Positions 1 to 64,000 of a stretch of DNA of 64,000 bases are shown piece by piece. Under the pieces are notes generated by a model that ran no database searches, was not told where the DNA came from, and saw only the letters and a list, made by a program, of their open reading frames with translations. The stretch is from assembly GCF_910592395.1 (NCBI RefSeq), contig NC_088314.1, forward strand, positions 248,001 through 312,000. Reading direction: 5' to 3'. This DNA comes from Lineus longissimus (Eukaryota; Nemertea; Pilidiophora; Heteronemertea; Lineidae). Both the position numbers and the translations under genes were made by a program. How positions within the stretch are numbered: the first letter of the stretch is position 1; every line of letters begins with the position of its first letter.

Positions 1-420
1 GATTGAAACAATACATCTACCTCATAGTTCATGTATTCTCATATGACAAACCCAGTGGACACATAACCTGAACTAACATGCAGCAATCGGGAAAACTTAT
101 ACACGTACCAACTGTATACAGATAGCGCTCGAGCGTGTGACTACTGACTATTGGAGTTGATAGGCGTTAGAAGAAGGAACTAGCTATTGGACCAACAGTA
201 AATATACGTCAACGACCATGGCCAGCGTACCCCTTTAACCATCTAGGCACCAGTGGTTTTCAATATCCTCCGCCTCTCGATATGACGAAGGAGTATAAAA
301 AGCCTGAAGCTCAGGATACCCTTTGACTAATATGATAAAAATGACAATTTCCACATCTGTACATGGATGATTAGATAACAAGACAAGCAAGAAGAAAAAA
401 AGAGAAACCTGCGGCAGATT

Positions 421-492
421 CACCGGGACGGGAGTCGAACCCGTGACCTGCCGATTCACAGTCAAACACTCTTAGCGCTGAACCGTCAAGGC
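421..492 (-). other. tRNA-like sequence in each satellite unit (first copy)
   Basis: Read on the minus strand this 72-nt stretch has a perfect Pol III B box (GGTTCGACTCC, 431-441), a 5-bp T stem (ACGGG/CCCGT), a D arm that pairs (GTTC/GAGT), A21, and a 7-base anticodon loop CTGTGAA that would give GTG (His). A run of seven T lies about 20 nt downstream (395-401), as a Pol III terminator would. The acceptor stem is poor: only about 3 of 7 pairs form, and position 8 is not T. It is therefore a degenerate tRNA or tRNA-derived element rather than a clear tRNA-His gene. Copies lie at unit start +420 to +491 in every full unit (2565-2636, 3729-3800 and so on) and at 1401-1472 in the deleted unit; the broken last unit lacks it. 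The unit starting at 12621 has its T-run cut to five. Confidence 0.6.
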
Positions 493-1164
493 TTTCATGC
501 TAAATGGAGATTTTATTCGCCTCTTATGCGGTATGCAAACGAGCGCGCAGCAATTGTGACAAGGTCGATCGCGCAGGTGGCAGAGTGATTGTCCGAAATA
601 GTTTCAAGTAATCGTATATTTCGATAGTTGTACAGATTTTTCTCAACATATCGTATTTATATACCTCAGTGATATAAAAGATTACCTTTGCAGTTGATTT
701 AACGTTTGAATGGCCTTTTTTTGAAGTTTTTAAAAATCGAGGTCAGCAGGGTCAGAGTCAATGAATGAATTGTTTTGCAAGACTCCGGCAGGGTCAAAAG
801 AAAAGTTGTTGGCGCCAATGATGTCGCAATATGGCTGATTTCCATCTCACCCGTGAGATTTGCTCTCGTCTCGTCATGTGCACGTTGAGGTTGCACTGAG
901 GTGCCATTACCACCAGCAGATAGCCAAATGCATCTAGTTTCTTTATTTGATGTGAAAACATGGGGTCATCTCGGCGTCCCCACTGTATAGTGCCACCTGA
1001 ACTGCTTCTTGAACCGTGCTCAATATGTACCGGCTACCACTCTCTCCATCATCACCGACGATATGTGCCGGTGCCGGTCATGCAAGGTCGTTTCAATGAA
1101 AAAGACGCACGCCACTGCCGTACCGGTACCTGAGAAAACTTGCCATTTTAGGCAGATTTGCGAT

Positions 1165-2144
1165 GATTGAAACAATACATCTACCTCATAGTTCATGTAT
1201 TCTCATGTACCCCTTTAACCATCTAGGCACCAGTGGTTTTCAATATCCTCCGCCTCTCGATATGACGAAGGAGTATAAAAAGCCTGAAGCTCAGGATACC
1301 CTTTGACTAATATGATAAAAATGACAATTTCCACATCTGTACATGGATGATTAGATAACAAGACAAGGAAGAAGAAAAAAAGAGAAACCTGCGGCAGATT
1401 CACCGGGACGGGAGTCGAACCCGTGACCTGCCGATTCACAGTCAAACACTCTTAGCGCTGAACCGTCAAGGCTTTCATGCTAAATGGAGATTTTATTCGC
1501 CTCTTATGCGGTATGCAAACGAGCGCGCAGCAATTGTGACAAGGTCGATCGCGCAGGTGGCAGAGTGATTGTCCGAAATAGTTTCAAGTAATCGTATATT
1601 TCGATAGTTGTACAGATTTTTCTCAACATATCGTATTTATATACCTCAGTGATATAAAAGATTACCTTTGCAGTTGATTTAACGTTTGAATGGCCTTTTT
1701 TTGAAGTTTTTAAAAATCGAGGTCAGAAGGGTCAGAGTCAATGAATGAATTGTTTTGCAAGACTCCGGCAGGGTCAAAAGAAAAGTTGTTGGCGCCAATG
1801 ATGTCGCAATATGGCTGATTTCCATCTCACCCGTGAGATTTGCTCTCGTCTCGTCATGTGCACGTTGAGGTTGCACTGAGGTGCCATTACCACCAGCAGA
1901 TAGCCAAATGCATCTAGTTTCTTTATTTGATGTGAAAACATGGGGTCATCTCGGCGTCCCCACTGTATAGTGCCACCTGAACTGCTTCTTGAACCGTGCT
2001 CAATATGTACCGGCTACCACTCTCTCCATCATCACCGACGATATGTACCGGTGCCGGTCATGCAAGGTCGTTTCAATGAAAAAGACGCACGCCACTGCCG
2101 TACCGGTACCTGAGAAAACTTGCCATTTTAGGCAGATTTGCGAT
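1165..2144. repeat. Satellite unit with 184-bp deletion
   Basis: This unit is 980 bp. At 1206/1207 the sequence passes directly from ctcat to gtacccc, whereas all other units have 184 extra bases there (atgacaaa to ggccagc). The rest of the unit, including the tRNA-like element, is intact. Confidence 0.95.
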
Positions 2145-5100
2145 GATTGAAACAATACATCTACCTCATAGTTCATGTATTCTCATATGACAAACCCAGT
2201 GGACACATAACCTGAACTAACATGCAGCAATCGGGAAAACTTATACACGTACCAACTGTATACAGATAGCGCTCGAGCGTGTGACTACTGACTATTGGAG
2301 TTGATAGGCGTTAGAAGAAGGAACTAGCTATTGGACCAACAGTAAATATACGTCAACGACCATGGCCAGCGTACCCCTTTAACCATCTGGGCACCAGTGG
2401 TTTTCAATATCCTCCGCCTCTCGATATGACGAAGGAGTATAAAAAGCCTGAAGCTCAGGATACCCTTTGACTAATATGATAAAAATGACAATTTCCACAT
2501 CTGTACATGGATGATTAGATAACAAGACAAGGAAGAAGAAAAAAAGAGAAACCTGCGGCAGATTCACCGGGACGGGAGTCGAACCCGTGACCTGCCGATT
2601 CACAGTCAAACACTCTTAGCGCTGAACCGTCAAGGCTTTCATGCTAAATGGAGATTTTATTCGCCTCTTATGCGGTATGCAAACGAGCGCGCAGCAATTG
2701 TGACAAGGTCGATCGCGCAGGTGGCAGAGTGATTGTCCGAAATAGTTTCAAGTAATCGTATATTTCGATAGTTGTACAGATTTTTCTCAACATATCGTAT
2801 TTATATACCTCAGTGATATAAAAGATTACCTTTGCAGTTGATTTAACGTTTGAATGGCCTTTTTTTGAAGTTTTTAAAAATCGAGGTCAGCAGGGTCAGA
2901 GTCAATGAATGAATTGTTTTGCAAGACTCCGGCAGGGTCAAAAGAAAAGTTGTTGGCGCCAATGATGTCGCAATATGGCTGATTTCCATCTCACCCGTGA
3001 GATTTGCTCTCGTCTCGTCATGTGCACGTTGAGGTTGCACTGAGGTGCCATTACCACCAGCAGATAGCCAAATGCATCTAGTTTCTTTATTTGATGTGAA
3101 AACATGGGGTCATCTCGGCGTCCCCACTGTATAGTGCCACCTGAACTGCTTCTTGAACCGTGCTCAATATGTACCGGCTACCACTCTCTCCATCATCACC
3201 GACGATATGTACCGGTGCCGGTCATGCAAGGTCGTTTCAATGAAAAAGACGCACGCCACTGCCGTACCGGTACCTGAGAAAACTTGCCATTTTAGGCAGA
3301 TTTGCGATGATTGAAACAATACATCTACCTCATAGTTCATGTATTCTCATATGACAAACCCAGTGGACACATAACCTGAACTAACATGCAGCAATCGGGA
3401 AAACTTATACACGTACCAACTGTATACAGATAGCGCTCGAGCGTGTGACTACTGACTATTGGAGTTGATAGGCGTTAGAAGAAGGAACTAGCTATTGGAC
3501 CAATAGTAAATATACGTCAACGACCATGGCCAGCGTACCCCTTTAACCATCTAGGCACCAGTGGTTTTCAATATCCTCCGCCTCTCGATATGACGAAGGA
3601 GTATAAAAAGCCTGAAGCTCAGGATACCCTTTGACTAATATGATAAAAATGACAATTTCCACATCTGTACATGGATGATTAGATAACAAGACAAGGAAGA
3701 AGAAAAAAAGAGAAACCTGCGGCAGATTCACCGGGACGGGAGTCGAACCCGTGACCTGCCGATTCACAGTCAAACACTCTTAGCGCTGAACCGTCAAGGC
3801 TTTCATGCTAAATGGAGATTTTATTCGCCTCTTATGCGGTATGCAAACGAGCGCGCAGCAATTGTGACAAGGTCGATCGCGCAGGTGGCAGAGTGATTGT
3901 CCGAAATAGTTTCAAGTAATCGTATATTTCGATAGTTGTACAGATTTTTCTCAACATATCGTATTTATATACCTCAGTGATATAAAAGATTACCTTTGCA
4001 GTTGATTTAACGTTTGAATGGCCTTTTTTTGAAGTTTTTAAAAATCGAGGTCAGCAGGGTCAGAGTCAATGAATGAATTGTTTTGCAAGACTCCGGCAGG
4101 GTCAAAAGAAAAGTTGTTGGCGCCAATGATGTCGCAATATGGCTGATTTCCATCTCACCCGTGAGATTTGCTCTCGTCTCGTCATGTGCACGTTGAGGTT
4201 GCACTGAGGTGCCATTACCACCAGCAGATAGCCAAATGCATCTAGTTTCTTTATTTGATGTGAAAACATGGGGTCATCTCGGCGTCCCCACTGTATAGTG
4301 TCACCTGAACTGCTTCTTGAACCGTGCTCAATATGTACCGGCTACCACTCTCTCCATCATCACCGACGATATGTGCCGGTGCCGGTCATGCAAGGTCGTT
4401 TCAATGAAAAAGACGCACGCCACTGCCGTACCGGTACCTGAGAAAACTTGCCATTTTAGGCAGATTTGCGATGATTGAAACAATACATCTACCTCATAGT
4501 TCATGTATTCTCATATGACAAACCCAGTGGACACATAACCTGAACTTACATGCAGCAATCGGGAAAACTTATACACGTACCAACTGTATACAGATAGCGC
4601 TCGAGCGTGTGACTACTGACTATTGGAGTTGATAGGCGTTAGAAGAAGGAACTAGCTATTGGACCAACAGTAAATATACGTCAACGACCATGGCCAGCGT
4701 ACCCCTTTAACCATCTAGGCACCAGTGGTTTTCAATATCCTCCGCCTCTCGATATGACGAAGGAGTATAAAAAGCCTGAAGCTCAGGATACCCTTTGACT
4801 AATATGATAAAAATGACAATTTCCACATCTGTACATGGATGATTAGATAACAAGACAAGGAAGAAGAAAAAAAGAGAAACCTGCGGCAGATTCACCGGGA
4901 CGGGAGTCGAACCCGTGACCTGCCGATTCACAGTCAAACACTCTTAGCGCTGAACCGTCAAGGCTTTCATGCTAAATGGAGATTTTATTCGCCTCTTATG
5001 CGGTATGCAAACGAGCGCGCAGCAATTGTGACAAGGTCGATCGCACAGGTGGCAGAGTGATTGTCCGAAATAGTTTCAAGTAATCGTATATTTCGATAGT

Positions 5101-8100
5101 TGTACAGATTTTTCTCAACATATCGTATTTATATACCTCAGTGATATAAAAGATTACCTTTGCAGTTGATTTAACGTTTGAATGGCCTTTTTTTGAAGTT
5201 TTTAAAAATCGAGGTAAGCAGGGTCAGAGTCAATGAATGAATTGTTTTGCAAGACTCCGGCAGGGTCAAAAGAAAAGTTGTTGGCGCCAATGATGTCGCA
5301 ATATGGCTGATTTCCATCTCACCCGTGAGATTTGCTCTCGTCTCGTCATGTGCACGTTGAGGTTGCACTGAGGTGCCATTACCACCAGCAGATAGCCAAA
5401 TGCATCTAGTTTCTTTATTTGATGTGAAAACATGAGGTCATCTCGGCGTCCCCACTGTATAGTGCCACCTGAACTGCTTCTTGAACCGTGCTCAATATGT
5501 ACCGGCTACCACTCTCTCCATCATCACCGACGATATGTGCCGGTGCCGGTCATGCAAGGTCGTTTCAATGAAAAAGACGCACGCCACTGCCGTACCGGTA
5601 CCTGAGAAAACTTGCCATTTTAGGCAGATTTGCGATGATTGAAACAATACATCTACCTCATAGTTCATGTATTCTCATATGACAAACCCAGTGGACACAT
5701 AACCTGAACTAACATGCAGCAATCGGGAAAACTTATACACGTACCAACTGTATACAGATAGCGCTCGAGCGTGTGACTACTGACTATTGGAGTTGATAGG
5801 CGTTAGAAGAAGGAACTAGCTATTGGACCAATAGTAAATATACGTCAACGACCATGGCCAGCGTACCCCTTTAACCATCTAGGCACCAGTGGTTTTCAAT
5901 ATCCTCCGCCTCTCGATATGACGAAGGAGTATAAAAAGCCTGAAGCTCAGGATACCCTTTGACTAATATGATAAAAATGACAATTTCCACATCTGTACAT
6001 GGATGATCAGATAACAAGACAAGGAAGAAGAAAAAAAGAGAAACCTGCGGCAGATTCACCGGGACGGGAGTCGAACCCGTGACCTGCCGATTCACAGTCA
6101 AACACTCTTAGCGCTGAACCGTCAAGGCTTTCATGCTAAATGGAGATTTTATTCGCCTCTTATGCGGTATGCAAACGAGCGCGCAGCAATTGTGACAAGG
6201 TCGATCGCGCAGGTGGCAGAGTGATTGTCCGAAATAGTTTCAAGTAATCGTATATTTCGATAGTTGTACAGATTTTTCTCAACATATCGTATTTATATAC
6301 CTCAGTGATATAAAAGATTACCTTTGCAGTTGATTTAACGTTTGAATGGCCTTTTTTTGAAGTTTTTAAAAATCGAGGTCAGCAGGGTCAGAGTCAATGA
6401 ATGAATTGTTTTGCAAGACTCCGGCAGGGTCAAAAGAAAAGTTGTTGGCGCCAATGATGTCGCAATATGGCTGATTTCCATCTCACCCGTGAGATTTGCT
6501 CTCGTCTCGTCATGTGCACGTTGAGGTTGCACTGAGGTGCCATTACCACCAGCAGATAGCCAAATGCATCTAGTTTCTTTATTTGATGTGAAAACATGGG
6601 GTCATCTCGGCGTCCCCACTGTATAGTGCCACCTGAACTGCTTCTTGAACCGTGCTCAATATGTACCGGCTACCACTCTCTCCATCATCACCGACGATAT
6701 GTGCCGGTGCCGGTCATGCAAGGTCGTTTCAATGAAAAAGACGCACGCCACTGCCGTACCGGTACCTGAGAAAACTTGCCATTTTAGGCAGATTTGCGAT
6801 GATTGAAACAATACATCTACCTCATAGTTCATGTATTCTCATATGACAAACCCAGTGGACACATAACCTGAACTAACATGCAGCAATCGGGAAAACTTAT
6901 ACACGTACCAACTGTATACAGATAGCGCTCGAGCGTGTGACTACTGACTATTGGAGTTGATAGGCGTTAGAAGAAGGAACTAGCTATTGGACCAATAGTA
7001 AATATACGTCAACGACCATGGCCAGCGTACCCCTTTAACCATCTAGGCACCAGTGGTTTTCAATATCCTCCGCCTCTCGATATGACGAAGGAGTATAAAA
7101 AGCCTGAAGCTCAGGATACCCTTTGACTAATATGATAAAAATGACAATTTCCACATCTGTACATGGATGATTAGATAACAAGACAAGGAAGAAGAAAAAA
7201 AGAGAAACCTGCGGCAGATTCACCGGGACGGGAGTCGAACCCGTGACCTGCCGATTCACAGTCAAACACTCTTAGCGCTGAACCGTCAAGGCTTTCATGC
7301 TAAATGGAGATTTTATTCGCCTCTTATGCGGTATGCAAACGAGCGCGCAGCAATTGTGACAAGGTCGATCGCGCAGGTGGCAGAGTGATTGTCCGAAATA
7401 GTTTCAAGTAATCGTATATTTCGATAGTTGTACAGATTTTTCTCAACATATCGTATTTATATACCTCAGTGATATAAAAGATTACCTTTGCAGTTGATTT
7501 AACGTTTGAATGGCCTTTTTTTGAAGTTTTTAAAAATCGAGGTAAGCAGGGTCAGAGTCAATGAATGAATTGTTTTGCAAGACTCCGGCAGGGTCAAAAG
7601 AAAAGTTGTTGGCGCCAATGATGTCGCAATATGGCTGATTTCCATCTCACCCGTGAGATTTGCTCTCGTCTCGTCATGTGCACGTTGAGGTTGCACTGAG
7701 GTGCCATTACCACCAGCAGATAGCCAAATGCATCTAGTTTCTTTATTTGATGTGAAAACATGGGGTCATCTCGGCGTCCCCACTGTATAGTGCCACCTGA
7801 ACTGCTTCTTGAACCGTGCTCAATATGTACCGGCTACCACTCTCTCCATCATCACCGACGATATGTGCCGGTGCCGGTCATGCAAGGTCGTTTCAATGAA
7901 AAAGACGCACGCCACTGCCGTACCGGTACCTGAGAAAACTTGCCATTTTAGGCAGATTTGCGATGATTGAAACAATACATCTACCTCATAGTTCATGTAT
8001 TCTCATATGACAAACCCAGTGGACACATAACCTGAACTAACATGCAGCAATCGGGAAAACTTATACACGTACCAACTGTATACAGATAGCGCTCGAGCGT

Positions 8101-11100
8101 GTGACTACTGACTATTGGAGTTGATAGGCGTTAGAAGAAGGAACTAGCTATTGGACCAATAGTAAATATACGTCAACGACCATGGCCAGCGTACCCCTTT
8201 AACCATCTAGGCACCAGTGGTTTTCAATATCCTCCGCCTCTCGATATGACGAAGGAGTATAAAAAGCCTGAAGCTCAGGATACCCTTTGACTAATATGAT
8301 AAAAATGACAATTTCCACATCTGTACATGGATGATCAGATAACAAGACAAGGAAGAAGAAAAAAAGAGAAACCTGCGGCAGATTCACCGGGACGGGAGTC
8401 GAACCCGTGACCTGCCGATTCACAGTCAAACACTCTTAGCGCTGAACCGTCAAGGCTTTCATGCTAAATGGAGATTTTATTCGCCTCTTATGCGGTATGC
8501 AAACGAGCGCGCAGCAATTGTGACAAGGTCGATCGCGCAGGTGGCAGAGTGATTGTCCGAAATAGTTTCAAGTAATCGTATATTTCGATAGTTGTACAGA
8601 TTTTTCTCAACATATCGTATTTATATACCTCAGTGATATAAAAGATTACCTTTGCAGTTGATTTAACGTTTGAATGGCCTTTTTTTGAAGTTTTTAAAAA
8701 TCGAGGTCAGCAGGGTCAGAGTCAATGAATGAATTGTTTTGCAAGACTCCGGCAGGGTCAAAAGAAAAGTTGTTGGCGCCAATGATGTCGCAATATGGCT
8801 GATTTCCATCTCACCCGTGAGATTTGCTCTCGTCTCGTCATGTGCACGTTGAGGTTGCACTGAGGTGCCATTACCACCAGCAGATAGCCAAATGCATCTA
8901 GTTTCTTTATTTGATGTGAAAACATGGGGTCATCTCGGCGTCCCCACTGTATAGTGCCACCTGAACTGCTTCTTGAACCGTGCTCAATATGTACCGGCTA
9001 CCACTCTCTCCATCATCACCGACGATATGTGCCGGTGCCGGTCATGCAAGGTCGTTTCAATGAAAAAGACGCACGCCACTGCCGTACCGGTACCTGAGAA
9101 AACTTGCCATTTTAGGCAGATTTGCGATGATTGAAACAATACATCTACCTCATAGTTCATGTATTCTCATATGACAAACCCAGTGGACACATAACCTGAA
9201 CTAACATGCAGCAATCGGGAAAACTTATACACGTACCAACTGTATACAGATAGCGCTCGAGCGTGTGACTACTGACTATTGGAGTTGATAGGCGTTAGAA
9301 GAAGGAACTAGCTATTGGACCAATAGTAAATATACGTCAACGACCATGGCCAGCGTACCCCTTTAACCATCTAGGCACCAGTGGTTTTCAATATCCTCCG
9401 CCTCTCGATATGACGAAGGAGTATAAAAAGCCTGAAGCTCAGGATACCCTTTGACTAATATGATAAAAATGACAATTTCCACATCTGTACATGGATGATT
9501 AGATAACAAGACAAGGAAGAAGAAAAAAAGAGAAACCTGCGGCAGATTCACCGGGACGGGAGTCGAACCCGTGACCTGCCGATTCACAGTCAAACACTCT
9601 TAGCGCTGAACCGTCAAGGCTTTCATGCTAAATGGAGATTTTATTCGCCTCTTATGCGGTATGCAAACGAGCGCGCAGCAATTGTGACAAGGTCGATCGC
9701 GCAGGTGGCAGAGTGATTGTCCGAAATAGTTTCAAGTAATCGTATATTTCGATAGTTGTACAGATTTTTCTCAACATATCGTATTTATATACCTCAGTGA
9801 TATAAAAGATTACCTTTGCAGTTGATTTAACGTTTGAATGGCCTTTTTTTGAAGTTTTTAAAAATCGAGGTCAGCAGGGTCAGAGTCAATGAATGAATTG
9901 TTTTGCAAGACTCCGGCAGGGTCAAAAGAAAAGTTGTTGGCGCCAATGATGTCGCAATATGGCTGATTTCCATCTCACCCGTGAGATTTGCTCTCGTCTC
10001 GTCATGTGCACGTTGAGGTTGCACTGAGGTGCCATTACCACCAGCAGATAGCCAAATGCATCTAGTTTCTTTATTTGATGTGAAAACATGAGGTCATCTC
10101 GGCGTCCCCACTGTATAGTGCCACCTGAACTGCTTCTTGAACCGTGCTCAATATGTACCGGCTACCACTCTCTCCATCATCACCGACGATATGTGCCGGT
10201 GCCGGTCATGCAAGGTCGTTTCAATGAAAAAGACGCACGCCACTGCCGTACCGGTACCTGAGAAAACTTGCCATTTTAGGCAGATTTGCGATGATTGAAA
10301 CAATACATCTACCTCATAGTTCATGTATTCTCATATGACAAACCCAGTGGACTCATAACCTGAACTAACATGCAGCAATCGGGAAAACTTATACACGTAC
10401 CAACTGTATACAGATAGCGCTCGAGCGTGTGACTACTGACTATTGGAGTTGATAGGCGTTAGAAGAAGGAACTAGCTATTGGACCAATAGTAAATATACG
10501 TCAACGACCATGGCCAGCGTACCCCTTTAACCATCTAGGCACCAGTGGTTTTCAATATCCTCCGCCTCTCGATATGACGAAGGAGTATAAAAAGCCTGAA
10601 GCTCAGGATACCCTTTGACTAATATGATAAAAATGACAATTTCCACATCTGCACATGGATGATCAGATAACAAGACAAGGAAGAAGAAAAAAAGAGAAAC
10701 CTGCGGCAGATTCACCGGGACGGGAGTCGAACCCGTGACCTGCCGATTCACAGTCAAACACTCTTAGCGCTGAACCGTCAAGGCTTTCATGCTAAATGGA
10801 GATTTTATTCGCCTCTTATGCGGTATGCAAACGAGCGCGCAGCAATTGTGACAAGGTCGATCGCGCAGGTGGCAGAGTGATTGTCCGAAATAGTTTCAAG
10901 TAATCGTATATTTCGATAGTTGTACAGATTTTTCTCAACATATCGTATTTATATACCTCAGTGATATAAAAGATTACCTTTGCAGTTGATTTAACGTTTG
11001 AATGGCCTTTTTTTGAAGTTTTTAAAAATCGAGGTCAGCAGGGTCAGAGTCAATGAATGAATTGTTTTGCAAGACTCCGGCAGGGTCAAAAGAAAAGTTG

Positions 11101-14100
11101 TTGGCGCCAATGATGTCGCAATATGGCTGATTTCCATCTCACCCGTGAGATTTGCTCTCGTCTCGTCATGTGCACGTTGAGGTTGCACTGAGGTGCCATT
11201 ACCACCAGCAGATAGCCAAATGCATCTAGTTTCTTTATTTGATGTGAAAACATGAGGTCATCTCGGCGTCCCCACTGTATAGTGCCACCGGAACTGCTTC
11301 TTGAACCGTGCTCAATATGTACCGGCTACCACTCTCTCCATCATCACCGACGATATGTGCCGGTGCCGGTCATGCAAGGTCGTTTCAATGAAAAAGACGC
11401 ACGCCACTGCCGTACCGGTACCTGAGAAAACTTGCCATTTTAGGCAGATTTGCGATGATTGAAACAATACATCTACCTCATAGTTCATGTATTCTCATAT
11501 GACAAACCCAGTGGACACATAACCTGAACTAACATGCAGCAATCGGGAAAACTTATACACGTACCAACTGTATACAGATAGCGCTCGAGCGTGTGACTAC
11601 TGACTATTGGAGTTGATAGGCGTTAGAAGAAGGAACTAGCTATTGGACCAATAGTAAATATACGTCAACGACCATGGCCAGCGTACCCCTTTAACCATCT
11701 AGGCACCAGTGGTTTTCAATATCCTCCGCCTCTCGATATGACGAAGGAGTATAAAAAGCCTGAAGCTCAGGATACCCTTTGACTAATATGATAAAAATGA
11801 CAATTTCCACATCTGTACATGGATGATTAGATAACAAGACAAGGAAGAAGAAAAAAAGAGAAACCTGCGGCAGATTCACCGGGACGGGAGTCGAACCCGT
11901 GACCTGCCGATTCACAGTCAAACACTCTTAGCGCTGAACCGTCAAGGCTTTCATGCTAAATGGAGATTTTATTCGCCTCTTATGCGGTATGCAAACGAGC
12001 GCGCAGCAATTGTGACAAGGTCGATCGCGCAGGTGGCAGAGTGATTGTCCGAAATAGTTTTGAGTAATCGTATATTTCGATAGTTGTACAGATTTTTCTC
12101 AACATATCGTATTTATATACCTCAGTGATATAAAAGATTACCTTTGCAGTTGATTTAACGTTTGAATGGCCTTTTTTTGAAGTTTTTAAAAATCGAGGTC
12201 AGCAGGGTCAGAGTCAATGAATGAATTGTTTTGCAAGACTCCGGCAGGGTCAAAAGAAAAGTTGTTGGCGCCAATGATGTCGCAATATGGCTGATTTCCA
12301 TCTCACCCGTGAGATTTGCTCTCGTCTCGTCATGTGCACGTTGAGGTTGCACTGAGGTGCCATTACCACCAGCAGATAGCCAAATGCATCTAGTTTCTTT
12401 ATTTGATGTGAAAACATGGGGTCATCTCGGCGTCCCCACTGTATAGTGCCACCTGAACTGCTTCTTGAACCGTGCTCAATATGTACCGGCTACCACTCTC
12501 TCCATCATCACCGACGATATGTGCCGGTGCCGGTCATGCAAGGTCGTTTCAATGAAAAAGACGCACGCCACTGCCGTACCGGTACCTGAGAAAACTTGCC
12601 ATTTTAGGCAGATTTGCGATGATTGAAACAATACATCTACCTCATAGTTCATGTATTCTCATATGACAAACCCAGTGGACACATAACCTGAACTAACATG
12701 CAGCAATCGGGAAAACTTATACACGTACCAACTGTATACAGATAGCGCTCGAGCGTGTGACTACTGACTATTGGAGTTGATAGGCGTTAGAAGAAGGAAC
12801 TAGCTATTGGACCAACAGTAAATATACGTCAACGACCATGGCCAGCGTACCCCTTTAACCATCTAGGCACCAGTGGTTTTCAATATCCTCCGCCTCTCGA
12901 TATGACGAAGGAGTATAAAAAGCCTGAAGCTCAGGATACCCTTTGACTAATATGATAAAAATGACAATTTCCACATCTGTACATGGATGATCAGATAACA
13001 AGACAAGGAAGAAGAAAAAGAGAGAAACCTGCGGCAGATTCACCGGGACGGGAGTCGAACCCGTGACCTGCCGATTCACAGTCAAACACTCTTAGCGCTG
13101 AACCGTCAAGGCTTTCATGCTAAATGGAGATTTTATTCGCCTCTTATGCGGTATGCAAACGAGCGCGCAGCAATTGTGACAAGGTCGATCGCGCAGGTGG
13201 CAGAGTGATTGTCCGAAATAGTTTTGAGTAATCGTATATTTCGATAGTTGTACAGATTTTTCTCAACATATCGTATTTATATACCTCAGTGATATAAAAG
13301 ATTACCTTTGCAGTTGATTTAACGTTTGAATGGCCTTTTTTTGAAGTTTTTAAAAATCGAGGTCAGCAGGGTCAGAGTCAATGAATGAATTGTTTTGCAA
13401 GACTCCGGCAGGGTCAAAAGAAAAGTTGTTGGCGCCAATGATGTCGCAATATGGCTGATTTCCATCTCACCCGTGAGATTTGCTCTCGTCTCGTCATGTG
13501 CACGTTGAGGTTGCACTGAGGTGCCATTACCACCAGCAGATAGCCAAATGCATCTAGTTTCTTTATTTGATGTGAAAACATGGGGTCATCTCGGCGTCCC
13601 CACTGTATAGTGCCACCTGAACTGCTTCTTGAACCGTGCTCAATATGTACCGGCTACCACTCTCTCCATCATCACCGACGATATGTGCCGGTGCCGGTCA
13701 TGCAAGGTCGTTTCAATGAAAAAGACGCACGCCACTGCCGTACCGGTACCTGAGAAAACTTGCCATTTTAGGCAGATTTGCGATGATTGAAACAATACAT
13801 CTACCTCATAGTTCATGTATTCTCATATGACAAACCCAGTGGACACATAACCTGAACTAACATGCAGCAATCGGGAAAACTTATACACGTACCAACTGTA
13901 TACAGATAGCGCTCGAGCGTGTGACTACTGACTATTGGAGTTGATAGGCGTTAGAAGAAGGAACTAGCTATTGGACCAACAGTAAATATACGTCAACGAC
14001 CATGGCCAGCGTACCCCTTTAACCATCTAGGCACCAGTGGTTTTCAATATCCTCCGCCTCTCGATATGACGAAGGAGTATAAAAAGCCTGAAGCTCAGGA

Positions 14101-17100
14101 TACCCTTTGACTAATATGATAAAAATGACAATTTCCACATCTGTACATGGATGATCAGATAACAAGACAAGGAAGAAGAAAAAAAGAGAAACCTGCGGCA
14201 GATTCACCGGGACGGGAGTCGAACCCGTGACCTGCCGATTCACAGTCAAACACTCTTAGCGCTGAACCGTCAAGGCTTTCATGCTAAATGGAGATTTTAT
14301 TCGCCTCTTATGCGGTATGCAAACGAGCGCGCAGCAATTGTGACAAGGTCGATCGCGCAGGTGGCAGAGTGATTGTCCGAAATAGTTTTGAGTAATCGTA
14401 TATTTCGATAGTTGTACAGATTTTTCTCAACATATCGTATTTATATACCTCAGTGATATAAAAGATTACCTTTGCAGTTGATTTAACGTTTGAATGGCCT
14501 TTTTTTGAAGTTTTTAAAAATCGAGGTCAGCAGGGTCAGAGTCAATGAATGAATTGTTTTGCAAGACTCCGGCAGGGTCAAAAGAAAAGTTGTTGGCGCC
14601 AATGATGTCGCAATATGGCTGATTTCCATCTCACCCGTGAGATTTGCTCTCGTCTCGTCATGTGCACGTTGAGGTTGCACTGAGGTGCCATTACCACCAG
14701 CAGATAGCCAAATGCATCTAGTTTCTTTATTTGATGTGAAAACATGGGGTCATCTCGGCGTCCCCACTGTATAGTGCCACCTGAACTGCTTCTTGAACCG
14801 TGCTCAATATGTACCGGCTACCACTCTCTCCATCATCACCGACGATATGTGCCGGTGCCGGTCATGCAAGGTCGTTTCAATGAAAAAGACGCACGCCACT
14901 GCCGTACCGGTACCTGAGAAAACTTGCCATTTTAGGCAGATTTGCGATGATTGAAACAATACATCTACCTCATAGTTCATGTATTCTCATATGACAAACC
15001 CAGTGGACACATAACCTGAACTAACATGCAGCAATCGGGAAAACTTATACACGTACCAACTGTATACAGATAGCGCTCGAGCGTGTGACTACTGACTATT
15101 GGAGTTGATAGGCGTTAGAAGAAGGAACTAGCTATTGGACCAATAGTAAATATACGTCAACGACCATGGCCAGCGTACCCCTTTAACCATCTAGGCACCA
15201 GTGGTTTTCAATATCCTCCGCCTCTCGATATGACGAAGGAGTATAAAAAGCCTGAAGCTCAGGATACCCTTTGACTAATATGATAAAAATGACAATTTCC
15301 ACATCTGTACATGGATGATCAGATAACAAGACAAGGAAGAAGAAAAAAAGAGAAACCTGCGGCAGATTCACCGGGACGGGAGTCGAACCCGTGACCTGCC
15401 GATTCACAGTCAAACACTCTTAGCGCTGAACCGTCAAGGCTTTCATGCTAAATGGAGATTTTATTCGCCTCTTATGCGGTATGCAAACGAGCGCGCAGCA
15501 ATTGTGACAAGGTCGATCGCGCAGGTGGCAGAGTGATTGTCCGAAATAGTTTCAAGTAATCGTATATTTCGATAGTTGTACAGATTTTTCTCAACATATC
15601 GTATTTATATACCTCAGTGATATAAAAGATTACCTTTGCAGTTGATTTAACGTTTGAATGGCCTTTTTTTGAAGTTTTTAAAAATCGAGGTCAGCAGGGT
15701 CAGAGTCAATGAATGAATTGTTTTGCAAGACTCCGGCAGGGTCAAAAGAAAAGTTGTTGGCGCCAATGATGTCGCAATATGGCTGATTTCCATCTCACCC
15801 GTGAGATTTGCTCTCGTCTCGTCATGTGCACGTTGAGGTTGCACTGAGGTGCCATTACCACCAGCAGATAGCCAAATGCATCTAGTTTCTTTATTTGATG
15901 TGAAAACATGGGGTCATCTCGGCGTCCCCACTGTATAGTGCCACCTGAACTGCTTCTTGAACCGTGCTCAATATGTACCGGCTACCACTCTCTCCATCAT
16001 CACCGACGATATGTGCCGGTGCCGGTCATGCAAGGTCGTTTCAATGAAAAAGACGCACGCCACTGCCGTACCGGTACCTGAGAAAACTTGCCATTTTAGG
16101 CAGATTTGCGATGATTGAAACAATACATCTACCTCATAGTTCATGTATTCTCATATGACAAACCCAGTGGACACATAACCTGAACTAACATGCAGCAATC
16201 GGGAAAACTTATACACGTACCAACTGTATACAGATAGCGCTCGAGCGTGTGACTACTGACTATTGGAGTTGATAGGCGTTAGAAGAAGGAACTAGCTATT
16301 GGACCAATAGTAAATATACGTCAACGACCATGGCCAGCGTACCCCTTTAACCATCTAGGCACCAGTGGTTTTCAATATCCTCCGCCTCTCGATATGACGA
16401 AGGAGTATAAAAAGCCTGAAGCTCAGGATACCCTTTGACTAATATGATAAAAATGACAATTTCCACATCTGTACATGGATGATTAGATAACAAGACAAGG
16501 AAGAAGAAAAAAAGAGAAACCTGCGGCAGATTCACCGGGACGGGAGTCGAACCCGTGACCTGCCGATTCACAGTCAAACACTCTTAGCGCTGAACCGTCA
16601 AGGCTTTCATGCTAAATGGAGATTTTATTCGCCTCTTATGCGGTATGCAAACGAGCGCGCAGCAATTGTGACAAGGTCGATCGCGCAGGTGGCAGAGTGA
16701 TTGTCCGAAATAGTTTCAAGTAATCGTATATTTCGATAGTTGTACAGATTTTTCTCAACATATCGTATTTATATACCTCAGTGATATAAAAGATTACCTT
16801 TGCAGTTGATTTAACGTTTGAATGGCCTTTTTTTGAAGTTTTTAAAAATCGAGGTCAGCAGGGTCAGAGTCAATGAATGAATTGTTTTGCAAGACTCCGG
16901 CAGGGTCAAAAGAAAAGTTGTTGGCGCCAATGATGTCGCAATATGGCTGATTTCCATCTCACCCGTGAGATTTGCTCTCGTCTCGTCATGTGCACGTTGA
17001 GGTTGCACTGAGGTGCCATTACCACCAGCAGATAGCCAAATGCATCTAGTTTCTTTATTTGATGTGAAAACATGGGGTCATCTCGGCGTCCCCACTGTAT

Positions 17101-18440
17101 AGTGCCACCTGAACTGCTTCTTGAACCGTGCTCAATATGTACCGGCTACCACTCTCTCCATCATCACCGACGATATGTGCCGGTGCCGGTCATGCAAGGT
17201 CGTTTCAATGAAAAAGACGCACGCCACTGCCGTACCGGTACCTGAGAAAACTTGCCATTTTAGGCAGATTTGCGATGATTGAAACAATACATCTACCTCA
17301 TAGTTCATGTATTCTCATATGACAAACCCAGTGGACACATAACCTGAACTAACATGCAGCAATCGGGAAAACTTATACACGTACCAACTGTATACAGATA
17401 GCGCTCGAGCGTGTGACTACTGACTATTGGAGTTGATAGGCGTTAGAAGAAGGAACTAGCTATTGGACCAATAGTAAATATACGTCAACGACCATGGCCA
17501 GCGTACCCCTTTAACCATCTAGGCACCAGTGGTTTTCAATATCCTCCGCCTCTCGATATGACGAAGGAGTATAAAAAGCCTGAAGCTCAGGATACCCTTT
17601 GACTAATATGATAAAAATGACAATTTCCACATCTGTACATGGATGATTAGATAACAAGACAAGGAAGAAGAAAAAAAGAGAAACCTGCGGCAGATTCACC
17701 GGGACGGGAGTCGAACCCGTGACCTGCCGATTCACAGTCAAACACTCTTAGCGCTGAACCGTCAAGGCTTTCATGCTAAATGGAGATTTTATTCGCCTCT
17801 TATGCGGTATGCAAACGAGCGCGCAGCAATTGTGAAAAGGTCGATCGCGCAGGTGGCAGAGTGATTGTCCGAAATAGTTTCAAGTAATCGTATATTTCGA
17901 TAGTTGTACAGATTTTTCTCAACATATCGTATTTATATACCTCAGTGATATAAAAGATTACCTTTGCAGTTGATTTAACGTTTGAATGGCCTTTTTTTGA
18001 AGTTTTTAAAAATCGAGGTCAGCAGGGTCAGAGTCAATGAATGAATTGTTTTGCAAGACTCCGGCAGGGTCAAAAGAAAAGTTGTTGGCGCCAATGATGT
18101 CGCAATATGGCTGATTTCCATCTCACCCGTGAGATTTGCTCTCGTCTCGTCATGTGCACGTTGAGGTTGCACTGAGGTGCCATTACCACCAGCAGATAGC
18201 CAAATGCATCTAGTTTCTTTATTTGATGTGAAAACATGGGGTCATCTCGGCGTCCCCACTGTATAGTGCCACCTGAACTGCTTCTTGAACCGTGCTCAAT
18301 ATGTACCGGCTACCACTCTCTCCATCATCACCGACGATATGTGCCGGTGCCGGTCATGCAAGGTCGTTTCAATGAAAAAGACGCACGCCACTGCCGTACC
18401 GGTACCTGAGAAAACTTGCCATTTTAGGCAGATTTGCGAT

Positions 18441-18804
18441 GATTGAAACAATACATCTACCTCATAGTTCATGTATTCTCATATGACAAACCCAGTGGAC
18501 ACATAACCTGAACTAACATGCAGCAATCGGGAAAACTTATACACGTACCAACTGTATACAGATAGCGCTCGAGCGTGTGACTACTGACTATTGGAGTTGA
18601 TAGGCGTTAGAAGAAGGAACTAGCTATTGGACCAACAGTAAATATACGTCAACGACCATGGCCAGCGTACCCCTTTTACCATCTAGGCACCAGTGGTTTT
18701 CAATATCCTCCGCCTCTCGATATGACGAAGGAGTATAAAAAGCCTGAAGCTCAGGATACCCTTTGACTAATATGATAAAAATGACAATTTCCACATCTGT
18801 ACAT
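18441..18804. repeat. Truncated last satellite unit and array edge
   Basis: The unit follows the consensus until gtacat (18804) and then stops. The next bases, catcaccgacaatatg, resemble a different part of the same unit (catcaccgacgatatg, unit offset about 868), so the edge may be an internal deletion through the shared cat, followed by non-repeat DNA. Confidence 0.85.
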
Positions 18805-18873
18805 CACCGACAATATGCGTTTGCAAAGTGAATGCATGAGGACAACCCATTTGTGTCGTATATCACAGGAAAC

Positions 18874-18911
18874 GCCCGATTCCCCTGATTCTACAGGATG
18901 TTAAATCGGGC
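18874..18911. repeat. Nested inverted repeat (hairpin)
   Basis: gcccgatt (18874-18881) pairs with aatcgggc (18904-18911), and inside it cctg pairs with cagg around attcta. It lies about 70 bp outside the last satellite unit. Its function is unknown. Confidence 0.7.
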
Positions 18912-19121
18912 ATTTTATTTCTTTAAATAAATACTAAGCGTTGCATTTGCTCCTATCTCTGTTCACCATCCCAAATGGCAATATTGCCAATTGGGCCGGA
19001 CAATCACGAAAAACCCCAAATATTATTCATTTCTCCTGAATAATTCTTACAGTGACCATTCTCCCATGAAAGACAGTCGGTTACCCTACTCAGAAAAAAA
19101 AATAAAGCGAGGGTCAAGCAT

Positions 19122-19428
19122 TGAACTTTTGAGATATGTTGAATTTTGCACAAATCAGCGAAAAACGCACCAACTGACACTGGACGGCATTTCAACACGG
19201 GGGCCGACGCACATCCCAAGTTCAGTGTACACATACGTCGGCAACAGCAGTAAATACATAGTTTCTTGTTAGCCGCCTATTGAGTAGTGGTCTAGGTTTC
19301 AGAAACTCCAAAAAACATTTATTTGCCAAAACAACTGCTAAATCAACACTGACATACTGTGAGGACCGAGAAATCAGTGATTTTAGGAACTACGGCCGCG
19401 CATGAGTACAAAAATCCCTAATGAGACC
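19122..19428. repeat. Dispersed repeat, copy 1
   Basis: From tgaacttttgagatatgttg to ccctaatgagacc this sequence is about 90% identical by eye to 39180-39483, in the same orientation. The two copies differ by substitutions and short indels near the right end. No terminal inverted repeats or coding capacity are evident; it is probably a non-autonomous or fragmentary interspersed element. Confidence 0.85.
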
Positions 19429-19707
19429 TCTAGCGAGCGGTCAACTCGGAGGCAAGTTTTATATGCAATCCCGCAACAACGGTGACAACAAGAGGTGATC
19501 AAAGATTGCAAGTTATTTTGGGACATCTTCCTAAAACACAAAATTCCAACCATCTGAGAGGCAAGAATGTGGTATCCTTTTGGCAGTTTGATATTTACCG
19601 ATGACATATCATGAAAATGACTCGTTTATTGAATGGTATTGCATGGTTTGGTAATGAACAGTGAAACAAATTTTGTTTTTATCATTATTGTACAGACTAG
19701 TAGTAGT

Positions 19708-19723
19708 GTAGTAGGCCTACTAC
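19708..19723. repeat. 16-bp perfect palindrome
   Basis: gtagtaggcctactac is fully self-complementary and sits in a tract rich in gtag/ctac words. Cores of the type taggccta recur elsewhere in the window (for example near 36060 and 45815). Confidence 0.7.
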
Positions 19724-20161
19724 AGACTGTAGTACAGTCAACAGTGTGTTGTACACAGTCACATTCAGTGTATCTGCAGTGTACGTGTGTCACTGTAGTC
19801 TGTGTGGTGAAAAGGTAGTTCAAAGTACAAGTGGAGACCTTTCAATGCATGTTTTTTTATAGGATGTTCATGCATATGTCAAAAAGTAGACTATGAGACA
19901 CTCAGATAGTCAATGATAGTGTAGTGACTTGTGACAGTGGCAGAGATGAGATATACCCACCCGGCCCAGTGCAAGTGGCAGTACCGTGGGCGTGACAAGT
20001 GTTCCTTTACAGCCTTTTTGTGGTCGGTTGTTGGTTTTTAAAATGGCTAAAATTTACAATCCCCGATCGGAAATGACGTAGTTTTAATATCGCATTCAAC
20101 TATAAATCCATTGAACAGTGGGGCTTAGACCTTGTGCCGCCGTTCCTTAACAACCTCATAG

Positions 20162-21928
20162 CACCTTGCTCCAACAAGCAGTACCTATCCCAGTACAGGC
20201 ACACACAAGAGGTTCAAATACACGCTAGACTCAGGAAGCAAGCTCAGTCAGAAGGACAGAGAGTTTTATGAAGAGAATGGCTTCTTTGTTGTGAAGAACC
20301 TGGTGTCTCCTGATGAGATTGACCGATTCAGGTAAATGGCTATATACTACTATAGAGGATGTATTTAACGCTGATGATGATGATGATGATGAGCAAGGCC
20401 AGAATGTGAAACTGACGACACACTGACACATCTTCATGGTTGGGTTGTTGACATTGCTTGGTTCACTGACTTCAGTTTAAAGCTGACATGCATGCATAAA
20501 AACTCCAGTGAAAAAGTTAGAAAATGCAAACCTCTTTCTCATCTGAAGACTTGAGTTGTAAATGTCTGACACAGATATGCAAATGAATGAACCCCGTCTA
20601 TAGGGTTGGTGATTTCTCAATGAGACCATTCTGCTTTTGTTGCAGACAGAGGTTCCAAGAAATCTGTGTTCAGTATGAACAAGGTGTTCGTCCAGCAGGT
20701 ATGACTATCATGAAAGATGTCTCCATTGCCAAGTCCGAGTTTGTAAATGGCGAAGGTGCAATCAACAAGATCCAAGACTTCCAATATGATGAGACACTCT
20801 TCAAGTACTGCTGTGACAATAGGGTGAGTCAATTAGTTTCATTTCAATTAAAGTTGGGGAGGTTGTAGCCCAATATCAAGTGTTTTGTTTTTGTCATTCA
20901 GCAAACCCGCCACACTCAAAATCGCCACCCTCCTCAGCTTGACCTTGGATGCAAAGGCACACTAACCAAGGTATAAAAAAAGTTCGCCTTAGTTCTTAGA
21001 CGTAGATCTGTCTTATTTTTTAAGGTGACAGATTATGTGGAGTGTTTTACTGGTCCTGACGTTATGGCGATGCACACTATGTTGATCAATAAACCACCGG
21101 ACCCAGGCTCCAAGACGTCTCGCCACCCCATGCATCAGGACCTCCATTACTTCCCGTTCAGACCCGCTGATCGCATCGTCTGCTCTTGGACCGCCATGGA
21201 GAAGGTTCACCCTGGGAATGGATGTCTAGTCGTTATACCTGGCACTCACAAGGGGGAGCTGCTGCCTCATGATTATCCAAAATGGGAGGTACGAAGCAAT
21301 ATTCATCAATTGTTTCGAATGACGTCTTTGAGGTGACAAGAAAATGATCAAGCATGAGAAGGCCTTATTACTTCAATATCTCTTACTTTCATTTTTCAAT
21401 ATTTTAGGGTGGGGTGAACAAGATGTACCATGGTATCCATGACTACAACCCCGACGATCCACGTATCCACCTCGAGATGGAAAAAGGGGATACTGTGTTT
21501 TTTCACCCATTGCTGATACATGGGTCAGGTGCTAACAAGACCAGTGGCTTTAGAAAGGTAGGTTAACATGATATCTTGAAGGGTAGCAGACCATGGTTAC
21601 TTGAGGTGACTTGGGTCCAGTTCTTGATTTCAGTCTTGGTTGCTGCACATCTCTTAGTTTTCTTAGCCTGGTTGTTGCCTTCACAACCTTTTTCTCAGTC
21701 CTGTTTCCTAACATGTTAACCTCACTTTCTTTCCAGGCCATCTCTTGCCACTATGCAGGCTCAGCATGTGAATACTTCCCAGTCAAAGGAACAACCCAAG
21801 AGAGCCTCGCCCAGGAGATCATTGCAGTGGCGAGGAGACGTCTTGGTGACCCGAATGCTGAGATCCGGTATGAGGACATCTGGAAGCTGCGTGGACGTCT
21901 TGTGAAAGGGAGAGAGATTAACCTGTAG
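20162..21928 (+). CDS. PHYH: Phytanoyl-CoA 2-hydroxylase (5' incomplete)
   Basis: Exons: 20162-20331, 20646-20823, 21025-21288, 21408-21557, 21737-21928 (TAG). The 317 visible residues align along their length with animal PHYH (about 338 residues), a peroxisomal Fe(II)/2-oxoglutarate dioxygenase that hydroxylates phytanoyl-CoA at C2 in alpha-oxidation. Family landmarks seen are [10 protein letters not shown] near the start, [20 protein letters not shown], the iron-binding HQD in [14 protein letters not shown], the distal iron His in [11 protein letters not shown], the 2-oxoglutarate Arg in SGFRK, and the C-terminal LVKGREINL. All introns are GT-AG in consistent phase. The first exon is not found: the frame upstream of 20162 hits TAG within the likely acceptor (cctcatag), with no ATG. 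So about 20-30 residues, including any PTS2 peroxisomal signal, are missing. AATAAA at 22448-22453 probably ends the mRNA. The gene converges with TMBIM4. Confidence 0.93.
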
Positions 21929-23373
21929 CCATGGTAAATAAGACAGAAGATGAACTCCACAATCATTTGTAGCAGAGTATTTACCAACAGACTACTGCTG
22001 ATTGATACTGCTGCTATTGTCTTCTAATTGTCCCAGTGATTGCAATTGGAAGCCTGTTTTGGGGTGAACGACTCCGCTTCTTTCTCTCCTTCATTGATTG
22101 AGAACTTTGTGTTCAGTGAACTTAGATCTTGATTGAGAACATTAGTAGGCATGGGACAACAGTTCTGGTAATCAGATCATCTGATAAGATCTGCAACAAA
22201 TTGTCACATTAATTAAATACAGCCATTGCCAGTATAGAAAGGCTAAAGGACATTCAAGTAACTGGCTGTGTGGATGAGACCAGGCGGCTTCTCCTTAAAG
22301 TGACACTTGATGTGCCAAATATAATTCTGTGATGTATTTTTTTAATGACTAGGCCAAACAATCATGGGATCTGTAAAGTGCAGATCACTACAGAGTATAA
22401 GTGTGTATTGAATGAAAGTGATATGTAATAATTTTGATAATTTGTTAATAAATGATTTATAAATGACTTGTGATGTCTTTCTTCTTGTCTTGCAGTGTGA
22501 ATGCATGTAGCATGGCATCGTGAAATGACTTGTAACAACGTGGTCAGTGGTCTTTCATTAGCACCTTTCCACTGGTTCTCTCACACTACACCTGCACCAC
22601 TATTGTGCAACCCAATATCGGCCAAGCTCCTAAGTCCATCTCATTTGGTTGGGGACCAAGGTGCTCTCCTCCCCTATTGGTTGTCTTCAGGTAACACTTG
22701 TCCTTCATACTTCACATCCCTAACTTGAAGGCACAGTTGGAGGAGAATGTCTATATGACTCGGCGCTGGCACGTTTCACAAACAACAAACAAGATAAGTT
22801 GATTGACAAATGTTTAATTACACCACTGTAATCAATTAAAATCTGCCACCAGTATCACATGAATATGGAACATCTCCACAAAATTTATGTGTCTGTCATA
22901 AGTCTTTGACACTTAATAAATATTTGTTTCTCCCCAAACCAATATATATACATCCCCACATTAACATCACAGAGCAAAAACTTTCCCAACCTATCTCGCC
23001 CACAAAAAGATACACCGCGCTTCACCCATGAACTAGACATGAAATACAACAAGTCATTAGGCTCGAGACAATAGACAGTCACAGAAGAGAATCCATTCCT
23101 GTCAAGTCCTTCTCAAATATAGATGGAAATCTAACTTCATCAACTTTTACCAAGTCGATAAGCATGATAAAAGATATGACACACATCAGATGAAATTTAC
23201 AGGAGAACCAACAAATATGGTCAGCAGGGCCAGATCCAAGGGAACTGACCTTTAATTCGGAATGGTAACACGACCAAGGAAAACTGTCCTAAATGATTCC
23301 TCAACCAATCCTTCAAGTAGACTTGACCTACATAGATTTTGTCGTGGACAATTTTGCCTGTGTATGCCTGCAC
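21929..23373. other. Convergent 3' UTRs of PHYH and TMBIM4
   Basis: No coding exon is supported. PHYH's 3' UTR probably runs to the AATAAA at 22448-22453. TMBIM4, from the other side, has only a weaker ATTAAA candidate (minus strand, 22813-22818). Confidence 0.6.
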
Positions 23374-25523
23374 CTATTTCTTGGCCGCATTGAGGATCCT
23401 CAAAATGTAGAGAAAGAGATTGATGATGTCGAGATAAAGGTTGACGGAGGCGGTCATGTATTCTTCAGGAGAGAGTCGATGCATCAGTAGATGGGTGTCA
23501 TAGATGATGAAGGCAGAGAAGATTACAGCACCGACCACAGCAATACCTAAATCCATCCATGCAGCTCGAAAGAAAATCTGAAAGAAAATGATGCTACATT
23601 CGAAATCTTGCAAACAGAGGAATGTATTTCTGAAATAAAACCAGTTCTTTCACTTTGAAATGTTGCATCTGACTGCACATAGGACACTCTTCTAACCACA
23701 CACATTGCTGTTACATATGACACAACACAAAGACAGAATCACCTCAGTGTGAAAGAAACACAGTTGCTTTTCTTCAGATTGTTTTTTCAACTCACCTGCA
23801 GGAACGAGACCATGATGAGCATCATGAGCAACACAATCAATCTGAAAAGAGAAGGACTAGAATAAGAATCTATATGTAAACAAGGAAGAATATATTGGCA
23901 ATGAGAGCCGCTGTTCATTCTTCACACCTTTAGGACGTCCAAGAAGGTGCCTACTATCCAACTATAAGGACATCTTGCTCTTCGCTGGTCATATGCCATA
24001 CCCATCAAGTAGATGTCATATGCCATACCCATCAAGTAGATGAAAAACTTACGTTGAACCCATTTTGCTGAAGTCTCTCTTGCTTTGGAAAGTGTAGAGA
24101 GTTAGTCCTAGTGTGACCGCAAACGTGATAAGTGCTGCCTCAATCACGATGAAGCCATCGTACATGGTCACTGAAACAAATAACAACAATCATCACCATA
24201 AAAACACAACATGTTTTGTTCATTTCAGACAAAATCTTCTTTTGTGATTTGAATAGATGGAGCCACTTAAAATGTAAACATTGCACCCAACCTACTTAAA
24301 TGTTCTGAGCAAAACACAGCTCTGTTTATTGTCATATTATACACTGTGAGTGAATATAAATGAACCGTGCTCATGAATACATAATTGAATTTTGATCAAC
24401 TCAACAGTTGCGTGAATATCAAACAGCTCAAGACATGTACAAATGTATATAGGATCCACAAGAATGTGCTTGTTATATCTATGGAAGGGAGTTTAGAAAA
24501 GACTGATTCTTCTAAGTAACTATAGTAAGAGAATTATCAGGCTTACCGACACATCCAATCAGAGAAGCTTCACATAATGTCTGAAAAGAAAGAAGAGACA
24601 GGATATCAAACTAACACACCTCGACCAAAGTCTCACAAAGTCTCACAAAGTTTCACAAGCCACACTCAAAAGAGACGTGATCATCTGACGACTATATACT
24701 TACAAAGAGGCCAAGTAATATGAAGTTGATGGGCGTCTGCTGAGCTTTGACGTGAAGGGCGATCAGGAACACGAAGCTGAGGATCATCACAACAAACAAC
24801 ATCCAAGGACTGCAAGCAAAAAGTGAGACATTAGTGCCTCAATTGATTTACACTCATGTCTTAGTCCGACATTACCAACCTAATCTTTTTCCTCTCTGTA
24901 AAGGTAAACTACTGCTCCCTACAACTCCTGCTTTAATGCAATCTGAATGCAATCTGACATGAAGAATTGATGAATTAGCCAATCTATCTAAGTCTGGTAA
25001 CTTACTTCTTTTTGTAGAACTGTTCCAGTGGTTCAAACTTAAAACACATGTATGCATACGCAGCAGTGATCAAGAGCTGGGTACAGAGAATGCCATACAC
25101 CTTCCTCAAGAAACCTGGAAATAGAACATTACATTGAAAACTATGAACGATGATTGTTGATAAGACGGGTTCAATTGTAACGTCGCCAATGATTTGATCA
25201 CAATTTTCATTCTTTTTCATACGTCACCAAGTTTGTTCCTGTTTTAGAATGTACTGACTCCATCTGTCAATGACTATCAACAATATTTCTCAACTCTGGG
25301 AGCCTTCCATTGTGGATGTGGGTCATACTGACTGGTTGTGCTGCCTGATGCTTCAGCTCTGCTGACCAATGAGCCAGTACGTACCCATGCGGATATAGAT
25401 ATGAGCAGACGCCACGTTGGAACCATACATAAAGTCATCGGTGATGCTCTCGTCTTTAGATGACTTCTCTGGTTCGTCCATGTTGATGATGGTCGGGTTC
25501 CCTTGGACATGTAGTGTTGCCAT
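23374..25523 (-). CDS. TMBIM4: Transmembrane BAX inhibitor motif protein 4 (lifeguard 4 / GAAP)
   Basis: Exons in transcription order: 25523-25385, 25114-25006, 24809-24704, 24580-24547, 24170-24053, 23841-23796, 23577-23374. They give 251 residues (human TMBIM4 has 238). It is a multi-pass membrane protein of the Bax-inhibitor-1 family; the vertebrate protein sits in Golgi/ER membranes, affects calcium release and opposes apoptosis. Evidence: the N-terminal acidic DDFMYGSNVASAHIYIRM, then FLRKVYGILCTQLL, several hydrophobic helices, LTLYTFQSKRDFSKMG, and the signature C-terminal helix with FIIYDTHLLMHRLSPEEY and LYLDIINLFLYILRIL ending in AAKK. Each junction has GT-AG ends and matching phase. 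The ATG at 25521-25523 begins a 46-residue first coding exon. It lies head to head with the KDM7 gene about 620 bp away. Confidence 0.95.
23988..24041. repeat. 27-bp tandem duplication in TMBIM4 intron
   Basis: gtcatatgccatacccatca followed by agtagat occurs twice, starting at 23988 and 24015, just downstream (on the minus strand) of a donor site. Confidence 0.85.
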
Positions 25524-26145
25524 GGTGAGCAATTTAGTAATACAGAATATTAGGCAGCACTGAAAATGAAAATAAGTTGCAACCTAATTGAATAAAGAAG
25601 GCCAGGTCAACTGGCAACCGTCGGAGGCTGAAGGCTGAAGAAAGTTTTGAATTAGATTATAGTTTTTCCAGCAATTATGAATGATGTGCTCATCTGTCCT
25701 ATAGCAGCCAAATGTTTCATCAGAATGAAAACAGATAGAGACAAGGGAAGCTGAAATAGAGGTGAAAAACTCAAATAAAAACAAAAGCGTTATTTTTGAG
25801 ACACCCTGATGCACATAAATGATATGACGACAGTGCAGAAAAATCTGGAAAAGGCACGACAAAAACACTGTTTTCAGACAAATTACACTCGATTAAAATG
25901 CTGTTCGAATGCATGAACTGAATAATAGGGATATACTAGAGCAACTAGTGTATTGTATTAGGCAATCATTACTTCGAGTTAAGAGTAAAATAGTGAGAAA
26001 TTCGAGATGAAAACACACCAAATGACAAAATTTCCAGATTTACCAACTTCCGCCTTCAGATTACGTCAATCTCGCTCAAGCCAGAATTTTCGGGAAATCA
26101 GAATTCGATCCGCTACCAACTTTGCGTTGCGCGAGTTTAGCTAAG
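25524..26145. promoter_or_regulatory. Shared divergent promoter region, TMBIM4 / KDM7
   Basis: About 620 bp separate the two start codons, which point away from each other. The right end has a CpG-rich stretch (tttgcgttgcgcgag), and the KDM7 start codon lies in aagATGGCGGA, a YY1-type initiator motif typical of TATA-less housekeeping promoters. A bidirectional promoter is inferred from the arrangement. Confidence 0.5.
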
Positions 26146-36998
<10,853 letters not shown>

Positions 36999-38725
36999 AA
37001 ACTTGAAGATGGGATGGTAACTTTGTTTGACCAGCAGCTCCAAGTGCATCATATCCTGGGCATTATCCCCAGAGCTTCACTGCCATAATATCTTCCATTT
37101 GCCAGTCAGGTTTCAGTATTTTCATGCTGCTACACAAGAGAGATACTCTTGAGCAAAAAACCAAACTGCTGCCAGTTTCTTAATTTCAATATGCACAGTG
37201 AAAGTTTCGTTTGGACTTATTTCAATGCTTAAAAGCCATAAAAATATGTAAAAGCGATTGGCCGACAATTGAGATCACTCTGTGGGTTCAATACAGTTTA
37301 TAGGCAGCAATTAAAGATGTCATGAAATGACAGGGACACTGCAGAAAGTTCGACAACCTATAGTGACATATTCTCTTCTGGCACCGGTGTGAAATGTTAG
37401 TAGTATTTATTATCTGTAGTAAACAAGTTATCTGTAGGCAATCTTATTGTACAGTTGTTTGTGTTTATTGATCCATGCCTACCTATTCAAAATATTCCTC
37501 ACCAACTTCTATAAGAGGCCAGTGAGGTTTCAAGCAAACCCATCATCTGCATAATTACTCTATTGCTGTGCAATTGTTGACCCACACCTCAAGACCTCTT
37601 GGACTTGTTGGTAATTATGTATACCTCATCTATGATAAGTGTTTGTAAAGTATTAGTGATGTCAAGGTATTTTTGGTATTTTGTCATAAGATATCCATGT
37701 CTTGATGCCCTTGTACATGTATGTGTAGTTCTAAGCAGGGAGCGTTTTATAAAGATCTGAAAACCAGTCTTCATTATTTCCCTTCTTCCTGTTATATGAA
37801 CATAATTCTGGTTGTTTGTAATCCTATTTATTTTAGTAATAATAGTGTGTAGAATTTGTAAATACGGAGTCTCTAGTATGTGCTGGTCATCCCTCCGCCT
37901 ATGGTAAGATAATCAAGTCCAATCAAAAGATGAGTGTTGAGTACTGCATTAGCATCTACCTCTACACTCACCAGATATTGTAGGTTGTATCTTCTGGTCC
38001 TGCTCATTCTTGGCTCAACCAGTGTGTATGATCTCATCAACCAATTTTCAGATGAACGAACTTAAATTGTTGACTCTTTGAACAACTTGGGCTAGATGTG
38101 CCATTTGTAGATATTGCATTTTGTAGTTTTGGGAATGATAAAATGGATGAAGGATATATTGGAATAGTGTATTATGGCTTTCTCGTGTGTTGATGGGAGC
38201 TTATCTTGAGCCTTGAGGTGAGACTTTGGACGGCGAGAGGATGGCCCAGTAATTCAATGAAGTGGTATTGTCGAGATTATGATAGAAGTTCATTAGTGAA
38301 GTTAGGTAATTAATGAGCAGTATCACGAATAGTGTACATGTGGTGAACTTAATTCTTAGCAGTTGGTTCATCACTTTTTGCAGTATCTGCCATTTGATGT
38401 ACTAGAATTATGTACAAGTTGTACTGTAATTGAAAAGTAATTAAGTATTGATTACTGAGGTAATTGAGTAAATTTAAGCATTGATTACAAAGTAACTTTT
38501 GTCTACGCGGTTCTAATTAAAACCACGCAGTATACTCGTATCCACTGCAATATTGTAACATTTTCTAAAGATTTGGAATATTTGAGATATTTTATAAAAG
38601 TTGCATAAACGACTTGGTTTTATCACAAGAGCCTTATGTAAATACCTGTCACATTGTACAGTGTAGTCCTTCAGTTAGTTGAGACATTAGATGTACCAAT
38701 AAAATATTGTACATGAAATATGAAA
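36999..38725 (+). other. KDM7 3' UTR
   Basis: No coding sequence is evident. A polyadenylation signal aataaa at 38698-38703 follows about 1.7 kb of AT-rich sequence after the KDM7 stop codon, which suits a long 3' UTR. Confidence 0.6.
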
Positions 38726-38897
38726 CGCTTTACTTCTTTATTCTTTGGTCATGGAGTCCTCATTAGAGGTAGACGGGTGGCACCATTGTTCCATCTCACC
38801 TGGTCCATGCCAGGCCCATAACCAAACCAATGGAAAGGGGGCTCACAAAGAAGATTTGGCGGCAAAAACTTGCAAACCCAAGTGCAAATAATGAAAC

Positions 38898-38909
38898 TGC
38901 GCATGCGCG
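38898..38909. promoter_or_regulatory. NRF-1-type site
   Basis: tgcgcatgcgcg matches the palindromic NRF-1 core GCGCATGCGC found in many CpG-rich housekeeping promoters. It sits about 200 bp past the KDM7 polyadenylation signal and 1.2 kb before the PDCL start, in front of a gatggcgcc YY1-like motif (about 38929-38937). Confidence 0.5.
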
Positions 38910-39179
38910 AACTCGGAAAGTCGAGTTTAGATGGCGCCACCGCACAAAACCTGGGTTCTCGAGTTCGACCCGACCTGATAAGGGTGTGCATTCAACTATC
39001 TGCGGGATCTCCGTCTTCATAAAAGCACCATGATCCATGTGTCAATAACAATCACCTCCATGTCAGCTGGAGTCCACTCGATGCTTCAGAATACAGGATG
39101 AGTTCAAGCCCAGATCAAAAGCTGATTACAAGCTGGAGCAGGTGACTTTTAACGGAGAGGAGACACAGATGAAAGTAAC

Positions 39180-39483
39180 TGAACTTTTGAGATATGTTGA
39201 ATTTTGCACAAATCAGCGAAAAACGCACCAACTGGCACTGGACGGCATTTCAACACGGGGCCGACGCACATCCCAAGTTCAGTGTACACATACGTCGGCA
39301 ACAACTTGTTAGCCGCCTATTGAGTAGCGTTTTAGGTTTCAGAAACTCCAAAAAACATGTCTTTGCCAAAACAACTGCTAAATCAATACTGACACACTGT
39401 GAGGACCGAGAAGTTAATGATTTTATAGGAACTACGGTTAGGGCTTGGCTGCGCACAAATTCAAAAAAGTCCCTAATGAGACC
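39180..39483. repeat. Dispersed repeat, copy 2
   Basis: Second copy of the element at 19122-19428, same orientation, 20 kb away. It contains a small extra segment (ttagggcttggc) near its right end and lacks the cagtaaatacatagtt insertion of copy 1. Confidence 0.85.
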
Positions 39484-40090
39484 ATAGACCGAAGACAGTT
39501 TTGGTTCGGCTACTGAAGAATTCATCCGACCAGTATATCAGAAACGACAAGTTTGGTCAGTAGCGTCACCTGCGAATGATATATGAACTAAATATTTTTG
39601 CAATTTCTGACAAAAGTTGTCAATAAAATACAGTGTTGCTCCCCAAATACTACACTAAAACCAAAAAGTAGAACTAAGCAGTGTTGCCAAGGTAACAGTC
39701 TTTGTTTGTTAAGTATCTACGGTGCTGAGGTCGGATACTGTAACCGAATATTCAACCCTTTTTCGTCTGCTCAAATTCCAAGAAGATTTTCTCGTTTGTT
39801 CCGCACTGACCACTCTTCCACACCTCCACACCAATCCAACATGAATCATGAACAGATGAACTGATGAATGCATTGTTATTGACCTTTGAGCTGCTTTTCT
39901 TGTGGTGAATTGCGTTTATGAGAATATCAGTAATTTTGCTCTAAACTGACGAGGAGAGGCGGGGATGGTGCACCAGCAATCCTCCTGTCCTGTTAGTTGG
40001 ACGGACCAGCCTCTGAACCTGTTGAATCTGTAATGTGCTCATACAGTGTGTTTGCCTTCTCATGTCTCCAGACTCTCATTCCAGCAGACC

Positions 40091-42350
40091 ATGGCGTTGA
40101 GTTTGGATGACAAGCTCCTTGGAGAGAAGACTCATTACTACTGCAGCAGTGATGAAGGTGAAGATGATGATGATAAGGAGTCATGTGGGTCTGATGAGGA
40201 GGGAGGACAGGCTGCCAGTCACGCTGCTGCAGATCTTCCCCCGCCTGAGGTCAAACCATATGATGGCACATGCACAAATGTAAGAATGCTGTGAAGAGAG
40301 ACTATCATATTGAAACAGAGTAAAACAGCTGGCCTTCCCAGGTCATCATGGTTTTGGGTCAGACTAATGTTATATGCTGCCCTTTAGGAGGCAGTTGTTC
40401 CTGGCCTATCTCTATGTTACTGAACTGAACCCGTACTTTGGGAGTAATCTTGTTGCTTGGTTTCAGACGGGTCCAAAAGGAGTAATCAACGACTGGCGAC
40501 GTTTCAAGCAACTTGAGAATGAGAAGAGGGATGGAGCTGAGGAAGAGAAACTAGAACTCATGAAGAAACTATCAATCACTTGCAGGTCACATGTAAGTAT
40601 GTATGTCACATCACATGTAAGTATGTATGTCACATCACATGTAAGTATGTATGTCACATCACATGTAAGTATGTATGTCACATCACATGAGGAAGGTTGC
40701 CAAAAGAGGATGATATTACTCATGCTATCAGCTTGTAAAATGTGTTTTTTCTGGGAGGTGAGAGTCGAGTTAGGAAGACACGGTTGTACCTTGGTGTAAG
40801 CAGTAGATAACTCCTTTTGTATGAAGATTGGTTGGTCTCTTGAACCCCATGACTAACCGAAGAGAATGGTTACATTGCAGCTTGATGACCAAAAAGAGGC
40901 ACAGAAGGATGACGAGTTTATGGCGATGATTAATGAAATGGAAGATGAATTCTTAGAGCAGTACCGAGCAAAACGAATGGAAGAGATGCGCAGAGCTTAT
41001 GAAAATCAGTAAGTTCTTTGCCCCTGGATAGACTGATCTACACTGTTCATTCAGTATGTGCGCTTAATTTTCCAATAAGTTATCTACGAATGTTTAAACT
41101 CCATCTTGGAACCAGATAGTGTGCACTCAATTGTGTGAATGTCTTCTCTGTCTTTAACCAAGTGCTGTTCTATTTCAGACCAATGTTTGGTAAAGTGCTT
41201 CAGCTGAGGAAGGAACAGTTCCTGGATGCTATTGATAAAGAGAAACCACAGGTCACAGTCATTATTTATCTTTATGAAGACGTAAGTGACATCCTTGCTC
41301 TGACTGTTGAAATGACTTGGCTGCCATAGCATGAATAAATGTGTCTCTGAAATAAAGCTTCATCTGAAAACCTCACTTGATGTAATTCCTACATGTCAGA
41401 CAACACTAAAATAACTCCAATACATGCAGTATCTCTTATGTAGCAAGTTATATCCGACTGACCATAGCTGTCCCTTTCAGGGTATACCAGCCTGTAAGGC
41501 CATGAGTGGATGCCTGGCCTGTCTCGCTATGGAATATCCCAGGGTGAAGTTCTGTCGAATAAAAGCCTCAGAAGCCAAGCTGAGTTACAAATTTGTAAGT
41601 ATAGTTCGAATTTGTTGTGATCCAGCTTCCTTGGAATCGAGCATAGTTTCATCAGTTGTTTCCGCCTACCAACTTTTGCTCACTCTTCTGACAGCATGTT
41701 CCCCTAACAGTTTTTCACCACAGTATTCTGTCTTTCGTGACGAGTTCCTGCCAAGAGTAGACCATGATCTGACATTAGTCCCACCATCGGCTTATCATAG
41801 CAACCTCAGCCAGTGAAAACCCGACCAAACCACATTTGGATCCACACTATGTTTGATTCAAGATTGACCATTAACCTTTCTCTGTTCCAGTCTGCGATGG
41901 GTGTTCCTGCACTGCTAGTCTACAAATCTGGTGAACTTATTGGGAACTTTGTGCGTATATCAAATGAACTTGGAGACGACTTCTTTGCTAATGAAGTGGA
42001 AGGATATCTTTTAGAGTGAGTAAAGCCTGTTTCATGCCCTTCTTACCTGGATCTAATTCTTAATGCTTCCCTTGAAAACAGAGCACAAATTGACCAGAGT
42101 TCTAAGTCATGACCCTCATGAGTCAGATAGTAATCCTTTTGACTTGCGAGTGCATGATTGGAGAGTCTTCCATCTGTTGAGAGGTGAGACTAAAACAGGT
42201 TCATGGAGACAATATTATCTTTCTTTCATGATAATTCATGTTGATGTTTCTTGCAGACATGGTTTACTCCCAGACAAAACACTTCAGCCAAACATGCCAT
42301 TTAAACCCAAGCAAGATGATGACAGTGGAAGTGAATTTGAGGTCGAATGA
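40091..42350 (+). CDS. PDCL: Phosducin-like protein (PhLP1)
   Basis: Exons: 40091-40279, 40467-40592, 40881-41008, 41179-41281, 41481-41594, 41891-42015, 42257-42350. They give 292 residues (human PDCL has 301). PhLP1 is a cytosolic co-chaperone that works with the CCT chaperonin to fold G-protein beta subunits and join them to gamma. Landmarks: the N-terminal MALSLDDKLLGEKTHYYCSS, an acidic stretch, the G-beta-gamma-binding TGPKGVINDWRRFKQLE, the KKLSITCRSHLDD helix, EFLEQYRAKRMEEMR, then a thioredoxin-like domain (VTVIIYLYED, GIPACKAMSGCLACLAMEYP, VPALLVYKSGELIGNFVR) and an acidic tail ending EFEVE. The start ATG has a fair context (accATGG). A 24-bp repeat overlaps the second donor site (see findings). 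AATAAA at 43062-43067 probably ends the transcript. Confidence 0.95.
40591..40688. repeat. 24-bp tandem repeat over a PDCL donor site
   Basis: atgtaagtatgtatgtcaca plus tcac occurs four times in a row, starting at the exon 2 donor (cat|gtaagt at 40592/40593). Each copy carries its own consensus gtaagt. Confidence 0.95.
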
Positions 42351-43090
42351 TACCAGGTAACCTTGGTAACTTGTGCATTATGTCTATGAGATCACATTAT
42401 TTTCTGAAGACGAGGCTATGCACTTTCACTGGAGAAATTCAAACTTGGGTTGGAAGTGGCCGTAAAAAGTTTGGTGATTTCTGTGAGAAAAAACATTGGA
42501 CCAAGTTTGAACTATCATCAGAATTTTGATGAACGGATGTAAAACTGGATAATGATGTTTTTCCATGTGTTGTAAATCAGTGTGTCTTTGGATTAACAGC
42601 TGTTGTACTCTGTGTCAGAGTCTGTTGCTAGCCTCGTCCTCTTTACACTAGCATGGTATGGGAGCCGTCAAACCAACCATGTCCTTTGCTGACCCTAACC
42701 ATGGTCGTCAGTTGTGACAGCAGTGGACCTTGACTGTTTTGATTGGCATCAAGTAATTGCTGGATGTATTTCTGATATCATCACATCTTGATGATATGGA
42801 GTACAGGATTTGGCAGACAGACCTGTAGATCGGAATGTTCAGCTGGATGTAAGGAATTGGGAATCTTGCTTTTGTCTGACATATCTGCTTGATTTTTGCT
42901 ATGAGAAGAGGACTCCAGCCCAGTGACTCACATCTGGCCTTGATCTTAGTCAACGTGAAATGTCTCTTTCTATCATGTCAAATGAATAGGCACGGCAATA
43001 ACCAAATAGATGTCCATGTCGTTTTTGTAAGGTATTGTTTACTTATGTTCACTGCCCAATGAATAAATTTGCATAACTTATGAAAAAAAT
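42351..43090 (+). other. PDCL 3' UTR
   Basis: Noncoding sequence after the PDCL stop codon up to just past the aataaa at 43062-43067. Confidence 0.55.
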
Positions 43091-46000
43091 TGTTGTTACT
43101 TGTTACCTATCATCATCGGATGGCATTCGTTGGTATTTGTGGACAATTTGAGATGCATCTGATCCAAGCCTGTCAATGAAGAGCTGACGATGGGTCAATA
43201 TCTATTTATGTTGAGCCATTTGAATTACAAATATGGCAAATTATGGAGGAACTGCCCAATAACTGCCCGTTTCTAGCCACCCAGTGAGAGAAACCCTCCT
43301 TAACCTGCTGATTTGTATCCCGGATGTATTTTGTGTGGCAATAATTTGGCTGAGAAATTTGATCAGTCATGATATATCCATCTGGTTTGTCACAGGTAGA
43401 CTGTATTTTGATTCTGAATGTGATCATGGACTCCTTCACCTGTCTTCATGTGTGGCATGTAGACAAGCAATTGCTGGGCCTTTGAGAATTAATAATCTGG
43501 ACATAAGGCCTTTGAGAATTAATAATCTGGACATAATTAATTCAAGGCTTTGGGGTTCTTTACAAAATGGTGTAATGCCATTAGACTAAATGACTGAAAC
43601 AACAGGACTCTTGTTGAGTAACCTGCGAACAAAAGGGAGTTGTTGAAGTACACTGTGCAGCCATTGGTCATGCAGTGCACTAGCTACAGGCCTCGGTCAT
43701 GAGGTGGAGATCGACAGACCGTGGGGAGTTTTGGCACGCTAGGATTTTAACGTTATTTCGTGTTTTAAAGGTAGGTTGATGTTGCATAATCTTGTTTTTG
43801 AAGGTATCCATTTAAATGTGGAAACTACTGTATATTGTTTATTTTCTCTTGGTGTTTATGTAGCAAATATTTGAACACACATATAGGTCTACCAGTGGCC
43901 GAATATTCAACCAGTGGCTTTGTTGTATTATGAAGGAAAACAACTGATGTTTAATTTCGGTGACATTGTGTCGTCGGGTCAGTGTAGGCCCTGTGAGGCC
44001 ACTCGTTGATCATCGTGAATGGACAGACGGAAGTCCTCCGCACAATTTGACGGCTACTCTTTGATCCAGGTTAAAACTGACTGATCAGCTTCTCTATCAC
44101 ACTGTAGGATGTTTTAACTTAATAATATTATATCTTTGGATAGATCATTTGTGACTTCAAAAAGGTATGTAGAATTGAGTCCTCTTGAATGTGTTTGCTT
44201 CTTTGAGGACTTAATGGCAGAGGAGGGGGCATGAGGGGTTGCAAGACTGGGGGATTGGAAGTCCAACCTTCTATTTCATTGACTCGCAGATCACTGCATA
44301 AGTGTCACAAGTGTTCCAGACCATTTGATACCTTATAAGTTCTATGCACTCAGTCAAATTAATCTGCTGTATTTCCCCGCTTGCGTCATCCCATGTTGGA
44401 ATAGTTGACATCATGCTGATAAGAATAGGGGATTAACACGTGTACCCCTGAGGGTCTTCTTTAACATTATGACAAGTCGGACCTTTTTAGTTCAGACCTG
44501 CTGGGGACTTAAAATGCCGATGTGGGACTTCATGTTAAGGAGACGTGGTCCGTTAAGAAAACATGTCTTTATTCTTAGATAGACGAGAGTTGGTGAAAGT
44601 CACAAAATGGGTAAAATATCAACATTATATCTGGACACAGGAATGAAAGTGCGGTTGCATCTCCCAAAGGTTCAATTACTTTCAAACAAGAGTTTCAATC
44701 GGTGAAGATTATCTTGAGATAGAAATCATTTGAAAAGTATTAGTAAAACTTGAGTTATTCTTGCATAGGGTTTTATTCAAGTGATTTCCCTGCGGGGTAG
44801 ATGATTTATGAGAGGTAATACCTTCTATCCCACCTGGGGGTGTCCTTACTGTAAGGGTTATGTGTACAACAACATCGATGAAGGCATGTAACTTGTTGCT
44901 GAAGGTTGGTAATGTTTTTCCCTGTTCATTGTTTTTAACCATTTTGGTTCTCTAATCCATAAATCTCACTTTCTCCTTGGCTGGGCGTTCCTTCTTATCC
45001 TTACACTCCTCCCAAATGACCTCAGCGCTAGGTGTAACCAGTCAAAACCTTATCTATAATTCATCCTTTAGAGTTTTGATTATTGTTTCTGTTTCATAAT
45101 CACCTGAGTTCCATGGTCAACTGATTTTCAATTAATCATAGGCCCAACTGCCTGAACCAATCAACTACATGTATATGACAGTACTAGGGGATCTAACTCA
45201 TGCTTGACAACTTATTGGGGATGATTTGACAATTCTACTGCCTATTTTTCTAATGTTGATGATGCTTTCTTGAAGGTTAGTGCTCTTGGTGACCATCAGT
45301 TTGCAGGTCGTTTTAATACTAAAGCCACCTCTTCTTCCAATGTCTATTATAATTGATAACCCTGCCTGAAAAGATTGTCTGGTAATTCAGAAAAAACTGT
45401 ACAAATATTTGAGCTCAGTCATCCTCATGATTGTGAAAGAAGTTACTCAGATTTCGTGAGTGTAAAAGAAATCCCCTATTTCTCACTTCTACGTTTGTTT
45501 GTTTTTCGCTTGACAATAACTTCAGGACTAATGTGAGAATTCTAAGCTCTTTGATTGGCATTTCAGAGCTGGATTACATGTACTGTAATGGTAGATTGTT
45601 ATGGATTTAGTCACAGCATAGATAGTTTTTCTCTGCCACAACATTTCAAACTGCTTCTCAAATTGATCTCAGATTCACTTGATAATGCTCCATGGAGCAC
45701 TTTGTGTGACAGAGGCAAACTTTCTAAGACCCATAACAATCTAGCATATATTGAGAGTTCTAGTGAGACCCATTCCTTCCTGTCTAATTCGGTAAAGATC
45801 AGCAAAAGCATTATAGGCCTATTAGCTCCATTATTTTGCCTAGGTCTTACATTTGGTGTTTAAGTCTTTGGGCTCATCTTACCCCTGACAGGAGCTATTT
45901 TTGCCCTGGCTTGTATGTAATCCTTTTGGTGTATACATTGGATAATAGGCAGTCTAAGTACCTACTGTATAACTTCTAATGGTGTGTATTATCATTATTG

Positions 46001-46254
46001 AACCCCCTGATTGGGACCTTGTTGCCGGCCTGAACTGTTCCTGAGTGGGTCGTATACCTCAGTCCTGTCATTCGGTCACAGGTGAAGAGGTATTGGTGTC
46101 TTGACCATCTTGGAAGGAACATCGCTACACTCATAGCTCGGATGTTCCTTAAAATGTTTATGTCGTAGGAGTTCTCGGTCTGGAACCTTTCTATGTCTGG
46201 TGGATTACAGTTCAAGTTTGCCTTTTTGATATTGATGCATTTGTTCTCTTCCAG
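43091..46254. other. Intergenic stretch with upstream exon(s) of the membrane-protein gene
   Basis: I see no supported coding gene in these 3.2 kb. A splice acceptor (ttctcttccag, ending 46254) just before the next gene's start codon means at least one untranslated exon and the promoter lie somewhere here, but I could not locate them. The only repeat noted is a 30-bp duplication at 43477-43536. Confidence 0.5.
43477..43536. repeat. 30-bp tandem duplication
   Basis: ggcctttgagaattaataat plus ctggacataa occurs twice in direct succession, starting at 43477 and 43507. Confidence 0.9.
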
Positions 46255-46264
46255 TGATCCAACG

Positions 46265-46291
46265 ATGACTTGCGATGGCGTCACTGTATAA
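46265..46291 (+). promoter_or_regulatory. Short upstream ORF overlapping the start codon
   Basis: ATG at 46265 opens an 8-codon frame (MTCDGVTV, stop TAA at 46289-46291) that overlaps the main start at 46275 in another frame. If the mRNA begins upstream, it could lower translation of the main protein. Confidence 0.45.
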
Positions 46292-49200
46292 CCCAATGGA
46301 TTACATGAACACAGCAATATCACGTTTGGTTCTCCTCATTACATCTGTAAATCTGGTGAACAGCAACGGGATCTCTCCAACAGACTTTACGGTCTTACGC
46401 CAGCTGAGCCAACCGGATGTTTTCACTCACCTAGCTTGTAATGCTACAACATGTCTGGATAAGTTAGCTCTCCCATTTCAAGACTGTGAATGCCAGTGTC
46501 GGGAAGATGCGAGCACTTTTGATATCATGCAAATGGGATGCAGCCGGAATCTTACTGGTAAGTTGAAAAGTTATCATTGATTGTTGGTCAAGATGATTTT
46601 TGATTTTAGGTCTTGTGATTTTGGCAACCCTCTCAGTTACTCGAAACACGCACTGATTAACAGTGTGTGAGCCCACAGGGGAGGTCAAAATTATAAAAAA
46701 TGGTTTTGGTTCGGGAAATATTTTTTGGTTATGACCCTCCTGAGGCATTTTCTGGAGGTTATAATGGTTGAGTGGGCTCCTTAACTCCCGCTTTGAATGA
46801 GACTAATGTTTGGCATGAACATGATGAAATCAGGGGGAGTCCCAATGATGTCATTGAGAGGCCAGCATCCACTCCAGGGGGAGTCCCAATGATGTCATTG
46901 AGAGGCCAGCATCCACTCCAGGTGGAGTCCTGAATGATGTCATTGAGAGGCCAGCATCCACTCCAGGGGGAGTCCCAATGATGTCATTGAGAGGCCAGCA
47001 TCCACTCCAGGGGGAGTCCCAATGATGTCATTGAGAGGCCAGCATCCACTCCAGGGGGAGTCCCAATGATGTCATTGAGAGGCCAGTATCCACTCCAGGG
47101 GGAGTCCCAATGATGTCATTGAGAGGCCAGCATCCACTCCAGGGGGAGTCCCAATGATGTCATTGAGAGGCCAGCATCCACTCCAGGGGGAGTCCCAATG
47201 ATGTCATTGAGAGGCCAGCATCCACTCCAGGGGGAGTCCCAATGATGTCATTGAGAGGCCAGCATCCACTCCAGGGGGAGTCCCAATGATGTCATTGAGA
47301 GGCCAGTATCCACTCCAGGGGGAGTCCCAATGATGTCATTGAGAGGCCAGCATCCACTCCAGGGGGAGTCCCAATGATGTCATTGAGAGGCCAGCATCCA
47401 CTCCAGGGGGAGTCCTGAATGATGTCATTGAGAGGCCAGCATCCACTCCAGGGGGAGTCCCAATGATGTCATTGAGAGGCCAGCATCCACTCCAGGGATT
47501 GGTCAGATGACAGAGAACACATATAAACAGACTTTTCAACTGCTCATTTCAGCCATTATTGTGGACAGGACTTTATTCATGCCCGATATGTTTGCACCTA
47601 TTTCCTCCAATTGTCAAGTCTCAATCCTTTGACCCCCCCCTGATTGTCTAGCTAATCCTCAATCAGCAGTTCAATTCTTACCTCAAAACAAGCTTACAAA
47701 CACACTTTTGTTGTACAAGCTTTAGGCCCATTATTGTTCTGAGACCAATATGGTTCCCCCATTGTCTGGTCACTTTGAAGACAGCTTTCATGTATTTCAA
47801 CAATTCATTCCCGTTTTGTCAACATTGGTGTTCGCCTAGATGCTACAGGTCAAATGGCACATTTTTTTCATCTGAAAAGATTGTGGGGCATAGTTTTTGT
47901 ATAATCGTTATGAGTTTTTGCCTATTCAGACAATTCACACCTGAAAATGGATGTGGATGTTGCCCAACTTAACTTGTGCCATTCTTTAGACTGGGTGTCG
48001 GTTTCTGTCAGCTTCATCGTCTTACAGCACTGTTTGCTAAGATGAAAGCTTGGTCGGTGTTGGTAAAAACTTGTTGGATAAAATTTTTGAAGAAGGCCTA
48101 CAATTTCCCATGCCCTTATTCTAGAAATTATGTCAAGATCATCTCACTCTTTCTGAATTCTAATTATTCTTCCAAATTACCACCATTATAGTTGAATAGT
48201 CTAATCACAGACTATTGCACAAGTATTTTTTCTATCGGTCCATGTCATGCCTATGCAAAGACCAATCCTTGATCAATGTTTCCCTGTTAGTGTCTAGGTC
48301 TTGTCAAATAGTGAGAACCTGGTAATCTGGCTTGGACACTAGGTCACATTGGACATTGCAATGGTCACCTGGAAAGTTTTAATCATTGCCGTTTGTGACA
48401 ATTGTTGTTGCTGTAATAAACAGAAGGACAATTTGAGAAGTCAAGCTTGGCATGTGAATATGTATGAAACAACTCGAGCCATCCCCAGTTTGATTTTTGA
48501 GATGTTCTCGTGAGAATGAACAGCTCTTTATGTGATTGTCTACCTTGGCAAACATATGACTTGGTGGAGGGAACTGACAGCACATCAGCAAGCCCAGTCA
48601 TTGTCACATCAGTACATCACACTATTGCCCTTCAGTCACACAATGCGACAGGCCATGCAAGTCTCACTCAATAGCCAGTCTTGTGCTTGGGAGAGTTCAT
48701 AACTATTTCTTTTGTCAAACCTCAGTGAGGTCAGCCCTTCGAATAGTTTCTCACATGGTCAAGGGTTGACAATGAAACAGGTGAGCTCATGGGAGACCCC
48801 ATGTCAATTTCATTGCTTATCCCTAAGCTTGGCCCACCCTTGTAATAGTTTCAAATATAGGTCATGGACTAATGACATTGGTTGACAATACCTCTTCAAA
48901 TTGATCTCTTTCATTGTCCTTCAGTCAGCAGAGGGTGAAATGATGTTGTTATGTTCGACCATGATCACATATGGCTGATCCATGGCTGTGTACTCCATTC
49001 ACACCCATGTCACATTCCTGTATTGTCCTTGCACCAGTCAGATTCCCTGAAATCATCTCACAAAACAGTAATTCAGGAGGACTTTTCCTGAAAGTGTGTG
49101 GAACTTGTTTACTGAGAAGAGTTTGACATTCTCTCAAGGCGCTGGATGAGATAGTCTTGAAATGAGTGGAACGGATTTCTCCAGTTCTGCGCTGAGCGAC

Positions 49201-52200
49201 GCAGGCGATTGTGATCTGACGGATGACAAAGAAAACGTTGAATCTTCCCGGTGTGATGATACTGTTATGAGGCACAAGAGGCTTACTCCTTGTCTGAGTG
49301 TTGTCCAGAGTCTTGGTGATAGCGGGATATGTTTTGATGCATCGCAATTTCAGGATGAAACAGAAAAAGCTGTGAAGGAAGGAGGTGTTGAGAACAAGAA
49401 ATGTTATTCAGCAATTCGAAGTCCATCAGTCGATACAACGACATCAGTTGATACAACGACACAGCCTTCAAGTCCATCAGTTGATACAACGACATCAGTT
49501 GATACAATGACACAGCCTTCAAGTCCATCAGTTGATACAATGACACAGCCTTCAAGTCCATCAGTTGATACAATGACATCAGTTGATACAATGACACAGC
49601 CTTCAAGTCCATCAGTTGATACAACGACATCAGTTGATACAATGACACAGCCTTCAAGTCCATCAGTTGATACAATGACATCAGTTGATACAATGACACA
49701 GCCTTCAAGTCCATCAGTCGATACAACGACACAGCCTTCAAGTCCATCAGTCGATACAACGACACAGCCTTCAAGTCCAACGCAATACAAGAAGTCACCA
49801 TCACAATGTGATTCTGCCATTGGAAGGACACTGTTCTTCAGTGATTCTGATGGAGAAGAGATGACTTTATCTTTAAATAATGATTCTGAATGGGCAAGGA
49901 GTCATGCCGAAGCGCTGATGGACTGGTCTTTAAATCAGTCAGGAAACAGTCCATGTACAAGTGAAGATGTTCTTCATCTGTCTCTGAGTCATTCTGGGGG
50001 AGAGAGGAGCCAGTCTGAAGATGAGAGGTTGGAGTCTCCAAGTCCCACGCAAGAGGAGGATACTCAGTCATTCTTAAGCCCAACAGAAGAGGAGAGCACT
50101 CAGTTGTATATCAGTCTCTCCGAAGACGAGGAGATTGAGTCATTTTTCCCGATTCTCAGTACGTCTGAGGAGGAGGCTCCATTCATCAGTCGGTCTGCCC
50201 ATGAGAGGAGTCCACCAGATGGGAGAGAGAAAGATGTGACTTGCAGTAGGTTTCAGAAATACAAGGAACGACAGGCCTCGCGTGCATGGAATTTCTACAG
50301 GATTGTGCCGACATTGGACAATGGGACACGGCAGCAGTTCTTGCCGTGGGCCTACCCCTCATGGGTTGAAACCTCAACCGATGATGGTGATTCCTCTGAA
50401 AGAGATGAATACGACCTCCAGCCTTCACCCCCACGTCAACATCAAGGTCCACTGCAGGATGAACTGATCTTTTCCTGGGAGGAGGAGGAAAAACGTTATG
50501 TTCACCCAAAGAAGATATTTCGACAGTTAAAAACTGACATTGAACCACCGAGAGAAGGACCTAGAAGCTGCGAGCATGAACAACCATGTTCTTGGGAACT
50601 TGGTGGCTTACTTCATCGACCTATCAGGACATTAGGCAGGAAATGGTGGCAAGAAACATCAGCGCCAAACTTCACGGTGCCCAAAAAAAGAAGACAGGCA
50701 TGGCGCACAGAACGTCCTCCAAATATTGCATTTGCTAAAAGAAATCTTGCATCTTTGGTGATTAATCCTGTGTACCTCTGGACGAGCTCAGAAGATGACG
50801 TCTCTGATGACGATGGGCGCCCCCTGCCATCGTATCAAGATAAAACTTGTCAGGCTTCAAAGGTTGTGCGTTCCACGGAGCATCCTCCCATTGTTACATT
50901 TGCTAAAAGGTGGACGAGAGAGAGTTCAGGTGACAACTCTACTGATGGAAGCCCACTGCCCTCTTGGAGGATTGACCAGACTTCTAAGGAAGGAGTTGAT
51001 CTGAATGATAGTATTGGCCACACTGCACCCCCAGCATTGGATGATGTTATGTTAGATAGTGTTGTGAATGTTGATGAAGGTATTGGCCGATGTAATACTT
51101 ATAGAAGTGAGGAGAGTGTGTTGGGGAGTAGTTTAAGTATCAGTCGCACTGCAGAATTGAGCGAGCCTGAACAGAGTGAGGTCACCAGAATGGAGTTTAA
51201 CGAATTGCGATCTTCAACCGTGAAAGGACATGCTACACCACGTAAAGACAGTGGTATTGGGCTCGATTTGACCTACCTCTCCCCGGTCTCCGATGGTACT
51301 CAAGTGGAGGTATCCGGACTCATTGGAAAGGTCTTTACAGAGAATGTTGAAGATTTGACTCATCAAGGTGATGGGAATCATAGAGCTGACGATTCTGTGA
51401 GCGGATCATTGGGAGAACAAGCTTTGCTTTCAAACCAGGATAGTACTGATGCAGAAATTGCCAGAATCATCGCAGAAGATTTTGCCGAGATTTTTGGCGA
51501 GTGATGTGAATTTTGAACTAGAGGTGAATGATTTTGGACTAGTTCTGGTCAAAGTAACATCCCTCGACCCATTTGCTTAACTATAGTTGTCATGGAAATA
51601 TGACTATGGATTTACTTTTCTTTCTCTTTGTGTTTGAACTGTCGGTGCGTGGACTGAGAAATGAAGGGAGTAGATCTCTTTGCTGCTTTTAAATCTGGAT
51701 TAACTGACAACCAGGATTATAGCTTAATATGGTTGTCCAGGAAAGTATCGACTCTAAAGTTAGAGAATTAGTTTTGTGAAGGAGAATCCTTTCATGGTAG
51801 CTTCATATTCAGATAGGATGTGTTTGTTAGCTAATGAGTAGTTTGAGTTGTCGAAATCAGGAAAGCTGAGAGAACAAGATTGTTCTATTTGGCGAGAGTC
51901 TGTTGACCATTTTCAGTTCTATGTTGCCAAAGACAGAAAAGAAATATTTGTGAGCTGGAAAATCATTCAGCGGTGAAACTTCTGGTTTAAGGCAAAATGC
52001 TTTTTTAGGCAAATTATTTTCTCTAATGTCATTCATCGTGTGGACTGAGCAAGCAGTCTATCATTTGATCAAATCTGCTGGTTTCCAGAACACTTATCGA
52101 GAGTTCATTGAGGACCTGTGAGGCCAGCTGCTGTAGAAGAATCACTGTTTCAAGTGACCTTATAGTTACTGCTGTTCATGTCCAAAAGAGAAAACATTAA

Positions 52201-55200
52201 ACATTGTATAGAACAATTTTTGTTATCTTTTCAAACGATCTTGCCACTTAATAGTTGAAAAGGAATACTTTGTGCTGTGATGAGTTCAGTATAACTATAA
52301 GCATCCTCTACCACTCTAAATCTGACCAATCCAATTCCATATCTTTTCAGCTGGTCAGAGTGTATGGTTCGGCTCCTCTCCATCAAACTCCATCTCGGCC
52401 GTACTCCTCCCGTTCAAAGGTCAAGTCATTCATCCACAGACAGAGCTTTACACAAATTGTAAGTTTGCTTGTCTCAGTTGAATGTCTACCTGGTCTTGAG
52501 AAACCCTAGTCACTGTTTTACTTGAATTGTCATGTCAGGGTGGTCGTGATGAGGACGTCTTAGCACCTCCTGTCCCCGGCCTTCAGGCGCTATCAGATAA
52601 GACCAGCTTCTATTCTTCATCGTCTCCTCAAATGTCTGCCCAAAGAGGCTTTACCTCCAGGAACTGAGCATAGTCCTGTGGACTTGTAAGGGCTTGGTCT
52701 TTCATGCCCATCTTTTCCATTCACACTGCAAGCCTAGACTGTCCTGTGCTTCTGTTCTCATCATCATCTGTTCATTTCTCTTAGTGAATGGAGGAGTTAT
52801 GGAACCGTTGTCGAAGTACCACCCCTGTCATATCAGGTCAACTTCACGCCAGACCTTGGAAGGATGGCTGCCATGTGCCGATGGAGAAACTGGGTTCTAC
52901 ATTTCGTTGGAAACCTCACAGTTATTATTAAAGGTGAGCTGAGGGTTCGTGGCTCATTATGAATCATGGCAGATGAGCCGTTTGTTCGCCTCTGATAAAT
53001 CAAAATAGAAAAACTTTGTCCATTTAAAGGTGACCAAGATGGAGGATCCAAGTGCAGAGACCATGGCCTGGCCTGGGGTGCTACAGCCTGTTGTAAAATG
53101 GGTGATCCAAGTGCAGAGACCATGGCCTGACCTGGGGTGCTATAGCCTGTTGTATCCCATACTTATGATTAACAACTTGTCACTGTTATCAAATGCTCAG
53201 AAGAGAACATTTTCAACCTTCAACTTCAAGTCAACTTTTCTTCGAAATGTCAGCATACTGTCGGCAGTTTCCTCTTTTGGCTGATGACAGTGCATCCGTG
53301 TTCCTCTTATCATGGCCCCCTTTAGGTTGTCTGGTTCACTAATTCAATGTTGCTCATTCTCGTGCAGTGGAACGACTCAATGGACGCTGCCAAAGACTTC
53401 ATGATGGGCAAGCTGCTGTGGATGACACTGGAGTGTCCTGGTCTGCCTGCTGATGCACACGTCAGGTTCAAGATAGTCGGAAGTCAAAGTGTCATGAGTG
53501 TGATGCTGGGAGACCAACAGATTGAAAGTAAGTTGAGTTGAGGTTGTAAACAACCTTGATGTTCAATCTTTTGTATAAAATAGTGCTGCAAACTCTGAGA
53601 GAGGCCGTCACAATGATCATGGTGGTTGTGTCTGTGTTGGGAAGTGTTCCCAGTCCAATCAGGAAAACATGACAGCTCCTGACCTGTTTCACAGTGCTGC
53701 TATATCCTTAGAGTGTTTGATGCTCGCGTCATCACTGTCTACGTTCTCTTTCAGATCTTGGGTTGGCTCCAACATCAAACAACACCAATACCTCCCTTCC
53801 TCTCACACCACTACCAAAACAAGATGGCGACAATGAGGTCATACTCATCGTCACTTTGTCAGTAACGAGTGCCGTGGTCGTTCTAGCAGTCACTGTAGTC
53901 CTGATTACCCGCTACATCATGCAGCTGAGAGTGATCAAGGAGCATGAGCGCGCAAAACACTTGGAGGGATTTGTGGAGCCAGAGACTATGGTAAGACACT
54001 CATTGATCCCTGTCTTCTTGTATTTGATTGGCCCTCCAGCCGCCTATGATGGTGACTTGGTATAACTGGAACAGGCCAACCATCGCTTGGCCCATAGAAA
54101 TCACTGTTGATTTGATTTTGAATGAAATGATAGGTTTTCTTGATGAGGAGGTGTATTATTTCTGAACAGTTCATTTGTTTTATTTTCCAGACTAATCCAG
54201 TACAAGAATCTGGGAGTCTTCCTGAAGTTCCTTTGGCAGTCAGCCAACCCTATGATGGGGAAATAACTGGCCCTGAGTCAAGTTCAATTCATAAACAGAA
54301 ACATATTTCAAGTCTTAAACGGCACTCGCTCAAAAGTCTCGGATCAAAAAAGCTGAAGAGACAAACTAGTGTTCCACCAGGTGATGACTCGTACCAGCAA
54401 AACTGGCTTCATGTCAAACAAGCGCATAAAAATACAATATCCCTGCCGCCAAGCGCAGTTGAATACTGGAAGTCTAATCCGTATATTTCGGAGGAGCCGC
54501 ATGGTCATAATCAAGCAATGCGAACAATACGCAGCCTCATTCTGAGAGCAAAAGACAAAGTGCGAGGACTGTCGTCGTTACAGCCAATATCAGAGGAAGA
54601 GGAAGCTCCAAGTGTGATGAGTGGATCTAATCTCAGTATTGATTCGGTCTTATTTTCCATGACTCCGGGAGGGAGTGTTTCTAGTGATTCACGCGGCAAA
54701 GGGAACCGTGGTTTTGTGAATAACGGTTACAGTGATGAGGAGATGTTTTATCATATCCCAGTGCAGTCTCGGGAGCCTGATTGGGGCTCTCTTGATGAGT
54801 ACCTAGATGATAATTTGGAAGGGGTGGAATTCGGTGACGCCATTCTTGGCTATGATGTTAACTCGGATATTGTACCAGTGACCGAAATTGATGACGTTGA
54901 TACAGATGAGGGGATTAGCCAAAGTTTTGGCAGTTCTGAAACCAAAATTCACTTCATGGAAGGAATAGCAAAAGAGGATGTACCAGGTGGTGCTGTGATA
55001 TTATTGAAACAAGCACGATTTAGTGAAAATGACCCAGTGTTTTATGTTGCAGATGACAATATGCAAAACGTGGATAATTCTGATGGTCTAATTCATGAGG
55101 ATATTTCACAGGAGTCGATTAGTTACCAAAGTGATACAGACAATCAGGTTGATGTGGATGGGCCACCTCTGCCTACTACACCGCCTCCAGCAATATCTAG

Positions 55201-56479
55201 TCAGACAAGTTCTCCCCCAATGACTCTCTCCCATATCCCAATACCTTCACCACTACCTCTAATAACTGGTCATCCACTTCCTCCCCCTGCATCTATCACA
55301 GGCAAGCATATACCACCACCTCCCCCACTGCCGAGTCATAGTCTCTCTCCATCACTTAAAGTAGTGTCTCTCCCATCCCCTCCAACTCCAGTTATTTTAT
55401 ACAATACCCCACCACCACCCCCTCCACCTGCACTCTCACCCAATAGTCCACTTTCACCATCCAAGCCTCTAAAACGTATGGCCCCACAGCCCCCACCTGC
55501 AGTCTTGATGGCCCCACAGCCCCTGCCTCCAGTCTTGATGGCCCCACAGGCCCCGCCTCCAGTCTCGATGGCCCCACAGCCCCCGCCTCCAGTCTCGATG
55601 GCCCCACAGGTCCCGCCTCCAGTCTCGATGGCCCCACAGGCCCCGCCTCCAGTCCTGATGGCCCCACAGGCCCCGCCTCCAGTCTCGATGGCCCCACAGG
55701 CCGCGCCTCCAGTCTCGATGGCCCCACAGGCCCCGCCTCCAGTCTCGATGGCCCCACAGGCCCCGCCTCCAGTCTCGATGGCCCCACAGGCCCCGCCTCC
55801 AGTCTCGATGGCCCCACAGCCCCCACCTCCAGTCTTGATGGCCCCACAGGCCCTGCCTCCAGTCCCAAGTGATCGCTCCGATTCAGGCATGCATTCAGAC
55901 TCGAGTTCTTTATCCTCTGATTCTGCGTTAGCAAACTCAACCCGTTCGGCTGGTATGCTGTCAGTCAAAACTACCAAATCAAGAGAATCTGGTATTGCCC
56001 CTGAACCCAAACCAGATTATGTCGAAATTGTAACTAAAGTACCACCCCCAGACTATCGGCATACAATAGAAATGAAGGGGGATATTCTGACAGTGACAAG
56101 AGAACCGAAAAAAGTCGTTCTGAGGAATTTGCAGAATCGGAACGCTGTGAAATTCTGGGATGAAATGGGTTATCCATGTCCCAACAATGACAAGGAACGC
56201 ACAATCTCCCTACAAAAGGAACGCAAGAGAAACAGACTACAGAAAATGTATTTTAATACTCCGCATAAAAAACAAATGAGTAGTGAATATAATCGTAAGA
56301 AGGTTGGATTAGGGCGTAATCCTAGTCAATTGCAATCAGAGAAGCGGACTTGGGCAAATAGTATGGGGCGAGGGCGTAGTCTTCCTGGGAAAGGTTCGTC
56401 ACCTAAAGACAGGAATCTTTGCTTAAAAACAGACAATGATTTGTCTTTATTGAGGTTAGGTGGAGTTTGGGAGGTGTAA
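46275..56479 (+). CDS. Unrecognised single-pass type I membrane protein with proline-rich cytoplasmic tail
   Basis: Exons: 46275-46557, 52351-52458, 52785-52933, 53368-53527, 53755-53990, 54191-56479. They give 1074 residues; all junctions are GT-AG and in phase. A signal peptide is likely (residues about 15-31, hydrophobic [12 protein letters not shown]). The ectodomain (about 32-261) has a six-cysteine cluster at 55, 60, 71, 73, 75 and 89 (DCECQC), and several N-glycosylation sequons. One transmembrane helix spans about 262-287, followed by basic residues. The cytoplasmic tail of about 785 residues is disordered, with polyproline runs, 13 tandem decapeptides (about 742-871), a PPDY WW-type ligand and a more conserved-looking basic end ([13 protein letters not shown]). 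The design suggests a receptor or adhesion molecule binding SH3, EVH1 or WW partners; that is inference. I do not recognise the family. AATAAA lies at 56786-56791. Intron 1 (5.8 kb) contains a separate 780-codon ORF. Confidence 0.75.
46833..47494. repeat. 44-bp minisatellite, 15 copies, in intron 1
   Basis: The unit (gggggagtcccaatgatgtc ... ccactcca) repeats 15 times in 662 bp. Two copies read gtcctgaatg instead of gtcccaatg, adding one base each; otherwise copies differ at one or two positions (such as agtatc for agcatc). Confidence 0.95.
47495..49161. other. Intron 1 sequence / upstream of nested ORF
   Basis: AT-rich unique sequence with no supported exon. If the 780-codon ORF is a gene of its own, its promoter and any untranslated exon should be in this stretch; no TATA box or CpG cluster stands out. 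Confidence 0.4.
49162..51504 (+). CDS. Hypothetical 780-residue Ser/Asp/Glu-rich protein, intronless, nested in an intron
   Basis: One uninterrupted frame runs from ATG to TGA, with an in-frame TGA just upstream of the ATG (about 49147), so the start is well bounded. I do not recognise it. Residues about 89-206 are a repeat of [12 protein letters not shown] and QPSSP units encoded by a minisatellite. The rest is acidic and serine-rich, with many SEED/SEDE-like CK2-type clusters and little hydrophobic content, so it is probably disordered. A partial internal duplication is visible ([10 protein letters not shown]...[11 protein letters not shown] and [10 protein letters not shown]...[12 protein letters not shown]). 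DSGI-type motifs occur near both ends (DSGICFD, DSGIGLD), and the C-terminus is helical-looking ([17 protein letters not shown]). It has no signal peptide or membrane helix. It lies wholly within intron 1 of the membrane-protein gene on the same strand; ATTAAA at about 52196 could end its mRNA. Confidence 0.6.
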   Translation: MSGTDFSSSALSDAGDCDLTDDKENVESSRCDDTVMRHKRLTPCLSVVQSLGDSGICFDASQFQDETEKAVKEGGVENKKCYSAIRSPSVDTTTSVDTTTQPSSPSVDTTTSVDTMTQPSSPSVDTMTQPSSPSVDTMTSVDTMTQPSSPSVDTTTSVDTMTQPSSPSVDTMTSVDTMTQPSSPSVDTTTQPSSPSVDTTTQPSSPTQYKKSPSQCDSAIGRTLFFSDSDGEEMTLSLNNDSEWARSHAEALMDWSLNQSGNSPCTSEDVLHLSLSHSGGERSQSEDERLESPSPTQEEDTQSFLSPTEEESTQLYISLSEDEEIESFFPILSTSEEEAPFISRSAHERSPPDGREKDVTCSRFQKYKERQASRAWNFYRIVPTLDNGTRQQFLPWAYPSWVETSTDDGDSSERDEYDLQPSPPRQHQGPLQDELIFSWEEEEKRYVHPKKIFRQLKTDIEPPREGPRSCEHEQPCSWELGGLLHRPIRTLGRKWWQETSAPNFTVPKKRRQAWRTERPPNIAFAKRNLASLVINPVYLWTSSEDDVSDDDGRPLPSYQDKTCQASKVVRSTEHPPIVTFAKRWTRESSGDNSTDGSPLPSWRIDQTSKEGVDLNDSIGHTAPPALDDVMLDSVVNVDEGIGRCNTYRSEESVLGSSLSISRTAELSEPEQSEVTRMEFNELRSSTVKGHATPRKDSGIGLDLTYLSPVSDGTQVEVSGLIGKVFTENVEDLTHQGDGNHRADDSVSGSLGEQALLSNQDSTDAEIARIIAEDFAEIFGE
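49426..49779. repeat. Coding minisatellite (33-bp and 15-bp units)
   Basis: A 33-bp unit encoding [11 protein letters not shown] alternates with a 15-bp shortened unit (SVDTT/M). Both are multiples of three, so copy-number changes keep the frame. The variants aca/acg and aac/aat are shuffled between copies. Confidence 0.95.
51505..52350. other. 3' flank of nested ORF / end of intron 1
   Basis: Noncoding; includes an ATTAAA candidate polyadenylation signal at about 52196-52201 and the branch/acceptor region (atatcttttcag) of membrane-protein exon 2. Confidence 0.45.
53045..53154. repeat. 59-bp tandem duplication in intron 3
   Basis: gatccaagtgcagagaccat ... agcctgttgta occurs at 53045 and again at 53104, with two or three substitutions between the copies. 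Confidence 0.85.
55478..55867. repeat. 30-bp coding minisatellite, 13 copies
   Basis: Thirteen tandem copies of a 30-bp unit encode variants of [11 protein letters not shown] in the cytoplasmic tail of the membrane protein. Variation is mostly at unit positions 5-7 (QPPPP, QAPPP, QVPPP, QALPP) and the last codon. The frame is kept on both strands, which explains long antisense open frames here. Confidence 0.97.
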
Positions 56480-58290
56480 TCGGAGTTTCTCGCTGGCTAC
56501 CACGCAATAGGCCCGGATTCGATCCGGCCGGGGATAACCCAGGATTGTATTTCTGGATGAACCGGCGTGGCTTTCAACATTAACACCGCAAAATTAGTCT
56601 TATTTTGGCGTTGATCTTTACGAAGTGAGTCTGAGCAATCAGACCCTATCAGTAATCTTGCCAAACCCATATAATGTTTTGTTTATTGTTCCTTATTCCT
56701 ATATGTCATCGTACTTGTATATAACATTCACCTCATACCTGAATAGCCATTGTGTTACAATTCAAATCTTATATGTCATGGAGTAAATAAACTTTGGTCA
56801 TTTTACAAAAGAGTATTTGCTTCTGTTTGTTTGAGAAAAGTTTGTTGATTCAGTAATTGACAAAGAGTCCAACCCTGCATGGAGATGTACAGTTCCAGTC
56901 TAGCTCTGACTGACCTAGAGACCTCTGTCTGATTGCCCTGGAGACATCCATCAAGTGGTTTTTAGCAGACGTTTCATTAGATTGCCTTCGTCTCTACCTG
57001 AGCCAGAGACGTATCTTAGAATTGCCTGCCCTGAAGACAAACTGGCAATCTGCAATCTCGTTAGGTCTCGTTGTACTTGTGGCAGCATCTGCAATCTCAT
57101 CAGGTCAGGTTGTGACAGCATTTCCTGTCTATCAGGTCTGGTTGTGACAGCATTTCCTGTCTATCAGGTCTGGTTGTGGCAGCATATGCTGTATTATCAG
57201 GTCTGGTTGTGACAGCATGTTATGGTATGGTTGTTGCAGTATCTGCTGTCTCTTCAGGTCTGGTGTTCTGATTTCATGCAATCCCTTTATGTAAATGATC
57301 AGGTATTCACCATGTGAAAATGAGACACATTTTTCCTAAGGGTGGAGACAAGGTCCACCCTGTAGAAACATGGTGCACCTCGTTGGGAGAGTACACATGA
57401 TCTCGATCAGACAGAGTGCGCATAGTGAAGGGGCATGGCACATCCAGCAAAGGCTTGGTACACTCTCTGGCAACATGGCGAGCTATGAAGGGAGGGCACA
57501 TCCAGAAGAAATATGGTGCACTACTGTCTCATTGGCCGAAAGTCATTTCTGCAGGTAACAATAGGGCCTATAGAGCGACGGTAAAATAAACAGGCCCGTT
57601 GGGGTGGAAAACAGAAATGTCCTCGTATTCACTTTCGCTCTGATGTCTTGTCTAGCAGGCAGATGCTGCCATCTGAGCTAAGAGATAGAACTACGCGTTG
57701 ACTCAAAATTAAAAATCACCAATCAAAGGGTGGAAATTTTCCCCCGTGTTAGGGGGAAACGGGGGACGCGTTATTCCATGAACCCCGTGATCTCGGGATC
57801 TTGCCAAATTGGTTTCGTCGACAGTACCGCAAAACACTATTGAGGCTTCAGCTGGTCCACATGACTTACCTCGAACTGTCTTCGGCTGGACAACCTCTCC
57901 ACTATTGAGTGGGTGGATGGGGATAATTCAAATCGTTTTTAAGTGGTCAGTGATGAGCCCTATGACTTAGGCCCGGTCGCGGATCTCTTCATTTCACCGT
58001 AATAACTACAGTGAAACAGTGAAATGAAGACAATAAAATAATGGGAATCCCCAATTAGCTATTGAACTCGGCATAACTGAAGGACGTGACATGAACAGTC
58101 AAGTGTTTGATGACCCAAGGATGTGACTGATCCAATCAAATGACTGCTGATTTCCCGGTTTTGAATAGTTCAGACTAAATCTCCAATTGAAAGCTGCTAT
58201 ACTCAAAATTTTAAATTATTATTCACGCGACTGTCAAAAGAACCCAACTGTCATAACTAAACGTGATCCAAGTTGTCTGCTAGTAATAAA
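56480..58290. other. 3' UTR and spacer before the cytokine-like gene
   Basis: The membrane-protein 3' UTR probably ends after the AATAAA at 56786-56791. A degenerate 32-36-bp repeat fills about 57056-57262. No coding gene is supported. At 57732-57745 ggaaattttccccc is a weak kappaB-like match about 560 bp before the next TATA box. Confidence 0.5.
57056..57262. repeat. Degenerate tandem repeat, about 32-36 bp unit
   Basis: About six imperfect copies of a unit like tcaggtctggttgtgacagc plus atttcctgtcta. The two central copies are nearly identical and the outer ones decayed. Confidence 0.8.
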
Positions 58291-58298
58291 ATCAAACA

Positions 58299-58306
58299 TA
58301 TATAAA
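58299..58306 (+). promoter_or_regulatory. TATA box of the cytokine-like gene
   Basis: tatataaa is a consensus TATA box 102 bp before the ATG at 58408, which puts transcription start near 58330 and leaves a leader of about 75 nt. TATA promoters are usual for inducible genes. The leader contains ttctcaagaa (about 58365-58374), a TTCN4GAA STAT-type motif. Confidence 0.55.
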
Positions 58307-58407
58307 CCCTGATTACGGACAAGCCTGACATCAGTTTCACTAAACGACACTGAAAAAGAAGCTTTTCTCAAGAACGTCATAATTTTCAGTTCAATCTCTA
58401 ATACATA

Positions 58408-59710
58408 ATGCCTTCTTTACTTGACTTGGGGCGAGATCAGTCGCTCAAACCAGACTGGAGGACTATCAACCAGTGTCACAACACATCGAGGCAGTTGGCG
58501 AGAGATGTTCTCTATTTGATGAAGCGTTATGTAAGTAACCCGATTTGTTTTGTGTATAGTCTCGTATGCAGTCCATTTCGTCATTCTGATCGTCCTTCTC
58601 GATCGATGTACCGGTGTGACAGCGGATATAGTCCCCCTGGAGTCATAGTCCGGTAGCATTGTATTTGACCAATTAAGCAGCATGATCTCTTGTACCGCTA
58701 ACCCTAACCAAAACATTTAGCAATGCGGGCTATTGTTACACGGACTATCAGCCCTAGGACTACTATCCCTTGCACACCTGGTGACAGGACGAGGCCGGTC
58801 CACTGCGGGTCTGTCGTGTTGTCAGTCCGAATGAGACATCGAAGGCAGTCACAGGTGTTTTCAGAAGTGACGCCGATCTCTTCATTCGACAAAACAAGAT
58901 TTCGTCGTATTGTATATCCGTCTCTATAAAACAGTTCTCTGATTCGTCAATTCATTCTTTCAGGAAGAGGTAATAGAACATCATGACTATATCAACTACT
59001 TGAAGACACAGCACATTTTACCCGCTAGAGACGAAATACCGTCGGTCAACTCAAAAGCTCAGGTAGGCACAAGTTTCTGTCTGCTGAATGTATCACTGCA
59101 GTGATCTCGGACCGGAGCCATTCTTGCGACTTAATAGCAGTAGGTTCCATTCCGAGATATGTGAGCTAATCTTTAAAGTCGTGACGGGTCCTGACCTCAT
59201 AACACGAGGCAGAAGAGGACATAGTTCACCTGATTAAATACACCGTACTTGCCTGTTATTGGCGACAAACTGATTTCAAGTCTGTCATCAATACGGTATC
59301 TTCTAATCTAGTTACATCCATAAGCAATCGGAACATCTAATCTCTCCTCCACTGTTCACTTCCAGATCAAAACAGCGTTGATATCAATGTATTACGGCAT
59401 GTGGGAGGCAAGGGAGTTCCTCGCCGTCGTCGTAACAGACGACATACAAGACCAAGGCGGACGCTTCAACACTGATTATGCTATCCTGACTTCACTGATC
59501 TCCGACTTGGTGATGTCTCTCAAAAACGTGCTGATCTCTCTCGACCTGATCCCAGATGAAGTGGACACCTCCTCCGCTGTTGTGACGGGAGGCGACTATA
59601 ACTCAAGAGACTATAAGGTTCTGAACGACATCTGCAAAAGGACACGGCAATACGCCAGGGTGCTGAGGGAGGTCTTAGCGTTGAAACCTCATAATGAATC
59701 CAGTCATTGA
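58408..59710 (+). CDS. Candidate CNTF/CLCF1/cardiotrophin-like four-helix cytokine
   Basis: Exons: 58408-58530, 58964-59062, 59366-59710; 188 residues, all junctions GT-AG, phase 0. The predicted layout is four long amphipathic helices: A about 18-46, B about 71-102, C about 108-136, D about 153-180. From memory of human CNTF (200 residues) the shared features are a Cys then LAR in helix A (CHNTSRQLARDV), an intron in phase 0 after the Tyr ending the first coding exon (41 codons here, 38 in CNTF), a DQ after helix B, LIP after helix C (IP in CNTF), then GG followed by an aromatic and a helix D with KVLNDI against KVLQEL. As in CNTF, no classical signal peptide is seen. Two cysteines only (23, 164). 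Family members signal through gp130/LIFR-type receptors and JAK-STAT. Assignment rests on pattern, not a search; another four-helix protein is possible. AATAAA at 59828-59833. Confidence 0.6.
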
Positions 59711-60547
59711 CGCCGCGGAGACAGGTGGTCTTCAGTTCAGGTTTCTATACGATGCCGGTGAAACAGAAAATAGTACCCTCTCGGAATTCGTGTCATAATA
59801 CCTTTTGTCAAACCCATAATCTGTTAGAATAAAATACGATCGTACACTTCTTTCCAGGGGACATTTTCGACTGCTACACCGACGGCGTTTTAAGGCTCGT
59901 TCTGAAGCTTTTTGTCTTGACAAAACTTAATCACTATGTTTTCTTGTGAAAGCACCAACAGAACGTGAAGTTATCACATTAATTTGTATCGCATGTCGAT
60001 GATTGCTTGTAGGCTACGTTAGCTTATTATATTATTATATTATCATATTAGCTTATTATATTATTATATTATATTATAGACTGACTATAGGCAGGAGCTA
60101 GAGGGTAATTGGCCATCTATTCCTTGTACAAGCGCGAATATGAGTTTCGTCGTACTAAGATAGGGTAGCTGCTGCCTGTAGTGTCCCTTTAAATTTGGGC
60201 CTAGTCTGATCATATCAATCGCAGGAGAGAGATGTCACCCAATTTCACTTATGTGGGACATATTGCTTACACCAAATACGGTGGGGTTGATGCGATACGT
60301 GTATTGGAAAATATGTAATCAAATTATTAAAGTGTATAATATGATCTCAAGTGTTCATTCCATTTTGTAAGCAGGGATTGATGACAATGAACAGAAGGAT
60401 GCTCCAAAGCCAAGACGTCCTCATGACCGTTTCAAACATGCTCCATGTTTCCGTGATGTACTTGTGAATTGTCTCCAACAACGATAAATTGAATCATAAA
60501 AGAGAAAAATAAAAATAGATATGGTCGGAAAAAATACGAAAAAGGTA
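59711..60547. other. 3' UTR and spacer
   Basis: The cytokine-like 3' UTR ends soon after the AATAAA at 59828-59833; I see no AU-rich ATTTA destabilising elements in it. The rest is AT-rich spacer with a (TTA)n-like microsatellite at about 60023-60077. Confidence 0.5.
60023..60077. repeat. TTA/TA-rich microsatellite
   Basis: Repeated ttattatattattatatt words with small interruptions. Confidence 0.85.
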
Positions 60548-60666
60548 TGTCAGAAGTGGGATTCGAACCCACGCCCACATTCGTGGACCAGAATACTCTA
60601 CTGACTCATTGCAGAGTAAGGTTTGAACCTTGAGTCTGGCGCCTTAGACCGCTCGGCCATCCTGAC
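60548..60666 (-). tRNA. tRNA-Leu (CAA) with 35-nt intron
   Basis: On the minus strand the gene starts GTCAGGATGGCCGAGCGGTC with a perfect A box, has anticodon CAA (stem CCAGA/TCTGG), a long class II variable arm, the B box GGTTCGAATCC and the acceptor 3' strand TTCTGAC plus discriminator A, giving a fully paired 7-bp acceptor. An intron of about 35 nt (60628-60594) follows position 37, the usual place and typical of animal tRNA-Leu(CAA). A T5 Pol III terminator follows within about 10 nt (60539-60543). Confidence 0.95.
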
Positions 60667-61423
60667 ACGACGAATGAGTGAAGAAATTTTATCTATAAAA
60701 ATTAAGTGTTTTGGGACCTATCAAAACCTTTGTTTTAAGGATCTGTTATCACAAATAAGGGTTAAATAAAGGCAAAAAGGCAGTTATGCAGGATTAGTCA
60801 GGTCAGGCCGGCTCTTACGGTTCTATAAAACCCATTTTCATAACTTGACGTCACTTCCGCCACAATGGCAGCCTCCATGTAAAAAAAATCGGATGAAATT
60901 ATTCGGGAAAAACACTATATTATCTATTATTGCGTCCCGATCAAATTCCGATGGTGGCTGATGACAAGGAAAAACATATTGGTCAATTATAAAGTCTACT
61001 TTAATTTATGGTATTGTGATATTTTGCTGGAAAATGACTTTTCTTTCAACTATGTAAATTTACACACACTGCCACTTATACCTATGGTATGCACTATTTT
61101 TCGCCAGGCCCCGAACTCAAACACAACATGGCCATGGGTGTCGATGCTCACTGCATGCACAGCATTCAATATTAGTGATTGCTGGAGCCCCAACCTGAAG
61201 TTAGTGCTCTATTCCCTCTGTCATGACTCAAAGACAAAGTCACAAGTCACAGCCGGGGCGCCAAAGCCAAAATTGATAGTATAGGCTATAGTAAGCAGTA
61301 GGAGTTGTAGTAAATTGCAACGGCTCCTAAAAACACCCTGGCCCTTGAAGTTGTAAGTGAAACTAACAATGTAACTGTCGTTCCTTTTCACAGCATGAAA
61401 ATCAATATCCCACAATTAACAGG
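60667..61423. other. Spacer, promoter and first intron of TIMMDC1
   Basis: No coding exon is supported. A 5-codon frame at 60865 (MAASM, then stop) cannot be spliced in frame to the next exon and is probably a short upstream ORF. Confidence 0.45.
60846..60860 (+). promoter_or_regulatory. CRE + ETS composite site, probable TIMMDC1 promoter
   Basis: tgacgtca (60846-60853) is a perfect CRE for CREB/ATF factors and overlaps cacttccgc (60852-60860), an ETS site on the other strand. Just downstream is acaatggcag, a YY1-like word. This is a typical TATA-less housekeeping promoter about 560 bp before the TIMMDC1 start exon, whose splice acceptor (ttttcacag, about 61393) implies an untranslated first exon. 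Confidence 0.55.
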
Positions 61424-64000
61424 ATGGATCCAGACTCTTTGCTGAAATTTGTTGGTAACCATGGAAACCATAGCATATTTGGTGGGTGGAGATCCATAGG
61501 AACCAATGGTGGCCTTACAGGTTCAAGATTCAGAAGACGATTGAGGTTTCCTGTTGTTGAAGCACAAGAAGCAAGTAAACAAACTGTTGAAAGGAAGACT
61601 TCATTTGTCGAGGCTGGCATAAATAAAGCACATGATGAAGAGACTCTGGTTCCATCTCAAAGTATGAAGAAAGTTTTACAAAACAATCCAACAGACTATA
61701 GAGCTTTGATGGAGACAAGTGCCAATCTTGTATCGAAGGAGGAGATCTTAGATTATATCAACAAGGAGACTGGAAGAGAGAGGCTTCAGCAACTCTTTGG
61801 GAAGGAGTAAGTCGCTTAAGCATTTCCTCCTGGATGTCACTTGTGGTCTCTTCACTATGTTCTCAACAGTGTCCGCGGTACATTTCTTCAACAATGCACC
61901 CGTAAAATATGAGTGACTTTAATTTTGCCAATTAAAGCCTGAACTATGTGCCCATTTTATCAATTGACTTTTTGAAATAATTTAATTTTCTTATTCATTT
62001 TCTAGTTGTTTTTTTTCAGTGTTGAAGGTCGGAGATCTCAAGAAATGTACATGGTGATCGGAGGCATTCTACAGGCTGGGTTGTTCGGTGCAGTGGTGGC
62101 TGGCTTTATTGGTGCCAGAGTTGCTAAAGAGAGATATGTGAAAAAACACTACGCAGCACAATTTGAGACCAAGTTCTTTGGGATAGTGAGTGTGCTACTC
62201 TTCTCAGTTACACAGTCAATAGAGTGTGCATTGAAACAACCAGTTTGGGAGCATCAGTTTAAAAAGGAGATGGATATGTTTCCAGTTTGTTGAAGAACCG
62301 TGTGATTTCTGGCCACGAGATAGAATTTTTCCACCTCTGTAGTAGGAGACTGAAACAGCTGTCAAGGAATTGGCTTCTAATATATCTTATTTTACAGAAA
62401 ATGTTTGATTTTAGTCTAATTCTCGGTGTAAAATATGAACACAGAATCAACATAGTGACCTCCCTCTTACTGTTTACCAATTGTCACCCTCAAGTTACTC
62501 AATAAAAGGACTCAACAGGTAATAGCTTGTCTTCCAGTCGTGACCGACTGTTTCACATGCTCACATTATTTCCAGCGTGGTCATCTCGATGCTATGGTCA
62601 TTGGAGCTATAGGCTTTGGTGCCAAGTGGGCCCTGAGGTTAAGTGTCTTCACAGGCACTTTTTTGTGAGTATAACTTTACTTTCTGTGAGTGTTGTAATC
62701 AAAAATGAATTCAGTACTATTCCATCTAATGAAGCTAAACCAGCTGGCTGCTGTTTCAGTGTAACTTGATGGTGTCATTGGATGTATACCCTTACTTTAT
62801 CATACAGTATAGTAATTGTGCTGCTGAAACTGTCATTTTGATGGAGTCCTGGCCACTATTCAAACATAGTTTATTTCTCATTGATCCTAGGGTGTTCAAT
62901 GTGAGTGACTGACAGCTTGTTCAATTGTCTATTTCAGATTAATATCTCAATCAGTTTCTGTGTATAGGAATAAAACGGGTGTCGTAGAATACACATTAGC
63001 AGGGGGTGAGTACTTCGACTGCTAAGAAACAGTGAACTACTGACTAAGTTGGATTTGTATCTGTAATGACCGCAGTTGTCCTGCGTAATGGAAGCGTCTT
63101 GGTCGTGTGTGGTTAGATTTGGCTCTGGCATCAGAACATGTCATTAAGATTCACTGCAATCTCCAGGGCCACTGTTCTCGGCCTGGATGAAGACCACCGT
63201 CTAATACAACGGAGAAAATGATCTCACAGTGGTGTGATATCAATATTGGGTCCTTGATATGGCATCAACATTAGCATTCGATCCTTTTTTGGATTCATCA
63301 CAGAACAGTTTAGATTTATTATAAAATGGGTGCAACCATCTGTGTGTAACTCATCTGAAATTGATCATTTCTCCTTCAGGTATGACTGGAGCACTGTTCA
63401 GAATGAACATGGGTCTGCGGGGAATGTTTGCGGCTGGCATTCTAGGAACTACATTTGGGTAAGTCAGATTATTAAGTATTTGAAGACAAAACACATGCTT
63501 GGTTATCATGATCATATTGGATTGGATTGTGGTATAGACCAGACTTGGTTCCATCCACGAGTTCTTTGACAAGGTTCCAGTTGATGTCCACCAGGTGATG
63601 GATTTCCTTATGCCTTCCATTCACCGGCTCTTCACAAACCATATAACCAGTACTTCTTGTTTAGGATAAAGAGATAACATGTTCCTGACCTTGAGGTATA
63701 AAACTGAAGCCACCTTTGTGTTTCAGGACGATTGCTGGTTTATTGGCGTGGGGCACATCAGAAGCCACTGGAGAGTCTCAACAGGCAAAACACTATCAAT
63801 ATGTCCATGAACAACTCGTAGAAAAAAAGTAAGTCAAAGATTCTTTCTTATCCAATCAGGTGTTCAAAGGCACCGTACTGTTTCGGGATTCATTTTTCTC
63901 ACCACTGACTTGATGACTCAGATTTCAGGGTCAGCTGGTTTATGATTTATAAAATGAATAGTACCACATCTGTTTTCAAGTGATGGGATTCCAAATTTTG
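61424..64000 (+). CDS. TIMMDC1: TIMMDC1, mitochondrial complex I assembly factor (3' partial)
   Basis: Exons: 61424-61806, 62020-62185, 62576-62664, 62938-63005, 63380-63458, 63727-63828, then beyond the window; 295 residues are visible. It belongs to the Tim17/22/23 domain group and in vertebrates is an inner-membrane protein needed to assemble the proximal part of the complex I membrane arm. Landmarks seen: RERLQQLFGKD before the domain, a glycine-rich first helix (YMVIGGILQAGLFGAVVAGF), ALRLSVFTGTF and LISQSVSVYRNK, then AGGMTGALFRMNMGLRGM and GILGTTFGTIAGLLAWG. All phases match. The start is the first in-frame ATG after the acceptor. The N-terminal part (about 127 residues before FGKD) is longer than in human and includes an Arg-rich SRFRRRLRFPV that could help mitochondrial import. 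The protein is cut at the window edge after VEKK. Confidence 0.93.

Follow-up and report, generated by a model that had tools for sequence, protein, structure and literature searches.

We describe what is apparently a real, unannotated, single-copy nemertean gene, whose 188-residue product may tentatively be read as a very divergent class I helical-cytokine-like ligand. The gene is a lead on the origin of the CNTF signal family and not a demonstrated member of it. It lies in a 64,000-nucleotide stretch of DNA (the window), which was located on chromosome 7 of Lineus longissimus; positions are those of the window unless a contig is named. The first-pass annotation had guessed an invertebrate host, and rightly so: the species is a nemertean and a protostome, and the adjoining TIMMDC1, assembled exon by exon, shares 97% identity with the NCBI TIMMDC1 of L. 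longissimus. Passages of the genome report give 391 Mb for the genome and 21.16 Mb for chromosome 7 (PMC8593623). When searching for paralogues, we observed weak matches alone within the window (E of 0.10 or more), none that was convincing in the 50 kb downstream of it (E of 0.70 or more) and, across the whole genome (391,118,348 bases), the three exons of the gene itself and one match at E 2.98. As far as this whole-genome search goes, the candidate gene appears to be single copy.

A TATA-driven gene with three exons and 188 residues had been proposed, and we could confirm the exons, the two phase-0 GT-AG introns and the TATA box. All features are on the plus strand. The start codon at 58408 is the first ATG downstream of the TATA box (58299..58305), which lies 109 bases 5' of it. 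Exon 1 (58408..58530) encodes residues 1–41, which would form most of helix A, and ends with Tyr41 at the phase-0 boundary. Intron 1 (58531..58963, 433 bases) is followed by exon 2 (58964..59062, residues 42–74), where the end of helix A and the A–B loop would be placed. Intron 2 (59063..59365, 303 bases) separates it from exon 3 (59366..59710 including the stop codon, residues 75–188), and an AATAAA poly(A) signal (59828..59833) is found 118 bases 3' of the stop. The spliced product has a mass of 21.7 kDa and a pI of 5.9, with Cys at positions 23 and 164 and Trp at positions 17 and 87 only. Its N terminus, encoded by exon 1, has no hydrophobic stretch that could serve as a signal peptide.

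The surroundings of the gene contain both other genes and repeats. Neighbours at 20977-35383 and 61427-63462 encode a PhyH dioxygenase, a Bax1-I-type protein (minus strand), a JmjC protein, which we take to resemble KDM7/PHF8, and TIMMDC1. A tRNA gene containing a long insertion is found on the minus strand at 60548-60666 (Rfam RF00005, 47.9 bits; missed by ARAGORN). Furthermore, 16 copies of one minus-strand frame of 88 amino acids occur between 699 and 18241, mostly 1,164 bases apart, i.e. as near-identical units arranged head to tail, and no Rfam or tRNA match was found in these units. A similar array with related frames was seen by eye at about 53,000-61,500 of contig C1, beside the CRLF3 gene described below; thus, the array in the window is a dispersed satellite-like repeat. 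Likewise, the region at about 56919-57570, upstream of the candidate gene, resembles by eye the frames at about 63,000-63,640 of C1 and is thus probably a dispersed repeat. Two large frames (49150-51504 and 54134-56479) carry in-frame tandem repeats and have no Pfam match; one repeat is written in 15 protein letters, the other in 14, with a period of 30 bases and 12.9 copies.

To the protein, the four-helix layout of the CNTF group had been ascribed. Helices B, C and D of this layout, together with the two loops that connect them, were predicted by AlphaFold2 at mean pLDDT 63.7 and 63.9 when the exon-3 part was folded, whereas the presence of helix A is suggested by amphipathicity. Helix B is predicted at residues 76–103 (59369..59452) and is followed by a turn of three residues, helix C at residues 107–132 (59462..59539) and, after a loop of 22 residues, helix D at residues 155–180 (59606..59683). 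CNTF is among the best fold matches of the exon-3 models: it takes rank 1 in one VIA list and in one Foldseek list, with E-values that are not significant, is tied with ferritins in another list and is absent from the 50 matches listed in a further search. In the VIA list of the first model, the structure of CLCF1 is at rank 7, and LIF structures are absent among the 50 matches listed in two fold lists, which excludes nothing. The first-pass annotation had named a silent profile search together with a different fold as speaking against its claim; we obtained no profile match, whereas the folded part does not show a different fold. Only one of the seven Pro and Gly residues falls inside the exon-3 helices (p = 0.003). 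As the model that predicts these helices takes Pro and Gly into account, we do not use this placement as evidence.

A further likeness concerns the intron position. In the global alignment, Tyr41 of the worm protein falls on Tyr38 of CNTF. Among 11 partial CNTF fragments, hand-picked from 107 database matches, ten have an in-frame Gln codon, after which similarity begins at residue 39 or 40, and the remaining one begins at residue 39. As the Gln codon can be explained as the CAG of the splice acceptor, CNTF has an intron after Tyr38 in phase 0. The claim that both genes share a phase-0 intron after a Tyr of helix A thus holds, with the proviso that such an intron is no formal criterion of CNTF group membership.

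On the reading that we tentatively favour, the gene would encode a leaderless, all-helical protein of 21.7 kDa with the long-chain plan of class I helical cytokines, in which helix A, a long loop, helix B, a short turn, helix C, a long crossing loop and helix D would follow each other. Once expressed, with helix A packed against the other helices, it would be released without a signal peptide, as is CNTF, and may bind a type I cytokine receptor, for which CRLF3 is the candidate in this genome; STAT would act as the downstream component. It is also quite possible, if somewhat doubtful, that the gene encodes a helical orphan protein, specific to its lineage, whose role is unrelated and probably intracellular; its hairpin-and-crossover arrangement of helices B, C and D would then resemble CNTF only because many helical bundles share it. 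The two lists topped by CNTF and the CNTF-type intron position argue against such an orphan, as does the putative extra helix, which would precede the hairpin as in cytokines; in ferritins, the extra helix sits after the hairpin. ExxH motifs and Cys residues are hallmarks of ferritins and pectin methylesterase inhibitors, respectively. Having ExxH only in its C-terminal tail and two Cys, the worm protein is atypical for both, and we rejected a typical member of either family.

The favoured ligand reading, like the orphan reading, presupposes a working gene. We consider it unlikely that the open frame arose by chance or is decayed, with fortuitous splice and promoter signals. Of the simulated stretches, none of the 600 with 1.7 kb contained a path of at least 188 codons, and 1% of the 300 with 4.4 kb did; the simulations used Markov sequences with the local dinucleotide statistics and required splice sites that were as good or better by simple counts. 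In the real segment, the same program found a best path of 191 codons, compared to 99 on the reverse strand. As the simulation covered one strand and the 64-kb window offers more tries, this test, in which the gene model exceeds chance, is support and not proof. Furthermore, amphipathic windows of the spliced protein exceed those of shuffles (p = 0.0004, 5000 shuffles), and both the TATA box and the poly(A) signal are plausibly placed. A non-working gene would nonetheless agree with the exon-3 frame, which, when taken alone, has unremarkable amphipathicity (p = 0.036, rank 6 of 51 long frames), and with the analysis covering a single genome. It would also agree with the codon usage, which looks favourable when stops are penalised and, with stops omitted, does not set the frame apart; as the favourable signal is gone without stops, we discarded codon usage as evidence.

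The database searches bear on the same question. Among 5.8 billion proteins, no match was found up to E 10 at 103-329 amino acids, in a search limited to proteins whose length is 0.55-1.75 times that of the query and which have short words in common with it. The same database contains vertebrate CNTFs and at least one NCBI protein of L. longissimus. The lack of a match despite the latter fits a non-working gene; it also means that the gene appears to be unannotated at about this size. Up to E 10, PDB sequences gave no match. The first-pass annotation had proposed a search with PF01110 and IL-6-type profiles, and our Pfam scan of the 188-residue protein found no family at E<=10, PF01110 included. 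A PF01110 profile search of the worm's own genome had no match and is uninformative, as control genomes were silent too.

Comparing the protein to human CNTF, CLCF1, CTF1 and LIF, we found no local alignment that was better than those of shuffles. Tolerant global alignment to CNTF resulted in p = 0.01 with plain and 0.03 with pattern-preserving shuffles using BLOSUM45, and in p = 0.03 and 0.12 using BLOSUM62. The corresponding BLOSUM45 values are 0.03 and 0.04 for LIF, 0.054 (borderline) and 0.13 for CTF1, and 0.14 and 0.35 (not significant) for CLCF1; as a yardstick, the accepted relatives CLCF1 and LIF gave p = 0.011 and 0.016 with each other. The global alignments may hence be taken as a signal to CNTF that is suggestive at most. 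Against a CNTF profile of 14 sequences (human CNTF and 13 from the 107 CNTF matches), the worm protein scores -1.2 bits, a value that 821 of 2000 pattern-preserving shuffles and 591 of 2000 plain ones also attain, and a profile-profile comparison with CNTF resulted in a chance match of 18 columns only. Similarities to CNTF over the whole chain had been listed before. Among these, IP, GG and KVL are in register, whereas LAR is out of register and the Cys can be aligned only with a gap; with local alignments at the level of shuffles, we could not confirm that the list exceeds chance.

Passages of PMC10022904 describe the receptor anchors of CNTF as F152 and K155 (the FXXK motif of the helix-D N terminus) and W64; the site-1 Trp, located where the A–B loop ends, is W64 in CNTF and W94 in CLCF1, and the helix-D position carries Trp in IL-6, IL-11 and IL-27. 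FXXK is absent anywhere in the 188 residues of the worm protein, and no Trp is found in the A–B loop. At the site of FXXK, where helix D starts, the worm protein has a different motif, Y152-N-S-R155 (59597..59608), and an aromatic-x-x-basic pattern occurs at this site in 6.5% of shuffles. An aromatic residue here would be in keeping with the cytokine class and proves nothing.

The first-pass annotation had also suggested to search the same genome for gp130/LIFR-like receptors with a WSXWS motif, which resulted in CRLF3, whereas no gp130-like receptor was recognised among the 15 of 25 matches viewed, in a search that is insensitive and incomplete. The 25 matches were obtained with a piece of human gp130. 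Of the 15 loci retrieved, one (C1:50362-50535) has WSXWS in the register of gp130, and the exons adjoining it match the solved CRLF3 (6rpx, E 3e-15). This CRLF3 gene is located on the minus strand of C1 at about 52,800-48,400, approximately 50 kb from the contig end, and has WSPWS in an fn3-type domain. The other 14 loci were rejected by eye as titin- and tenascin-type fn3 repeats; for instance, the matches on contig C15 look like titin- or twitchin-type fn3 arrays and locus L017 like a tenascin or DSCAM type. One of the ten matches outside the retrieved set spans two gp130 domains with two stops. A PF09240 profile search of the genome had no match and is uninformative, as control genomes were silent too. 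Furthermore, a STAT gene is present on contig C13. According to passages of PMC12409108, CRLF3 occurs in animals ranging from placozoa to mammals and is the receptor by which human Epo and thrombopoietin exert a protective effect on locust neurons; the passages describe vertebrate ligands as tools and name no invertebrate ligand. As CRLF3 mediates this effect, it is a sensible first receptor candidate.

The claimed membership of the CNTF/CLCF1 family was not borne out, and a true orthologue acting via gp130- and LIFR-like receptors is very improbable: the shared intron, the high rank of CNTF and CLCF1 in a fold list and the aromatic and basic residues at the FXXK site speak for it, whereas against it stand the silent CNTF profile, fold matches that are not significant, the missing FXXK and A–B-loop Trp, the frequency of the substitute pattern in shuffles, the lack of a gp130-like receptor recognised in the insensitive and incomplete genome search, and the report of IL-6 family cytokines in vertebrates only (passages of PMC13203501). 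A narrower form of the favoured ligand reading strikes us as rather improbable as well, namely an endogenous protostome class I helical cytokine of CNTF/LIF ancestry, in which intron and fold would have been kept while the sequence eroded, and which would be a natural ligand of the ancient receptor CRLF3 or of an unrecognised gp130-like receptor feeding STAT.

Receptors and JAK-STAT parts of the pathway have been reported outside vertebrates. Passages of a 2026 survey report IL-6 family ligands in vertebrates only, and suggest other ligands for invertebrate receptors; Nemertea is not named among the groups it lists as screened (PMC13203501). If a ribbon worm with CRLF3 and STAT also has a gene for a helical ligand, both ligand gaps would become directly testable. 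If the rather improbable CNTF/LIF ancestry were true, a CNTF-type ligand would be older than the split between protostomes and deuterostomes.

Compared to known systems, the worm protein is closest to CNTF in length (188 and 200 amino acids), in having no recognisable signal peptide, in the phase-0 intron after the helix-A Tyr, in the predicted arrangement of helices B, C and D and in the rank of CNTF in two fold lists. It differs from CNTF in that there is no profile or local sequence similarity, FXXK is replaced by YNSR and the A–B-loop Trp is missing. Furthermore, the CNTF gene has a single intron, whereas the worm gene has a second one before helix B. CLCF1 resembles the worm protein by its VIA rank for the first model, and LIF by weak global similarity (p = 0.03); CLCF1 and CTF1 differ by sequence similarities that are not significant (p = 0.14) and borderline (p = 0.054), respectively. 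CLCF1 and LIF also differ in having signal peptides. Four-helix bundles of the ferritin/Dps type differ by the putative extra helix, which would precede the hairpin in the worm protein, and by ExxH being confined to its C-terminal tail. With no Pfam match at E<=10, there is none to the family of Drosophila Unpaired, if Pfam includes one; like Unpaired, however, the worm protein would be a helical ligand for signalling of the JAK-STAT type in an invertebrate.
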